Assembly: GCA_028140795.1 (NCBI GenBank) | Contig: JAOIOW010000001.1 | Coordinates: 88,466-152,465 of the forward strand | Direction: 5' to 3' | Length of the DNA: 64,000 nucleotides | Source: Fidelibacterota bacterium | GTDB taxonomy: Bacteria; Fidelibacterota; Marinisomatia; Marinisomatales; Marinisomataceae | Shown: positions 1 through 64,000 of the stretch, piece by piece | How positions within the stretch are numbered: position 1 is the first letter of the stretch | How the letters are laid out: every line of letters begins with the position of its first letter | Made by a program: the position numbers and the translations under genes | The notes under the pieces: generated by a model | What the model saw: the letters and a program-made list of their open reading frames with translations, nothing else | What the model was told of the DNA's origin: nothing | Databases searched by the model: none

Positions 1-3000
1 AGCTAAAATCTTTTTAGCAGCACCCTTATGTTGCGGACTTAGATTATCAAACTTAAGTACAAGAGATTGTTCTTTCGATCTAATCTGATTTATCTGATCG
101 TATTCGCCAAACACTCCTTTTGGTGGAACATATTCAGGATTATCTTCATCATTAATTACAGAAACAATAAATGTACTATCTTGAGCAGTATATATATCTT
201 GACTTACAAGAGATGTACCTAATTCTTGCCAAGCATTACCTACTAATTCAATTTTTGCTATTTCAAGTTGAGATGCCTCTGATACCCCTGAAACTACTAA
301 TCTAACAGACTTAATTTCACTGAGTGAAATATCTTGAATTCTTTCAAAGTCGCTTAATGGAACTCTAATTAATCTCCAACCAGTCTTGAGTCCATTTACT
401 TCTGTAGATCCAGCAACATAAGTACTGTCATTTAATGAGATAGTTTTGGTAAAGTAATCATTTGTTCTATCAAGAAAACCAGATTTATCCAAATCCTCAG
501 TATCAGGATATTTACCACCAGTTTGAATTCTATCTCCAGTTCCGTTTCCTTCAGTACCATTTACTTTTTCATAATTAGAACTTCCTTCTGAATAGCTCCA
601 ATTATCTCCATTTGGATCATTTACATCAACATCAGAAGAACTATTTATTAATACTGTTTCTCCGCTGTCTAATAATTGTTGGTAGGTAAGTCCATCATCT
701 AAACAACCCCCAAATCCGTTTTCAAATTCATTAAAACATCCATCTAAACCTGTATCTTCATTGTCTTCAAGAAAACCATTTCCTAGCGCAAGGCCAGCCT
801 CTGGAATGTCTTCAGTATTTAAAATTCCATTTCCATCATAGTCTTCACTTATTTTTCCTAAATCTATTGTTAAGTTTCCCTCTTCACCTTTAAGCCATAT
901 CTCAAAAAACCTAGTTCTGGTTTGATCATAGTCTCCGATGAACATGGGTGTTGTTATACCAGCCCATAAAGAATCTGGGTCTGTTGTAGATTGAAACTCT
1001 TGAGGTTGATATTTTAGAACCAAAACATCTGTTGTTAGGTTTTGAGCTCTTTGTGATGTTGAAACATTAGGCCAAATATTATTTGTTAAAACCTGGGAGT
1101 AAGGATTATACCAATACATTTTTAACCTATTTCTCTGATCATACTCTTGATTATTTTGAAGATCGATAGGAGCAGATGATATGTTCCAAAATCTTCTCAA
1201 TATTGAAGGGTTTGTTACTCTTTTAGACCCCTCAAAATCATCTATGAATGCAACGCCATTACCATCACCGGTTCTTGAATTTGAAATAGAGTTAGGATTA
1301 GGTAATACCTGCGCTACCTCTCCTTCAATAGAAAAACTTGAGATTTTTTCAGCATTTAAAAAATTAAATTGATTAATTCTTGCAGATAAATTATCTAAGT
1401 CGGTTTCGTATCTCCCATTAATGTCCCATATAAAATTTTGAATAGGTTCATATCCAACTTCCACTTTCTTATTTACAATATCTTGGTCATAATAAAGAGC
1501 AGTCATTCCCAAAAAGGAATTGTCATCAAAGTCAATTTGTGCTCTTGAACCAACCATTATTTTTCTATCAAAAGTCACTAAATCGTGCTTATCATACGAA
1601 ATTTCTAAATCACTATTAGGATTAATATCTCCTGTTAGCATAATGACACCTGAGAAATAATCAATTTGGTAATCTTTCCCGCGTTCAAGTTTTTCACCAT
1701 CTGAAAAAATCTCTTCACTGCCTTCAACTAAAGTAAATCCTAAGTTGATAGTTGAAGTTGGATTAGTATAATTAACATTAAGCGTAAAACGTGAATCTCC
1801 TGTGTACTCTGTTCTGTTAGAAGATGTATACATTTTTCCTTCTTGCAAAAATTCAAATAAATCAGAGTTCTCATTACCGCCAACAATATCGTCGTTTGAT
1901 ACAAAAGGTAAAAGAGCTGGTAAATGAATTTCTCCTGTTTGGAGATTTACAATATTAGGGTTATTAAAATCAATTACTTCATCTGGTGTAGATGCTCCTG
2001 ATTGATTAAAATTATCTAAACCAAAAAGATTTAAAAATGTATTTCCATTATCAGCTCTATCGCTAATAGGAGTTGAAAAATTATCAATAATACTGACTTC
2101 CAAACTTTGCGAATCTATGTTTGTTGATCCCATTGAGTAAACATTCTTAAACATTAAGTCCCAAGCAGGATGATTGGGATGAGAAGATTGAGCCTTAATC
2201 ATTTTTAGAACTAAATTTGAATTTTGTTCAGATACTCCTTCACCAATTTGGATAATTAACTGTCCGGTTGAACGATCAACTAACTGAAAATGAGCAGCAA
2301 TAATTTCATTTTGTAATGAATTTCTCATTCGAATGAATCCCAAGTCTTCATTAATACTATAATCAGATCCTCTTTCAAGTCTAATAAATGCTCCCTCTTT
2401 ACTCTTGTCTGGATATAAAGATAAATCATTAGGATCAATATAGGCTGTCCCTGGGTCTGCTTGAGGATTATTTGATGCATCTATCTTGTATAATTCAAAA
2501 TTCCTGATTACAACATTTCCAATAGGATGTAAGCCATTTACTAGAGGGTAATATGAAGGAATTGATAAAGTAAATCCAGTATCTTCAATTGTATCGCTTG
2601 AACCATTTCTAAACCATTCATGAATGAAGAAATATAAATTTTTTCTGTAATCGTAGTCTTGAATCTGATTCAACTTTAATTCCGATGTACCTTTATATTT
2701 TTGGGATTGTTTTTTGGTTTTTTCTAAGGATGCAATACTGGTAATATTAACAGGTCCAAGCTTTGATAGGGCTTTTACTCCAAAAAGACCCTTATTTTGG
2801 CCTGAAAAAGTCACAAATTCCGTAGATGGCAAATTCAATGAAATATTACCCATTTCTAGTTTTTGAAGTATATCGTCATCTTCTCCCTGATAATCAACTC
2901 TAATCGTATTTTCCCAATCAAAATCACGTTCAGAGTTTTGATCTAGAGATACAGTAATTCTTTCACCAATCTTCCCTTGCACATTTAGTTGCTGTTTTTG

Positions 3001-3525
3001 ATCAAATTTGAAATTTGTTTTTTCTTGCTCCCTGTAAGAAGACCTAACAAGCTCTTGATCTTGATTCACTAGCTTTCCAGATAAGTTAATATTACCTTGC
3101 ACTCTCAAAGAAGCTCTCCCCAATGCACCTAGGTCAATATCAGCAATTTGCATGTACCTGTCTGTTCTTTTGCTTATAGTTGTATCAGACGCTGAAAGAA
3201 TGAAAGGTTGAGAAAAATTGAATGATTGGTTTGATAAATATAATGAATTGATATATTCATCAAATGTAGAAACATAAGGTGCTGAACTAGGACTATTTAA
3301 TATTTTTTCCGAAATAACTATTTTATCAAATGATGTTTCAAAAGAAACATTGTACTCTAAATATTTTTTATTAATTGAAAAAATACCAATCGGATAATTT
3401 GAAATATCATTTAAGGAATAATTTGTTTTTGATTTACTTTTAAAAGGGTCAAATCCAAAATCTTGGATAATATTTTGCCCAAAAATTTGGCTAATAAATA
3501 CTATTAACAATAAAATATTTTTCAT
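1..3525 (-). CDS. sprA: SprA-like giant outer-membrane protein (T9SS translocon/gliding family), 3' part missing
   Basis: The frame is open from the ATG at 3525 to the window edge, giving the first 1175 residues of a protein whose family is usually above 2000. Residues 1-17 form a signal peptide. SprA hallmarks follow: an NLSGKL segment, GEDDDILQKLEMGNISL near residue 213, a GLFGVKA segment, and IDDFEGS at residues 761-767, then an acidic stretch (DYDGNG, DNEDTG, DVNDPNGDN) around 895-960. In Bacteroidota, SprA is the outer-membrane channel of type IX secretion and is needed for gliding; that is family knowledge. Here a role in protein export across the outer membrane is inferred. The start abuts the rdgB stop with no gap, so the two are probably co-transcribed. 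No other T9SS component is visible in the window. Confidence 0.85.
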   Translation of the reverse strand, partial: MKNILLLIVFISQIFGQNIIQDFGFDPFKSKSKTNYSLNDISNYPIGIFSINKKYLEYNVSFETSFDKIVISEKILNSPSSAPYVSTFDEYINSLYLSNQSFNFSQPFILSASDTTISKRTDRYMQIADIDLGALGRASLRVQGNINLSGKLVNQDQELVRSSYREQEKTNFKFDQKQQLNVQGKIGERITVSLDQNSERDFDWENTIRVDYQGEDDDILQKLEMGNISLNLPSTEFVTFSGQNKGLFGVKALSKLGPVNITSIASLEKTKKQSQKYKGTSELKLNQIQDYDYRKNLYFFIHEWFRNGSSDTIEDTGFTLSIPSYYPLVNGLHPIGNVVIRNFELYKIDASNNPQADPGTAYIDPNDLSLYPDKSKEGAFIRLERGSDYSINEDLGFIRMRNSLQNEIIAAHFQLVDRSTGQLIIQIGEGVSEQNSNLVLKMIKAQSSHPNHPAWDLMFKNVYSMGSTNIDSQSLEVSIIDNFSTPISDRADNGNTFLNLFGLDNFNQSGASTPDEVIDFNNPNIVNLQTGEIHLPALLPFVSNDDIVGGNENSDLFEFLQEGKMYTSSNRTEYTGDSRFTLNVNYTNPTSTINLGFTLVEGSEEIFSDGEKLERGKDYQIDYFSGVIMLTGDINPNSDLEISYDKHDLVTFDRKIMVGSRAQIDFDDNSFLGMTALYYDQDIVNKKVEVGYEPIQNFIWDINGRYETDLDNLSARINQFNFLNAEKISSFSIEGEVAQVLPNPNSISNSRTGDGNGVAFIDDFEGSKRVTNPSILRRFWNISSAPIDLQNNQEYDQRNRLKMYWYNPYSQVLTNNIWPNVSTSQRAQNLTTDVLVLKYQPQEFQSTTDPDSLWAGITTPMFIGDYDQTRTRFFEIWLKGEEGNLTIDLGKISEDYDGNGILNTEDIPEAGLALGNGFLEDNEDTGLDGCFNEFENGFGGCLDDGLTYQQLLDSGETVLINSSSDVDVNDPNGDNWSYSEGSSNYEKVNGTEGNGTGDRIQTGGKYPDTEDLDKSGFLDRTNDYFTKTISLNDSTYVAGSTEVNGLKTGWRLIRVPLSDFERIQDISLSEIKSVRLVVSGVSEASQLEIAKIELVGNAWQELGTSLVSQDIYTAQDSTFIVSVINDEDNPEYVPPKGVFGEYDQINQIRSKEQSLVLKFDNLSPQHKGAAKKILA

Positions 3526-4116
3526 TTAAATTATTTTTTTAATTCTTGATACAAATTTAGAGATTGCTATTCCTCTATGACTTATCTGATTTTTTTGTTC
3601 TGAACTCATCTGAGCTAAAGACAAATTGAATTCAGTCGAACAAAATACAGGATCGTATCCAAACCCATTACTACCTAATCTAGATTGTAAAATTTTGCCT
3701 TCAATAGTTCCTTCGACATGAAAATCATTTATTCCATCAACAAATGAGATAATAGTACGAAATCTTGCTGTTCGAAATTTATCTTCTATACCATCTAATT
3801 TTTTTAAAAGTTTTATCATATTTTCTTCATATGTAGCATTTTTTCCAGCATAACGAGCTGTATAAAGTCCTGGTGCTCCGTTCAATGCATCAACTTCTAA
3901 AATTGTATCATCTGCAACAGAAGCAATTTTTGTATGATCAAAGGAAGCCCTTGATTTTATAAACGAATTTTCTTCAATAGTGTTTCCATCTTCAACTATT
4001 TCTCCAATTTCAGGAAAATCAGCTAAAGATAATATCTCATCAAAAAATGGTTGAATCTTTGCAGAAATTTCTGATACTTTGTGTTTATTTGAAGTAGCAA
4101 TAACAATATTTTTCAT
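3526..4116 (-). CDS. rdgB: XTP/dITP diphosphatase, RdgB/HAM1 family
   Basis: A 196-residue protein of normal family length. It hydrolyses non-canonical purine triphosphates (XTP, dITP, ITP) to monophosphates and keeps them out of DNA and RNA. Visible motifs are the N-terminal ATSNKHK nucleotide-binding loop (residues 7-13), ADDTILEVDALNGAPG with the metal-binding aspartates D69 and D70, GFGYDP at 151-156, and SHRG at 179-182. The usual ADDSGL reads ADDTIL here, two conservative-position changes beside the catalytic Asp. The TAA stop ends one base before the sprA ATG, so this is the first gene of an rdgB-sprA unit. A small inverted repeat touches the start codon. Identification is secure. Confidence 0.95.
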   Translation of the reverse strand: MKNIVIATSNKHKVSEISAKIQPFFDEILSLADFPEIGEIVEDGNTIEENSFIKSRASFDHTKIASVADDTILEVDALNGAPGLYTARYAGKNATYEENMIKLLKKLDGIEDKFRTARFRTIISFVDGINDFHVEGTIEGKILQSRLGSNGFGYDPVFCSTEFNLSLAQMSSEQKNQISHRGIAISKFVSRIKKII

Positions 4117-4131
4117 TTCTTAAACTAAGAA
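4117..4131 (-). repeat. 15-nt inverted repeat directly upstream of rdgB start
   Basis: TTCTTA and TAAGAA arms around a 3-nt loop lie immediately before the rdgB ATG on the minus strand. They occupy the place where a ribosome binding site would sit. The stem is weak (AT-rich), so a role in limiting translation is only a guess. Confidence 0.3.
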
Positions 4132-4187
4132 ATATTTATGTGTTTATTAAATAACTAATATTGCTTACCTTTTCAGGCATTTTTGTT

Positions 4188-4260
<73 letters not shown>

Positions 4261-4270
4261 CTTCTTTATT

Positions 4271-4804
4271 ATGAAACTTAGTAAAAAAAATATAGCAATT
4301 ATAATTGTGACTATACTTCTTGTGGTCTTTATTGGTTCTTTTTTGAGACAACCAAAAGTCTATACATTCTATAAAGAACAATTTGTACCAAGCGATATGG
4401 ATACTGTATTTGAATTTTTTTCAAGACCTGAAAATCTTGAGAAAATAACTCCATCATCAATGGGTTTTAACATTATAACTCCAACGCCTATTGAAATGAA
4501 GGAAGGGGCTGTAATTGACTATACCGTAAAAATTTTAGGTGTACCAGTTCGCTGGAGAACTATGATTACTAGCTATAAAGAAAATGAATATTTTGTTGAT
4601 GAGCAGCTCAAAGGTCCTTACAGTTACTGGCATCATAAACATACTTTTAAAGAGGTTGACGGAGGTATTTTAATTATAGATGAAATAACTTATGCTCTGC
4701 CAATTCAAGCATTTCGAAAAATTGTTCATCCAGTTTTGATAAAACCCCAGCTAAATCAAATCTTTGATTTCAGATTTCAAACAATTAAAGATAAATTTAA
4801 GTAA
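4271..4804 (+). CDS. Membrane-anchored SRPBCC (START-like) domain protein
   Basis: A 177-residue protein. Residues about 7-24 form one N-terminal membrane segment. The rest looks like a polyketide-cyclase/SRPBCC ligand-binding fold: a sequence around residue 35-60 (FVPSDMDTVFEFFSRPENLEKITP) is the characteristic first strand and helix, cut here into its readable parts. The family binds hydrophobic ligands or acts as cyclase or co-chaperone; the substrate here is unknown. I start it at 4271 because an upstream in-frame start would lie inside tRNA-Phe. The leader between the tRNA end and the ATG is only 10 nt and has no Shine-Dalgarno sequence. The TAA stop overlaps the next ATG by one base, so it is translated next to the DUF2878 gene and the efflux genes beyond. 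Confidence 0.75.
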   Translation: MKLSKKNIAIIIVTILLVVFIGSFLRQPKVYTFYKEQFVPSDMDTVFEFFSRPENLEKITPSSMGFNIITPTPIEMKEGAVIDYTVKILGVPVRWRTMITSYKENEYFVDEQLKGPYSYWHHKHTFKEVDGGILIIDEITYALPIQAFRKIVHPVLIKPQLNQIFDFRFQTIKDKFK

Positions 4805-5340
4805 TGATTAATTACATACTTTCTAAGTCAAACATAATGATAAATTATGTCGGTTTTACGATTGTATGGTTTTCCTGTGTCTACAGTGGGGCTAAAGGAG
4901 ATCCAATTATTGCTTTAATACCAACTTTTATTTTCTTATTACTTCATTTTCTAATTGTCACAGATCATTTAAAAGAAGAAATACAACTGATTGTTATTTC
5001 TATTATCTTTGGTTTAATAGTTGACTCTAGTTTTTCTATTCTTGGTTTTGTTAAATACAACGGTACATTAGATTTTGCGCCAAATCTAGCACCTCTTTGG
5101 ATAGTTTGTATGTGGGCAGGTTTTACAGCTCAGATAAATCATGCGATGAAATTTTTGATTGGTAGATATCCATTAATTTGCTTCTATGGATTGCTTGCGC
5201 CATTAGCATATATTGCTGGAGAAGGTATTGGCGCAGCTGTAGTCACAAATACTTATTTATCCTATGGATTTATTAGCATATCGTGGTCAATAAGTTTATT
5301 ATCTTTATTCAAAATTTCTGAATATTTAATGAGCAAATAA
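4804..5340 (+). CDS. DUF2878 family integral membrane protein
   Basis: A 178-residue, strongly hydrophobic protein with about six membrane segments. Family-typical features include a central Asp in GLIVDSSFSILG, a PLWIVCMWAGF segment around residue 95, and LAPLAYIAGEGIGAA near residue 135. The function is not established. In Gammaproteobacteria, homologues sit with DUF1295, cyclopropane-fatty-acid-synthase-like and FAD oxidoreductase genes, from memory of gene neighbourhoods. A second in-frame ATG at 4837 is a possible alternative start. It overlaps the SRPBCC gene by one base and ends one base before the TolC-like gene, so it is in the same transcript as the RND pump. Confidence 0.75.
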   Translation: MINYILSKSNIMINYVGFTIVWFSCVYSGAKGDPIIALIPTFIFLLLHFLIVTDHLKEEIQLIVISIIFGLIVDSSFSILGFVKYNGTLDFAPNLAPLWIVCMWAGFTAQINHAMKFLIGRYPLICFYGLLAPLAYIAGEGIGAAVVTNTYLSYGFISISWSISLLSLFKISEYLMSK

Positions 5341-5341
5341 G

Positions 5342-6763
5342 ATGAAAAAGATTATTTTTTTAATCTCTTTAATATTTTTTGGCTGTGCATCACAAAAACC
5401 TATTGAACCTAATCAAGTTTTGGATTTTGATGTTCCTGAGCAGTGGGAAGTAAGCATTTCACAAAATTTAGATTTTGATCGAGAGTGGTGGAAAATTTTT
5501 AACGATGATAGTCTAAATTCTTATTTGATTGAATTTATGGATGAAAATATAAATCTTGAAAAAGCTATGCTAAATACGAGAAAAGCCAAACAAGCATCAG
5601 TAATAGCGACTGGTAGTTTATTCCCATCAATTTCATTAAATAGCAGTGCCGTTGAATCTGAGCAGAACACTGCAGGATTTCCTCCATTCTTTTCAACTTT
5701 ATTTGGTCAATCATCAGATGAGGTAACCGTATTCACTCAAGAAAATTATAATCTATCACTTGGAACACAATGGGAAATTGATTTATGGGGCAAGCTTCGA
5801 CAAGGAAGAATTGCTACTAAACAACAATATCTATCTGCAAAGTATTATGAAGATTTTCTGAAGCTTTCGCTGACTGCTGAGGCATCTAAACTTTATTTTT
5901 CAATAATTGAAGCAGAACAAGTTTTAAATAATGCATCAAAAAAACTTAAAAATGCAGAAACTATTTTTGAACTTTATTCTCTACGCTACAATAAAGGGAG
6001 TATCTCCATACAAGCTTACCAACAATCAGAAATAATATTTAATGCAACAAAATCTGATTATAATAATAAACTTTTGATTGTTAATTCTCTTAAAAGGGAA
6101 GCAAAGTTGCTTGTAAAAGACTACCCTTCAACAGAATTTTTAGTTAACAATAACTTTCCTAAAAAATTACCAAGCATTCCAAGTACTCTGCCAGCAGATA
6201 TTGTCAAAAGAAGGCCAGATTTAATTGCTCAACAATATAATTTACTCGCTAATAAAGCTTTAGATAGGCAAGCTCTTCTTACTTTATTCCCAACATTTAG
6301 TCTTACTGGAAGTTATGGAAGCTCATCAAATGATTTAGAAGATTTAACTAATGAAGACTTTTCAGTATGGAATAAAGGATTAAACGTTTTTGTTCCGGTA
6401 TTTAATGCAGGAAAACTAATTACAAATAAAAAACTTGCTAAGACTAATAGAGAAATTGCAATGCTAGATTTTGTAAATACTTTGCTAAATGCATATAAGG
6501 AAGTAGAAAGTAGTTTTGAATCTGATTTGACATCAAATCAAGCTTTAGAAATAATTAATCAAAATATTATTTTGTCAGAAAGTATCTATAATACAACCTT
6601 TGAAGGATTTATTAAAGGATCTTCAACCTTCGAGGATGCTATTAATGCGAATAATGCACTTTATGACAATCTAGATTTAAAAGCTCGATTAGAAAAGGTT
6701 CGCATAGAACAGAGAATAAATTTAATTTTAGCTCTTGGCGGAGGATTTAAAACAAATGATTAA
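5342..6763 (+). CDS. TolC/NodT-family outer-membrane efflux lipoprotein
   Basis: A 473-residue outer-membrane factor that forms the exit duct of a tripartite RND pump. The N-terminus is a lipoprotein signal with lipobox FFGC, giving lipidated Cys15. The body has the two repeated long coiled-coil halves of the OEP family. LPADIVKRRPDLIAQQYNL around residue 280 is the well-conserved RRPD motif of this family, followed by SLTGSYGS and VPVFNAGK motifs in the second half. Its last codons overlap the start of the membrane-fusion gene by 8 bp, so translation is coupled. The exported substrate cannot be read from the sequence. Confidence 0.93.
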   Translation: MKKIIFLISLIFFGCASQKPIEPNQVLDFDVPEQWEVSISQNLDFDREWWKIFNDDSLNSYLIEFMDENINLEKAMLNTRKAKQASVIATGSLFPSISLNSSAVESEQNTAGFPPFFSTLFGQSSDEVTVFTQENYNLSLGTQWEIDLWGKLRQGRIATKQQYLSAKYYEDFLKLSLTAEASKLYFSIIEAEQVLNNASKKLKNAETIFELYSLRYNKGSISIQAYQQSEIIFNATKSDYNNKLLIVNSLKREAKLLVKDYPSTEFLVNNNFPKKLPSIPSTLPADIVKRRPDLIAQQYNLLANKALDRQALLTLFPTFSLTGSYGSSSNDLEDLTNEDFSVWNKGLNVFVPVFNAGKLITNKKLAKTNREIAMLDFVNTLLNAYKEVESSFESDLTSNQALEIINQNIILSESIYNTTFEGFIKGSSTFEDAINANNALYDNLDLKARLEKVRIEQRINLILALGGGFKTND

Positions 6764-7898
6764 AAAATTAAAACCATTATTTATTTTACTAGGCGCACTT
6801 GCTATATCATATTTATTGTGGCTGCTAGGTCAGGTACAACCTGATCCGGTAGAAGAAGCGCCAGCGCCGGACGTTATTGTTGAAATTCTAACCCCTAAAG
6901 ATTTTCAAATTCAAATAAGTTCTAACGGTACAACCAAGCCTCTCACCCAGACAGTATTGACTGCAGAAGTTGGTGGTGAAGTTATTTATCGTTCAAAAAA
7001 GTTTTCTGAAGGTTCATCAGTTATCGAAGGAGAAATTTTGGCAAAAATTGATGATACAGACTTACAACTACAGTACAAAAATGCTTTATTACAATTGGCA
7101 AATGCTGAAGTGCAGCATTCATTGCAACTAGCAGAAGCAGAAGTTGCCAAAGAAGCATGGGAAAAAATAGGTGATGGTATTGCTAGTGATTTGACACTTA
7201 AAAAACCACAGCTAAAGCAGACTGAAGCATTATTAGAAGTTGCTAAAGCTCAGGTAAATTCAGCTAAAAACAAATTAAACAAAACAGAAATTGTAGCGCC
7301 CTATGCTGGTAGAATTCAAAGTGTAAATATTGATTTAGGTACAACAATTATTCCTGGTCAACCAGTTGGAGCTATGTATACATCAAGTGAAATTGAAATT
7401 ACATTAGCTGTGAAAGATAATGATTTACAATTTTTAAGTATTCCAATGGATGGAAGAAAACTTAATCCAAGTGAACAAGCATCGGTAGTAATTGAAAGTT
7501 TTTACAAAGGAAAAACTCAATCTTGGGAAGGCAAACTTGAAAGAGTTGACGGGGTTATAGATCCTATAACAAGAATGATTAATCTGATAGCGGTCTTTAA
7601 AAATGACTTTATTGAAACAGATAAACCTAATCTTCCTATTGGTCTTTTTGTTGAAGCAAAAATTGATGGCATTACATTAAAAAATATTTTTGAAATTCCA
7701 ATTAATTCTATTTCAAAAGACAATGAAGTATATATTGTCGATAAAGATAATCAGCTAGAGTTAAGAAAATTAACCGTTTTAAAAAAATATAGTGAATTTG
7801 TGATTATTAAAGATGGATTAAAAGCTGGAGAAAGGATTGTTACTTCAAAACTCTCGACAGCTTCGAACGGAATAAAAGTTAACCCAGTTTATAAATAA
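6756..7898 (+). CDS. RND efflux membrane-fusion (periplasmic adaptor) protein
   Basis: A 380-residue HlyD/AcrA-like adaptor linking the inner-membrane pump to the outer-membrane duct. An N-terminal membrane anchor (residues about 7-25) is followed by a lipoyl half-motif (TVLTAEVGGEV), a short coiled-coil hairpin rich in Ala, Glu and Lys (about 90-170), the second lipoyl half (IVAPYAGRI), and beta-barrel and membrane-proximal domains. I chose the ATG at 6756 because GGCGGAGG lies 13-20 bases upstream and the start then overlaps the previous stop by 8 bp; an earlier in-frame codon at 6735 is less likely. The stop overlaps the RND gene start by one base. Confidence 0.93.
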   Translation: MIKKLKPLFILLGALAISYLLWLLGQVQPDPVEEAPAPDVIVEILTPKDFQIQISSNGTTKPLTQTVLTAEVGGEVIYRSKKFSEGSSVIEGEILAKIDDTDLQLQYKNALLQLANAEVQHSLQLAEAEVAKEAWEKIGDGIASDLTLKKPQLKQTEALLEVAKAQVNSAKNKLNKTEIVAPYAGRIQSVNIDLGTTIIPGQPVGAMYTSSEIEITLAVKDNDLQFLSIPMDGRKLNPSEQASVVIESFYKGKTQSWEGKLERVDGVIDPITRMINLIAVFKNDFIETDKPNLPIGLFVEAKIDGITLKNIFEIPINSISKDNEVYIVDKDNQLELRKLTVLKKYSEFVIIKDGLKAGERIVTSKLSTASNGIKVNPVYK

Positions 7899-10800
7899 TG
7901 CGTAGTATAGTTACTTGGTTTGTTAATAATAGTGTTCCTGCAAATCTTTTTATGTTTTTTTTAATAGTAGGTGGGTTTTTTGTATCATATCCTTCAATAA
8001 AAGCTGAATTCTTTCCAGTACCAGATCCAAAAGCTGTAACAATTATAGTACCATACCCTGGAGCTTCTGCATCTGAGGTTGAAGCTTCAATTTCCTCAAA
8101 GATTGAGGATCGACTAGAAGGTGTTGCAGGAATAAAAAAAATCAATTCAAATTCTTTAGAAGGTGGTGGATATGTAGGAATTAGAATATTCGCTAGTGCT
8201 GATTTCGACAACACGTTTGAAGAAATCAAAACTATTGTTGATGGTATTACCACTTTCCCTGAAAACAGTGAAGAACCAATTGTCAAAAAACTTGAGATTG
8301 TTGAAAAAGTTCTTGATGTAGTAATTCATGGGGATGTAGATGAAAATACTCTTTTGAGTGTTACTAAAAGTATCAACGAAGAAATTAAAAATCTCAGTGA
8401 AGTATCATTTACTGAAATTTATGGTAATAGAAATAGAGAAATATCTATAGAAATTTCTGAAAATAGTTTAGAAAAATATAATCTAACTTTTGATGAGATT
8501 GCATTTGCTATCAATATGGGCTCAATCGATTTACCTGGTGGTGTTATATCAAGTACTAAAGGCGACCTACTTATAAGAACAGTTGGCCAGTCTTACAAGG
8601 GAGATGAATTTGAAAATATTGTAATTAGAACAAATGCAAATGGTAGTACTCTGCTCTTGAAAGATGTTGCAGTCATTAAAGATACTTTTGAAGATGTTGA
8701 TAAATTCTTCAAATGGAATGGTACTAAAGCAATGTTTATAAGCGTAAATCTAGTTGGTGACCAAGATGTTTTGGATGCCTCTGATCAGCTAAGGAATTTT
8801 GTAAAAAATAAAAAAAATGATATGCCTGAAAATATTCAAATTGACTATTGGTATGATCAAGCAAGATTTCTTGAGGATAGAATAAATATTCTATACAAAA
8901 ATTTTGCAATTGGAATGTGTTTAGTACTAATTCTTTTAACTATGTTTTTAAGACCTTCAGTCGCTTTTTGGGTTGCCATGGGTATTCCCATATCTTTTGG
9001 AGGAGCATTATTATTACTACCACTATTAGGAGTTACAATAAATGTTTTATCAACTTTTATGTTTATCGTTGTACTTGGAATTGTAGTTGATGATGCTATT
9101 ATTGTTGGAGAAAATGTATTTCGTAGAAGAATTAAGCTTAAAGAAGATAACTTTACCTCAACTGTAAATGGTACTATGGAAGTTATGCTTCCAGTTTTCT
9201 TTGGAATTTTGACAACAATAGTTGTTTTTGCTCCTATGCTTGATTTAGCAGGTGATACTGGACCAATATGGAGAACATTTCCTTTAACAGCTATTCCTAT
9301 TTTAGTTTTTTCACTTATAGAATCAACTACAATTCTACCTGCACATTTAAATCATGCTGGTGAATGGTTTCAATATCGTTTTGTAAAATTTGGAAATATT
9401 TTAAGATCAGCAAGAAATTATTTTTCAAAAAAATTATATACTTTTGTAGATGATAATTGGCTTCCCTTAGTTAAAAAATCTATTAAAAATCGCTATCAAA
9501 CTGTTTCAATTTTTGTAGGTGTATTATTTATTTCATTTTCATTACTTGCTGGTGGATGGGTAAAGTGGCAGTTTTTCCCAGTATTAGAAGCTGAAGAAGT
9601 TGCAATTGTTATTGACCTACCAGAAGGAACACCAATTGATACGACAGAAAAAGTAACAAAAATGGTTGAGATGGAAGCTTTAAAACTAAAAAATGAATTA
9701 AATACAGAAAATAATAGAAAAATAATATCCCATGTTATGACAACTGTTGGTGATCAATATTTTAGTGCCCAAGAGGCAGAGAGTAGTCCAACTGGTCCAG
9801 TGCTCAAAGCTAGTTCAACCCCTCATCTTGGCGAAGTCGTAGTCATATTGACACCTGCAGATAGTAGATGGGGATTAACTGGTGCCTATGATATTATTAA
9901 TATTTTAAGAGAAAGAGTTGGGATTATTCCTGGTGTTGAAAGATTGAATTTTAGCGCAAATATCTTTAGTGCTGGTAAACCGATTCATTTTGAATTTTCA
10001 GGGAATAATTTTGATGATTTAAATCGAGTAATTAAAAATACTAGATTACTTCTTAGTAATTATGCTGGAATATATGATCTAAATGATTCCGATAAAATTG
10101 GTAAAAGTGAACTTCAAATTGAACTTCTACCAGCAGCTGAAGCATATGGTTTAACTACAGCCATTATTGCAAAACAAGTTAGACAAGCGTTCTACGGAGA
10201 AGAAGTTCAAAGGATTCAACGCCAAGATGATGATATAAAAGTTATGTTAAAGCTAACAAAAATTGAGAGGGATAACGCTAGAACGCTTGAAAATTTAAGA
10301 ATCAGAACTAATACTGGTATTAAAATTCCGTTGTACGCTGTGGCAAAAGTAAAGGAAATCCCAGGAAAATCTGCAATTAAGAGAATTGATGGTAAACGAG
10401 TTGTTGAAATAACCTCAGATGTAGATATTAGTAAAAATACATCCTCAATGATTTTGTCTACTATAATTGGTCCAGAAGGTAACCCAATAAATAGCTTAAA
10501 AAATATTTTAGACAAGGAACCTGGTGTATCGTTTGCACTTGCAGGAGAACCCGCAGAGCAGGCAGAACAACTTCAAGATATATTTGTAAAATTTGGTATA
10601 GCAATTTTTACTATTTTTGTTTTATTAGCAATTCCGCTTAAATCCTATTTTAAACCATTGATTATTCTATCAGCTATTCCATTTGGAATGGTTGGTGCTA
10701 TTTTAGGACACCTAATGCTCTTTCAACCAATGTCTGTTTTATCATTATTAGGAGTTGTAGCTCTTTCTGGAGTTGTGGTAAATGACAGCTTGTTACTAGT

Positions 10801-11095
10801 AGTTTTCGTTAATAGAGCTAAAGAAAAAGGCGATAGTACATTAAAGGCTGTAACAGATGCAGTTAGATCAAGATTTAGGCCAGTAATATTAACCTCGCTT
10901 ACAACTTTTCTAGGAATTGCTCCTCTACTCTTTAATCAATCAACTCAAGTACTTTTCTTAAAGCCAATGGCAATTTCATTAGGAATTGGAATTTTATTTG
11001 CAACGTTTGTCATTCTACTATTAGTCCCAGTATCATATGTGATTATTGATGATTTTATCAATTTGATATCAGGGAATAAAAAGAAAAGCGCCTAA
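7898..11095 (+). CDS. RND-family efflux transporter, inner-membrane pump (AcrB/MexB-like superfamily)
   Basis: A 1065-residue proton-driven exporter of normal family length. Twelve membrane segments are arranged as one N-terminal helix, a large periplasmic loop, five helices, then the same repeated. TM4 carries the proton-relay pair D398 and D399 within VVLGIVVDDAIIVGENVF. The first loop contains PYPGASASEVE, typical of the family. The periplasmic loops define the substrate and I cannot assign it; the sequence resembles the uncharacterised marine and FCB branch more than CusA metal pumps. It is the last gene of the tRNA-Phe-headed run and ends in a 4 bp convergent overlap with the LON-domain gene, with no terminator visible between them. 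Confidence 0.93.
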   Translation: MRSIVTWFVNNSVPANLFMFFLIVGGFFVSYPSIKAEFFPVPDPKAVTIIVPYPGASASEVEASISSKIEDRLEGVAGIKKINSNSLEGGGYVGIRIFASADFDNTFEEIKTIVDGITTFPENSEEPIVKKLEIVEKVLDVVIHGDVDENTLLSVTKSINEEIKNLSEVSFTEIYGNRNREISIEISENSLEKYNLTFDEIAFAINMGSIDLPGGVISSTKGDLLIRTVGQSYKGDEFENIVIRTNANGSTLLLKDVAVIKDTFEDVDKFFKWNGTKAMFISVNLVGDQDVLDASDQLRNFVKNKKNDMPENIQIDYWYDQARFLEDRINILYKNFAIGMCLVLILLTMFLRPSVAFWVAMGIPISFGGALLLLPLLGVTINVLSTFMFIVVLGIVVDDAIIVGENVFRRRIKLKEDNFTSTVNGTMEVMLPVFFGILTTIVVFAPMLDLAGDTGPIWRTFPLTAIPILVFSLIESTTILPAHLNHAGEWFQYRFVKFGNILRSARNYFSKKLYTFVDDNWLPLVKKSIKNRYQTVSIFVGVLFISFSLLAGGWVKWQFFPVLEAEEVAIVIDLPEGTPIDTTEKVTKMVEMEALKLKNELNTENNRKIISHVMTTVGDQYFSAQEAESSPTGPVLKASSTPHLGEVVVILTPADSRWGLTGAYDIINILRERVGIIPGVERLNFSANIFSAGKPIHFEFSGNNFDDLNRVIKNTRLLLSNYAGIYDLNDSDKIGKSELQIELLPAAEAYGLTTAIIAKQVRQAFYGEEVQRIQRQDDDIKVMLKLTKIERDNARTLENLRIRTNTGIKIPLYAVAKVKEIPGKSAIKRIDGKRVVEITSDVDISKNTSSMILSTIIGPEGNPINSLKNILDKEPGVSFALAGEPAEQAEQLQDIFVKFGIAIFTIFVLLAIPLKSYFKPLIILSAIPFGMVGAILGHLMLFQPMSVLSLLGVVALSGVVVNDSLLLVVFVNRAKEKGDSTLKAVTDAVRSRFRPVILTSLTTFLGIAPLLFNQSTQVLFLKPMAISLGIGILFATFVILLLVPVSYVIIDDFINLISGNKKKSA

Positions 11096-11706
11096 GCTTC
11101 AAACTGTGAGTAATTATGATATCCAACTTTTGCAGGATCATCATAATCAATTTTGACAATGGCTTTCTTTAAGATTCTTTTAAGAATGATAAGTCTATCC
11201 TTTTCTGATTGACTTTTTAACAACATTTTTTTTGCACGCTTGTCAATATCAAGCATGGAAGCAATTTCAAATGCAGCTTTAGGCATGCTTATCTGAGCAA
11301 TTTTTGCAGAGGCTCCTAATTTCATCAGTACTTCATATAAGAATACGTTGGTTTCTTGGAGTAAAGTTTCATCAATTGAGTCATCAATATCCTGCCAAGT
11401 TTTCACGTAAGCTTGTTTATAGTCTTTCGAATAGTTGTAGCTCTTAACAATAAATCGTTCAACTCCAGTTACAAGAATGTCATACTCTCCTGTATCTCCT
11501 TCAGCCGCAGTGATTTGAGTAATTTCAGCTGTACACCCAATAGATAGTGTATCGTTATTTCTAGAATTAACAATACCAAATTTTTGATTATGCTTTAAGC
11601 AATATTCAACCATCTTTTTGTACTTTGCTTCAAATATATGCAGCGGAAGTTTTTCGCCTGGAAGCAAAACTAAAGGAAGTGGGAAAATTGGGATTTTATC
11701 ATTCAT
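11092..11706 (-). CDS. LON N-terminal (substrate-binding) domain protein
   Basis: A 204-residue protein consisting of the LON/PUA-like substrate-binding domain only. It starts IPIFPLPLVLLPGEKLPLHIFE, a classic LON-domain opening, and continues with GCTAEITQ and GEYDILVTGVERF. There is no AAA ATPase and no Ser-Lys protease domain, so it is not Lon protease. Such stand-alone proteins are widespread and poorly understood; adaptor or peptide-binding roles are suggested. It faces the efflux operon tail to tail with a 4 bp overlap, and its start is divergent from the VOC gene across 74 bp that must hold both promoters. Confidence 0.88.
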   Translation of the reverse strand: MNDKIPIFPLPLVLLPGEKLPLHIFEAKYKKMVEYCLKHNQKFGIVNSRNNDTLSIGCTAEITQITAAEGDTGEYDILVTGVERFIVKSYNYSKDYKQAYVKTWQDIDDSIDETLLQETNVFLYEVLMKLGASAKIAQISMPKAAFEIASMLDIDKRAKKMLLKSQSEKDRLIILKRILKKAIVKIDYDDPAKVGYHNYSQFEA

Positions 11707-11780
11707 TGTGTTATCAAAATACGTATTGTTTTATTAATTTTCACTATCAAAATTTTAATAATTCAATTAAAAGGGTAAAA

Positions 11781-12077
11781 ATGAAAAAAGATATTTTAGA
11801 TCACGTAGCCATTTGTACTGATGATATAAATAAATCAGTTGAGTGGTATACTGAAAATTTTAAATGTGATATTTTATATCAAGATAGTTCTTGGGCAATG
11901 CTTGAATTTGATAACGTTAAATTAGCTTTAGTTCTACCTGAACAACATCCATTCCACTTTGCCATACTAAAAGATAATGTAGAAGATTATGGTAACCCCG
12001 TAACTCATCGAGATGGATCTGTATCAGTATATATAAAAGATAGATCTGGCAACAACATAGAAATTCTGAGGTACTAA
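11781..12077 (+). CDS. Short VOC-superfamily (glyoxalase/bleomycin-resistance-like) protein
   Basis: A 98-residue protein with the VOC opening DHVAICTDDINKSVEWYTENF and ending DRSGNNIEIL, the usual metal-ligand Glu region. It is shorter than the common 115-130-residue form, so one strand-loop element is trimmed. The superfamily includes glyoxalase I, epimerases such as methylmalonyl-CoA epimerase, and ring-opening dioxygenases; the sequence does not say which. I start it at 11781, after an AAGGGTAAAA ribosome-binding-like stretch. One base separates it from the DUF1295 gene, so the two are co-transcribed. Confidence 0.78.
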   Translation: MKKDILDHVAICTDDINKSVEWYTENFKCDILYQDSSWAMLEFDNVKLALVLPEQHPFHFAILKDNVEDYGNPVTHRDGSVSVYIKDRSGNNIEILRY

Positions 12078-12078
12078 A

Positions 12079-12942
12079 ATGAAAAGAATCGTTATTATGA
12101 ACTGTATTACAATTTCTCTCATTGTGATCTTGTCATACATTTCTACACCAAATAATCAAATCCTTGCTAATCATCATTTAATAACTGGCTTTGGATCAGT
12201 AATTGCATTTATGAGTGTTTTATGGATTGTGAGTTTAATTGTTAAAGATGCAAGTATTGTTGATATTTTTTGGGGGCCTGCGTTTATAGTTCTTGGGTCC
12301 TCGCTACTTGTATCAATGGACCAAGTCTACTCTGAAAGATCGTTGTTTATTCTATTTCTAGTATCACTATGGGCAATAAGACTGGCGTCACATATTGGAT
12401 TTAGAAACATTGGTCATGGCGAAGATTTTCGATATGTTGAATGGAGAAAAGAAAGCGGTAAAAACTATTGGTGGCATAGTTTCATAAGAGTTTTTTTACT
12501 TCAAGGAGGTTTATGCACCTTAGTGGGCGTATCAATTTACTTTGGGTATCTAAATGAAAAATCTTTATCATTCATTGAGACCATGTTTGCATCAACAATA
12601 TTTTTTATTGGTCTAGCTTGGGAGTCAATTAGTGATTTGCAATTAAAAGCATTTAGAAAAGATCCCAAAAATAAAGGTAAAATTTGCAAAAGCGGATTAT
12701 GGAAGTATTCAAGACATCCTAATTATTTTGGCGATCTTGTTGTTTGGATAAGCATTTTTACTTTTAGCATTTCTAGTGAAAATCTTTTATTTATTGCAGG
12801 TTCATTTTTAAGTCCATTGATTATGGGGTCAATTTTTTATTATATTACGGGCCCTATAATGGATCAAGCAATGATGCAAAGTAGGCCAGATTACAAAAAA
12901 TATATGGAAAATAGTAATTCACTAATTCCAAAATTAAAATGA
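12079..12942 (+). CDS. DUF1295 / steroid 5-alpha-reductase-like membrane protein
   Basis: A 287-residue polytopic membrane protein. The family signature is DASIVDIFWGPAF around residue 58, then KSGLWKYSRHPNYFGD around 210, the motif shared with isoprenylcysteine methyltransferases and steroid reductases, and a C-terminal RPDYKKYMENSNSLIPK. The family is thought to bind a nicotinamide or SAM cofactor and act on a lipid; the true substrate is unknown. It follows the VOC gene by one base and precedes the cupredoxin gene by 13 bp. Another member of the neighbourhood seen in Gammaproteobacteria (DUF2878) lies 7 kb away at 4804. Confidence 0.88.
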   Translation: MKRIVIMNCITISLIVILSYISTPNNQILANHHLITGFGSVIAFMSVLWIVSLIVKDASIVDIFWGPAFIVLGSSLLVSMDQVYSERSLFILFLVSLWAIRLASHIGFRNIGHGEDFRYVEWRKESGKNYWWHSFIRVFLLQGGLCTLVGVSIYFGYLNEKSLSFIETMFASTIFFIGLAWESISDLQLKAFRKDPKNKGKICKSGLWKYSRHPNYFGDLVVWISIFTFSISSENLLFIAGSFLSPLIMGSIFYYITGPIMDQAMMQSRPDYKKYMENSNSLIPKLK

Positions 12943-12955
12943 AAGAGGGGAAAAA

Positions 12956-13402
12956 ATGTATAACAAGTTATTGTTAACACTTTCAATATTCGTATTTATA
13001 GCATGTGGCGGTGGAGCTCCACAAGAAGCACAAGTTGTAAATATTGGATCTTTAGGTTCTGAAATGAAATATGATGTTGAAGAATTCACAGTTAAAGCAG
13101 GTTCGAAGGTTAAAATTGTTTTAAAAAATAATACTCCTTTAGAGTTTATGGGTGAAATGCAGCACAATATTGTCATTTTCAAAGATGAATCTGCTGCTCC
13201 AGAAATCATCAAGCTAGCTGAAAGCTACTTTGGTGGTGATGCTCCGGACGACAATAGAATTCTTGCGAAATCTATATTAATAGATAAGCAAGAAGAAACT
13301 ACTATTGAATTTGACGCGCCTAAAAAACCAGGTAGATATTTGTATGTCTGTACATATATTGCCCATGCAGGTTCTATGCGTGGTTATATGATCGTAGAGT
13401 AG
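12956..13402 (+). CDS. Azurin/plastocyanin-like blue-copper lipoprotein
   Basis: A 148-residue cupredoxin. The lipobox FIAC gives lipidated Cys17. The copper-site residues can be placed: H70 in MQHNIVI, then C132, H137 and M141 in CTYIAHAGSM, the same C-x4-H-x3-M spacing as azurin. A single-domain type 1 copper protein in the periplasm usually carries electrons. Directly downstream is an FTR1 iron permease. In other bacteria, cupredoxin-domain proteins such as EfeO or FetP accompany FTR1-type ferrous uptake, so this protein may oxidise or hand over iron. A strong ribosome binding site (GAGGGG) precedes the ATG. Confidence 0.9.
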   Translation: MYNKLLLTLSIFVFIACGGGAPQEAQVVNIGSLGSEMKYDVEEFTVKAGSKVKIVLKNNTPLEFMGEMQHNIVIFKDESAAPEIIKLAESYFGGDAPDDNRILAKSILIDKQEETTIEFDAPKKPGRYLYVCTYIAHAGSMRGYMIVE

Positions 13403-13469
13403 TTCCTTTATATAGCATTAACACGCTTGGATGAATTGATAAATCTGCATATATTACTATTCTAATATT

Positions 13470-13482
13470 GAGATTATATCTC
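13470..13482 (+). promoter_or_regulatory. Perfect dyad before the FTR1 ribosome binding site
   Basis: GAGAT and ATCTC arms surround TAT, immediately before the AAAAGGGG ribosome binding site of the FTR1 gene. It could be a small operator or a translation-limiting hairpin for the iron permease. The 93 bp gap between the cupredoxin and FTR1 genes contains no other clear signal. Confidence 0.3.
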
Positions 13483-13495
13483 AAAAGGGGAAAAT

Positions 13496-14359
13496 ATGAG
13501 TGAATTTTTAATTATGTTTAGAGAAGTGCTTGAAGGAGTGCTTGTTGTAGGAATACTGTATACTTTTATCGTTAAAACAGGTAGAGAACACTTAAAGAAA
13601 AGTATAATTAATGGTGTTATTGCATCATTTGTTGCTACTGGAATTTTTGCTGTTATATTTCAAATTGCGTATGGAGGCTTTGAAGGAAAGCAGGCTGCTC
13701 TTTTTGAAGGGACAACCATGTTAATTGCTGCCTTTTTGCTTTCAACAATGATTATTTGGATGGGTAGAAATAAAAATGTTGCTGCAAGTTTAGAAAAAGA
13801 AGCTACAGATATAATTGAAAAAGATAAGAATGTTTCTTTAGGTCTTTTTGCATTAACATTTTTTGCAATTTTCAGAGAAGGTGTTGAAGTAGTACTTTTC
13901 ATGTATGCTATTGTAATCCAATCAAATGGTCTTTCTATCGGCGGCTCAGTTTTAGGATCTATTGTTGCGCTAATGATAGGTTATGCAATCTTTGTACAAG
14001 GTAAAAGAGTTCCTTTAAAACAGTTCTTTAATGTGACATCTATATTACTCATTTTTGTGTGTGCTGGATTAGTTGCATATGGCGTTCATGAATTTGAAGA
14101 AGCATTTTATACCAAAGATGAGATGAAGCAAATGGAAATATGGGATGTCAATGATAAAGGTCCCGTTTTTGGATTTAATATTGATAATAATGGAACTCCA
14201 AAACCATTATTGAGCGATAAAGGTGCAATAGGACAGTTATTCAAAGGCTTTTTCGGATACAATGGCAACCCAACTTCTACAGAGCTGGTCAGTTGGCTTC
14301 TTACTTTAACTCTTGTATCATTTCTTTGGAAAAGAGCATCTAATCCTAACACGACATAA
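13496..14359 (+). CDS. FTR1-family high-affinity iron permease
   Basis: A 287-residue membrane protein with about seven segments and two REGLE-type iron-binding motifs: REVLEGVL at residues 9-16 and REGVEVVLF starting at R127. These motifs are diagnostic for Ftr1p/EfeU permeases, which move ferric or newly oxidised ferrous iron across the inner membrane. A periplasmic insertion (about residues 200-265) precedes the last helix. The neighbouring cupredoxin lipoprotein is a likely partner, in place of a multicopper oxidase or EfeO. The stop codon abuts the stop of the convergent Nudix gene without spacing. Confidence 0.92.
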   Translation: MSEFLIMFREVLEGVLVVGILYTFIVKTGREHLKKSIINGVIASFVATGIFAVIFQIAYGGFEGKQAALFEGTTMLIAAFLLSTMIIWMGRNKNVAASLEKEATDIIEKDKNVSLGLFALTFFAIFREGVEVVLFMYAIVIQSNGLSIGGSVLGSIVALMIGYAIFVQGKRVPLKQFFNVTSILLIFVCAGLVAYGVHEFEEAFYTKDEMKQMEIWDVNDKGPVFGFNIDNNGTPKPLLSDKGAIGQLFKGFFGYNGNPTSTELVSWLLTLTLVSFLWKRASNPNTT

Positions 14360-14995
14360 TTAAGATTCATTAACGATATCTTTAAGCTCTGTAATTATCA
14401 TTGCAGTTGCCCCCCAACAAATACATTCATTGAAATGATAGGCGGGAACATTGATTCTAAAACCTGACTTATTGATTGGAGTGTTTAATACTAAATTATT
14501 ATCAATTAATTCATCTAAACTAATCTTATAAACCTGATCAACTTCGCTATCATTAATTTTAATTTGAGGCTGAGTATCTGAATACCATAAAAAAACATGG
14601 ATATTAAAATACGATACTGGTGTATAAAGGCTAGAAAGTTGACCAAGGCTTTTTAAGCTTGAAGAATCAATCCCAATTTCTTCTTTTGTCTCTCTAAGTG
14701 AAGCATTTTGTGCAGTTTCATTTTTATCAATAGCTCCCCCAGGTAAAGATACTTGGCCTTTATGATGCTCAACATTATCAGTTCTTTTTGTTAGCAAAAA
14801 AAATAATTGATTATTTTCTTCAAATAAAATGATGCTTACGCTAGCCTGCTTAGCATCTTTTGGAGGAATGAATGCTTTTTCTGTAATACTATTTATTGGA
14901 ATTACAGCCATTTTTTTATGACTTTTCCATCCAGGTAATTCAGAATTACTGCCAACTCTTTCCTTTATTAATGCAATTATTTTGTCTACTTTCAT
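14360..14995 (-). CDS. Nudix hydrolase, CoA-pyrophosphatase type
   Basis: A 211-residue protein with an intact Nudix box, G-x5-E-x7-RE-x2-EE-x-G (GAIDKNETAQNASLRETKEE region). The preceding KGQVSLPGG matches the NuCoA-type motif of YeaB/NudL-like CoA pyrophosphatases, which cut CoA into phosphopantetheine and 3',5'-ADP. The substrate is inferred from that motif. I start it at the ATG at 14995; an earlier codon at 15016 would run into the divergent HAD gene. The two starts lie 4 bases apart, so each promoter must lie inside the other's coding region. Nearby SDRs that may act on acyl-CoA give the assignment some context. Confidence 0.85.
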   Translation of the reverse strand: MKVDKIIALIKERVGSNSELPGWKSHKKMAVIPINSITEKAFIPPKDAKQASVSIILFEENNQLFFLLTKRTDNVEHHKGQVSLPGGAIDKNETAQNASLRETKEEIGIDSSSLKSLGQLSSLYTPVSYFNIHVFLWYSDTQPQIKINDSEVDQVYKISLDELIDNNLVLNTPINKSGFRINVPAYHFNECICWGATAMIITELKDIVNES

Positions 14996-14999
14996 ATCC

Positions 15000-15644
15000 G
15001 TGAAATATAAGCACATAATTTGGGATTGGAATGGAACTTTACTTAATGATTTAACCTTATGCGTTGATCTACTTAATGTATCTTTAGAAAAAAGAAAGCT
15101 TCCCGAAATGACTGAAGAAAAATATAGAAAGAAATTTCTTTTCCCAATTAAAACTTTCTACGAGTCTATTGGATTTGATTTTTCAAAAGAAGATTTTACA
15201 ATTGCAAATGACGAATTCCATCTAGGCTTTGAACAAAACTTTAAAAAACTAGCTTTACAACCTTATGCTCAAGATACCATTGCACGTTTCCAGAAATTGG
15301 GAGTCACACAAAGCATATTATCTGCAACAGTTCAAAGACGACTTGAAGAGCAAGTAGATTTTTTTGGCATTACACATCTACTTGATAATGTTGTTGGCAT
15401 AAGCAATACACCATCAGGCTATGGAAAAGAATTTGAAGGAAAGGAATTATTAAATAATACTGATATACCGCTTGAACAAACAATTATTGTTGGTGACAGC
15501 ATGCTAGACTTTACTGTTTCAACAGCACTTAGCATTGATTGTGCACTTCTTTCCAATGGCCATAACAATTTAGAAAGACTTCAAGCCACCGGTTCAAAAA
15601 CTTTTGCTAATATTCAATTGTTTTCAAATTGGATCTTAGATTGA
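15000..15644 (+). CDS. HAD-superfamily phosphatase (phosphoglycolate-phosphatase-like)
   Basis: About 214 residues. HAD motif I is IIWDWNGTLLND (D9 nucleophile; the second acidic residue is Asn, a known variant), motif II is in LSATVQ, and motif IV is IVGDSMLDF. An all-helical cap lies between motifs I and II. This branch is usually annotated as phosphoglycolate phosphatase-like; the substrate is not certain. The start is uncertain: GTG at 15000 leaves the Nudix gene untouched, while TTG at 14982 would overlap it. Neither has a good ribosome binding site. It converges with the next SDR gene with one base between stops. Confidence 0.82.
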   Translation: MKYKHIIWDWNGTLLNDLTLCVDLLNVSLEKRKLPEMTEEKYRKKFLFPIKTFYESIGFDFSKEDFTIANDEFHLGFEQNFKKLALQPYAQDTIARFQKLGVTQSILSATVQRRLEEQVDFFGITHLLDNVVGISNTPSGYGKEFEGKELLNNTDIPLEQTIIVGDSMLDFTVSTALSIDCALLSNGHNNLERLQATGSKTFANIQLFSNWILD

Positions 15645-15645
15645 C

Positions 15646-16398
15646 TTAGGTTGTTATCCCACCATCAACCGTAAAAATTGACCCTGTCACAAAATCCGAT
15701 GCTTCAGATGCAAGATAAAGCGCCATTCCCGATATATCATCTGGCGATCCCATTTTACCCTGTGGAATTGATTTAACAATTTTGTTATGTGTGTCTTCGT
15801 TCTCCCATAACGCCTTACTGAAATCAGTTTTAATGAGCCCAGGAGCTAATGTATTTACATTAATATTGTGTTCACCAAGCTCTTTAGCTAAGACTTTTGT
15901 AAGCATTACTACAGCAGCCTTACTTATGTTATAAACCCCTAGACCTTCGAGGGGTGTTTTAGCTGCTATGGAAGCTACATTAATAATTTTACCAGAATTA
16001 TTAGCAATCATCGTCTTACTACATGCTTTTGCAAAATTAAAATAGCCTTTAACATTAACATCAAAAATTTTATCCCAATGAGAATCTTCAGAATTTAAAA
16101 TCGGTCCATAGTAGGGATTTGCCGCCGCGTTATTTACTAAAATGTCGACTCCATTAAATTTTTCTAATGTATGATCTACAACGGATTGAATGGATTCTTT
16201 ATTACTTGTATTGCATTCAATAGGAATCAGAGTGAGTCCATTTGATAATGCTTGATCAGCCGCAGAATCAAGATTTTCTTTTTTTCTGCTGCAAATCACA
16301 ACATTCGCACCCGCTTGTGCAAGTTTCGTAGCAATAGCTTTACCTATTCCTTTTGATCCACCAGAAACTATTGCGGTTTTGTTGTTTAAATCGAGCAT
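15646..16398 (-). CDS. Short-chain dehydrogenase/reductase (DHRS4/3-oxoacyl reductase-like)
   Basis: A 250-residue classical SDR. The cofactor motif GGSKGIG lies at residues 13-19, NNAAANP at 89-95, and the catalytic set is N115, S143, Y156 and K160 (YNISK). The NNAAANPYYG stretch is typical of the DHRS4-like branch, which reduces carbonyls including retinal and 3-keto-acyl compounds; the actual substrate is unknown. R38 after the second strand suggests NADP(H). It lies directly downstream of the dienoyl-CoA reductase-like gene, with stop and start adjacent, so both act from one transcript, possibly in fatty-acid breakdown. Confidence 0.9.
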   Translation of the reverse strand: MLDLNNKTAIVSGGSKGIGKAIATKLAQAGANVVICSRKKENLDSAADQALSNGLTLIPIECNTSNKESIQSVVDHTLEKFNGVDILVNNAAANPYYGPILNSEDSHWDKIFDVNVKGYFNFAKACSKTMIANNSGKIINVASIAAKTPLEGLGVYNISKAAVVMLTKVLAKELGEHNINVNTLAPGLIKTDFSKALWENEDTHNKIVKSIPQGKMGSPDDISGMALYLASEASDFVTGSIFTVDGGITT

Positions 16399-17247
16399 TT
16401 ATTTTTTCTTTCTACTTTCTGCCATTGCTTTCCACATTGATTCAGGCAATTTAGTTAAATCGGAAAATTCTCCTGCTCCTGCTATCCATTCTCCGCCATC
16501 AATAGTAACAACTTCTCCGTTAATGTATGCAGAACCATCGCTCATTAAATAAGATGCTAGATTTTCTAATTCATGTCTTTCCCCAAAACGTTTCATGGGA
16601 ATTTTATTCTTCATATCATCTTCAAAATCATCAAATCCTGGAGGCATTAATCTTGACCACGCTCCTTTTGTAGGAAAAGGTCCCGGTGCTATTGCATTAA
16701 ATCGAATATTATATTTACCCCACTCTACAGCTAATGATCTTGTCATTGCCAATACACCAGCTTTTGCAGCTGCAGACGGTACCACAAATGGTGAGCCAGT
16801 CCAAGCATATGTGGTTACAATACTTAGAATATTACCTTTTTTATTTTTGATCATTTCTTTCCCGAGCACACTTGTACAATTCCATGTGCCCATAAGCACA
16901 ATGTCAATTACAGCTTTAAAAGCATTTTGACTAAGCATCTCAGTTGGAGAAATAAAATTACCAGCAGCATTATTCAACAGCGCATCAACTGTTCCAAATT
17001 TATCTAATGCCTGTTTAGACATAGTTTCAACATCTTCGATTTTTCGAACATCCCCAGGGCAAGTTAACACATCGATATTTTTTTCTGAAAACTCGTGAGC
17101 TGCTTCTTCAAGTACTTCTTTTCTTCTTCCGCTAATGACTAAATTGGCTCCAAGCTCACCAAATCTTCTTGCCATACTTTTGCCTAAACCAGAACCACCT
17201 CCGGTAACAACAATAGTTTTGTTTTTTAATAAGTTGTCTTTAAACAT
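16399..17247 (-). CDS. 2,4-dienoyl-CoA reductase, mitochondrial DECR-like SDR
   Basis: A 282-residue SDR with GGGSGLG at residues 16-22 and NNAAGNFISP at 92-101. The usual YxxxK motif is absent. Instead Y147 and K162 are 15 residues apart in YAWTGSPFVVPSAAAK, as Y199 and K214 are in human DECR1. The C-terminal DGGEW...GEFSDLTKLPES segment also matches DECR1. That enzyme reduces trans-2,trans-4-dienoyl-CoA to 3-enoyl-CoA with NADPH, an auxiliary step in beta-oxidation of unsaturated fatty acids. Most characterised bacterial equivalents are the unrelated flavin/iron-sulfur FadH. First gene of a two-SDR unit. Confidence 0.88.
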   Translation of the reverse strand: MFKDNLLKNKTIVVTGGGSGLGKSMARRFGELGANLVISGRRKEVLEEAAHEFSEKNIDVLTCPGDVRKIEDVETMSKQALDKFGTVDALLNNAAGNFISPTEMLSQNAFKAVIDIVLMGTWNCTSVLGKEMIKNKKGNILSIVTTYAWTGSPFVVPSAAAKAGVLAMTRSLAVEWGKYNIRFNAIAPGPFPTKGAWSRLMPPGFDDFEDDMKNKIPMKRFGERHELENLASYLMSDGSAYINGEVVTIDGGEWIAGAGEFSDLTKLPESMWKAMAESRKKK

Positions 17248-17265
17248 ATTGTATTCTCCCCTTTA

Positions 17266-17577
17266 TTACTTTAATGCGTCTAAATTATTTTTTATTGTCT
17301 CAGTTTTTTCTTTGAGTGGATCTAACACAGAATCCTCTATTACATCACCTATTTTTTCTTCACTATTCTCAAGCTGTGTCTTGATTTCATCCATGTTGGG
17401 CAAAGGTTGATTTGTGAAAAGCAAATAAGCACAATACAAAATAAATAAGGTTATCCCAAGTGTAACAATTTTAAATAGTTTTTTAATTACACTAAAGGTT
17501 ATCATAGTAATTAAAACTATTGCTACAGCAAGATAAGCAGGATTATCCGAAATGCTATTTAACAGATTTTCTAACAT
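17266..17577 (-). CDS. Small membrane protein of unknown function
   Basis: A 103-residue protein I do not recognise. Two membrane segments (about 14-30 and 36-53) separated by KKLFK are followed by a charged, acidic helix (residues 62-103) rich in Glu, Lys and Asp that may form a coiled coil. It reads into the SDR pair 18 bp downstream and is divergent from lptD, with 37 bp between starts. Coding is supported by position and composition only. Confidence 0.6.
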   Translation of the reverse strand: MLENLLNSISDNPAYLAVAIVLITMITFSVIKKLFKIVTLGITLFILYCAYLLFTNQPLPNMDEIKTQLENSEEKIGDVIEDSVLDPLKEKTETIKNNLDALK

Positions 17578-17614
17578 TATATCAATTTATACATTACATT
17601 TCTACTTTACAAAG

Positions 17615-20600
17615 ATGAAACATAAATCAACAAAAAACGTTAATAATAATGTGATTAAAAAAGTATGTGTTTTATTCTTTATGTTAAATATTATTTTAGC
17701 TCAAGATAAAATTGAGCTGAAACAAGCTGATTCTTTATCATCCATTCAAACTAATAATGAAACCCTTACTTCATTGAGTGGTAACATTATTTTCAAAAAA
17801 GGGAATCAAATACTCTTTGGTGACAGAGCTACACAATCAAGCAGTAATGATATAGTAAAACTTTATGATAATGTGAAAATTGAAGATGGAAATAAAACAA
17901 TATTTTGCGATTCTTTATTCTTCGATACTGAAAAAGATAAAATAGAACTACTCGGACGAGTCAGTATAAATAACGGCAATCAAATAATTACTTCTACCAA
18001 AGGAAGGTTGGATAATAAAAATGAAAAAATTACACTCTTAAGTAATTCAACTGTTGAGGATAAAAACCAAAAAATTGAGGGTGATTTAATTGAAATTATT
18101 TTTGACAAAAGTGAAATTATATCATTAGAAGTTTTAGAAAATGGTTCCATTTTTTCTAAAAACTTTGGGTATGAAAAAGATAATAATAACCAAAATCAAT
18201 CAATTGAAAATCAAGATATACTGACTGGTAATATTATTAGTATAAGTATGAAAGATAATCAAGTTGATGAAATTGAGCTTAAAGGAATGGCTTCAAGCTT
18301 TATACACCTATATGAAGATTCACTTTATCAAGGTACAAATGAAATTTCGGGTGATGAAATTGTCTTACAATTAAAGAATAATAATGCTACCGAATTAGTA
18401 TCTAATGGAGGTGTAATAGGTAAATTTATCCCTTCTTCTTCAAATTCATTAGGGCAGGAAAAAGTAGATTATAGTGGACATAGAGTAGAATTTGATACTA
18501 ATTCAAGATCCTCAAAAATGTATGGGAATGCTAACATCGTTCAAGTTGGAATGAATTTAACAGCTGCTCAAATAAATCTTGACTGGAAAAGCAACATTTT
18601 AGAAGCATTTAGCACTAATGCTTTTAATGAAGATGAAGATTTAGAACCTACTTTAATTGAAAATGGTCGCGAACCAGTTTCAGGAAAATCTATGGTTTAT
18701 AATATTAAAAATAGAAAAGGGAAAGTAATTGCTGGTAAAACTAAAGTACAAAATAATACTTATATCGGCACACAAATTACTACTGTTTCCGATAGCACTT
18801 TTTACATTGATGATTGCATTTTCACGTCCTGCGATCCATCAAAATTTTATATTGGAAGTAAACAGGCAAAAATTATTTATGGAGATAAAATTATATTAAA
18901 GCCATTAAACATTGTTGTCGGAGGTGTACCAATTTTTGGTATACCTAAAGCTATCTTTCCTCATTCCAATAAAGAAAGAAGATCCGGTTGGATCATGCCA
19001 TCTTTCGGGTCATCAGATAATCGAGGAAACTACTTAGATGGGCTTGGATATTATTTTGCTCCAAATGATTATTTTGGTTCTGAAAATTCAATTATTTTTG
19101 CTGATAGACAGGGCTTAATTCTTAAATCAAAAAATCAATACAAAAATCGTTACAAATTTAGCGGTGGATTCAACTTTGAAATTCGTAAACATTTGAGCTC
19201 CTCAGAACAGGATATTGCAAAACTAAATGAAAATAACAAGACAGATTTTTCTGTAAATTGGAATCACAATCAAATTCTTCGTAACGACCAAACACTAAGA
19301 TCGAATGTAAGCTATTACAGTAATGGTGAATACAATCGTGAGACAAGCATTGATCCAATCAAAAGATTAAATCAGCAAGCAATTTCTAATGCTACATACT
19401 CAAAAAGATGGAAAGATAAAAATATCTCTATGAGCGTCAATGTGTCCAACAAACAAGACTTAATGTCCAAAAATAAGGTTAATAGCTCATCTTCTTTTTA
19501 TCAAAATCCCACTAGTCTTTCTTCTTCAATTACAGAGAACACAAGCACGCTTCCTTCATTAAATTTTCGAGTTGGAAGAAGAAACTTATTTCGCAATTCA
19601 AACGAATCTTTTTTGAATAATATTCAATGGGATTTTAATTCAAGAATTTTAAATAATTCTAAAAACTATTATCGCTCTCAAGAGTTGATTGACGAAGAAG
19701 GAGTGAGCAGCTTTCAATGGGAGCAGGATGATGATGGAAATGCTATTGCTTTTAACCAAAGTGATATGATGTTAAAAAATAAATTTAGCATTAATGCTCC
19801 ATTTACTGCTTTTAAATATGTTGCAATAAACCCAAATATTAATATCAGTTCTGACTTTGTAAATAGATTTCAAGAAGCATCCATTAATGAAGAAAATGAA
19901 GTAGAATTGAATACGATTGACCGCTTTAAAAATAGGACTACCTCAAATTTGGCTTTATCAATATCTACCAAAGTGTACGGCATTCTACCATTTAAGGTGG
20001 GAAATTTTCAAGCTATAAGACATGTAATGACACCAAGGATTGGATTTTCATATTCCCCTAATTATCTCAAAAATGATAATTATTTTCAGGAATTTAATGA
20101 TGAATACTATGATTATTTTTCTGGAACCCTTATAGGCTCTACTCCAAGAACAAGTAGTAAAAAAATTAACCTATCTCTTGGAAATGTATTTCAAGCAAAG
20201 AGAAGTATAAATAATGAAGAAGAAAAAATAGATCTTTTTTCTTTACGTATGAATACCGGGTATGATGTAAATAAAGAAGAATTCAAATTATCCACCTTAA
20301 ATTCTTCTTTAAGAAGCAGCTTAAAAAATGGAACAAATATTGATATGAATTTTACTCATGATTTTTATGAGTTTAATAAAGAAGAAAGTACAAGAATAAA
20401 TAAACTCCGATCAATTCCTAGGCTTACTGGTATCAGGCTTTCAACAAATTTTACATTAAAGGGTAAAAAAAATGATATTCAAAATAATAATGAATTATCA
20501 GAAGAAACAAAAAATTTTCTAAATGATTTTTCCTCGAATGTTTGGCAAAGCAGAATAGGAGTAAGTTATACATTAAACAAAATTAATCCTGAAAATAAAA

Positions 20601-20875
20601 TTGAGAATTTTTGGCTGAATTCTAATACGAGTATAAATGTCACAAACAATTGGAAGTTAAATTATAATGCGAGATTTAATCTTATAGATAATAATATAGT
20701 TCGACACAATTTAACACTTTATCGAGAAATTGATTGTTGGGAATTATTTGTTGATTGGACCCCTAATGGATATGCTAGAGGATTATATTTTAGATTAAAC
20801 TTAAAATCAGATATGCTTCAAGATCTAAAAGTTGAACAAAAAACAGGAATCTATACTACTAGACCAAGTTTTTAG
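17615..20875 (+). CDS. lptD: LptD/OstA-like outer-membrane LPS-assembly protein
   Basis: About 1086 residues. A signal peptide (residues about 1-29, ending ILAQ) is followed by repeated OstA/LptA-like beta-jellyroll units (ETLTSLSGNIIFKKGNQILFG, IEDGNKTIFCDSLFF, LLGRVSINNGNQ), then from about residue 430 a long LptD beta-barrel (FGIPKAIFPHSNKERRSGW, the conserved junction) to the C-terminus. LptD inserts lipopolysaccharide in the outer leaflet. The FCB form is longer than the E. coli protein (784 aa) because of the extended OstA part. I use the ATG at 17615, which leaves a 37 bp divergent gap; an upstream in-frame codon would overlap the small membrane protein gene. Confidence 0.9.
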   Translation: MKHKSTKNVNNNVIKKVCVLFFMLNIILAQDKIELKQADSLSSIQTNNETLTSLSGNIIFKKGNQILFGDRATQSSSNDIVKLYDNVKIEDGNKTIFCDSLFFDTEKDKIELLGRVSINNGNQIITSTKGRLDNKNEKITLLSNSTVEDKNQKIEGDLIEIIFDKSEIISLEVLENGSIFSKNFGYEKDNNNQNQSIENQDILTGNIISISMKDNQVDEIELKGMASSFIHLYEDSLYQGTNEISGDEIVLQLKNNNATELVSNGGVIGKFIPSSSNSLGQEKVDYSGHRVEFDTNSRSSKMYGNANIVQVGMNLTAAQINLDWKSNILEAFSTNAFNEDEDLEPTLIENGREPVSGKSMVYNIKNRKGKVIAGKTKVQNNTYIGTQITTVSDSTFYIDDCIFTSCDPSKFYIGSKQAKIIYGDKIILKPLNIVVGGVPIFGIPKAIFPHSNKERRSGWIMPSFGSSDNRGNYLDGLGYYFAPNDYFGSENSIIFADRQGLILKSKNQYKNRYKFSGGFNFEIRKHLSSSEQDIAKLNENNKTDFSVNWNHNQILRNDQTLRSNVSYYSNGEYNRETSIDPIKRLNQQAISNATYSKRWKDKNISMSVNVSNKQDLMSKNKVNSSSSFYQNPTSLSSSITENTSTLPSLNFRVGRRNLFRNSNESFLNNIQWDFNSRILNNSKNYYRSQELIDEEGVSSFQWEQDDDGNAIAFNQSDMMLKNKFSINAPFTAFKYVAINPNINISSDFVNRFQEASINEENEVELNTIDRFKNRTTSNLALSISTKVYGILPFKVGNFQAIRHVMTPRIGFSYSPNYLKNDNYFQEFNDEYYDYFSGTLIGSTPRTSSKKINLSLGNVFQAKRSINNEEEKIDLFSLRMNTGYDVNKEEFKLSTLNSSLRSSLKNGTNIDMNFTHDFYEFNKEESTRINKLRSIPRLTGIRLSTNFTLKGKKNDIQNNNELSEETKNFLNDFSSNVWQSRIGVSYTLNKINPENKIENFWLNSNTSINVTNNWKLNYNARFNLIDNNIVRHNLTLYREIDCWELFVDWTPNGYARGLYFRLNLKSDMLQDLKVEQKTGIYTTRPSF

Positions 20876-20910
20876 GTGTTATTACTTAAAAAAATTATTA
20901 AAGTTGTTTT

Positions 20911-22134
20911 GTGAAATCAAAATTCCAAAAAATTAAAGGAACTTATGATATACTTCCGCCGGAAAGTAAAAAATGGAATACAGCTGTTTCAATTCTTCAA
21001 TCATTAAGCGAACAATTTGGATATGAAGAAATCAAAACTCCAATAATTGAAAATATTGATTTATTTAAACAAAATATTGGATATGAAACTGATGTTTCAA
21101 AGGAAATGTTTTCTTGGGAAGATCCTTCTGGCAATCAATTAGTTTTAAAGCCTGAAATGACTGCTCCTGTTGTTAGAGCGTACATCGAATCAGGATTTTT
21201 TAGAAGTAAACCTTTGTGCAAACTATTTTATATTGATGCTTTATTTCGTAGAGAAAAACCGCAAAAAGGAAGACAAAGACAATTTCATCAATTCGGGATA
21301 GAAGCACTTGGATCTTCTGAGGTCGAACAAGATGTAGAGGTTATTCTTTTGGCAACAAAGATATTATGTCATTTAGGCATTTCAAATACAACTCTTCAAA
21401 TAAATGATATTGGTAATTATGAAACTAGAAAAAAATATCAGGAAAAATTGAATGAATACTTTTCAGATTATAAATCTAGTCTATCAAAATTATCTAAAAA
21501 TAGATTAGAAAATAATTCTCTACGCATTCTTGACAGTAAAGAAGAGGAAGACATCGAAATCATTAAAAATGCTCCATTGATTAAAGAATTTTTAACAAAG
21601 GATGAATTAAATAACTATTCATCACTCTTATCACACTTAGATGCATTAGGAATAACTTATAAAGAAAATAGTCATTTAGTGAGAGGGCTTGACTACTACA
21701 ATGGAACTACGTTCGAAATTTCAAATATGTCATCAAAATCACAAAATGCGCTTCTCGGTGGTGGAAGATATGACAATTTGGTTGAAAGCATGGGTGGTCC
21801 ATCTACACCTGCTGTTGGGTTTGCTGCAGGTATTGAAAGACTTTTAATTGAATCATCAACGGAAGATAAAAATGAAACAATAGATTTTTTCATTGGTTTT
21901 GAATCTCACGCTGAAAGCGCTATTAAGATAGCAAATCAATTAATTGATGAGGGTTATTCCCTTTATATTGATACTTTAAAAAGATCTGAAAAGAATCAGT
22001 TAAAAAATGCAATTAAGATGAATGCAAGTTTTTACTTAAGATGTGATGAATCAATTAAGCTAAAAAACTTGACTACAAAAGAAGAATTAGTTGTAAATAA
22101 TATTTCAGAACTCAAAAAATTTATAAAATTGTAA
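20911..22134 (+). CDS. hisS: Histidyl-tRNA synthetase
   Basis: A 407-residue class II synthetase that charges tRNA-His. Motif 1 lies in the first 60 residues (GTYDILPPESKKW, YEEIKTPIIE), motif 2 is FYIDALFRREKPQKGRQRQFHQFG, the HisA signature is LVRGLDYYNGTTFE near residue 260, and motif 3 is AVGFAAGIERL. A C-terminal anticodon-binding domain follows. The start is GTG at 20911, because KFQKIKGTYDILP is the family N-terminus and no ATG is upstream in frame. It follows lptD by 35 bp. Downstream is an AT-rich palindrome, which may also end this transcript. Confidence 0.97.
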   Translation: MKSKFQKIKGTYDILPPESKKWNTAVSILQSLSEQFGYEEIKTPIIENIDLFKQNIGYETDVSKEMFSWEDPSGNQLVLKPEMTAPVVRAYIESGFFRSKPLCKLFYIDALFRREKPQKGRQRQFHQFGIEALGSSEVEQDVEVILLATKILCHLGISNTTLQINDIGNYETRKKYQEKLNEYFSDYKSSLSKLSKNRLENNSLRILDSKEEEDIEIIKNAPLIKEFLTKDELNNYSSLLSHLDALGITYKENSHLVRGLDYYNGTTFEISNMSSKSQNALLGGGRYDNLVESMGGPSTPAVGFAAGIERLLIESSTEDKNETIDFFIGFESHAESAIKIANQLIDEGYSLYIDTLKRSEKNQLKNAIKMNASFYLRCDESIKLKNLTTKEELVVNNISELKKFIKL

Positions 22135-22140
22135 CCCAAT

Positions 22141-22168
22141 AATTTATATTTATATATAAATATAAATT
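22141..22168. repeat. Perfect 28 bp AT-only palindrome between hisS and topA
   Basis: Every one of 14 base pairs is complementary around the centre at 22154/22155, and the sequence is only A and T. It ends one base before the topA -35 hexamer. On the plus strand a T run follows, so it could act as a weak hairpin terminator for hisS; as DNA it could extrude as a cruciform or serve as an UP-like element for topA. Confidence 0.85.
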
Positions 22169-22169
22169 T

Positions 22170-22197
22170 TTGACAAATACTCTTCGATTTGTGTAAG
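22170..22197 (+). promoter_or_regulatory. Predicted topA promoter
   Basis: A consensus TTGACA (22170-22175) stands 16 bp before TGTAAG (22192-22197, four of six matches to TATAAT). TTGCCAAC follows directly. The predicted transcript would begin about 6 nt before the topA ATG. The TonB-receptor promoter at 27207 has the same layout. Confidence 0.6.
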
Positions 22198-22209
22198 TTG
22201 CCAACCAAT

Positions 22210-24642
22210 ATGTCAAAAAATGAAAAACTATTAATTATTGTAGAGTCTCCATCAAAGACCAAAACAATATCAAAATATGTAGATAATGCATCAGTTATTG
22301 CTAGTGTAGGTCATTTCAAAGATCTTCCAAAAAAAGATATGGGAATAGATATTGATAATGATTTTGCTATGCAAATAGAAAGCATGCCTGATAAAAAAAA
22401 GTTTCTATCTCAATTAAAAAAAGAGGTGAAAATTGCTGATCGCATTTTAATTGCCACTGACCCAGACCGTGAAGGTGAAGCAATTGCAGCAGATATTGCA
22501 TCTGAAATCAAAGGAGATATTGAAAGAGTTGAATTCACTGAAATAACAAAACAAGCTGTTTTAGAAGCAGTTAATAATTCTCGAAAAATAAATTATGATT
22601 TGGTAGATGCTCAACGTGCCAGAAGAGCTATTGACCGTATTGTTGGTTTTTCATTTTCTCCAGTACTTTGGAAAACATTAAGATCTTTAAAAAATAAAGG
22701 ATTATCAGCTGGTCGCGTACAGTCAGTTGCTCTAAAACTATTGGTTGATCGTGAAAAGCTTAGAAATAAGTTTATTGAAAATAAATTTTATGCAATTGAT
22801 GCAAATATTTCGGAAGAGAAAAGCGGTGAAATTTTCAAGGCATCATTAGTCTCATATAACGGAAAACCTGTTGCTAAAAGCGATGACTTTGGAAAATTTG
22901 ATATTGGTTTAAAAGATGATAATATTATTCAAGTAGATCAAAAATTAGCAGAACAAATAAAAGAAGAATGCAATGCTAATGATTGGTTAGTTAATAGTAT
23001 TGAAAGTAAACCAACTTCCAGCTCTCCAGCGCCGCCTTTCACCACAAGCACGCTACAACAAGATGCTTCAAGAAGATTTGGATTTTCTCCAAAAAGAACA
23101 ATGGTAGTTGCACAAAAACTTTATGAACAAGGGTTTATTACATACATGAGGACTGACTCTACACATCTTTCATCTGAGGCATTAAATGCTTCCAAGAAAT
23201 TTATAGAAAGCAGTTTTGGGAATGACTTTTTATCTGAAAAAACGAATATCTATAAAAATAAAGTTGCCAATGCTCAAGAAGCTCATGAAGCTATTCGCCC
23301 AGCAGGTACAGCATTTAGGAAAGTTGAAGATGTTCAAAAAATTGGTGCTGATGAAGCAAAGCTATATGAATTAATTTTAAATAGAACAGTTGCCTCTCAA
23401 ATGAAACCTGCACAATATATTCGAACAAACGTTGAAATTCATAATGGAACATCTATTTTTAAAGCAAGTGGAAATGTTACAGTATTTAAAGGTTATACTT
23501 TAGCTTATGAACAAGCTTTGACAAGAAAAGATAAAGGCAGACCTGATAGCCTACCAGCTTTAGATAAACAATCCAAAATTCAAAGCAAGGAAGTATTGCT
23601 TGAAGAAAAAACCACATCTCCTCCTAGAAGATTTTCAGAGGCTATGTTAGTTAAAGAAATGGAAACAAGAGGAATTGGAAGACCTTCTACTTACTCTGCA
23701 ATTATAGAAAAATTGTCACAAAAAGAATATGTTGTGAAAAAAAATAAAACTCTAATACCAACTTTTGTTGGAATAGCTGTATCACAACTATTAGAAAACC
23801 ATTATAATGCATTATTCAATGAAAGATTTACAGCTGATATGGAAAATCGTTTGGATGCTATATCCAGATCTGAAAATTCATACTTAGAAGTATTAAAAGA
23901 ATTTTATTATGGTAATAATGACTACAAAGGAGTAGCAAAATTATTAGATGAAGAAGTTGATATTGCAAAGGCATGTACAGTAAATGTAGAAAAAGATTTA
24001 GATATTAGAATAGGCAAGTTTGGTCCATATGTTCAAAAAGATGGTAATAATACAACTATTCCTGAAGATTTATTTTTTGGAGAGCTAAACAAGAAAAAAT
24101 TAGACGATCTTGATAGTATGCAGAAAGAGGACAATGTTATTGGGGTTCATACTAATGGAGAAAATATTTTATTAAAAATTGGTAGATACGGACCATATGT
24201 CGAGCTTGAAAAAAGTAAAAAAAGAAAGTCTGTTTTAAAAAATATTGGTGTAGAAAATGTCACGCAAGACATAGCTATCGAATTATTAAGTCTTCCAAAA
24301 AAATTAGGTACTCATCCAGAGACAAATGAAGATGTTTTAGCTGATTTTGGACCATATGGTCCGTACGTTAAGTGTGGTAAAATAAATGCATCAATGAAAT
24401 CAGATGAGAGCCCATTAACAATAACATTAGAAAATGCTATAAAGTTAATTAAAGATAGAAAGCTAAAATTTGAGCCAAAAGTACTTGGTGAACATCCCAA
24501 AACTAAAAATGAGATATCAATTAAAAGGGGTCGATTTGGACCATACGTTACCGATGGAAAGAAAAATGCGTCTTTAAAAGGATATGTAGTTGATGAAGTC
24601 ACTTTGGATCAAGCAGTACAATTAATTGACGAAAAATCATGA
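22210..24642 (+). CDS. topA: DNA topoisomerase I (type IA)
   Basis: About 810 residues. It relaxes negatively supercoiled DNA by nicking one strand. The Toprim domain opens LLIIVESPSKTKTISKY and carries ATDPDREGEAIA; the active-site Tyr is Y312 in GFITYMRTDST. After the core there are no C4 zinc fingers as in E. coli TopA. Instead four GxxGPYV repeats are visible (GKFGPYV, GRYGPYV, GPYGPYV, GRFGPYV), the C-terminal repeat type seen in many non-enteric bacteria. Start chosen at ATG 22210, where MSKNEKLLIIVES begins. Its stop overlaps the ccmH ATG (ATGA). Confidence 0.96.
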   Translation: MSKNEKLLIIVESPSKTKTISKYVDNASVIASVGHFKDLPKKDMGIDIDNDFAMQIESMPDKKKFLSQLKKEVKIADRILIATDPDREGEAIAADIASEIKGDIERVEFTEITKQAVLEAVNNSRKINYDLVDAQRARRAIDRIVGFSFSPVLWKTLRSLKNKGLSAGRVQSVALKLLVDREKLRNKFIENKFYAIDANISEEKSGEIFKASLVSYNGKPVAKSDDFGKFDIGLKDDNIIQVDQKLAEQIKEECNANDWLVNSIESKPTSSSPAPPFTTSTLQQDASRRFGFSPKRTMVVAQKLYEQGFITYMRTDSTHLSSEALNASKKFIESSFGNDFLSEKTNIYKNKVANAQEAHEAIRPAGTAFRKVEDVQKIGADEAKLYELILNRTVASQMKPAQYIRTNVEIHNGTSIFKASGNVTVFKGYTLAYEQALTRKDKGRPDSLPALDKQSKIQSKEVLLEEKTTSPPRRFSEAMLVKEMETRGIGRPSTYSAIIEKLSQKEYVVKKNKTLIPTFVGIAVSQLLENHYNALFNERFTADMENRLDAISRSENSYLEVLKEFYYGNNDYKGVAKLLDEEVDIAKACTVNVEKDLDIRIGKFGPYVQKDGNNTTIPEDLFFGELNKKKLDDLDSMQKEDNVIGVHTNGENILLKIGRYGPYVELEKSKKRKSVLKNIGVENVTQDIAIELLSLPKKLGTHPETNEDVLADFGPYGPYVKCGKINASMKSDESPLTITLENAIKLIKDRKLKFEPKVLGEHPKTKNEISIKRGRFGPYVTDGKKNASLKGYVVDEVTLDQAVQLIDEKS

Positions 24643-24992
24643 CAAAAAATTTATATTTATTGTTTTTAAGTACAGTTTTATTGCTTGGATTTCAATCTTC
24701 TATTGAAGAACGCTTATATACACTTAATAGAGATCTCATGTGTCCAGTCTGTGATGGGCTTACCCTAGAACAGTCTCAAGCTGCACCTGCCCTTGAAATG
24801 AAAGACGAAATTAAAAAAATGGTGATTCAAGGAATGTCTGATGAAGAAATCAAAGAACATTTTGTGCAAAAATATGGTATTGAAATTCTTGCTGATCCTC
24901 CAAAAAAAGGCTTTGATACTCTAGTTTGGCTCGCACCTCTATTTTTTGGTTTTTTTGGAATAGTTTTTCTGTACAGATATATTTTTTCTTAA
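24639..24992 (+). CDS. ccmH: CcmH/CycL-like cytochrome c maturation thiol protein
   Basis: A 117-residue protein with an N-terminal signal or anchor (residues 5-19), the redox pair C35-x-x-C38 in LMCPVCDGLTLEQSQA, the MSDEEIKEHFVQKYG helix typical of CcmH, and a C-terminal membrane segment (about 93-115). CcmH keeps apocytochrome c haem-binding cysteines reduced in the periplasm and helps the CcmF haem lyase. No other ccm gene is within the window. It overlaps topA by 4 bp (ATGA) and therefore depends on the topA transcript; glyQS starts 12 bp later. Confidence 0.9.
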   Translation: MTKNLYLLFLSTVLLLGFQSSIEERLYTLNRDLMCPVCDGLTLEQSQAAPALEMKDEIKKMVIQGMSDEEIKEHFVQKYGIEILADPPKKGFDTLVWLAPLFFGFFGIVFLYRYIFS

Positions 24993-25004
24993 ACTCTATA
25001 CAAA

Positions 25005-26441
25005 ATGAGTATAAAACATTTAGATAAAATTGTTTCTCTTTGTAAACGTAAAGGCTTTGTATTTCCAAACTCTGAGATTTATGGAGGATTAAAAGCGTCT
25101 TACGACTATGGGCCACTTGGTGTAGAATTAAAAAAAGCTATTTCTGAAAAATGGTGGAAAGCTATGATGAACAATTCAAACATTGTTGGGCTTGATAGTT
25201 CTATCATGGTTCACCCAGATGTATGGGAAGCAAGTGGACATATTGCCAACTTTAATGATCCTTTGACGGATAATAAGGACTCCAAAAAACGTTATAGAAT
25301 TGATGATTTATTATCCCAACAAAAAAGTAAAGTTATTGATGCACTATGTGAAATATTGTCTATTGAAAATAAAAATGATAATAACACTCTTGATAAAATC
25401 AGTCATACTTTACTTCAAGAATCAGATAAATATAGTAATGCTTTAGAATCAGCAGGAGTTATTGATCCATTTTCAGGAAATATAGGGAAATGGACCCCAG
25501 CTACTCAGTTTAACCTTATGTTTCAGACAAATTCAGGTCCATCAGAAAAATCTGGTAAAAGTATTTATTTGCGTCCTGAAACAGCTCAAGGGATTTATAT
25601 TAATTATTTATTAGTTCAAAATTCTATGAGATTAAAAGTTCCATTTGGTATCGCTCAAATTGGAAAAGCCTTTAGAAATGAAATTATTGCAAGAAATTTT
25701 ATTTTTAGAACAAGAGAATTTGAACAAATGGAAATGCAATATTTTGTTCACCCATCGGAAGATGAATCATCAATGGAGCATTGGAAAGATAAAAGAATTA
25801 GCTTTTATTCTGAAGAACTAGGAATCCGTAAAGATAATTTAAAATTTCATCAACATTCGGAAGATGCCCTTGCTCATTATGCAAAAGATGCTTTTGATAT
25901 TGAATATAATTTCCCATTTGGTTGGGGTGAAGTTGAAGGTATTCATAATAGAACAGATTTTGATTTAAAAGAGCATGAAAAATTATCTGGGAAAAATATG
26001 ATGTATTTTGATGCACTTAAAAATGAAAAATATCACCCTTTTATCATTGAAACATCTACTGGCTTAAATCGACTATTTTTAATGGTTCTTTGTGAATCTT
26101 ATTATGAGGATAATGAAAATAATAGAACTGTATTAAAACTGCCTTTTGATTTGGCTCCAAATAAAATTGTAATCTGTCCTCTGCTTAAAAAAGATGGTCT
26201 TCCTGAAAAAGCCAAAGAAATATATGATTCAATAAACGCGACACATAAATGTGTGTACGATCAACAAGGTTCTATTGGGAAAAGATACTATAGACAAGAT
26301 GAAGCAGGAACTCCTTTTGGCATTACCATTGATCACGAAACCTTAGAAGATAATTCTATTACAATTAGAGAAAGGGATTCTATGGAACAACATAGAATAC
26401 CAGTTGATAACATTTTAAAATTCATTTTAGAAAATAAATAG
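25005..26441 (+). CDS. glyQS: Glycyl-tRNA synthetase, homodimeric (eukaryote/archaeal-like) type
   Basis: A 478-residue single-chain class II enzyme, unlike the alpha2-beta2 GlyQ/GlyS of most Gram-negatives. The start KIVSLCKRKGFVFPNSEIYGG is the family opening; motif 2 is FRNEIIARNFIFRTREFEQMEMQYF; motif 3 is ETSTGLNRLFL; a C-terminal anticodon-binding domain (LAPNKIVICPLLKKDG...) follows. No Shine-Dalgarno sequence is seen before the ATG, which is only 12 bp after ccmH, so translation coupling from the topA-ccmH transcript is likely. Confidence 0.97.
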   Translation: MSIKHLDKIVSLCKRKGFVFPNSEIYGGLKASYDYGPLGVELKKAISEKWWKAMMNNSNIVGLDSSIMVHPDVWEASGHIANFNDPLTDNKDSKKRYRIDDLLSQQKSKVIDALCEILSIENKNDNNTLDKISHTLLQESDKYSNALESAGVIDPFSGNIGKWTPATQFNLMFQTNSGPSEKSGKSIYLRPETAQGIYINYLLVQNSMRLKVPFGIAQIGKAFRNEIIARNFIFRTREFEQMEMQYFVHPSEDESSMEHWKDKRISFYSEELGIRKDNLKFHQHSEDALAHYAKDAFDIEYNFPFGWGEVEGIHNRTDFDLKEHEKLSGKNMMYFDALKNEKYHPFIIETSTGLNRLFLMVLCESYYEDNENNRTVLKLPFDLAPNKIVICPLLKKDGLPEKAKEIYDSINATHKCVYDQQGSIGKRYYRQDEAGTPFGITIDHETLEDNSITIRERDSMEQHRIPVDNILKFILENK

Positions 26442-26455
26442 CACAGGAGAAAAGT

Positions 26456-27184
26456 ATGCGCTCTGCTAATCCAGCATTAAATAATAACACTTTTAGAAAT
26501 ACAAGACGAGTTAGCGGCGAGCAAGCTATGTCTATAGACGGTACAGTAAATAAAACTGCTTTGAGTCTTCTTTTGGTCATGACATCTGCGATCTACACAT
26601 GGAATAATCCTGAAGTCGGATTAGCCTTATTTTGGCCTGTTACAATATTTACTTTCGTTTTATTAATGATTACAATTTTCAATAAGAAATCTGCCCCAAT
26701 TACAGTCCCATTATATTGTTTAGCTGAAGGATTGGTTCTAGGTGGAATCTCAGCCTATGCCAATGCATTGTATCCTGGGATTGCTAATCAAGCGATAGCG
26801 TTAACATTTGGAATTTTGGCAGCTCTATTATTTTTATATAAAAGTAGGCTAATTGCTGCTACAGAGAATTTTAAATTGGGAGTGTTTTCTGCTACTTTTG
26901 GCATTCTAATTATATATGTATTGAATCTAATCCTGTCTTTATTTGGCGTCTCCTTCATGGGGCCTTTATTTGGTAATGGATTAACAGGTATTTTATTTTC
27001 GCTCTTCGTCATAGGAATAGCATCTTTAAATCTTGTACTAGATTTTGATTTTATTGAGAATGGAGCGGAACAAGGTGCTCCTAAATATATGGAATGGTAT
27101 GCTGCATTCGGATTGATGATTACTCTTATCTGGCTTTATATTGAAATACTTAATCTTCTAATGAAACTTAGAAGTAGAAGGTAA
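26456..27184 (+). CDS. Bax inhibitor-1/YccA-family membrane protein
   Basis: A 242-residue protein with a polar N-terminal 28 residues and about seven membrane segments. Family features are MRSANPALNNNTF at the start, a PLYCLAEGLVLGGISA helix near residue 80, and the C-terminal LVLDFDFIENGAEQGAPKYMEWYAAFGLMITLIW region with the Asp pair and EWY motif of BI-1 proteins. Bacterial members such as YetJ act as pH-gated calcium leak channels; YccA modulates FtsH. Which applies here is unknown. It has a clear AGGAGA ribosome binding site and no visible terminator before the TonB-receptor promoter. Confidence 0.9.
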   Translation: MRSANPALNNNTFRNTRRVSGEQAMSIDGTVNKTALSLLLVMTSAIYTWNNPEVGLALFWPVTIFTFVLLMITIFNKKSAPITVPLYCLAEGLVLGGISAYANALYPGIANQAIALTFGILAALLFLYKSRLIAATENFKLGVFSATFGILIIYVLNLILSLFGVSFMGPLFGNGLTGILFSLFVIGIASLNLVLDFDFIENGAEQGAPKYMEWYAAFGLMITLIWLYIEILNLLMKLRSRR

Positions 27185-27206
27185 TATATCCCTCCTCTTT
27201 AAATTA

Positions 27207-27235
27207 TTGACATAAAGTACACTTTCTCCTAGATT
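27207..27235 (+). promoter_or_regulatory. Predicted promoter of the TonB-dependent receptor
   Basis: TTGACA (27207-27212), a 17 bp spacer and TAGATT (27230-27235), followed by ATGCCAAC. Four of six bases of the -10 match consensus. The transcript should start near 27242 and carry a leader of about 75 nt. Confidence 0.65.
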
Positions 27236-27247
27236 ATGCCAACTAAG

Positions 27248-27300
27248 GGTATATTTATACCTCTAAAAGAGGTACATACCAAGGATTTATTAATATGTAC
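27248..27300 (+). promoter_or_regulatory. Structured leader with overlapping dyads ahead of the TonB receptor
   Basis: Four dyads follow each other: GGTATA-TT-TATACC (27248-27261), CCTCT-AAA-AGAGG (27260-27272), GGTA-CA-TACC (27271-27280), and GTACAT (27273-27278) pairing with ATGTAC (27295-27300). Neighbours share bases, so they exclude each other. All lie between the predicted transcription start and the AAAGGA ribosome binding site. They may be repressor operators or alternating RNA hairpins. Confidence 0.5.
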
Positions 27301-27318
27301 ATAAACAAAGGAAAAACA

Positions 27319-30120
27319 ATGAGAAAGCTATATAACATGATAGCACTAGTTTTATTTTCTAGTTTAATGTTTGCTCAATCAGTTTCAGGTACAGTTACTG
27401 ATGCAGATGGTAATGCACTATTTGGAGCAAATGTTACGGTAGAAGGTACTTCATCTGGTGCTGCAACAGGAGCTGATGGATCATATTCAGTCGACGGTGT
27501 TGCAAGCGGTACTTATACTGTTACTGCTTCATACATTGGATATGAATCTGCAAGTGTTTCTGTAAGTGTAGATGGTGCTGCTACTGCTAATTTTTCATTA
27601 GCATCGAGCGCAGTTGCTGGTAATGCAGTATCTGTTCTTGGTTCACGTTTTGCAAGAAACGTTGATGAACAAGCAGTTCCAGTAGAAGTCATTACTGAGC
27701 TTGAAATTCGTGCAGCTGGTTTCACTGAAACTAATGAATTGCTGCAATCTCTAGTTCCATCATATAATGCTCCACGTGGATACATTACTGATGGTTCCGA
27801 TCACATGAGACCTGCAACTTTACGTGGTATGGCTCCTAATCAGACTCTTGTACTTGTAAATGGTAAAAGACGTCATCAAGGTGCTTTAGTTCACGTTAAC
27901 GGTTCTGTTGGTCGTGGTTCAACTCAGGTTGACTTAAATGCAATCCCAGCTAGCGCTATTCAAAAAATTGAGGTGCTACGTGACGGTGCTGCTGCACAAT
28001 ACGGTTCAGACGCTGTTGCAGGGGTTATCAACATTATTTTAAAAGAATCTGGCGGTGCTGACTTAAGTGCAACTTACGGTCAAAACCTTTCTTTCTTTGA
28101 AAGAGGTTATGCTGCAGGAGAAGGTCTTATTGATGGTCAAGATGCTTCAACTTATGGTTGGGATCTTGATGAAGACGTAGAAGGTACTGGTTACCTTCCT
28201 TATTCTGCTGATAGAGGTTGGGCTCGTCCAGGTCTTGAAACAGTTCTAAAAGAAGACGGTAGAAACCTAATTATTCATGCTGGTAACGGTTTGAATCTTT
28301 TTGGTGGAAGCGTATATATAAGTGGTCAAATTCGTGACGGTGGTCGTACTAACCGTGCTGGACTAGACCCAAGAAGACAGTACTTTGCGGGGATGGATGA
28401 TAAAGAATATGCATTCGATAGAGAAAATCACCGTATTGGTGCTGGAGCATTCGAACAAGTAAGTCTTATGTTTAATGGTAGCTTCCCAATGGAACGTGGT
28501 GGTACATTCTACGCATTTGGTGGAATGAATACACGTGACGGAGAAAGTGGATGTTACTACAGAAGAGCACAGGATAATCGTACACTACGTGCATGGTATC
28601 CTGATGGATTCCTACCATTAATTAGCCCAACACTTACAGATACTTCATTAGCTGTAGGTATGAAAGGTATTATGAACGGAATGGTCTTTGATGGAATGGC
28701 TTACGACTTTAGTGTTACTACAGGAAGTAACGAATTTTCATGGGGAATGAAAAATTCTCATAATGCAACCGCAGGTACTGGTCCTAACCAGCAAGCTGAA
28801 TTTGATCTTGGTACATTAGGATACAGCCAAACAACAGTAAACTTTGATCTATCTACTCAAATTGAGATGGATGGTTTTGAAGGTCCTGTTAACCTTGCCA
28901 TGGGTGCTGAAATGCGTATGGAAAACTATGAAATTACAGCTGGTGAAGAAGCAGGTTATGCTGACTACGGCTATGATGTATTAGATGGTCCTAACGCTGG
29001 TGCTTCTGCAGCAGTTGGTTGTCAATGTTTACCTGGACTTGCTCCAGCTAACGAACAAGATCGTGATAGAGACGCTTTCAGTTTATATGCTGAAATGGGC
29101 GGTAATCTTACTGAAGACCTATCACTTGACGTTGCATTAAGAACAGAAAATTATAGCGACTTTGGTTCAACTACTAACGGTAAAGTTGCAATGAGATATG
29201 AAATTGAAGAAGGTGTTGCTGCAAGAGGTTCTTTCAGCACTGGCTTTAGAGCCCCTGCTCTTCAAGAAGCATACTTCTCATCAATTGCTACTAACTTTAT
29301 CGATGGTGTGCCTCTTGAAGTAGGTACATTCCCAGTTGATACTGAAGCAGCTAGAGCTCTTGGAGCTAAAGATCTTGAACCAGAAACATCTGAAAATCTA
29401 TCTTTAGGTATGACCTATAAAGATGATAGATTCTCACTATCTGTAGATGCTTACATGATCACAGTTGAAGATCGTATTAGTATGAGTGAGACATTTAGAG
29501 GTTCAGGTACAAGTTCTACTATGGTTGATTTCTTTGCTGAAAGAGGTGTACCAGCTGCGGCAGGTAGATACTTCTTTAACGGTATCGATACAGAAACCAA
29601 TGGTTTAGACATCGTTGCAACAATGAGAGAAGATGTTGCCGGTGGTTCATTATTGCTTAAAGCAGCAATGAACTTTAATGATACTGAAGTTACCAATAAA
29701 GGTGAGCTTGAAACTCCTGCTGAGCTAGCAGCTTACACTTCAAGTGTATTACTTGGACGTGCTAACACAGTAAGATATGAAAGTTCTTCTCCTAGAGAAA
29801 ACTTCCAGTTCTCAGCAACTTTACAAAAACCTACATCTACTTGGATGTGGAAATTAAATCGTTGGGGAGAAGTAACTATCCCAGCAAGTTCTGTTGAAAG
29901 AGAACAGGTATTAAGTTCTAAATGGACAGTTGATACGGAATATTCATTCCAGGTTAATAGTCAAGTAAGAATGGCATTTGGTGCTAATAACTTATTTGAT
30001 GTATACCCTGACAAAACTATTAAAAGAAATAGTTTTAATGGAATTTTCCAACACTCAGGATATAGTCCATTCGGATTTAACGGACGTTACATTTACACGC
30101 GTCTAGATATGACTTTATAA
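27319..30120 (+). CDS. TonB-dependent outer-membrane receptor with CarboxypepD_reg-like domain
   Basis: About 933 residues. A signal peptide ends near residue 20 (SSLMFAQ). Residues about 20-100 are a carboxypeptidase-regulatory-like domain (SGTVTDADGNALFGANVTVEG), then the plug domain (EVITELEIRAAGFTETNELLQ; IEVLRDGAAAQYGSDAVAGVINI), then a 22-strand barrel ending with aromatic-rich GRYIYTRLDMTL. It imports a nutrient using the proton motive force through TonB; the ligand is unknown. Start chosen at 27319 because AAAGGA stands just upstream and the signal peptide begins there. Codon use is unlike the neighbours (many CGT, GGT, AAC, TAC), and it has its own promoter and a strong terminator: signs of very high expression. 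Confidence 0.95.
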   Translation: MRKLYNMIALVLFSSLMFAQSVSGTVTDADGNALFGANVTVEGTSSGAATGADGSYSVDGVASGTYTVTASYIGYESASVSVSVDGAATANFSLASSAVAGNAVSVLGSRFARNVDEQAVPVEVITELEIRAAGFTETNELLQSLVPSYNAPRGYITDGSDHMRPATLRGMAPNQTLVLVNGKRRHQGALVHVNGSVGRGSTQVDLNAIPASAIQKIEVLRDGAAAQYGSDAVAGVINIILKESGGADLSATYGQNLSFFERGYAAGEGLIDGQDASTYGWDLDEDVEGTGYLPYSADRGWARPGLETVLKEDGRNLIIHAGNGLNLFGGSVYISGQIRDGGRTNRAGLDPRRQYFAGMDDKEYAFDRENHRIGAGAFEQVSLMFNGSFPMERGGTFYAFGGMNTRDGESGCYYRRAQDNRTLRAWYPDGFLPLISPTLTDTSLAVGMKGIMNGMVFDGMAYDFSVTTGSNEFSWGMKNSHNATAGTGPNQQAEFDLGTLGYSQTTVNFDLSTQIEMDGFEGPVNLAMGAEMRMENYEITAGEEAGYADYGYDVLDGPNAGASAAVGCQCLPGLAPANEQDRDRDAFSLYAEMGGNLTEDLSLDVALRTENYSDFGSTTNGKVAMRYEIEEGVAARGSFSTGFRAPALQEAYFSSIATNFIDGVPLEVGTFPVDTEAARALGAKDLEPETSENLSLGMTYKDDRFSLSVDAYMITVEDRISMSETFRGSGTSSTMVDFFAERGVPAAAGRYFFNGIDTETNGLDIVATMREDVAGGSLLLKAAMNFNDTEVTNKGELETPAELAAYTSSVLLGRANTVRYESSSPRENFQFSATLQKPTSTWMWKLNRWGEVTIPASSVEREQVLSSKWTVDTEYSFQVNSQVRMAFGANNLFDVYPDKTIKRNSFNGIFQHSGYSPFGFNGRYIYTRLDMTL

Positions 30121-30143
30121 GTTTTTTAAGTCATAAAATAAAT

Positions 30144-30174
30144 AAAAAGCCTCTACTTTTTGTAGGGGCTTTTT
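30144..30174 (+). terminator. Intrinsic terminator after the TonB receptor
   Basis: A 13 bp stem (AAAAAGCCTCTAC with GTAGGGGCTTTTT, one G-T pair) closes a TTTTT loop and includes its own U tract. It lies 24 bp after the stop codon. Confidence 0.95.
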
Positions 30175-30197
30175 ATTAGTTTAAGTATGAATATAAA

Positions 30198-32054
30198 ATG
30201 AAAAAAAATTTAAATTATCTATTTCTAATCTTAGCCACGTTTTCCTTGATAGCATGTGAATTAGGTTCAGACTATACAAAGACTAATCAAAATCTTAAAA
30301 ATAAAAATGGTGCTGTTTCTTCTACCTCAAGCTTAGCATCTGCTGCAGGTATTGATATTATGAAAAAAGGTGGAAATGCTTTTGATGCAATTGTAGCTAC
30401 TGGATTTACTTTAGCTGTAACCTCTCCATCAAATGGTAATATCGGTGGTGGTGGATTTATGGTTGCGAGAACTGCTGAAGGAGAAATTGTTACACTTGAT
30501 TTTCGTGAAAAAGCACCTACACTTTCTTATGAAACAATGTTTCTTGACCAAGAAGGTAATTACAGTAGAAACCTGGCATTATTATCACACAAATCATCTG
30601 GTGTTCCTGGAACAGTAGATGGATTAATTAGAATTTTTAATGATTATGGTTCAGGAAATTTTACACTTAATGAAATCCTGTCTTATGCAATTGATTATGC
30701 AGAAAATGGTCATGCAATTAATAAAAGCTCAGCTTGGGGATTTGATTTTTATAAACATCTTTTCTTGGAAGATAAAGGATCTACTGAAATTTTTATAAAA
30801 AACTACTCATTAGAAATGAGACAATTACAAGAAGATGTTCAGAATGAAACCATTCCAGAAGAAGAATACATTAAAAAAATGAGAGATATAAAAGAATGGA
30901 ATGAAGGCGATATTATTGTTCAAAAAGACTTAGCTAAAACCTTAAAAAGAATTGCAACAAATGGTAGAGATGGATTTTATGAAGGAGAAACAGCTGACTT
31001 AATTGTTAGTGAAATGAAAGCTAACAATGGATTGATTTCATATGAGGATTTGAAAGAATATAATTCAGTCTATAGGAAACCTATCATTGGAAGTTATAGA
31101 GGATATACTATAATATCGATGGGGCCACCAAGCTCTGGCGGTCCATTAATAATTCAGATGTTGAATATGCTTGAAAATTTTGATGTGTCATCAATGACAA
31201 GAAATTCTACAGAGTTTGTTCATATGCTTACAGAAATTCAAAGACTAGCTTATGCAGATAGAGCGATTCATTTAGGCGATCCAGATTTTTATCCAAGTCC
31301 TGTACCAATGTTAATCTCGAAGGATTATGCAAAAAAGAGATTGGAGTTAGTATCAATGGATAAAGCTACTCCAAGCACTGATATTGCAGCTGGAAGCACA
31401 ATACCAGAATCTATGGAGACAACACACTATTCCGCGATGGATAAGCTTGGTAATACTGTTGGTATAACTACTACGATAAATCTATCCTATGGAAATAAAA
31501 AGATAGTAGATGGTGCGGGTTTTCTTTTAAATAATGAGATGGATGATTTTGCTTCTTCACCTGGAAGTCAAAACGCCTTTGGCCTAATTGGGTATGAAGC
31601 CAATTCAATCAAACCAGCAAAAAGGCCTCTAAGCTCAATGTCTCCAACAATCGTTTTGACCCCAGAAGGAGAGCCATTAATGACAATAGGAGCAGCAGGA
31701 GGTTCAAGAATAATCACTACAGTTTTACAGGTTATAATTAGTGTAGTTGATCATAATTTATCTGTTCAAGATGCAATAAACCTAGGTAGAACACATTCTC
31801 AATGGATTCCTGATGTTATTAGATATGAAGGAAAAAATAAAATGAATACTGAATTCAATCAATTTTTACCATCATTAAGTGAAAAACAAATAAGTGAGCT
31901 TGAAAAGCTTGACCATAAATTTGAAGATGGAAATGTAGAAAGTGGAATGTATTATTTAGCAAGAGCACATGGAATAATGTATAAAAAGGGACAATTCTTT
32001 ACAGGAGTTGACTGGAGAGGAAATGGAGAAATTTCAGATGGAATTACGTATTAA
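30198..32054 (+). CDS. ggt: Gamma-glutamyltransferase, lipoprotein form
   Basis: A 618-residue precursor. Lipobox LIAC gives lipidated Cys20, unusual as most GGTs have a plain signal peptide. The N-terminal subunit has SSLASAAGIDIMKKGGNAFDA and NIGGGGFMV; the autocleavage site is before T408 of TTHYSAMDKLGN, the same motif as E. coli T391. The small subunit contains RPLSSMSPTIV and TIGAAGGSRI for gamma-glutamyl binding. The enzyme removes glutamate from glutathione and other gamma-glutamyl compounds outside the cytoplasm. It is followed with a 17 bp overlap by an N-formylglutamate-amidohydrolase-like lipoprotein, suggesting a scavenging pair. Confidence 0.93.
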   Translation: MKKNLNYLFLILATFSLIACELGSDYTKTNQNLKNKNGAVSSTSSLASAAGIDIMKKGGNAFDAIVATGFTLAVTSPSNGNIGGGGFMVARTAEGEIVTLDFREKAPTLSYETMFLDQEGNYSRNLALLSHKSSGVPGTVDGLIRIFNDYGSGNFTLNEILSYAIDYAENGHAINKSSAWGFDFYKHLFLEDKGSTEIFIKNYSLEMRQLQEDVQNETIPEEEYIKKMRDIKEWNEGDIIVQKDLAKTLKRIATNGRDGFYEGETADLIVSEMKANNGLISYEDLKEYNSVYRKPIIGSYRGYTIISMGPPSSGGPLIIQMLNMLENFDVSSMTRNSTEFVHMLTEIQRLAYADRAIHLGDPDFYPSPVPMLISKDYAKKRLELVSMDKATPSTDIAAGSTIPESMETTHYSAMDKLGNTVGITTTINLSYGNKKIVDGAGFLLNNEMDDFASSPGSQNAFGLIGYEANSIKPAKRPLSSMSPTIVLTPEGEPLMTIGAAGGSRIITTVLQVIISVVDHNLSVQDAINLGRTHSQWIPDVIRYEGKNKMNTEFNQFLPSLSEKQISELEKLDHKFEDGNVESGMYYLARAHGIMYKKGQFFTGVDWRGNGEISDGITY

Positions 32055-32997
32055 AGTTATAATATTATTTTTGGTTTTATTTATTGGATGTGGAGAGTCT
32101 GGAAGAGCTACACAATCTGTTCTTCCAACACCTGTGGTGACATATACCCCTGGAGAAATAGTTTCAGATATTGACAATCGTATTCAATATTATGTTGGGA
32201 ATACTCCTATCATTATAACTGTACCACACGATGGAGATATTATACCAACTACAATTCCTGAAAGAACTGGAGACACGACAAAAGCTGAAAACACGTTAGG
32301 TATTGCAGAGTATTTCTACAACACTTTTACAAGCAATGGTGCTAATGGACTATATCCTCATATAGTTATAAATAACATAAACAGGTCAAGATTAGATCCT
32401 GATGCTAGTATTGAAGTTGGTGCTCAAAATAATTATGCTGCAGCATACTTCAATCGTTATCATAATTATATTCAAGTTGCCATTGATTCTACTGAAGCAA
32501 ATTTTGGAATTGGTGTTTTAGTTAATCTATCAGCACACAAAGATGATGATAATGAGTTAGTTGAGCTCGGATATCTTTTATCTAAAGATGATTTGAATAA
32601 TTCGGATTCATATATTGAAAATTTTGCTTCACAATCCAGCTTAAGCGCTATTTCTAATGTTTCGGATGCACAATTTAGTGAATCAGTTCGAGGATTTGAT
32701 AGCATAGGGAAAAAAATGATGGAATTAAATTGCTGTAAACCAATTTATTATACTTTTGATGTTACACCAAGCCCATCATTCCCTAATCCGCAAAGTGATG
32801 ATTATAATCCCGGTGGCTACACTGTAAATAAATATGCCAACACTGGAACTTCAAATATAAGCACTGTTGAATTTTCCACTCCATATAATGGACATAGAGA
32901 CAGTCCATATGCATATATTGCATTAGGAACAATGTTAGTGGAATCAATCCAGCACTTCTATGAATTAAGCACTGGAATGTCGTTAGGAATTAATTAA
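32038..32997 (+). CDS. N-formylglutamate-amidohydrolase-like lipoprotein
   Basis: About 319 residues. From the ATG at 32038 the N-terminus is a lipoprotein signal with FIGC and Cys18; ATG 32023 and TTG 32008 are possible but add a poor extension. The body begins IIITVPHDGDIIPTTIPERTGD and includes INNINRSRLDPDASIE and an N-rYHNYI segment, the pattern (PHGG, R..D, NRxKLD) of the FGase/HutG-like family. Its VNLSAHKD may supply metal-binding residues. The reaction is inferred: amide-bond hydrolysis on an acylated amino acid or cyclic peptide. It overlaps the end of the GGT gene by 17 bp, so the two are co-translated and probably work on the same class of exported substrates. Confidence 0.72.
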   Translation: MELRIKVIILFLVLFIGCGESGRATQSVLPTPVVTYTPGEIVSDIDNRIQYYVGNTPIIITVPHDGDIIPTTIPERTGDTTKAENTLGIAEYFYNTFTSNGANGLYPHIVINNINRSRLDPDASIEVGAQNNYAAAYFNRYHNYIQVAIDSTEANFGIGVLVNLSAHKDDDNELVELGYLLSKDDLNNSDSYIENFASQSSLSAISNVSDAQFSESVRGFDSIGKKMMELNCCKPIYYTFDVTPSPSFPNPQSDDYNPGGYTVNKYANTGTSNISTVEFSTPYNGHRDSPYAYIALGTMLVESIQHFYELSTGMSLGIN

Positions 32998-33002
32998 TAA
33001 TT

Positions 33003-34106
33003 TTAATTAGAATTTCTTAAAGCTGTAGCTTTATTTAAGTATTCCTGAGCGTCTTCAAGACGACCTTCTCCAAAATAGGTTCTATAAACACCGTAGTAAT
33101 ATTGAGGATCGTTTGGATTTTTATCAATTAATTCCATATAATAATTTCTTGATTTTCTCCATCTTTCTGCTTGCTCAAGAGCTTTAGCTAGTCCCAGCAA
33201 TGCTTCAACATCATCTGGTGCTAGAAAATATGCTTCTTCAAAATTATATTCTGCTTCTTCGAAGTTATCCATTTTTAAATAGACCAGCCCTCTGTTAAAG
33301 AATAAGTCAACCAATTCTTTATCCTCATCTGTTTTTTCGATAGCCAAATCAAGATTTTTCAAAGCCGCATCAAAATTATCTTGAGCTAAGTACAAAGCGC
33401 CTAAACTTTTTAATGCCGTAGGCTCGTTCGGGTTCATTGCAAGTGCTTGCTCATAATAATCTAAACCTTTGTCAAACTCTCCTAATCTAACAACACTCTG
33501 ACCAGCACTAACTAGTAAGGCGATTTTAGTATCCTCCGGTATGTCTTCAAGGGATAACCCCATATCAAGATACTTGATAGTATTTTCTTTATCACCTTTT
33601 ACAGAAGAATAAAGCGCTGCCAGTGCATATGATCCTGGTTGTGAAGGATCTAACTCTTTTGCATCTAATGAAGCTTGAATTGCTTGATCTACTAATGCAT
33701 CTCTTTGTTCTGTGCTTGCCGCTCTATTTAGGAGTGCTAAAAACCCTGAAGCTTTATAATAAATTAGATTATAACTTTTCGTAATAGATGCAGTAACAGC
33801 TTGTTCCATAGAAATTTTTCTGTCATTTCTTGTTGGACGGATTTTGAGATTGCTTGGAGCGGTTCTCGCAATATCCATATACTTCTTAACAGAAGACCAA
33901 TCTTGCTGTCTTGGATAAATTTTGTCTCCCAAATGAAATGCTGCCTCCCATTTATCTTTAGGATGATTTAATGCTTCTAGTAAGTACTTTTCTGCTTCTC
34001 CCCATTCTTTATCTTTGATTCTAATTTTTGCAGATTCTAGTGCTTGCCCAGCAAATAAAGTTGTAACTAAAACTGCTGAAGCAATAAAATTTTTAAAATA
34101 ATACAT
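33003..34106 (-). CDS. Secreted/periplasmic TPR-repeat protein
   Basis: A 367-residue protein with a signal peptide (VLVTTLFAGQA, residues 1-21) and about six tetratricopeptide repeats. The clearest run from about residue 215 to 360: LDYYEQALAMNPNEPTALKSLGALYLAQ, then DAALKNLDLAIEK, EEAEYNFEEAYFLAPDDVEALLGLA and SRNYYMELIDKNPND, each near 34 residues. TPRs are protein-binding scaffolds, so a role in envelope complex assembly is inferred. An AAGGAG ribosome binding site precedes the start by about 10 nt. It faces the FGase-like gene tail to tail with 5 bp between stops. Confidence 0.85.
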   Translation of the reverse strand: MYYFKNFIASAVLVTTLFAGQALESAKIRIKDKEWGEAEKYLLEALNHPKDKWEAAFHLGDKIYPRQQDWSSVKKYMDIARTAPSNLKIRPTRNDRKISMEQAVTASITKSYNLIYYKASGFLALLNRAASTEQRDALVDQAIQASLDAKELDPSQPGSYALAALYSSVKGDKENTIKYLDMGLSLEDIPEDTKIALLVSAGQSVVRLGEFDKGLDYYEQALAMNPNEPTALKSLGALYLAQDNFDAALKNLDLAIEKTDEDKELVDLFFNRGLVYLKMDNFEEAEYNFEEAYFLAPDDVEALLGLAKALEQAERWRKSRNYYMELIDKNPNDPQYYYGVYRTYFGEGRLEDAQEYLNKATALRNSN

Positions 34107-34160
34107 TCTAATAATTCTCCTTATGTTTGTGTAGCAAGTTAGGGTTAATATAATGAGTTT

Positions 34161-35066
34161 TCAAGAAGTATGGTTGATATTCATCCATTCGAGGCGCCTT
34201 GTAAATTCTTGATCATTTATTTTCAGCAGACCGTCTATTCCTATACCTTCAATGCAAAAAGATGCTGCTACAGCACCCACTTTCATTGATTCAAATATAT
34301 TTTTTCCGTTCATTTTCCCCATGAGTATTCCGCCAATGAAAGCATCTCCTGCACCAGTCGTATCAACAACTTTATCTACTGGGAACGCTGTAATTGAAAA
34401 ATTATTTTGGGCATCAAAGAAGTGGGATCCGTTTTTTCCATCCTTTATGATTAAACTTTTGGGGCCAAGATCTAAAATTGATTTAGCCATATCTCTCAAA
34501 TTTGACCCATCCATACCTGATATAGCACGCGCTTCGTTAAAATTGATACAAAATAAGTCAACTCGTTTTACTAGCGCCTTTAATTCTTTGTTTGCGATGT
34601 CAATATAGAGCTTAAATGTATCTAATAATATGAATGGACTATTTTGCATTTGATTTAAAAGCTCAGTTTGTAAATGTGGTGCTGTATTACCTAATAATAG
34701 ATAAGGACAATTTTTTGAATTTTCAGATAAATCAGGTAAGTAAGATTCTGATACTCCAGGATCAACGTACAAAGTTTCTCTTGAGGAAAAATCATGTTTA
34801 TACTCTCCTCCCCAACAAAAAGTATTGCCATCTAATTTAGTTAATGAATTTGTTGATAAAGAATGTTCAGAAAGTAAATTAAAATGTTTTTGTTGAAAAT
34901 CGTTTCCAACGACTCCAACTAACTCACAAGTGTTTTTTTTATTAGCAAGAAGAGCATACGCAGCTGATCCGCCTAAAACGTTTGAAAATACACCGTATTT
35001 ATTGACAATTTTATCAATACTAATTGATCCAAATACAACTGCTTTATGTGATTGATTTGAAGTCAT
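34161..35066 (-). CDS. PfkB-family sugar/nucleoside kinase
   Basis: A 301-residue ribokinase-family enzyme that phosphorylates a sugar or nucleoside with ATP. The N-terminal motif is VLGGSAAYALLAN (substrate-binding GG), and the C-terminal signature is VDTTGAGDAFIGGILMG with the catalytic Asp and anion hole. An NFNEARAISG segment near residue 165 is typical of the adenosine-kinase/ribokinase branch. The exact substrate cannot be read. It lies 54 bp upstream of the TPR gene on the minus strand and is divergent from mnmA across 33 bp. Confidence 0.88.
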   Translation of the reverse strand: MTSNQSHKAVVFGSISIDKIVNKYGVFSNVLGGSAAYALLANKKNTCELVGVVGNDFQQKHFNLLSEHSLSTNSLTKLDGNTFCWGGEYKHDFSSRETLYVDPGVSESYLPDLSENSKNCPYLLLGNTAPHLQTELLNQMQNSPFILLDTFKLYIDIANKELKALVKRVDLFCINFNEARAISGMDGSNLRDMAKSILDLGPKSLIIKDGKNGSHFFDAQNNFSITAFPVDKVVDTTGAGDAFIGGILMGKMNGKNIFESMKVGAVAASFCIEGIGIDGLLKINDQEFTRRLEWMNINHTS

Positions 35067-35099
35067 AATTTTTTTTATTAAGATAGTTATGTAATCAAA

Positions 35100-36212
35100 A
35101 TGAAAAAAGAAAAAATAGTTTTAGGAATGAGCGGTGGAGTTGATAGCTCTGTAGCAGCGCTTTTACTTCAAAATAAAGGTTTTGAGGTATATGGTGTTTT
35201 TATGAAAAATTGGGACGACAAAAATGCTATTTGTAGCGCAGAGGACGACTATGCAGATGCTTTAAGTGTATGCAATCAACTAAATATTCCTTTAAAAAAA
35301 ATAAATTATACAAAGGAATATAAAGAACGTGTTTTTTCTCAGTTTTTAGATGACCATAAAAAAGGGTTTACCCCTAATCCTGATGTTTTATGCAACAAAG
35401 AAATAAAATTTGATGTTTTTCAAAAACACGCACAAGAAATTGGTGCAATAAAAATTGCCTCGGGCCATTATGCAAAAGTAGTTAGCAAAGATGGTAAATT
35501 TTTTATAGGTAAAGCTAGTGATAGATCCAAAGATCAATCCTACTTTCTTTACCAATTAAAAAATTCATTGTTAATGAATATTGAATTGCCACTTGGTGAG
35601 TTATTAAAAAAAGATATTAGAAAAATTGCTGAAGAAAATAACTTAGTTAATGCATCTAAAAAAGATAGTACAGGTATATGCTTTATTGGCGATAGAAAGT
35701 ATAATGATTTTGTTGGACAATTTTTACAAGATAAAAAGGGTAAAATTATTACTGTAGATGGTGAAAATATTGGTGAACATAATGGGCATATGTATTTTAC
35801 TGTTGGACAAAGAAAAGGTTTAGGTATTGGAGCCAGAAGTTCTGCTTATGATGAGCCTTGGTATGTGGTTAATAAAGATATTAACAAAAACATTGTATTT
35901 GTTGCTCAGGGAGCTGATCATCGTGCTTTATTCTCAAATAAATTATTAGCTGATAAAATGCATTGGAATCTAGATATTTCTAAGTTACTTCCATTAAAAT
36001 GCAAAGCTAAAGTGAGGTATCGAGACGTTGATCATTCATGTCAAATATTATCATCAAATGAAGATGAATGTTATATTAAATTTGACCATGCAATTAAAGC
36101 AATAACTACTGGCCAATCAATTGTTTTATATAATGAAAATGATATTTGTATTGGTGGAGGTATAATAAGAAAAAGAAACATACCTTATTTAGGTGAAGAA
36201 ATAAATGAGTAA
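35100..36212 (+). CDS. mnmA: tRNA-specific 2-thiouridylase MnmA
   Basis: A 370-residue enzyme that makes 2-thiouridine at wobble U34 of tRNAs for Lys, Glu and Gln. The PP-loop SGGVDSS is at residues 11-17, the catalytic nucleophile C98 is in NPDVLCNKEIKF, and the persulfide Cys C194 is in STGICFIGDRKYNDF. A C-terminal beta-barrel domain (YFTVGQRKGLGIG) follows. Both cysteines are present, so it should be active. It heads an operon with overlapping junctions (8 bp overlap with the next gene). Confidence 0.97.
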   Translation: MKKEKIVLGMSGGVDSSVAALLLQNKGFEVYGVFMKNWDDKNAICSAEDDYADALSVCNQLNIPLKKINYTKEYKERVFSQFLDDHKKGFTPNPDVLCNKEIKFDVFQKHAQEIGAIKIASGHYAKVVSKDGKFFIGKASDRSKDQSYFLYQLKNSLLMNIELPLGELLKKDIRKIAEENNLVNASKKDSTGICFIGDRKYNDFVGQFLQDKKGKIITVDGENIGEHNGHMYFTVGQRKGLGIGARSSAYDEPWYVVNKDINKNIVFVAQGADHRALFSNKLLADKMHWNLDISKLLPLKCKAKVRYRDVDHSCQILSSNEDECYIKFDHAIKAITTGQSIVLYNENDICIGGGIIRKRNIPYLGEEINE

Positions 36213-36930
36213 AGAACTAAGAATTATTATTTTGGCCGCAGGAAAAGGAACTCGAATGAATTCCGAATTACCAAAAGTGTTACACAAATTAAATGGTAAG
36301 GTTCTTTTGGATTTTGTGCTTGATGAAAGTGAACTTCTGAATCCTAAAGAAACAATACTAGTAGTAGGATTTAAAAAAGAGCAAGTTATCTCACATACTC
36401 AACATAGGTCTAATCTTAAATATGCAACTCAAATGGAGCAATTAGGTACAGGGCATGCTGTTTTACAAACAGCTGATTTATTAAAAAATAAAGAGGGGCA
36501 TATTTTAATTTTGTATGGAGACGTTCCAAACATCAAAGAATCAACGCTTAGACCTATAATTGATGACCATCTTATAAACAATCGCGACTTAACTTTAATT
36601 ACTGCAGAAATTGATGATCCTACAGGTTATGGTCGAATTATCAGAGATAAAAATGATAACCTATTAAAAATAGTTGAAGAAAAAGATTGCACTGATGATG
36701 AGAGAAAAATTAAAGAATGGAATCCTGGCATATATATTTTCAAAATTCCAGAAGTGTTTGAAATTTTAAATAATATTAAGACAAATAATGCTTCCAAGGA
36801 ATATTATCTAACGGACGCAATTGGATTAGCTCAACAATCCAAAATGGAAATAAAGGCTATTAAAATTGCAAATTCTAATGAAGTAGTAGGTGTCAATACA
36901 GCTGATCAACTGGAAGAGCTTGAATCTTGA
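36205..36930 (+). CDS. GlmU-like uridylyltransferase domain protein (no acetyltransferase half)
   Basis: A 241-residue nucleotidyltransferase. It starts IIILAAGKGTRMNSELPKVLHKLNGK, the GlmU/UDP-GlcNAc pyrophosphorylase signature, and keeps EQLGTGHAVLQT, YGDVP and the WNPGIYIF region. Full GlmU has about 456 residues with a left-handed beta-helix acetyltransferase; that half is absent here and the frame ends cleanly. It probably makes UDP-GlcNAc or a related UDP-sugar, with the acetyl transfer done by another protein outside this window. It overlaps mnmA by 8 bp and the next gene by 4 bp. Confidence 0.88.
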   Translation: MSKELRIIILAAGKGTRMNSELPKVLHKLNGKVLLDFVLDESELLNPKETILVVGFKKEQVISHTQHRSNLKYATQMEQLGTGHAVLQTADLLKNKEGHILILYGDVPNIKESTLRPIIDDHLINNRDLTLITAEIDDPTGYGRIIRDKNDNLLKIVEEKDCTDDERKIKEWNPGIYIFKIPEVFEILNNIKTNNASKEYYLTDAIGLAQQSKMEIKAIKIANSNEVVGVNTADQLEELES

Positions 36931-37403
36931 ACCACTTTTTAAATATAGTCATCAGTTCTTTAATCTTGATTATTTTAGCATTTATCTGGTCATTTAATAC
37001 ATATCTTAGACAAGAGACCCCAGCGACAGACTTCACTCGCATAAATACATCAGAATCAACAAATAAAATTAAATTATTTGAAAATTATTCATCACAAACT
37101 TTAAGGGTGGCCGTATTAAATGGTTGTGGCGTAAGTGGTGTTGGTAATTCATATGGAAATATTTTAACAAATAGATATGGACTACAAGTAACTAGAATTG
37201 AAAATGCAGATAACTTTAATTATGAATTCACAACTATTGTTATTTTAAGCAAGGATAATCCAAACATTGAAAATTTACTTACAATTTTAGGAACAAACAT
37301 AAATGCAGGCAACGTTGAATTTGATGCAACAGTAAATCCTAATGAAGATATTCAAATAATTATTGGTAAAGACTATCAAGAGTTTCTAAACTTGAATCAA
37401 TGA
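36927..37403 (+). CDS. Membrane-anchored LytR C-terminal (LytR_C) domain protein
   Basis: A 158-residue protein. One N-terminal membrane helix (residues about 6-24) is followed by a polar linker and a LytR_C domain (LRVAVLNGCGVSGVGNSYGNIL ... IVILSKDN), with the VLNG-G-GVSG motif. There is no LCP catalytic domain, which is what usually attaches wall polymers. In many bacteria LytR-type genes lie beside rsfS, so this is likely a reduced relative kept in place. The start is a TTG overlapping the previous TGA. It overlaps rsfS by 4 bp (ATGA). Confidence 0.78.
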   Translation: MNHFLNIVISSLILIILAFIWSFNTYLRQETPATDFTRINTSESTNKIKLFENYSSQTLRVAVLNGCGVSGVGNSYGNILTNRYGLQVTRIENADNFNYEFTTIVILSKDNPNIENLLTILGTNINAGNVEFDATVNPNEDIQIIIGKDYQEFLNLNQ

Positions 37404-37729
37404 GCTCAAAACCACTACTAAAAAAAATTGTTTCATTAGCAGACGATAAAAAAGCTGAAAATATTGTGGCGCTAGATGTTTCTAACATTACTTCACTCTC
37501 AGAATATTTTGTTGTGTGCTCTGCCTCAAATCTTATTCAAGTCAAAGCAATTGCAGATAATATAAAAGAAAATATTTCTGAAAATCCTTGGAAAACAGAA
37601 GGCTATGAAAATGGTACATGGATTATATTAGATTATGTTGATATAGTGGTGCATATCTTTTTCGAAGAAAAGAGATCATACTATGATTTGGAAAGAATTT
37701 GGTTTGATGCAAAGGTGGTTAAAGTATGA
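37400..37729 (+). CDS. rsfS: Ribosomal silencing factor RsfS (Iojap)
   Basis: A 109-residue protein of the DUF143/Iojap family. It contains DDKKAENIVALDVSNITSLSEYFVVCSASN and WIILDYVDIVVHIFFEEKRSYYDLERIW, both diagnostic. RsfS binds ribosomal protein uL14 on the 50S subunit and blocks joining with 30S when nutrients are scarce. Both junctions are 4 bp ATGA overlaps, so it is translationally coupled to the LytR_C protein and to argS. Confidence 0.97.
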   Translation: MSSKPLLKKIVSLADDKKAENIVALDVSNITSLSEYFVVCSASNLIQVKAIADNIKENISENPWKTEGYENGTWIILDYVDIVVHIFFEEKRSYYDLERIWFDAKVVKV

Positions 37730-39348
37730 AGCTAAAAAAACTCATGCATGATTTTTTACAAGATTATTTAGATGAAAATAAAATTGAATTTTCGGAATGG
37801 GGTGTAAATGTTAACAATCAAGAAGGGTTTGGAGATTATTCTTCTAATATTGCACTTAAGCTAGCAAAAATATTAAAAAAGGCACCTATTGAAATCGCAG
37901 AAAATATTGCTATTCATCCAAATGCATCAGAAAGTGTTTTTACTTTAAGCGCCTCTCAACCTGGCTTTGTGAACTTTCATATTTCCAATGATTATTATCT
38001 TAAAATTTTAAAGCAAATTATTAATGAATCAGAAAATTTTGGCAAAAAGAAAAAATTAAATAAATCGGCCAATGTAGAATTTGTAAGCAGCAACCCTACA
38101 GGACCTCTTACAGTAGGTCACGGAAGACAAGCAATCCTTGGTGACATGGTTTCCAATATATTAACATGGAATGGATATAATGTTACAAGAGAATATTACT
38201 ATAATGATGCTGGGAAACAAATGAGAGTGCTTGCAGAATCTTGCTATGCTAAATATGCCAAACAAGTTGGTAGAGATGTCGAAATGCCTGAGAATGGATA
38301 TGTTGGAACATATTTAGATGAAATTGCTGAGAAAATTGTCAATGAACATGGAAAAGATTTAGAATCTGACAATCCAATTTTTAGAGACTTTACAGAAAAA
38401 GAAATTTTTGCCAATATTGAAAATACCCTAGAGAACCTTGGCATCAAATTTGATGTTTTTACCAAAGAAGGAACTTTTTATAAAAACGGTGCGATTGACA
38501 ATGTTCTGAAAATCTTAAAAGAAAAAAATCTTTCTTATGAAAAAGATGGTGCAGTATGGTTTAAAACATCTAGCCTAAATAAAGAAGAAGATAAAGTATT
38601 GGTAAAGAGTTCAGGAGAACCAACATATAGATTGCCTGACATTGCATATCATGCAGATAAAGTTGATAGGGGTTTCGATTTAATTGTAGATATTTTTGGT
38701 GCTGATCATATTGATACATATCCAGATGTAATTTTAGGGCTTAAATGCATGGATAAAAAAACTGAACACATAAAAGTTGTTATTCACCAATTTGTAACAA
38801 TTAAAAAAGGTGGAGAAATTGTAAAAATGTCCACTAGAAAAGCAAACTTTATAACTCTTGATGAACTGAAGGATGAACTTAGCTCAGATATTATAAGATA
38901 TTTCTTTATCATGAGAGGCGCAAACAGTCACCTTGATTTTGACTTAGATCTGGCAAAAGATGAATCTGAAAAAAATCCTGTCTATTATTTACAATATGCT
39001 AACGCAAGAATTTCAAATCTATTAAAAAGATATGATAAAGAAATTTCTACAGATAGTAAAATTGATTACTCGCTATTAAAAGAAAAGGATGAAATTGCCT
39101 TAGTAAAGTTATTATCAGAATTCCCTGTTAAAATGGAAGATGTTTTACATTCACTAGAGCCAAGAAAAATTGCAACATATTTAGAAGAAGTCGCTGCAGC
39201 ATATCACAAATTTTATGGTAACCATAAAGTGATTAATTCACAAAACACTCATTTATCTTCAGCTAGAAAAAAATTATGTGAAGCAACAAAAATCATTTTA
39301 ACAAATGGATTATCAATTCTTGGGATAAGTGCCCCTGAAAGAATGTAA
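37726..39348 (+). CDS. argS: Arginyl-tRNA synthetase
   Basis: A 540-residue class I enzyme. The HIGH motif appears as VGHGR in SSNPTGPLTVGHGRQAILGD (around residue 125-140), and the KMSKS counterpart is KMSTRKANFITLDEL near residue 368. An N-terminal Add1 domain and a C-terminal DALR anticodon-binding domain (YLQYANARI ... LEEVAAAYHKFYGNHKV) are both present. It follows rsfS with a 4 bp overlap. The next gene starts 2 bp after its stop. Confidence 0.97.
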   Translation: MKLKKLMHDFLQDYLDENKIEFSEWGVNVNNQEGFGDYSSNIALKLAKILKKAPIEIAENIAIHPNASESVFTLSASQPGFVNFHISNDYYLKILKQIINESENFGKKKKLNKSANVEFVSSNPTGPLTVGHGRQAILGDMVSNILTWNGYNVTREYYYNDAGKQMRVLAESCYAKYAKQVGRDVEMPENGYVGTYLDEIAEKIVNEHGKDLESDNPIFRDFTEKEIFANIENTLENLGIKFDVFTKEGTFYKNGAIDNVLKILKEKNLSYEKDGAVWFKTSSLNKEEDKVLVKSSGEPTYRLPDIAYHADKVDRGFDLIVDIFGADHIDTYPDVILGLKCMDKKTEHIKVVIHQFVTIKKGGEIVKMSTRKANFITLDELKDELSSDIIRYFFIMRGANSHLDFDLDLAKDESEKNPVYYLQYANARISNLLKRYDKEISTDSKIDYSLLKEKDEIALVKLLSEFPVKMEDVLHSLEPRKIATYLEEVAAAYHKFYGNHKVINSQNTHLSSARKKLCEATKIILTNGLSILGISAPERM

Positions 39349-39350
39349 AA

Positions 39351-40577
39351 ATGTCTGATTTTTCAAGACGTGAATTTATCAAAAGAAGTATATTATTATC
39401 TTTGGGTGCATCTTATATCATTTCATGCGATGATAACGATATGATAGAGAGTATCAATGAATCAGATGCTTCAGATGAATCAGATAGTAACAATAATAAG
39501 AAAGTTATCATCATTGGAGCAGGGATATCCGGACTAGTAGCAGGGTATGATTTGACAATTGCTGGCTATGATGTAACTATTCTGGAAGCTAGAGATAGAA
39601 TTGGAGGTCGAGTTTTAACAATAAGATCTCCATTTTCAAATAATCATTATGTTGAAGGGGGTGCTGCTAGAATTAAACCTAGCCATGATCTAACTATAGC
39701 TTATGCAAACCACTTTAATCTTACGCTAGACCCTTTTTATGCCACAAGTGGTAACTACGTAGATTTTTCGAATGGGAATAGAACAATAATTGATAATACT
39801 ACTTATCTAAATACATCTTACGGTTCTACTATGCGAAAAAATTATCTTAAAATTCGAGGTGGATCAGACCAGCTAACAAATGCATTTGCAAATTCTAGCG
39901 AACTTTCAAATAAAATATATTTAAATCATGCGGTTACATCTATTACTCAAAACAGTGATAATGTAATCGTTGATACGAATGTGAATCAATTTCAAGCAGA
40001 TAGAGTTTTATGTACAGTTCCATTAACAGTTTTAAATAAAATTAATTTTACTCCTGCGCTTTCATCAGAAAAACAATCCGCAATGAACGGTGGATTTAGA
40101 TACGCGCCTGCAACTAGAATATATATTCAATTTAAAGATAGATTTTGGGAGAGCGAATCGTTAAATGGTTGGGGCAATAGTGATCTTCCTGAAGAGATCT
40201 GGCAACCATCATGGGACATGTCAGGTAATACTGGTGTACTAATGTCTTATCTAAGATGGTCAGCTGCAGAAGACATGGACACACTAAATGATAATGAACG
40301 AAATAATGCTATTCTTAATAGATGGGAAAGTATTTTTGAAGGATCAATAAATAATTTTGATAGAGGGGTATCAAAATCTTGGGCACTCGATGAATGGTCC
40401 AAAGGTGCATGGGCATCTCCAACTACATCTCAAAATGAAACTTTAAATGAAAGCATATCAGAAATTGAAGGACGTCTTCATTTTGCTGGAGAGCATGCCT
40501 CAAATGATCGTGGATGGATGCAAGGCGCTTTATTTTCAGGATTACGAGCATCAACAGAAATAAAAAATGCTAATTAG
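39351..40577 (+). CDS. Flavin amine oxidase with Tat-type lipoprotein signal
   Basis: A 408-residue FAD enzyme. The N-terminus SRREFIKRS is a twin-arginine signal (R6, R7) with a following lipobox-like IISC (Cys26), so it is likely exported folded with FAD and membrane-anchored. A Rossmann motif VIIIGAGISGLVAGYDL, then EARDRIGGRV, gives the dinucleotide site; the C-terminus has GRLHFAGEHASND, typical of monoamine oxidase/L-amino acid oxidase family. Loop Asp/Ser/Asn-rich residues 27-50 form a linker. The substrate may be an amine or amino acid outside the cytoplasm. It starts 2 bp after argS, ending just before the GDPD lipoprotein. Confidence 0.9.
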   Translation: MSDFSRREFIKRSILLSLGASYIISCDDNDMIESINESDASDESDSNNNKKVIIIGAGISGLVAGYDLTIAGYDVTILEARDRIGGRVLTIRSPFSNNHYVEGGAARIKPSHDLTIAYANHFNLTLDPFYATSGNYVDFSNGNRTIIDNTTYLNTSYGSTMRKNYLKIRGGSDQLTNAFANSSELSNKIYLNHAVTSITQNSDNVIVDTNVNQFQADRVLCTVPLTVLNKINFTPALSSEKQSAMNGGFRYAPATRIYIQFKDRFWESESLNGWGNSDLPEEIWQPSWDMSGNTGVLMSYLRWSAAEDMDTLNDNERNNAILNRWESIFEGSINNFDRGVSKSWALDEWSKGAWASPTTSQNETLNESISEIEGRLHFAGEHASNDRGWMQGALFSGLRASTEIKNAN

Positions 40578-40586
40578 GGTGAAAAT

Positions 40587-41348
40587 ATTATTACTAAAAA
40601 AATAATTTATTTTTATCTATTTGTTTTATCTTTTATAACAATGAATTCATGTTCAAATCATAATACATTAAGTATTGGTCATCGAGGAGCAAAAGGATAT
40701 ATTGCAGAAAACACCTACGAGTCTATAAGTAAAGCAATTGAGTTGGGTGTTGATGGCATTGAAATAGATGTTTTTAAATGCGCAAGCGGTGAACTGGTAT
40801 TATTTCATGATAAAAATCTTAAAGAACTAACTGGTGAATCAGGTTTAATAGAAAATTTAAATATTAGGGAGCTCGAACAATTGTTAGTTCTAGGAAAATA
40901 TAAAATTCCAACATTAACAGATGTTTTAACAAGAATTGAAACGCCACTTTTTGTAAACATAGAGTTAAAAGGACTAAATACAGCGCAATCCACATCTAAA
41001 ATTATTAAAGATTTATCTAAAAACACTTCATGGAGCTTAGAACACTTTATTGTTTCAAGTTTTAATTGGAATGAGCTTGAACAATTTAGATCCTTAGATA
41101 AAAATACTCCAGTGGGAGTACTAGTAAGTAAATCGATGAGTATAAATGAAGCTATTGAGTTTGGAAAAAAAATTAATGCACAGGCTATACATCCTAATTT
41201 TAAACTACTTAATGATAAAACTGTTAAAAAGATTAAAAATAATGGTTTTAAAATTTATACTTGGACCGTCAATGATAAAGATGATATTAATTTCATGAAA
41301 AAATTAAAAGTGGATGGAATTATATCAGATTATCCTGATAGAATTTAG
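40587..41348 (+). CDS. Glycerophosphodiester phosphodiesterase, lipoprotein, apparent ATT start
   Basis: The GDPD domain is clear: SIGHRGAKGYIAENTYESI, DGIEIDVFKC, LVLFHDKNLKELTG, and a C-terminal IYTWTVNDKDD. It hydrolyses glycerophosphodiesters to glycerol 3-phosphate and an alcohol. The first ATG (40641) would begin in mid signal peptide. In the same frame, codons from 40587 encode a complete lipoprotein signal (ITKKIIYFYLFVLSF, then MNSC with lipidated Cys22), preceded by GGGTGA, a good ribosome binding site. No ATG, GTG or TTG is in frame there; only ATT at 40587 and 40590. I annotate from ATT 40587. The ATG at 40641 remains possible but would give a cytoplasmic protein. Confidence 0.82.
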   Translation: MITKKIIYFYLFVLSFITMNSCSNHNTLSIGHRGAKGYIAENTYESISKAIELGVDGIEIDVFKCASGELVLFHDKNLKELTGESGLIENLNIRELEQLLVLGKYKIPTLTDVLTRIETPLFVNIELKGLNTAQSTSKIIKDLSKNTSWSLEHFIVSSFNWNELEQFRSLDKNTPVGVLVSKSMSINEAIEFGKKINAQAIHPNFKLLNDKTVKKIKNNGFKIYTWTVNDKDDINFMKKLKVDGIISDYPDRI

Positions 41349-41355
41349 TTTATTG

Positions 41356-41700
41356 TGGAGGCGGGGAGATTCGAACTCCCGTCCAAAGTAGAGAAAAAGT
41401 AGACATCTACATGTTTAGTTTCTTGATCATATTTCACTGTATAGCTGTACAAGAACAAACAGGTATATAGCAATCTTCTAAAGTTTCACTTATTTAACTG
41501 AAGCAGGAAAATAGGCTATCTCATTTTTATGACACCATTCAGCGAACGATGAGAAACGTCTACTGATGATGAGCTTTAGCAATTAAGCGAAAGCCATTTG
41601 GCCATTATCGGCACTTAATATAGGTTAGAAGTTTTAAGAGGTACTAAGCTCTACATGCAATCTAAGATTCCATTCTAAAATGTCGAAACCGGTCGCCCCC
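41356..41700 (-). ncRNA. ssrA: Transfer-messenger RNA (tmRNA)
   Basis: The 5' end reads GGGGGCGACCGGTTTCGACA, the hallmark of tmRNA, and the 3' end TTCGAATCTCCCCGCCTCCA provides the T-arm and an acceptor stem CGCCTCC that pairs with GGGGGCG (one G-U). The discriminator A is at 41356; CCA is not encoded. The tag reading frame is best read from GCC at about 41612 to a TAA: Ala-Asp-Asn-Gly-Gln-Met-Ala-Phe-Ala. tmRNA rescues stalled ribosomes and marks the peptide for proteolysis. About 345 nt. It converges with the GDPD gene with 7 bp between ends. Confidence 0.95.
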
Positions 41701-41712
41701 AATTGTCAAATA

Positions 41713-41725
41713 GTATCGAAGATAC
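41713..41725 (-). repeat. Short dyad upstream of tmRNA
   Basis: GTATC and GATAC arms surround TTC on the minus strand, 12 bp before the tmRNA 5' end. It might be an operator for ssrA or a small hairpin on a longer precursor. No clear -35/-10 pair for ssrA was found around it. Confidence 0.3.
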
Positions 41726-41741
41726 AATATATTTTTGAAAC

Positions 41742-41777
41742 AAAAAAGGCTCTGCAGCGCCAACCCCAGAGCCTTTT
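41742..41777 (-). terminator. Orphan intrinsic terminator on the minus strand, upstream of tmRNA
   Basis: An 11 bp perfect stem (AAAAGGCTCTG with CAGAGCCTTTT, 12-nt loop) is followed on the minus strand by TTTTTT, a good terminator. On the plus strand the trailing T run is only four. No annotated minus-strand gene precedes it, so it presumably ends an unannotated transcript. Confidence 0.85.
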
Positions 41778-41820
41778 CGATTGCTTGTATTTGCTTACAA
41801 TAATCTAATTTTAGACTCCC
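41742..41820 (-). ncRNA. Candidate small RNA between tRNA-Lys and tmRNA
   Basis: Read on the minus strand from a GGGGGAGTC start near 41820, about 80 nt contain TCTAA-AA-TTAGA, then a hairpin with GATT/AATC and TTGTA/TACAA arms, then the strong terminator. A promoter-like element lies upstream. No open reading frame of any length is present. It is not 6S, SRP or RNase P RNA by its sequence as far as I can see. Boundaries are estimates. The remainder of the 41701-41945 gap (about 41853-41945) is AT-rich with no other signal I can support. Confidence 0.4.
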
Positions 41821-41823
41821 CCA

Positions 41824-41852
41824 AACTAATATTAATTTTTATAATTGGTCAA
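41824..41852 (-). promoter_or_regulatory. Possible promoter of the candidate small RNA
   Basis: On the minus strand TTGACC (41852-41847) is followed 15 bp later by TATTAG, then TTTGGGGGAG. The spacer is shorter than ideal. It is the only promoter-like element reading into the orphan terminator. Confidence 0.35.
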
Positions 41853-41945
41853 TATTTTTTATTTCAAATTTGAAAAAAATTTTAGAAAATGACTTTTTAA
41901 GAGTATTAATTTAAATTTTCATAGCTTATATTTTAGCCTAGTTTT

Positions 41946-42017
41946 GCCTCCGTAGCTCAATGGTAGAGCAGGGGCCTTTTAAGCCCTTGGTTGTAGGTTC
42001 GAGTCCTTCCGGGGGTA
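41946..42017 (+). tRNA. tRNA-Lys (TTT)
   Basis: A 72-nt cloverleaf: GCCTCCG pairs with CGGGGGT (G-U pairs at two positions), discriminator A. D-arm GCTCAATGGTAGAGC; anticodon stem GGGGC/GCCCT around CTTTTAA with anticodon TTT; T-arm AGGTTCGAGTCCT. CCA is not encoded. The gcvP ATG is 26 nt downstream of its 3' end on the same strand. MnmA, encoded at 35100, is the enzyme that thiolates this anticodon. Confidence 0.97.
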
Positions 42018-42043
42018 CTATTTTTGGGAAATATCTCTTAATT

Positions 42044-44863
42044 ATGTCTGAATTTCATAAAAAACATATCGGTCCCTCTCAGAAAGAAATCGACGAAATG
42101 TTGCAATATCTTAATTGCGATAACCTCAATGATCTTCTTGAGAAAATTGTGCCTAAAAATATACTAGATATAGATGATATGTCCATTGGGAATGAAGTTT
42201 TCTCAGAAAATGATATTTTAAATCATGTTAAAAACATTGGTACCAATAATAAAGTTCATAGATCTCTAATTGGCCAGGGGTATTATGATACCATTACTCC
42301 GAACGTTATTTTAAGAAATATACTTGAGAACCCGGGATGGTATACACAGTATACTCCATATCAACCTGAAATCTCACAAGGAAGATTGGAAGCTCTTTTG
42401 AACTATCAAACAATGATTACTCAAATTACCTCCTTACCAATTGCTAATGCATCCCTCTTAGATGAAGGAACTGCAGCTAGTGAAGCAATGTTAATGCTTT
42501 ATCGCAAAAATAAATCTGAAAAAATGCAATTTTTAGTTGATAGAGAGTGTTTTCAACAAACTATTGACGTCATTATTTCAAGAGCTGAGCCATTAAATAT
42601 TGAAATCATTGTAACAGACTTTAACAATTTTGATTTTACCAATGCTTTTGGTTGTATTGTCCAATACCCAAATAAATATGGACACATCTCATCAGATAAT
42701 GATTACAAACGTGTTATATCTGATGCACATAATGCAAATTGTAAGGTCATCTTTGCAAGCGATCTAATGTGTCTCCAACTTTTTGAAGCTCCAGGTAGTT
42801 TAGGAGCTGATATCGCTGTTGGTAATAGTCAGCGTTTTGGAGTACCACTTGGATACGGTGGACCTCATGCAGCATTCATGTCTACAAGTGAAGAATTTAA
42901 AAGAGATATTCCAGGAAGAATTGTAGGCGTTTCGCAAGACCGTAGGGGAAATCAAGCTTATAGACTTACACTTCAAACCAGGGAACAACATATTAGAAGA
43001 GAAAAAGCAACTTCAAATATTTGTACAGCTCAAGTATTGCTTGCTATCATCTCAGGAATGTATGCATTATTTCACGGTCCAGATGATTTAAAAAATATTG
43101 CAAGACGAATTCATAGTCATACAAAAGAACTTGCCAATAAAATTGCAAATCTAGGTCATGAGATTGTAACTAATGATAATTCATTTTTTGATACAATAGT
43201 AATCAAATTATCGAACATGAGTATTGATAGTTTAAAAGATAGGGCATTAAAGCATAATTTTAATTTGATGTATCACGATAATGGACTTATTGGTATCTCT
43301 TTGGATGAGAAAACAGATTTTGCTGAAGTTGAGATGCTTGCAAATCTATTTGATGCACATAATGATTCTAAAAATTCTTATAATATTTTTAAACCTAATA
43401 GAGCAGGAGATATTTTAACTCATCCTATTTTTCATAGCATTAATTCTGAAACAGAAATGCTTAGATACATCAATAAGTTAGAAAAAAGGGATCTGTCCTT
43501 GAACTATAGCATGATACCATTAGGGTCTTGTACTATGAAACTAAATGCGACTGTTGAAATGATTCCAATTAGTTGGCCAGAATTCAATTCTATCCACCCT
43601 TTTGCACCATTAAGTCAGGCTAATGGTTATAAAAAAATCATTAATGAGCTAGAGCAAATGCTATATAAAGTTACTGGATTTGATGCCGTATCATTTCAGC
43701 CAAATTCTGGTGCACAAGGAGAATATGCTGGATTATTAAGCATTAGAGAATATCATAAAGCGAATAATTCAAAAAGAGATATTTGTCTAATACCTGAATC
43801 TGCCCATGGAACAAATCCTGCAAGTGCAATAATGGCTGGACTTAAAGTTGTGATAGTAAAATGTGATGACCATGGAAATATAGATTTTAAAGATTTAAGC
43901 GCAAAAGTTGATGAGGCTGGTGACAGGTTGTCATCATTAATGGTTACTTACCCCTCAACCCATGGTGTATTTGAACATAACATTGATGAAATATGTAATT
44001 TAATTCACGAAAATGGTGGCTTAGTCTACATGGATGGAGCCAACTTGAACGCCATGGTTGGTGTATGTAAACCAGGTAAATTTGGAGCTGATGTTATGCA
44101 CATTAATCTTCATAAAACTTTTTGTATACCGCATGGTGGAGGAGGTCCAGGTATGGGTCCAATTTGTGTGAATGAAAAATTAAAACCACATCTTCCAAAA
44201 CATAGTTTCACTGATGAAGATTTTTCTTATTCTGTATCGTCATCACCATTTGGTAGTGCAAGTATTCTATTAATTTCTTATATCTATATGAAATTAATGG
44301 CAGCAAACGGTTTATTGAAAGCATCCCAAGTTGCAATTTTATCTGCCAACTATATGGCTAAGAGACTTGAAAATGATTATAGCATTTTATATCGCGGTAA
44401 GAGCGGATTAAATGCGCATGAGTTCATTGTTGATTGTAGATCATTTAAATCCACTGCGAATATTACTAATGAAGATATCGCTAAAAGATTAATTGATTAT
44501 GGGTTTCATGCTCCTACTATGTCTTGGCCTATTCCAGGAACACTAATGATTGAACCAACCGAAAGCGAAACAAAATCTGAGCTTGATAAATTTTGCGATG
44601 CTATGATTGCAATTAAAAAAGAAATTATTGAAATAGAATCAGGTAAAATGCCTCAAGAAGACAATGTTTTAGTTAATGCTCCACATACTGTACACGATAT
44701 TTGCGATGATTGGAATCACCCTTATTCAAAAGAAAGTGCAGTTTTCCCTACCAAATGGAATAAAGAAAATAAGTTTTGGCCATATGTTTCTAGAATAGAT
44801 AATGCCTTTGGGGATAGAAATTTTTTCTGTGTATGTCCGGACATAGATTCTTATAAAGAATAA
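42044..44863 (+). CDS. gcvP: Glycine dehydrogenase (decarboxylating), glycine cleavage P-protein
   Basis: About 939 residues, the fused full-length P-protein rather than the split GcvPA/GcvPB pair. The N-terminal half starts FHKKHIGPSQKEIDEML and has SLLDEGTAASEAM; the C-terminal half has ESAHGTNPASA and the PLP lysine K691 in NLHKTFCIPHGGGGPGMGP (E. coli K706 region). It decarboxylates glycine and loads the aminomethyl group on GcvH lipoate. GcvH, GcvT and Lpd are not within this window. Start set at ATG 42044; an upstream in-frame codon lies inside tRNA-Lys. It converges on carB with 5 bp between stops. Confidence 0.96.
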   Translation: MSEFHKKHIGPSQKEIDEMLQYLNCDNLNDLLEKIVPKNILDIDDMSIGNEVFSENDILNHVKNIGTNNKVHRSLIGQGYYDTITPNVILRNILENPGWYTQYTPYQPEISQGRLEALLNYQTMITQITSLPIANASLLDEGTAASEAMLMLYRKNKSEKMQFLVDRECFQQTIDVIISRAEPLNIEIIVTDFNNFDFTNAFGCIVQYPNKYGHISSDNDYKRVISDAHNANCKVIFASDLMCLQLFEAPGSLGADIAVGNSQRFGVPLGYGGPHAAFMSTSEEFKRDIPGRIVGVSQDRRGNQAYRLTLQTREQHIRREKATSNICTAQVLLAIISGMYALFHGPDDLKNIARRIHSHTKELANKIANLGHEIVTNDNSFFDTIVIKLSNMSIDSLKDRALKHNFNLMYHDNGLIGISLDEKTDFAEVEMLANLFDAHNDSKNSYNIFKPNRAGDILTHPIFHSINSETEMLRYINKLEKRDLSLNYSMIPLGSCTMKLNATVEMIPISWPEFNSIHPFAPLSQANGYKKIINELEQMLYKVTGFDAVSFQPNSGAQGEYAGLLSIREYHKANNSKRDICLIPESAHGTNPASAIMAGLKVVIVKCDDHGNIDFKDLSAKVDEAGDRLSSLMVTYPSTHGVFEHNIDEICNLIHENGGLVYMDGANLNAMVGVCKPGKFGADVMHINLHKTFCIPHGGGGPGMGPICVNEKLKPHLPKHSFTDEDFSYSVSSSPFGSASILLISYIYMKLMAANGLLKASQVAILSANYMAKRLENDYSILYRGKSGLNAHEFIVDCRSFKSTANITNEDIAKRLIDYGFHAPTMSWPIPGTLMIEPTESETKSELDKFCDAMIAIKKEIIEIESGKMPQEDNVLVNAPHTVHDICDDWNHPYSKESAVFPTKWNKENKFWPYVSRIDNAFGDRNFFCVCPDIDSYKE

Positions 44864-44868
44864 AAATT

Positions 44869-47800
44869 CTATTTAAAATATTCTTGAAGTGCTTTCACGC
44901 TAATTTTGTTTAAATGTTTCATAGAATCAATAGCGGCTCTTGCCCCTGGGAGCGTAGTAATAGTTAAAATATTTTTCATGACTGATGTTTTACCAATCGC
45001 TTCTTCATCAAATCTTGATTGTGGCCCTTCCGGTGTATTGATTACTAATTGAATATTATCATTTAAAATTTCATCAACAACATTCGGTCTTCCTTCACCA
45101 ACTTTAAACATATCATCGCACAAAATACCTTGTTCATTAAGAAACCTGGATGTACCCTTTGTAGCAACAAGGTTAAAACCTAAACCCATTAAATTTTTTG
45201 CTATTGGAACAAGGCCTGCCCTATCTGTTTTATTAACTGATAAAAAAGCTGTGCCTTGTTTTGGAACATTATACCCATCTGACTTCATCGCTTTTAAGAA
45301 AGCACTACCTGTGCTCATATCAATACCCATTACCTCACCAGTAGATTTCATTTCAGGGCCTAAAAAGACTTTTTCATCTTTAAACTTTTTAAATGGTAAG
45401 ACTGCTTTCTTTACAGCATAATGTTCAAAATTATTTTCTTTCAATTTGAAATCATTTAATGATTTTCCAACCGAAATTTGTGCTGCTATATTTGCCAATG
45501 CAACGTTGCTATATTTACTGACAAAAGGCACTGTACGGCTTGATCTTGGGTTTACCTCTAGAACATATACTTTATCATCTTTTACAGCAAATTGAAGGTT
45601 AATTAAACCTACAACTTTAAGCTCAAGTGCTAATTTAGCTGTAATAGTTTCAATCTCTTTTTTAACAGTATCACTTACTTCGTATGGGGGAATAACACAT
45701 GAAGAATCTCCAGAATGAACTCCAGCTTCTTCAATATGTTGCATAATTCCTCCAATGAAAACGTTTTCTCCATCGCAAAGTGCATCTACATCAAACTCAA
45801 ATGCATTTTCAATAAATTGATCAATTAAAATTGGGTGATCATTAGTAGCTTCAGCTGATCTAAATACATAATCCACCAATTGTTCTTTTGAATAAACAAT
45901 TTGCATTGCTCTTCCACCTAATACAAAACTTGGTCTTACTAATACAGGAAAGTTAGCAGTTTCAGCATAACTATAAATATCATCATAATTTTTGGCTATA
46001 CAATACTCAGGAGTTAATACTTTTAGTTTATCAATTACCTTAGCAAACTCTTCTCTGTTTTCAGCAAGATTAATACTGTCGGATGATGTACCATATATTT
46101 TGACTCCGGCTGAGGCAAGTTGGTTAGCAATTTTTAATGGTGTTTGTCCTCCAAATTGAACTAATACACCATCTGGCTTTTCAAAATTGATAATATTCAT
46201 AATATCTTCGAATGTTATTGGTTCAAAATAAAGTCTATCAGCTAAATCAAAATCAGTTGAGACAGTTTCTGGATTACAATTAACCATTATTGATTTATAG
46301 CCAGCTTCTCTCAAACCAAACACCGCTTGTACACAACAATAATCAAATTCAATACCTTGACCAATCCTATTTGGCCCACCTCCTAAAATCATAATTTTTT
46401 TACCTTCAAGAGGTTGTAAATCATTTTCTGATTCATATGTGGAATATGAATAGGGGGTTTCAGCTTCAAATTCCCCAGCACAAGTATCTACTAATTTGTA
46501 GACTGGTTTGATTCCTTGATCTATTCTCATTTGCTGGACTTCATTTTCGGATAAATTGTTTAAGCGAGCTATTTGTAAATCTGAAAATCCATTCTTTTTT
46601 AAAAATTCTAAATTCTCTATTGAAGAATACTCTTTTTCAATATTAACTATTTCTTGAATTTCTGTTAAAAACCATGGATCTATGCCAGTATTTCTATGAA
46701 TTTCTTCAATTGAAAATTCCTGCTTAATAGCTTCTTTGACTTTTAACATCCTAAATGCGCTACCATCATTTAAAGATTTAATATCTAGCTCTCTAAATCT
46801 TTTAATATCTAAATCTTCATCTCGAGGATCTTTTGTTTCAAATCCTGGTAAATTAAGCTCTAGAGAGCGGAAAGCTTTTTGAAATGATTCCCTAAATGTC
46901 CTTCCAATGGCCATCGCTTCCCCAACAGACTGCATTTGTACACCTAGTTTTCCCGAAGCTGATGAAAATTTTTCAAAATCAAATCTTGGCAATTTTGTCA
47001 CTATATAATCAATTGTAGGTTCAAAAGCCGCTAATGTCCTGTTGGTTATATCATTTTTTAATTCATCTAAAGAATATCCAACCGCGAGTTTAGCCGCAAT
47101 TTTTGCTATAGGAAATCCTGTTGCTTTAGATGCTAGCGCAGAAGACCTACTCACTCTCGGATTCATTTCAATGATTACCATTCTTCCATCAACCGGGTTA
47201 ACAGCGAATTGAACATTTGAACCTCCAGTATCCACACCTATTTTTCTAATACATTTTATAGCTGCATTTCGCATTAATTGAAACTCTTTATCACTTAATG
47301 TCATTGCGGGTGCTATTGTAATAGAATCACCAGTATGTATACCCATTGGATCAATATTTTCAATTGAGCAAATGATAATAACATTATCATTTAAATCTCG
47401 TATGAGTTCTAATTCATATTCTTTCCAACCATTTAAGTATTCCTCAACAAGAACTTGACCAGTAGGGCTTTCTTTCAAACCTTTATTTACTGATGCTTCA
47501 AATTCTTCTTCATTGTATGCAACAGAACCGCCTGAACCGCCTAAAGTAAATGAAGGTCTGATAATAGCAGGTAAGGAGATTTTATTTAATAACTTTTTTG
47601 CCTCATCTAACGATTTAACAGTATATCCGTATGGTAAATCGAGACCAATTTCTAACATTGCCTGCTTAAACATTTCTCTGCTTTCAGCAGTTTCAATAGC
47701 TTTTCTGTTAGCTCCAATGAGTTCTACATTATACTTTTTAAGAATTCCTTCTTCATCTAGCTTCATGGCAACATTTAAAGCTGTTTGTCCTCCAACTGTA

Positions 47801-48063
47801 GGCAAAATAGCGTCAGGTTTTTCTTTTTTTATTATTGCTTCAACGTATTCTGCAGAAATAGGCTCAATATAGGTTTTATCAGAAAATTGAGGATCAGTCA
47901 TTATTGTAGCCGGGTTAGAATTAATTAATACAACTCGATAGCCTTCTTCTTTTAAAGCCTTAATAGCTTGTGTCCCTGAATAATCAAATTCACACCCCTG
48001 GCCAATAACAATGGGTCCAGCACCTATTACTAAAATAGTGTTTATATCATTACGTTTTGGCAT
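44869..48063 (-). CDS. carB: Carbamoyl-phosphate synthase large subunit
   Basis: A 1064-residue protein with two homologous ATP-grasp halves: [17 protein letters not shown] near the start and [17 protein letters not shown] in the second half, then an MGS-like allosteric domain at the C-terminus. Each half carries ATP-grasp motifs ([24 protein letters not shown]). It makes carbamoyl phosphate for pyrimidines and arginine from bicarbonate, ATP and glutamine-derived ammonia. It overlaps carA by 14 bp, so the two subunits are coupled. Confidence 0.97.
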
Positions 48064-49150
48064 CGTTCTTCATCATATTAAAAAATTCTTTGAAAACATA
48101 TCTTGAATCATGAGGCCCTGGACTGGCTTCAGGATGATATTGAACTGAATATGCTGAAATATCATTGCAACTTATCCCTGCAACAGTATCATCATTTAAA
48201 TGTTTATGCGTAACAGTCACATTTAATGGAAGAGAATCTTCGTCAACAGCAAATCCATGATTTTGGGATGTAATTTCAACTTTGTTTGTAATTAAGTTTT
48301 TAACTGGCTGATTAATACCTCTATGACCAAACTTCATTTTGAACGTATTAGCACCTAATGCTAAAGCTAGAATTTGATGCCCAAGACATATTCCAAATAT
48401 AGGTTTTTTACCCAACAAATTTTTTACCGTTTCTATTCCATACGTTACAGCAGCAGGGTCTCCAGGTCCATTCGATAAAAACACACCATCTGGATTAGAA
48501 GCAAGTATTTCATCGTGGGATACATTTGCTGGAAAGATTTCAACTTCTGCATCGTGTTCAAGCATAATGTCATATATATTGCTTTTCATGCCAAAATCAA
48601 TTGCTGCTATTTTATAAATAGGATTATCAGTATTTGATAAAACCACTTTTTTCTTTCTGGCAACTTTAATTGCTAAGTCTTGACCTTCCATTTTAGGAAT
48701 ATTTTTAATTTTACTGGCCAAATTATGAGGGTCAAAATCTTCCGTTGAAATAATTCCTCTCATTGCACCTTTTTTTCTTATGTGTATAGTTAATGCTCTT
48801 GTATCAATATCTTGAATGCCAACTATATTATGTTTTATTAAAAAAGATGATAGAGATTCTTCAGACCTCCAATTTGAAGGTTGTATTGATTCGCTCTTAA
48901 TTATAAATCCTGTAGCATAAACTCTTTCTGATTCGGTATCGCTATTATTGGTCCCATAATTTCCTATATGTGGACTGCTCATTGCAATCATCTGATTAGA
49001 ATATGAAGGATCGGTTAATATCTCCTGATACCCAGTCATTCCAGTATTGAAGCAAACTTCACCGAAAGTTTCTCCACTTTCACCAAGACTTTTTCCGATA
49101 AAAAAAAGGCCATCCTCTAGAAACAGGATAGCCTTTTTTAATTTTTGCAT
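48050..49150 (-). CDS. carA: Carbamoyl-phosphate synthase small (glutaminase) subunit
   Basis: A 366-residue protein. The N-terminal domain opens [19 protein letters not shown] and has [17 protein letters not shown]; the glutamine amidotransferase domain has the catalytic Cys in [15 protein letters not shown] and the His/Glu pair in [14 protein letters not shown]. It supplies ammonia to CarB. The start at 49150 is supported by the LEDG motif following at once. Codons 4-17 also encode a 15 bp hairpin plus U8 tract, an intrinsic-terminator shape inside the gene. The ABC-2 permease stop lies 28 bp upstream on the same strand; no separate promoter is obvious. Confidence 0.96.
49100..49139 (-). 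terminator. Intrinsic-terminator-like hairpin inside the 5' coding region of carA
   Basis: On the carA strand AAAAAAGGCTATCC pairs with GGATGGCCTTTTTT (one G-U), extendable by a T-A pair to 15 bp, with an 8-nt loop, followed by two further T (U8 in total). It covers codons 4-17. It can serve as the terminator of the upstream ABC-2 operon or as a translation-sensitive attenuator of carAB. Confidence 0.7.
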
Positions 49151-49178
49151 GGCCTATTTTAAATCAATTAAACAAAAA

Positions 49179-49943
49179 TTAAAACCTAATTTTTTTTCCT
49201 GTTGACATAAGTACAACTGCCATCAGTGTTGTTGCAATAGTAAATAGGACTAAAAAGATAGATGCTGCCAGAAATGAAGCATCTGAAACACCAAGCGTTG
49301 CTTCTCGTAATGCGCTAATTGCATAATAGATTGGATTTACTTGACTTAAAGTCATAGCCCAACCAGGAAGCATTTTAATGGAATAAAATATTCCTCCAAG
49401 GAAACTAAACGGTGTAATAACAAAATTTTGTATGAGTGCAAGCTGATCCCAGGAATCGGATAGCTGTCCAACAAAAAGACCCAGACTTGAAAATGACCAT
49501 GATACTAAAAGAATAAAAAATAATGTAAGGGGTAGGTTTAAAATAGGCATTCCTGCTAACCAACAAATCAAAAGTATTAAAATTCCATTAACAAATCCTC
49601 TTATAGCGCCTCCAATTATAAATGATAATGATAATTCAAGGCTGGAAAGTGGAGTAATCAAAAGCTCAGGAAGAGTTTGAAGTAATTTCATTTGCAACAT
49701 TGACGAGGCAGAATTTGCAACTGCATTGGTAATAACGTTCATCATTAATAAACCTGGTAAGATATATATTTTGTATGAAACACCACCTATCTCACTAATT
49801 CTATTTTCTAGAGCCACCCCAAAAACAAAGATATATAATAAAGTAGTAACTATTCCTGGAATTATAGTTTGTCTCCAAACGGAGAAAAAACGCATAATTT
49901 CTCTAGAGGAGAGAGTATAAAAACCAACCCAATTTTTAATCAT
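49179..49943 (-). CDS. ABC-2-type transporter permease
   Basis: A 254-residue membrane protein with six segments. An ABC-2 signature region is FLGGIFYSIKMLPGWAMTLSQVNPIYYAISALREATLG near residues 183-220. It forms the channel of the exporter whose ATPase is encoded just upstream with an 8 bp overlap. Proteins of this class export drugs, polysaccharides, haem or lipids, or act in envelope maintenance; the substrate is not determined. Confidence 0.92.
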   Translation of the reverse strand: MIKNWVGFYTLSSREIMRFFSVWRQTIIPGIVTTLLYIFVFGVALENRISEIGGVSYKIYILPGLLMMNVITNAVANSASSMLQMKLLQTLPELLITPLSSLELSLSFIIGGAIRGFVNGILILLICWLAGMPILNLPLTLFFILLVSWSFSSLGLFVGQLSDSWDQLALIQNFVITPFSFLGGIFYSIKMLPGWAMTLSQVNPIYYAISALREATLGVSDASFLAASIFLVLFTIATTLMAVVLMSTGKKIRF

Positions 49944-50857
49944 TAATTTTCCTCCCCGTTAAATCTAAAAAAACATCCTCTAAAGATGTTTGAGGAATAT
50001 GGATATCTTCAATTTTAATGTCTTTTTCAGAAAATTTTAAAATTATTGAAGGTAATTCGAGATTGGGTGTATCTGTAAAAATTTTTAAAGAGTTATTATC
50101 AATTTTATAATCATATTCACTTAAAAAACTTAAATCATTATTATCATTATCTTTTAATTGTATTTCAATGGAAGAGTTTTTGACCATTTTTTTTAAATTA
50201 GAAACTGTGTCTTCGACAATTAACTTTCCTTTATCTATAATCCCGACTCTTTCACATAAAAGCTCTGCTTCATCTATATAGTGAGTTGTTAACAGTATTG
50301 TTTTCCCATCTTTATGTAGTTCTTGTAAATACAGCCATAGATCATGCCTTAATTCAACATCAACGCCAGCAGTAGGTTCATCAAGAATGATGATTTCAGG
50401 GTCATGTACCAAAGCTTTTGCTATTTGTAACCTTCGCTTCATTCCCCCTGAAAGCTCTCGCATTTTTTTTGTTCGATGTTTGGATAAACCTAATTTTTCT
50501 AGCAAATATTCAATTCTTTCTTTTGCATGAGATCTCGATACTCCATAAAAACCAGCCTGAAAATACAATAATTGTTCTAGAGGGAAAAACCAGTCCGTGC
50601 TAACTTCCTGTTGCGCAATTCCGACTTGTGATCTAGCAAATCTAAAGTCATTTTCTATGTTTTTTCCAAAAATTGCAATATCTCCATCTGATGGCTTAAC
50701 TAGACTTGTAATTGAATTAATAGTAGTTGATTTTCCAGCGCCATTAGGACCTAGCAAGCCATAAAACTCACCTTTATTGATTTCCAAATCAATACCTTGT
50801 ACTGCTTTTACATCATCGTATGACTTAAAAAGCTTATTGATTTTTATTGCTAGATTT

Positions 50858-50865
<8 letters not shown>
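49936..50865 (-). CDS. ABC-2-type transporter ATP-binding protein
   Basis: A 309-residue ATPase: Walker A GPNGAGKST near residue 39, signature LSGGMKRRLQIA, Walker B IIILDEPTAGVD, H-loop TTHYIDE. It has the CcmA/NodI/DrrA-like C-terminal extension (about residues 225-309) that ends IPQTSLEDVFLDLTGRKI. It overlaps the permease gene by 8 bp. Its ATG overlaps the end of a 25-codon ORF lying between it and ligA. Confidence 0.94.
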
Positions 50866-53874
<3,009 letters not shown>

Positions 53875-53875
<1 letters not shown>

Positions 53876-54963
53876 TATGAAATTACTTGAAATTCTTTAG
53901 AAGTTTTATTGAGGATTTCAGCTCCATTTTTTGTAACGATGATGTCATCTTCAATTCTTACACCACCAATATCTGGTACATAAATTCCCGGTTCAACAGT
54001 CATTACGTAGTTTTCTTCAAGAAAATCTTCACTTACTTTACTAAACCTTGGGTCTTCATGAATTTCCAACCCTAAGGAATGTCCTAGACCATGATCAAAA
54101 AATTTACTATAACCTGCATTTGCTATATGATCTCTTGCAATCGAATCAATAGACTTACAAGACATTCCAGATTTTATTCCTTCAATACTTTTAACTTGAG
54201 CATTTAAAACAATATCATAAATTGATTTTTGCTCATCTGAATATCCTTTTGTTGCGAATGATCTAGTCATATCAGCGTGATATCCTGCAAATTTTGCACC
54301 TGAATCAATAACTAGTAATTCACCTGGTCCAATTTTTCTGTCTGTCGGCTTATGGTGAGGTTTAGCTGAATTTGGCCCTGTACCAACTATAGCAGCAAAT
54401 GCATCAGAATCGGAGTCTCCATATTTTCTATATAAAAATGATAATTGATTTGCTATGACCTTTTCTTCAACTCCAATTTTTACCATTGGCAATACTTCGG
54501 CAAACGCTTTATCTGTAATCTCAACAGCTGTTCTAATTGCTTCTAACTCTTTTTCATCCTTTAACATGGCCATTTTTTCTATAATTCCTGTAATATTTTT
54601 CAGGTTTATATCAGACAAAACTTTTGATAATTGCTGATAACCTTGGTGACTTACATTATTTCCATCAAATCCTATGCTTTGACTGCTAGTTAGTAGATTT
54701 TGTTTTTTAATAACCTCATAGTGGGGGATGCTATCAATGATAACTTTTGCTCCCTTTACTTCTTTTTCTGATTGTACGACGTATCTTCCATCAGTAATAA
54801 AATGTACTTGATCAGCTGTAATTAATAATGTTGCACTTGATCCAGTAAAACCACATAAATACCTAATGTGTGTTAAATTAGTTACAATCATTCCATCAAG
54901 ATTTTCTTTTGCAAGCTTATCAATTAATATATGTTGTCTTCTTTGAAAATATTCAATGCTCAT
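53875..54963 (-). CDS. Xaa-Pro aminopeptidase/dipeptidase (M24 family)
   Basis: A 362-residue metallopeptidase that cleaves X-Pro bonds. A creatinase-like N-terminal domain precedes the pita-bread fold. Five metal ligands are visible: D in VIDSGAKF, D in YHADMTRSF, H in HGLGHSLGLEIHE, E in TVEPGIY and E in VRIEDD. Two metal ions (Mn or Co) are expected. It follows the TPR-like gene by 8 bp on the same strand and abuts the lipoprotein gene. Confidence 0.94.
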
Positions 54964-54971
54964 TTTAACCC

Positions 54972-55382
54972 CTACAAATTATCTAGTATGTTTTGTGCTT
55001 TATTTTGCTCACTCTTATTTTTTGAATAACTAATTATCAAACGAAGGTTTTTCTTTGCCTGCGTTTTTTTCCCTTGGGAAATCATAAGCTTGATTAGAGA
55101 AAGTGTGACTAATTCAGGTTTTTTAGAAACTCTTTTTTTAATACTTACTACAGGCTTATGCTTTATTGATAAATCTGGATCGAGCCTTTTTAATTCTTTA
55201 TAAATGATATTTTTCTTTTTTGAATTTGTCTTATCATAGATTTCATAAAGCATCAAGTACGCAGATAAAAAATCTTTATCATGTTTTATAACTTCGTTTA
55301 GTAGATTTTTAGATTCTGTGAATTGTGAAATATCAAAAGCTTTTTTTGCTTTAATAAATGTATTGGTAATGTTTGATATCAT
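54972..55382 (-). CDS. Small TPR-like helical protein
   Basis: A 136-residue, all-helical, Lys-rich protein. Two tetratricopeptide-like units are visible (FDISQFTESKNLLNEVIKHDKDFLSAYLMLYEIY, residues about 16-50, written here in its readable motif; and LVTLSLIKLMISQGKKTQAKKNLRLIIS, about 91-120). No signal peptide or membrane segment. The function is unknown; protein binding is inferred. It overlaps the B12-binding gene by 4 bp, so the two are coupled. Confidence 0.68.
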   Translation of the reverse strand: MISNITNTFIKAKKAFDISQFTESKNLLNEVIKHDKDFLSAYLMLYEIYDKTNSKKKNIIYKELKRLDPDLSIKHKPVVSIKKRVSKKPELVTLSLIKLMISQGKKTQAKKNLRLIISYSKNKSEQNKAQNILDNL

Positions 55383-55789
55383 CTTCTATGCTCTTTGACC
55401 CAACTTTCAATATAGTCAAGTGACTCTTTTACAGGAGTACCTGGACCAAAAAGCTTCCCAACTCCTAAACTAGATAATTCTTCAGCATCTTCATCTGGTA
55501 TAATTCCACCGCCTGTTACTAATACGTTATTCAAATTATTTTCTTTTATAAGCTCCATCACTTTTGAAAAAATTGTCATATGTGCACCTGAAAGTATTGA
55601 AAGAGCAATTACATCAACACCTTCTTGAATTGCAACTTTGACAACACTTTCTGGTGTTTGTCTAAGTCCTAGATAGATGACATCCATACCTGCATCTCTG
55701 TAAGCAGCCGCAAGGACTTTAATTCCGCGGTCATGACCATCTAGTCCTGGTTTTGCCATTAATATTCTAATTGGTGGATTTATTTTCAT
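55379..55789 (-). CDS. Stand-alone cobalamin-binding domain (methylmalonyl-CoA mutase C-terminal type)
   Basis: A 136-residue protein with the full B12-binding motif: D17-x-H19-x-x-G22 in GLDGHDRG, then S-x-L in ALSILSG, and VTGGGIIPDEDAEEL. H19 should ligate cobalt. It matches the C-terminal domain of methylmalonyl-CoA mutase, which exists as a separate subunit in archaea and some bacteria. The catalytic subunit is not in this window. Coenzyme B12-dependent acyl-CoA rearrangement is inferred. It sits between dnaE and the TPR-like gene, 10 bp from dnaE. Confidence 0.93.
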   Translation of the reverse strand: MKINPPIRILMAKPGLDGHDRGIKVLAAAYRDAGMDVIYLGLRQTPESVVKVAIQEGVDVIALSILSGAHMTIFSKVMELIKENNLNNVLVTGGGIIPDEDAEELSSLGVGKLFGPGTPVKESLDYIESWVKEHRR

Positions 55790-55799
55790 ACCTTATAAT

Positions 55800-58700
55800 T
55801 TAATCAATCCAAACGTTTGATTCCCCTAATAAATCTCTTAATAAAATTAAAAATTGACTGTTATTTGATACCTTAATCTTCTTTGAAATAATTTTTCTTT
55901 CTTGGCCGTTTTCTCCTGGAATATGTACTACAAAAGAATGATCTCCCTTGTTTTGATTTGCCAACTCAACAATATCGTTCATTAAATCTTTTGATGAATT
56001 TTTTGGCAATCTGATATTTACCTCATTTAATTTTAAAACCTTCTTAGCATGATTGATGGGAATGACTTCATCAACAATTAATTTTAGATCAGCAAAGTCG
56101 TTTTGTGTAGAAGTGTGGCCTACTAAAAATACTATATTATTATCCTTGATAATTTCTTTATACTTATCAAAAGCATCATGAAATATAATTGCCTCAGCTT
56201 GTCCTCCTAGGCAATCTAAATTAAAAAAGGCCATCTGCTGATTCTTTTTATCAAAGTGTAGTTTAAAGTTTGTTATAGCACCACCAATTTTTACAACAGA
56301 ATTCTCTTTTAATATTCTTTCTTCAGAAAAATCGTAATTGCTTAATTCTTCAATGGTATCTGCGTATTTAATTAATGGGTTTCCTGAAACATAAATTCCA
56401 AGCACTTCTTTTTCTTTTGATAGCTTCTCCTGATTCTCCCAATCTTCAATGATTGGCAAATCAGGTACTTTAATTAATTCTTCTTGATCGCCAAATAAAT
56501 TGATTTGGTTTTTATTAGATTGTTTATCTGCTTGGTTCCCATAGTTTATTGCTAAATCCACTGCTTCAAATAATTGTGCACGATTTTTGTTCAACGAATC
56601 AAATGCCCCAGCAAGAATTAAACTTTCCAATACTTTTTTATTTACAAGCCTTTGGTCTACCTTAGAAATAAAATCAAAAATAGATTTAAACTCCCCATGC
56701 TTACTTCTCACTTCGATACATTGCTCAAGGGCTTTTACTCCAACATTTTTTACTGCATTTAATCCGAATGAGATTTCTTTATCATTTAATGGTTCAAAAT
56801 TAATTCCAGATTTGTTGATATCAGGCGCATGAACCTTAATATTTAATTTTCTGCACTCATTGATTAAGACAACGACTTTATTTGTATTATTCATCTCGCT
56901 TGTTAAGTTTGCTGACATAAATTCTGCAGTGTAGTGTGTTTTCAGCCATCCTGTTTGATAGGCTATATATGAATATGCCACAGAATGGCTTTTGTTAAAA
57001 CCGTATTGAGCAAATTTATCGATTAATTCAAAAATCTGTTTTGCTTTTGCTTTTGATAAACCATTTTTTACAGCACCTTTTACAAACTTATCAGCCATTT
57101 TATCCATTAATGAGCGAATCTTTTTACCAATTGCACGCCTCATTTCATCCGCTTCAGATAACGTAAATCCTGCGATAACATTCGCAATCTGCATTACCTG
57201 CTCTTGATAAACTATAATTCCATATGTTTCTTTTAATGCTTCCTCTAATAATGGATGAACATATTCAACTTTTTCTTTTCCATGTGCGCGTTTAATATAT
57301 CGATCAATGTTTTGCATTGGACCAGGTCTATACAATGCATTCATTGCAATTAAACCATCTATACTTTTTGGTTGTAGTTTCTTAAGAAATTCTCTCATAC
57401 CTGCTGATTCAAATTGAAAAATTCCTACTGTAAGACCTTTTGCGAATAGCTTATAGACTTTCGGGTCTTCCATATCAATTTTGTCTATATCTATATCTTC
57501 GTTAAATCTTTTTTTAATTAAATCTATTGTTTTATCAATGACTGTTAAATTTCTTAAACCAAGAAAGTCCATCTTTAGCAATCCAATAGATTCAAGCTCT
57601 TTCATATCATACTGTGTAGTTACGTCGCCTTGAGAAGATCTATAAAGAGGTACAAAATCTGTTAAATCTCCGGGTGCAACTACAACTCCAGCAGCGTGAA
57701 TAGAGGCATGTCGTGTCATACCTTCTAAAACTTTAGCATTATCAATAAGATCTTTATAGTTGGTTTGTGACACAGTTCTTAAATCAGAATTTTGTTTTAG
57801 TGCTTGGTCTAGGGTTACTTTTGGCCCTTCAGGTATCATCTTAGCTATCTTATCAACTTCTGAATATGAATAACTCATTACTCTTCCAACATCTCTTATT
57901 ACCGCTCGAGCGTTCATTTTCCCAAAAGTAATAATTTGAGTTACTGAGTCTTCACCATAGATACTTTTTAAATAGTCTATAACTTGCCCTCTTCTTTCAA
58001 CGCAAAAATCTATATCAATATCTGGCATACTAATTCTGTCTGGGTTTAAAAATCTTTCAAAAATCAAGTTATGTTTTAAAGGATCAATATTGGTGATGCC
58101 AAGAGCATAAGATACTATACTTCCTGGAGCAGACCCTCTACCAGGACCAACAGGTATTTTGTTCTTTTTTGCATACTCCACAAAATCAGCAGTAATTAAG
58201 AAGTAACTTGCAAATCCCATTTTTTTAATGACTGACAACTCATAATCAAGCCTCTTATTTATCTCGCTATTAATATTTTCATATTTATCTTTCAAACCGG
58301 AAGAACAAAGTGTCTTTAAATATTCATCAATGTCTTTTGATTTTTTATCACCCGGAATAGAATACCATGGTAGGTGATAGTCTTCCATAGGAATTTGGAG
58401 ATCTACTGAATCAGCTAAAGCTCTTGTATTCTCTAAGGCTTCAGGGAATTGTTCAAACAATGAAAACATTTCATCTTGAGATTTGAAATAAAATTCGTGT
58501 CCAGGATACTTTAATCTATTTTTATCAGATAAGTGCTTACCTGTACCAATACATATATGCACATCATGTGCTTTATAATGTTCTTTCTTTGCATAGTGTG
58601 CATCGTTTGTAGCAATAATTGGCAAATTCATTTCTTTTGCAAGCTTTGTGGCCAGTTGAATGTTTTGCAACTCTTCTGGAATGCCGTGATTTTGAAGTTC

Positions 58701-59222
58701 TACGTAATATCTACCAGGGAAAATACTGGAATACTCTTCGGCCACCTGCTTACCTGCCTCTAGACCATTATATATCAATGTTTCTGGTAAAATTCCTTTT
58801 AAGCATGCCGAAAGACATATAATGCCTTCGTTATATTTTTTTAAAATCTCTGTATCTACTCTTGGCTTATAATAAAATCCTTCTAAATAACCGTGTGTTA
58901 CAATCTTCATTAGATTTTTATAGCCTTGATAGTTTTGTGCAATTAGAACTAGGTGGTTATATTGTCCCATACCGCTTGATCTATCTTTTTGAAAGCGACT
59001 TCCTTTGGCTACATATACTTCACACCCAATAATTGGCTTAATATTTTTATCTTTCGCTTTTTTATAAAATGAAACGGCGCCAAATAAATTTCCATGCTCA
59101 GTTAAAGCAACAGAGTCCATTCCAAGATCTGTAATGGTTTCAAGAACAGAAGGAATGTTTTGAGCGCCATCAAGCAAGCTGTTGTCAGAGTGATTATGTA
59201 AATGGATAAATTCGCTTTTCAT
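55800..59222 (-). CDS. dnaE: DNA polymerase III alpha subunit
   Basis: A 1140-residue replicative polymerase of DnaE1 type. The PHP domain starts FIHLHNHSDNSLLDGA; the palm carries PDIDIDF near residues 398-404 and a further catalytic Asp; the fingers contain the GRGSAPGS and QYGFNKSHSVAYSYIAYQTGWLKTHYTAEF region, cited in shortened form. A tandem helix-hairpin-helix, OB domain and C-terminal tau-binding region follow. It is 7 bp downstream of prmC on the minus strand. Confidence 0.97.
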   Translation of the reverse strand: MKSEFIHLHNHSDNSLLDGAQNIPSVLETITDLGMDSVALTEHGNLFGAVSFYKKAKDKNIKPIIGCEVYVAKGSRFQKDRSSGMGQYNHLVLIAQNYQGYKNLMKIVTHGYLEGFYYKPRVDTEILKKYNEGIICLSACLKGILPETLIYNGLEAGKQVAEEYSSIFPGRYYVELQNHGIPEELQNIQLATKLAKEMNLPIIATNDAHYAKKEHYKAHDVHICIGTGKHLSDKNRLKYPGHEFYFKSQDEMFSLFEQFPEALENTRALADSVDLQIPMEDYHLPWYSIPGDKKSKDIDEYLKTLCSSGLKDKYENINSEINKRLDYELSVIKKMGFASYFLITADFVEYAKKNKIPVGPGRGSAPGSIVSYALGITNIDPLKHNLIFERFLNPDRISMPDIDIDFCVERRGQVIDYLKSIYGEDSVTQIITFGKMNARAVIRDVGRVMSYSYSEVDKIAKMIPEGPKVTLDQALKQNSDLRTVSQTNYKDLIDNAKVLEGMTRHASIHAAGVVVAPGDLTDFVPLYRSSQGDVTTQYDMKELESIGLLKMDFLGLRNLTVIDKTIDLIKKRFNEDIDIDKIDMEDPKVYKLFAKGLTVGIFQFESAGMREFLKKLQPKSIDGLIAMNALYRPGPMQNIDRYIKRAHGKEKVEYVHPLLEEALKETYGIIVYQEQVMQIANVIAGFTLSEADEMRRAIGKKIRSLMDKMADKFVKGAVKNGLSKAKAKQIFELIDKFAQYGFNKSHSVAYSYIAYQTGWLKTHYTAEFMSANLTSEMNNTNKVVVLINECRKLNIKVHAPDINKSGINFEPLNDKEISFGLNAVKNVGVKALEQCIEVRSKHGEFKSIFDFISKVDQRLVNKKVLESLILAGAFDSLNKNRAQLFEAVDLAINYGNQADKQSNKNQINLFGDQEELIKVPDLPIIEDWENQEKLSKEKEVLGIYVSGNPLIKYADTIEELSNYDFSEERILKENSVVKIGGAITNFKLHFDKKNQQMAFFNLDCLGGQAEAIIFHDAFDKYKEIIKDNNIVFLVGHTSTQNDFADLKLIVDEVIPINHAKKVLKLNEVNIRLPKNSSKDLMNDIVELANQNKGDHSFVVHIPGENGQERKIISKKIKVSNNSQFLILLRDLLGESNVWID

Positions 59223-59228
59223 ACACCC

Positions 59229-60068
59229 TTAATATATCTTAATTACTCTATTTTTTCCTTCTAAATCTTTGTAAAAAAAGGATTTATTAGTATTGAAATT
59301 TTTATTAATTAAAATAATGTCATCGGTAACAGCTGAAAAGGGAATTTCTAATAACATGATACCATTTTTTTTAACAAGCTTATTAAAATTTGATATTAAG
59401 TACTTATAAAATGATGTACCGTTCTTGAAATCCGTAAGCGCACTTAATGGGTCATAGTCTCGCACTGATTGCTCTAGACTGTCTATCTCATGTTTTGCTA
59501 AATAGGGGGGATTACACAATAATAAATCAGCTTTTGATTGATCATACTTAAAAATATCTTGATTGAAAAATTGTATATTTTTTAAACCTAGTAATTCCCT
59601 ATTTTTTTTGGCTGTTTTGATAGCAAGTTTGGACTTATCTAAACCTATGTATTCATGTTTTGGAAATTTCTTTGCAATGCTCAATAAAATACATCCACTG
59701 CCTGTACAAAAATCAATAATTTTCAAATTATCTTTACTCTTCGACAAAAATTCAACTGCACAATCTACAAGTAGTTCGGATTCAGGTCGGGGTATGAAAA
59801 CTCCAGGTGGAGTTAAAAACTTATCATTATAAAAATAAGTTTCACCGATAATATATTGAACCGGCTTGTTTTGGAAAAGCTGTGCAAACATACTATCTAG
59901 ATTTATAATATCTTTTGCAGATAATGGTATATCCTTAATATATAAATCTGCTTTTGATATTTTGAAATAATGCTGGACAAGAATGTTACTCTTTGCTTGA
60001 ATCTCTTGAACCTGTGTGCCCTCTAATTTTAAAATCTGCGATTTTAAGTATTCTTTTAAAAGGGTCAT
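59229..60068 (-). CDS. prmC: Release-factor glutamine methyltransferase PrmC
   Basis: A 279-residue SAM-dependent enzyme that methylates the Gln of the GGQ motif in release factors. It has an N-terminal helical domain, IIDFCTGSGCILLSIAK (SAM loop), and the catalytic NPPY in LLCNPPYLAK near residue 185. The substrate, RF1, is encoded immediately upstream by prfA (9 bp apart). GVFIPRPESELL at about residue 90 is also typical. Confidence 0.95.
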   Translation of the reverse strand: MTLLKEYLKSQILKLEGTQVQEIQAKSNILVQHYFKISKADLYIKDIPLSAKDIINLDSMFAQLFQNKPVQYIIGETYFYNDKFLTPPGVFIPRPESELLVDCAVEFLSKSKDNLKIIDFCTGSGCILLSIAKKFPKHEYIGLDKSKLAIKTAKKNRELLGLKNIQFFNQDIFKYDQSKADLLLCNPPYLAKHEIDSLEQSVRDYDPLSALTDFKNGTSFYKYLISNFNKLVKKNGIMLLEIPFSAVTDDIILINKNFNTNKSFFYKDLEGKNRVIKIY

Positions 60069-60077
60069 ATTATCGTT

Positions 60078-61133
60078 TTATTCTATTTTAGCGCTATCTT
60101 CAGCAAGTTTTAACTGCTCAATTAAATGATCTAACTCACCTTCCAGTGTAACTTGCAGCTTGTGTGTAGTATAGTTGATTCGATGATCTGTAATTCTTCC
60201 CTGTGGGAAATTATAAGTTCTAATTTTAGCAGAACGATCTCCAGTAGAAACAAGGCTTTTTCTCATTTCATCTCTATCTTTATTTAATTTTTCTTGTTCT
60301 AATGCAAAGAGTCTAGATCTCAAAACTTTCATAGCTGAAGCTTTATTTTTATGTTGAGAACTTTCGTCCTGACAAGTGACAACTAGCCCTGTGGGTATAT
60401 GAGTTAATCTGATTGCAGATTCTGTCTTATTAACATGCTGTCCACCAGCTCCGCTAGCTCTATATGTATCAATTTTTATGTCAGAATCATTTATCTCAAC
60501 TTCGGCGGTTTCAGCTTCTGGCAAAACAGCTACAGTTGCAGCTGAGGTATGAACTCTTCCCCCTGATTCAGTTTTGGGAATTCGTTGAACTCTGTGTACA
60601 CCGCCTTCATATTTGTATACACCGTATGCTTTTGGACCTTCGATACTAAAAGTTGCCGATTTTAATCCACCAACTCCAGTTTCATGTATATCCATGATTT
60701 TTACTTTCAAATTATTGTTTTCTGCATACCTAGAGTACATTCTCATTAAATCTGAAGCAAACAATCCAGCTTCATCACCTCCAGTACCTGCTCTAATTTC
60801 AATAATTGCATTTTTATTGTCATTGGGATCATCTGAAATTAAAATTTTCTTTAATTGTTTTTCTAAAGATTCAAGATGACTATTTAATTCAATGGATTCT
60901 TCTTTTGCTAATTCTTCATATTCTTTATCATTCCTCATTTCATCCAATTCAGCTAGCTGATTTTTTAAATCTATATATTGTTTACAGAGTTGATATGATT
61001 CATCAAGCGCACTTTTTTGTCTTGATAGTGAAGTCATTTTATCTTGATTGAGCATGATATTGTTATCCATCATTTGCTGCATGATTTGATCATATTCAGA
61101 AACGATGCTATTAGCCTTTGATAAAATATCCAT
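60078..61133 (-). CDS. prfA: Peptide chain release factor 1
   Basis: A 351-residue RF1 that terminates translation at UAG and UAA. The codon-recognition motif is P-K-T in VQRIPKTESGGRVHTSAA (E. coli PAT), and the catalytic GGQ is at residues 230-232 in ASGAGGQHVNKTESA. A coiled-coil N-terminal domain (residues 1-100) is present. UAG stops are used in this window (e.g. the LON-domain gene), in line with RF1 need. Neighbours rpmE2 and prmC are the usual partners. Confidence 0.97.
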   Translation of the reverse strand: MDILSKANSIVSEYDQIMQQMMDNNIMLNQDKMTSLSRQKSALDESYQLCKQYIDLKNQLAELDEMRNDKEYEELAKEESIELNSHLESLEKQLKKILISDDPNDNKNAIIEIRAGTGGDEAGLFASDLMRMYSRYAENNNLKVKIMDIHETGVGGLKSATFSIEGPKAYGVYKYEGGVHRVQRIPKTESGGRVHTSAATVAVLPEAETAEVEINDSDIKIDTYRASGAGGQHVNKTESAIRLTHIPTGLVVTCQDESSQHKNKASAMKVLRSRLFALEQEKLNKDRDEMRKSLVSTGDRSAKIRTYNFPQGRITDHRINYTTHKLQVTLEGELDHLIEQLKLAEDSAKIE

Positions 61134-61163
61134 TAGTTAAATAAATTATTAAAAAAAGAGTCT

Positions 61164-61418
61164 TTAAGAATCTTTTTTATTGTATTTGCGGTTGAATTTT
61201 TCAATTCTTCCAGCCGTATCCACAAGGGTTCTTTGACCGGTATAGTATGGATGTGATTTGTCTGAAATATCCAATTTGAACAAGGGATATTCATTACCAT
61301 CTTCCCATTTGATAGTTTTATCAGTTTTGACAGTAGATCGAGTAAGAAAGGAGTAATTACAAGAACTATCCTCAAAAACTACCAATCTATAATCTTTTGA
61401 ATGTGTATCTTTTTTCAT
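61164..61418 (-). CDS. rpmE2: Ribosomal protein bL31, type B (zinc-free)
   Basis: An 84-residue ribosomal protein. It matches type [23 protein letters not shown], a [32 protein letters not shown] tail in its readable parts, and no CxxC pair. Type B L31 often replaces the zinc form when zinc is low, but in FCB lineages it is commonly the only copy. It overlaps aspC by 4 bp. Confidence 0.96.
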
Positions 61419-62611
61419 TTAAGCTTTTTTAAACTATTTTTTATTCTTTGTATGCCATTTATTATTGTTTCTGTGTTCGTAGCAAATGAAAACCTTAAGT
61501 ATCCGCTTGCTCCAAAACCATCACCAGCTACAGTAACAACTTTAGCATCGGCGAGAATATAATCAGAAAGGTCGAAAGTGTCTTGTAAAATTTTTCCATC
61601 CTTATTTTTTTTATTTAAGTAATATGAGAAGTCAGGAAACATATAAAAAGCTCCTCCAGGCATATCGCAATGTACATTATTAATTCCGTTCAGCTCGTTA
61701 TACATAACTGTTCTACGATGTCTAAATTTTTCTTTCATTCGTTTTACAGGTTCTTGATCACCCAACAAAGCAGCTACTGATGCTTTTTGACCAATTGCAT
61801 TTGGACATGAAGTGGTTTGCCCTTGAATTTTTGACATTGCTTTGACAATTTCATCGTTTGCTGTTGTATATCCAATTCGCCATCCTGTCATAGCATATGT
61901 TTTTGACATACTTCTAATTGTTACAATTTCACAACCAAAACTATCTAAAGTTTCGATAGCTTTGAATTCATTATCATAAACCAACTCTTCATATGTTTCA
62001 TCTGATATAACAATCCAATCTTTTTCTTTGCTTAATTTTAGCAGTTTAGATATTGCATCATCAGACCAAACGCCACCAGTCGGATTGCTTGGTGAATTAA
62101 TTATAACTCCTTTAACTGAATCATCAATTTTGGAAATTAAATCATCAAAATCTGGTTCAAATTGCTTATCTGAGATTGTATGTACAAGTAAAGGTTCTGC
62201 GCCAGCTATTCGTATAAACTCAGGAAATGAAACCCAATAAGGTGAAAAAACTACAACTTTATCGCCTTTATCAAACAGAGCTTGGCAAACAACTGATAAT
62301 GATTGTTTTCCGCCATTTGAAACAATAATATTTTCAGGATCGTAGTTTATACCTGTTAAGTTTTTAAGCTTTGTTTGAATTGCTTCTTTTAACTCTAACA
62401 TTCCTGATCCAGGCGTATATTTTGTGTACCCATCCACCATAGCTTGTTTTCCAGCCTCTATGATGTGATGAGGTGTATTAAAATCAGGCTCTCCAACGCC
62501 AAAATTAATTACATCTTCTCCTTGAGATCTGAGCTCTGCAGCTCTGGCAGTCATTTGGAGAGTAAAAGAAGGTTTGATTTTTTTTACTAAACTAGAAAAT
62601 TCTTTTGACAT
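61415..62611 (-). CDS. aspC: Aspartate aminotransferase-like PLP enzyme
   Basis: A 398-residue class I aminotransferase of the I-gamma branch. The PLP lysine is in [15 protein letters not shown] (about residue 235); [14 protein letters not shown] opens the N-terminal arm; [11 protein letters not shown] and [10 protein letters not shown] bind substrate and PLP. Transfers the amino group between aspartate and 2-oxoglutarate; this branch may also accept prephenate or other acids. It is 1 bp after rho and overlaps rpmE2, so it sits in the rho-rpmE-prfA operon. Confidence 0.93.
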
Positions 62612-62612
62612 T

Positions 62613-63899
62613 TTACTGGCTCATTAAATCTAGGAATTCTTGATTTGTTTTGGTCCTGCGCATTCTATCAGTCATAAACTGCATAGCCTGCTCTGTAGAC
62701 ATTTCTCCTAACATTTTTCTCAATATCCACATCCTTGATAAATGTTGATCTGATAATAAAAGCTCCTCTTTTCGCGTACCTGATTTCACGATATTAAATG
62801 CAGGATAAATACGTCTATCACTCAATTCTCGATCTAGAACCAATTCCATATTACCTGTTCCTTTAAATTCTTCGAAAATCACTCCATCCATTTTACTTCC
62901 GGTATCAATTAAAGCAGTAGCAATAATAGATAAACTTCCGCCTTCTTCCGTATTTCTAGCTGCTCCAAAGAATTTTTTTGGTTTTCTTAGCGCATTTGAA
63001 TCAACACCTCCAGATAATATTTTACCACTATGTGGAATTACGGCATTATGTGCACGTCCCAACCTGGTAATACTATCTAACAGAATAACAACATCCTTAC
63101 CACATTCAACTAATCTTTGTGCTTTAGCAAGAGCCATATCAGATACTTGCACATGTCTTTCTGGTCCTTCATCAAATGTGGATGCAATAACCTCTGCATC
63201 AACACTTCTTTTCATATCTGTAACTTCCTCAGGCCTTTCATCAATCAGAAGAATAATAAGGACAGTATTAGGGTGATTTCTTCTAATTGCGTTTGCAATC
63301 TTTGAAATTAAAATAGTCTTACCGGTTTTAGGCTGAGCTACAATTAAGCCACGTTGACCCTTGCCGATTGGAGCTACCATATCCATTATTCTCATTGACA
63401 TATCGCTTGTATTGGAAAGATTAAATTTTTCATTGGGATGGAGTGGAGTAAACTTATCAAACTTTCTTTGATCTTTAATTTTCTCCGGATTCATACCGTT
63501 AACTTTTGTTAATTGTAAAAGTGCGTGAAATCTTTCTTTAGATTTAGGAGCTCGAGTAGTTCCTTCAACAAAATGACCTGTTTTTAGTTTAAATCTCTTA
63601 ATTTGTGATGGGCTAACATAAATATCTTCAGGCCCAGGTAAATAATTATCATTTACACTTCTTAAAAATCCGTATCCATCAGGTAAAATTTCTAAAACTC
63701 CGGCTGCCATTTTATCGCTTTTGTTGTTATCGTTATTAGTAGAAGGTTTATTGGTCTCTTGTTTCTCTGAAGTGTCTGTAGCAGAAATGGCTTTAATAAG
63801 TTCATCTTTTGACATAGATGATGATTTTTCAATTTCCATTTGCTTTGCTATTTCTTTTAATTCAGTTAGTTTTTTGTCTTTTAAATCAGTTAGTTTCAT
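62613..63899 (-). CDS. rho: Transcription termination factor Rho
   Basis: A 428-residue hexameric helicase. Residues 1-45 form the Rho_N domain ([19 protein letters not shown]), followed by a polar Asn/Ser/Lys-rich insertion (about 46-65), the RNA-binding fold with [11 protein letters not shown], then Walker [12 protein letters not shown], Walker B-like [14 protein letters not shown], and Q/R loops in [15 protein letters not shown]. Start at 63899 has a GAGGAA ribosome binding site. A promoter and a dyad stand in the 100 bp upstream. Confidence 0.96.
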
Positions 63900-63949
63900 A
63901 ATTCCTCGATTGTTGTGAAAATTCTTAGGGGAGAGTCACCTTGAAATAC

Positions 63950-63977
63950 AAATTACGCTATATATTGCCTTTGTCAA
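63950..63977 (-). promoter_or_regulatory. Predicted rho promoter
   Basis: On the minus strand TTGACA (63977-63972) is followed 16 bp later by TAATTT (63955-63950). The leader to the ATG would be about 44 nt. The -35 is consensus; the -10 is weak. Confidence 0.5.
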
Positions 63978-63980
63978 AGG
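63968..63980. promoter_or_regulatory. Perfect dyad over the rho -35 element
   Basis: CCTTT-GAC-AAAGG is centred on the -35 hexamer of the predicted rho promoter. A symmetric site in that place is a plausible repressor operator. Confidence 0.4.
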
Positions 63981-64000
63981 AAAAATCAAAAAATTTATAG

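Follow-up and report, generated by a model that had tools for sequence, protein, structure and literature searches.

One described system with which the RNA considered here can be compared is 6S RNA (RF00013), which is likewise small, non-coding and conserved over a lineage, but RF00013 spans 187 positions vs. about 80 nt for the RNA predicted in our window (by which we mean the whole stretch of 64,000 nucleotides analysed), and a permissive E-value still yielded no 6S match, whether around the window RNA or at any of 12 order-level loci; a 6S identity was rejected. Across the order, RF00013 at E ≤ 0.01 matches in 13 of 130 genomes (families f4, f5, f8 and f14 only, f1–f30 being anonymous family labels), 2 over the cut-off, and these matches lie on other contigs or in other places. 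Two f14 genomes (G053 and G047) hold a separate 6S-like locus as well as this RNA, their 6S matches scoring 46.3 and 35.4 vs. a cut-off of 46.4. We also observe that f4, f5 and f8 have no strong match to R3, our order-level model of the RNA, a distribution partly complementary to that of 6S, with two f14 genomes carrying both. Beyond 6S, Rfam 15 returns only tmRNA and two tRNAs over cut-off in the window (the best permissive match being STnc40, 22.6 vs. 45), nothing over cut-off except tmRNA and tRNA in the 12 order-level loci, and one tRNA only in the phage loci L248 and L252.

Three further systems resemble this one in part, as described in the portions of the papers available to us. The orphan structured RNA motifs of a 104-motif metagenome survey (PMC2864571) are likewise based on comparative evidence from environmental bacteria and have no assigned function; the main text of that survey contains no occurrence of tmRNA, ssrA, SAR406 or Marinimicrobia. 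RNA anti-CRISPRs (Racrs; PMC10651486), in which a phage genome contains one isolated copy of an RNA element from its host, give a precedent for how a phage copy may act, but Racrs mimic CRISPR repeats, whereas the host element here is a single gene beside ssrA. The prophage sRNA AgvB (PMC12197685) is also a phage RNA acting on host RNA regulation, but it mimics the mRNA targets of GcvB, while in our case the phage RNA, described below, and the host RNA are homologues. A literature search on small or non-coding RNA in Marinimicrobia/SAR406, or "upstream of ssrA", with subscription papers mostly outside its reach, returned nothing on this RNA and no small RNA work on SAR406.

The window belongs to the genome of an uncultured ocean bacterium, a Candidatus Marinimicrobia (SAR406), that is 86% complete, and the features of the locus are collected in Table 1. 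An earlier note, made from this sequence alone, had pointed to a strong minus-strand terminator, a promoter-like element upstream of it and two further hairpins between. The terminator (GGCTCTG/CAGAGCC stem and U6 at 41773-41742(-)) and the promoter-like element (TTGACC-N15-TATTAG at 41852..41826(-)) are both borne out, and the two hairpins are present but weak (UUGUA/UACAA; UCU/AGA). It is also correct that no minus-strand gene precedes the terminator, tRNA-Lys and gcvP being on the plus strand and carB the nearest sizeable minus-strand ORF.

Table 1. Positions of the predicted RNA, its parts and its neighbours in the window.
Feature	Position	Strand	Basis or remark
-35 element TTGACC of the RNA promoter	41847..41852	-	pattern match in window; TATTGnnCAATT-like with few changes in 18 genus loci
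-10 element TATTAG of the RNA promoter	41826..41831	-	pattern match and genus alignment
Predicted small RNA, ~80 nt	41742..41822	-	R3 58.2 bits, E 2.8e-10; R1 E 6.3e-24 (window sequence included in building both models); 5' end (41822) inferred from the -10 position
Weak 5' hairpin UCU...AGA	41804..41815	-	arms 41815-41813/41806-41804
Weak hairpin UUGUA-loop-UACAA	41785..41800	-	arms 41800-41796/41789-41785; invariant in 18/18 genus loci
Terminator hairpin GGCUCUG-GGGUUGGCGCUG-CAGAGCC	41748..41773	-	arms GGCTCTG/CAGAGCC 41773-41767/41754-41748; six pairs next to the loop-closing pair standard in 50/50 sequences, each changed on both sides
Nearly invariant loop GGUUGGCGCU, proposed recognition site	41756..41765	-	host alignments; GGUUGGCRYU in phage copies
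U6 termination tract	41742..41747	-	window sequence; identical tract in 18 genus loci
Putative -10 (TATCTT) of ssrA's own promoter, between RNA and ssrA	41719..41724	-	similar box in genus (by eye)
ssrA (tmRNA), tag ADNGQMAFA	41355..41700	-	Rfam match
tRNA-Lys(ttt), upstream neighbour	41946..42018	+	Rfam match
gcvP	42044-44863	+	named by Pfam
carB, nearest sizeable upstream minus-strand ORF	44869-48063	-	Pfam; 3' end 3 kb away

The promoter arrangement is the sole match in the window to its own pattern (TTGACC/TATTAG, spacer 14–18), although 8 of 100 shuffles also gave one match. A generic promoter scan of 39.5–44.5 kb found 30 sites vs. 25.2 expected, which is near chance, so the scan alone is no evidence and the case rests on comparison between genomes. 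The same near-chance numbers are what would favour reading the locus as a terminator with a chance promoter, kept beside ssrA by synteny only; we consider this highly improbable, as it is contradicted by the covariation of the stem, the conservation of loop and linker, and the phage copies without a U-tract (all described below). The predicted RNA, taken as the 84 nt from 41825 to 41742, folds at −28.9 kcal/mol with a z-score of −4.22, and none of 200 shuffles folded equally well. This minimum fold pairs the UCU/AGA region differently from the weak 5' hairpin, and other families have a longer 5' stem at this end (e.g., CCUCUUU...AAAGAGG). The UUGUA/UACAA hairpin overlaps the stretch aligned with GCAARUGAA in other families (alignment A2, below), and since it is invariant throughout the genus loci, covariation speaks neither for nor against it. 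The terminator hairpin is omitted by a generic terminator scan with a loop limit of 8 because its loop is 12 nt.

Within the genus, a DNA search of 61 genomes located the element between tRNA-Lys and ssrA at 18 loci in 24 genus genomes, the window's own included, and the covariance model R1 recovers the RNA in 18 of the 24. Promoter boxes, linker and hairpin are conserved across the 18 genomes, and boxes and RNA are, by eye, better conserved than the DNA upstream of the boxes. One of the six R1 misses (G003, f1) has a full tmRNA and a shortened spacer without the RNA, which corresponds to a loss within the genus; the other five, in genomes 56–82% complete and with no full-length tmRNA listed, are uninformative on absence. 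The weaker R1 matches in other families also lie before tmRNA at 9 of 12 loci. Of the matches, L052, L056 and L057 have no tmRNA and look like ordinary terminators, and we set these aside together with L063, L064, L065, L071 and L080 (five other genomes) and L084–L087, which match the DNA pattern but give no R3 match at E ≤ 1.

To place these loci in the order as a whole, we take all tmRNAs over the Rfam cut-off, which amount to 97 places in 96 of the 130 genomes. The RNA is found upstream of tmRNA, on the same strand and within 330 nt, at 87 of these places, in families f1, f6, f7 and f9–f15. The ten places without it (one in f2, two in f3, one in f5, four in three f8 genomes, G003 in f1 and G118 in f7), one of them within the window's genus, mean that the RNA can be lost. 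By eye, a TATATTTG box in f3 and f5 is followed by a related 5' part (UUGGYARGUG-like) and another hairpin. The place in G118 (L117) is peculiar in its own right, with a tmRNA of unusual tag, GEYSYAAAA, beside tRNA-Lys, and this tmRNA is possibly from another lineage in the bin.

Searches with R3 covered the phylum itself and selected viral loci. Over 245 phylum genomes, R3 gives one strong match each in 89 of the 130 order genomes (53.5–84.3 bits) and none in the 115 other genomes, the next-best matches reaching at most 40.9 bits. All but three of the 89 genomes (86/89) are among the 87 tmRNA places; of the three, G053 and G069 have the start of a tmRNA in the rest of their contigs, and in G086 the contig runs out. 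At the 87th place, in G093, a contig boundary truncates the locus, and the score is just 31 bits. Every testable host copy therefore lies directly upstream of ssrA on the same strand (88/88). By eye, the RNA was not seen upstream of 20 tmRNAs outside the order (30 of the 115 genomes sampled, 20 with tmRNA, some with short flanks).

The structure of the RNA was assessed in alignment A2, which draws on ten families and takes in 50 of the 77 non-redundant segments (four starting later than in the 77-segment list); the list leaves out identical segments, segments with N, and L134. R3 was built from A2, so its own 50 rows match by construction, while the phage copies lie outside the model. In A2, 94.4% of the cells of the 3' hairpin are standard pairs and 9 of its 10 pairs are changed on both sides, with 79 doubly changed cells vs. 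21.6 on average after shuffling; every slide was far worse. The stem thus covaries strongly over the ten families. The genus alone contributes little (covariation in 2 pairs, with the two weak hairpins never varying), and outside the genus the 5' stem is consistent, though double changes are few and some cells are broken. For the whole fold, double changes occur in 3 of 26 and 4 of 25 pairs in two groups, in none in two others, and in 2 of 34 in a group of three. The U-tract is poor in part of f9, and an f12 copy (L114) has three GGUUGGC motifs.

The host loop GGUUGGCGYU is nearly invariant, with C or U at one position, and the exceptions are UUUUGGCGAU in two f11 loci and GGUUGGCACU in G129. 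Conservation is not required of a terminator loop, so its presence here suggests that the loop is read by something. A conserved promoter and terminator thus surround a conserved structured region, as in a discrete terminated small-RNA gene, and the small RNA of roughly 80 nt that the earlier note proposed next to ssrA gains support from comparison between genomes; the covariance search in relatives that it called for shows linker and loop conserved in addition to the terminator, contrary to one of the two findings that the note had named as refuting it. Its description of the RNA as stand-alone has to be qualified, since every testable host copy is linked to ssrA and a role in cis is possible.

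Our preferred reading, to which we assign a probability of roughly 0.55 and which we rank above a cis-acting leader, is of a discrete structured small RNA that would act in trans through its loop via a loop-binding partner. On this reading its gene, on the minus strand, would start from a dedicated promoter and stop at a dedicated intrinsic terminator, immediately ahead of ssrA. Comparison shows that the promoter boxes, a single-strand tract like GCAARUGAA, the 3' hairpin stem (by compensatory change) and the loop are kept. Held on a rigid stem, the loop may be the recognition site for a partner, either an RNA-binding protein or a C-rich RNA. Weighing against this reading are the position of all 88 testable host copies before ssrA and of the phage copies before a 69-aa ORF (below), both of which suit a cis element, the lack of an exact sense-strand target for the loop in the window genome, the ten tmRNA places without the RNA, and the failure to find the phages' helicase in any of the 130 order genomes. 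The ssrA linkage suggests, at most, a role near ribosome rescue or translation.

This linkage also favours the possible alternative that the element is a cis-acting leader, in which transcripts from the upstream promoter would either end at the hairpin or continue into ssrA and a loop-binding protein would set the ratio. ssrA is constant and codirectional in all 88 testable copies while the upstream neighbours vary widely by family (tRNA-Lys in many, otherwise various ORF clusters). Furthermore, in L051, L058, L107 and L134 the hairpin ends 23–24 nt before mature tmRNA, leaving little room for an ssrA promoter; since the room is so limited, ssrA is probably read from upstream in these four loci, where a separate ssrA promoter seems lost and RNA and ssrA would be co-transcribed. 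Against a leader, the spacing from the hairpin to ssrA varies from 23 to 231 nt across host loci, and many families have, by eye, a -10-like box of ssrA's own (GTAAATT-like, ~20 nt before the ssrA 5' end). Inspection of the folds by eye revealed no antiterminator shared among the families, though f7 copies have a possible one, in which a 5' GCCUCUUUU may pair with the terminator's AAAAGGC with one bulge. Finally, promoter and terminator form a complete unit, which argues for a discrete RNA; in other families the place of the -10 element is taken, by eye, by TTGCnn followed by TATATTTG-like boxes. Separately, a leader like TTTTTGAYAAT directly before GGGGGCGA at the tmRNA 5' end is widely kept in most loci read (by eye), probably as a pre-tmRNA processing or promoter feature.

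Copies of the RNA also occur in phages. A pattern scan of IMG/VR found it in a 41.7-kb phage contig whose ORFs include a RusA-like resolvase, Gp157/Gam-like, DnaB-like helicase-primase and Sak4-like proteins and a polynucleotide kinase, and the helicase is common to five related phage contigs, this one included. R3 scores in the five are 74.4, 54.5, 47.1 and 39.5 bits and, for L251, 17.5 bits (E 0.23), i.e., clear in four and weak in one. L251 has the element in the same place, with loop GGUUGGCACU, a largely re-paired stem and two U-U mismatches next to the loop. Looser viral pattern matches (L226–L244) score 29 bits or less, and L245–L247 give no R3 match; these are not considered further. 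Two other patterns returned no hits. The 41.7-kb contig and the RNA of host G095 have 42 identical nt in common. The phage helicase was not found in the order genomes (0/130), so it is the RNA alone that points to the phage host.

The phage copies keep the stem and the loop (GGUUGGCRYU) and have no U-tract, which argues that the hairpin is not maintained merely as a terminator. No tmRNA was found in the parts of the phage loci read, and a position away from ssrA favours action in trans. At the same time, all five contigs have the order RusA, RNA, 69-aa ORF, with the hairpin just before the start of the ORF, and this placement, always upstream and on the same strand as for ssrA in the hosts, also fits a cis leader reading through into the small ORF and makes it a serious competitor. 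Under the trans-acting RNA that we favour, phages would carry the copy to engage the same partner. Two other observations concern these phages. A second hairpin-bounded element with a C-rich middle lies just after RusA (L225 ~6611-6546(-), same place in L248–L252), with arms TTAGGGAGCT...AGCTCCCTAA that in L250 become TTAAAGAGCT...CTCTTTA, a compensatory-looking change, and it is possibly another phage RNA. In L250, an RNA-carrying phage, an integrase ORF (12099-13155(-)) adjoins a tRNA-Leu(taa) gene, likely an attachment site that could reveal the host.

The nearly invariant G-rich loop resembles a seed, and one could imagine an antisense regulator whose loop pairs with C-rich sites in mRNAs. 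We regard this as unlikely, since the window genome, 86% complete, has no exact sense-strand CGCCAACC target (an exact 8-mer search in one genome): the motif occurs at two places, the RNA gene itself and, in antisense orientation, an ORF that by eye resembles carbamate kinase. Hfq was moreover found in none of the 130 order genomes by a search that was positive in 5 of 14 controls. A search of the same 86% complete window genome for RRM proteins found none. Pairing of the loop with tmRNA was rejected: 8–10 pairs can form at the resume codon in the window's family, but permuted loops do equally well in 7–85% of trials (16 of 97 loci), and in f7 loop position 9 fails to track the base in tmRNA. 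A small protein gene was rejected as well, as no RTG was found at the conserved site of 31 copies out of 87 (including all 18 of f1). In the remaining 56, a stop either comes between codons 3 and 56 or was not found, and 34 of them stop by codon 5. Many f7 and f9 copies, RNAs of families other than the window's such as L088, L050 and L093, and some phages (L248, L249) do show GAGG-N7-RUG and then an early stop, like a minimal minigene (AUG AAU UAA; GUG AAA AAG UGA), but this short ORF is not kept throughout the family.

The observation in the earlier note is right, and the phenomenon is larger than was visible from the window alone. Its recurrence across much of the order and in a small phage group suggests a host RNA worth copying. 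More tentatively, and as a proposal that we hold to be rather doubtful, host and phage copies could form a previously undescribed class of RNA, linked in SAR406 to the ribosome-rescue gene ssrA and binding a host factor via GGUUGGC loops, which phages have captured as a stripped-down mimic seizing that factor during infection. SAR406 is an abundant uncultured ocean lineage, and a single-copy structured RNA beside ssrA across ten families and in phages offers a concrete way into RNA regulation in a group with Hfq found in 0/130 genomes, as well as into the capture of host non-coding RNA by phages.
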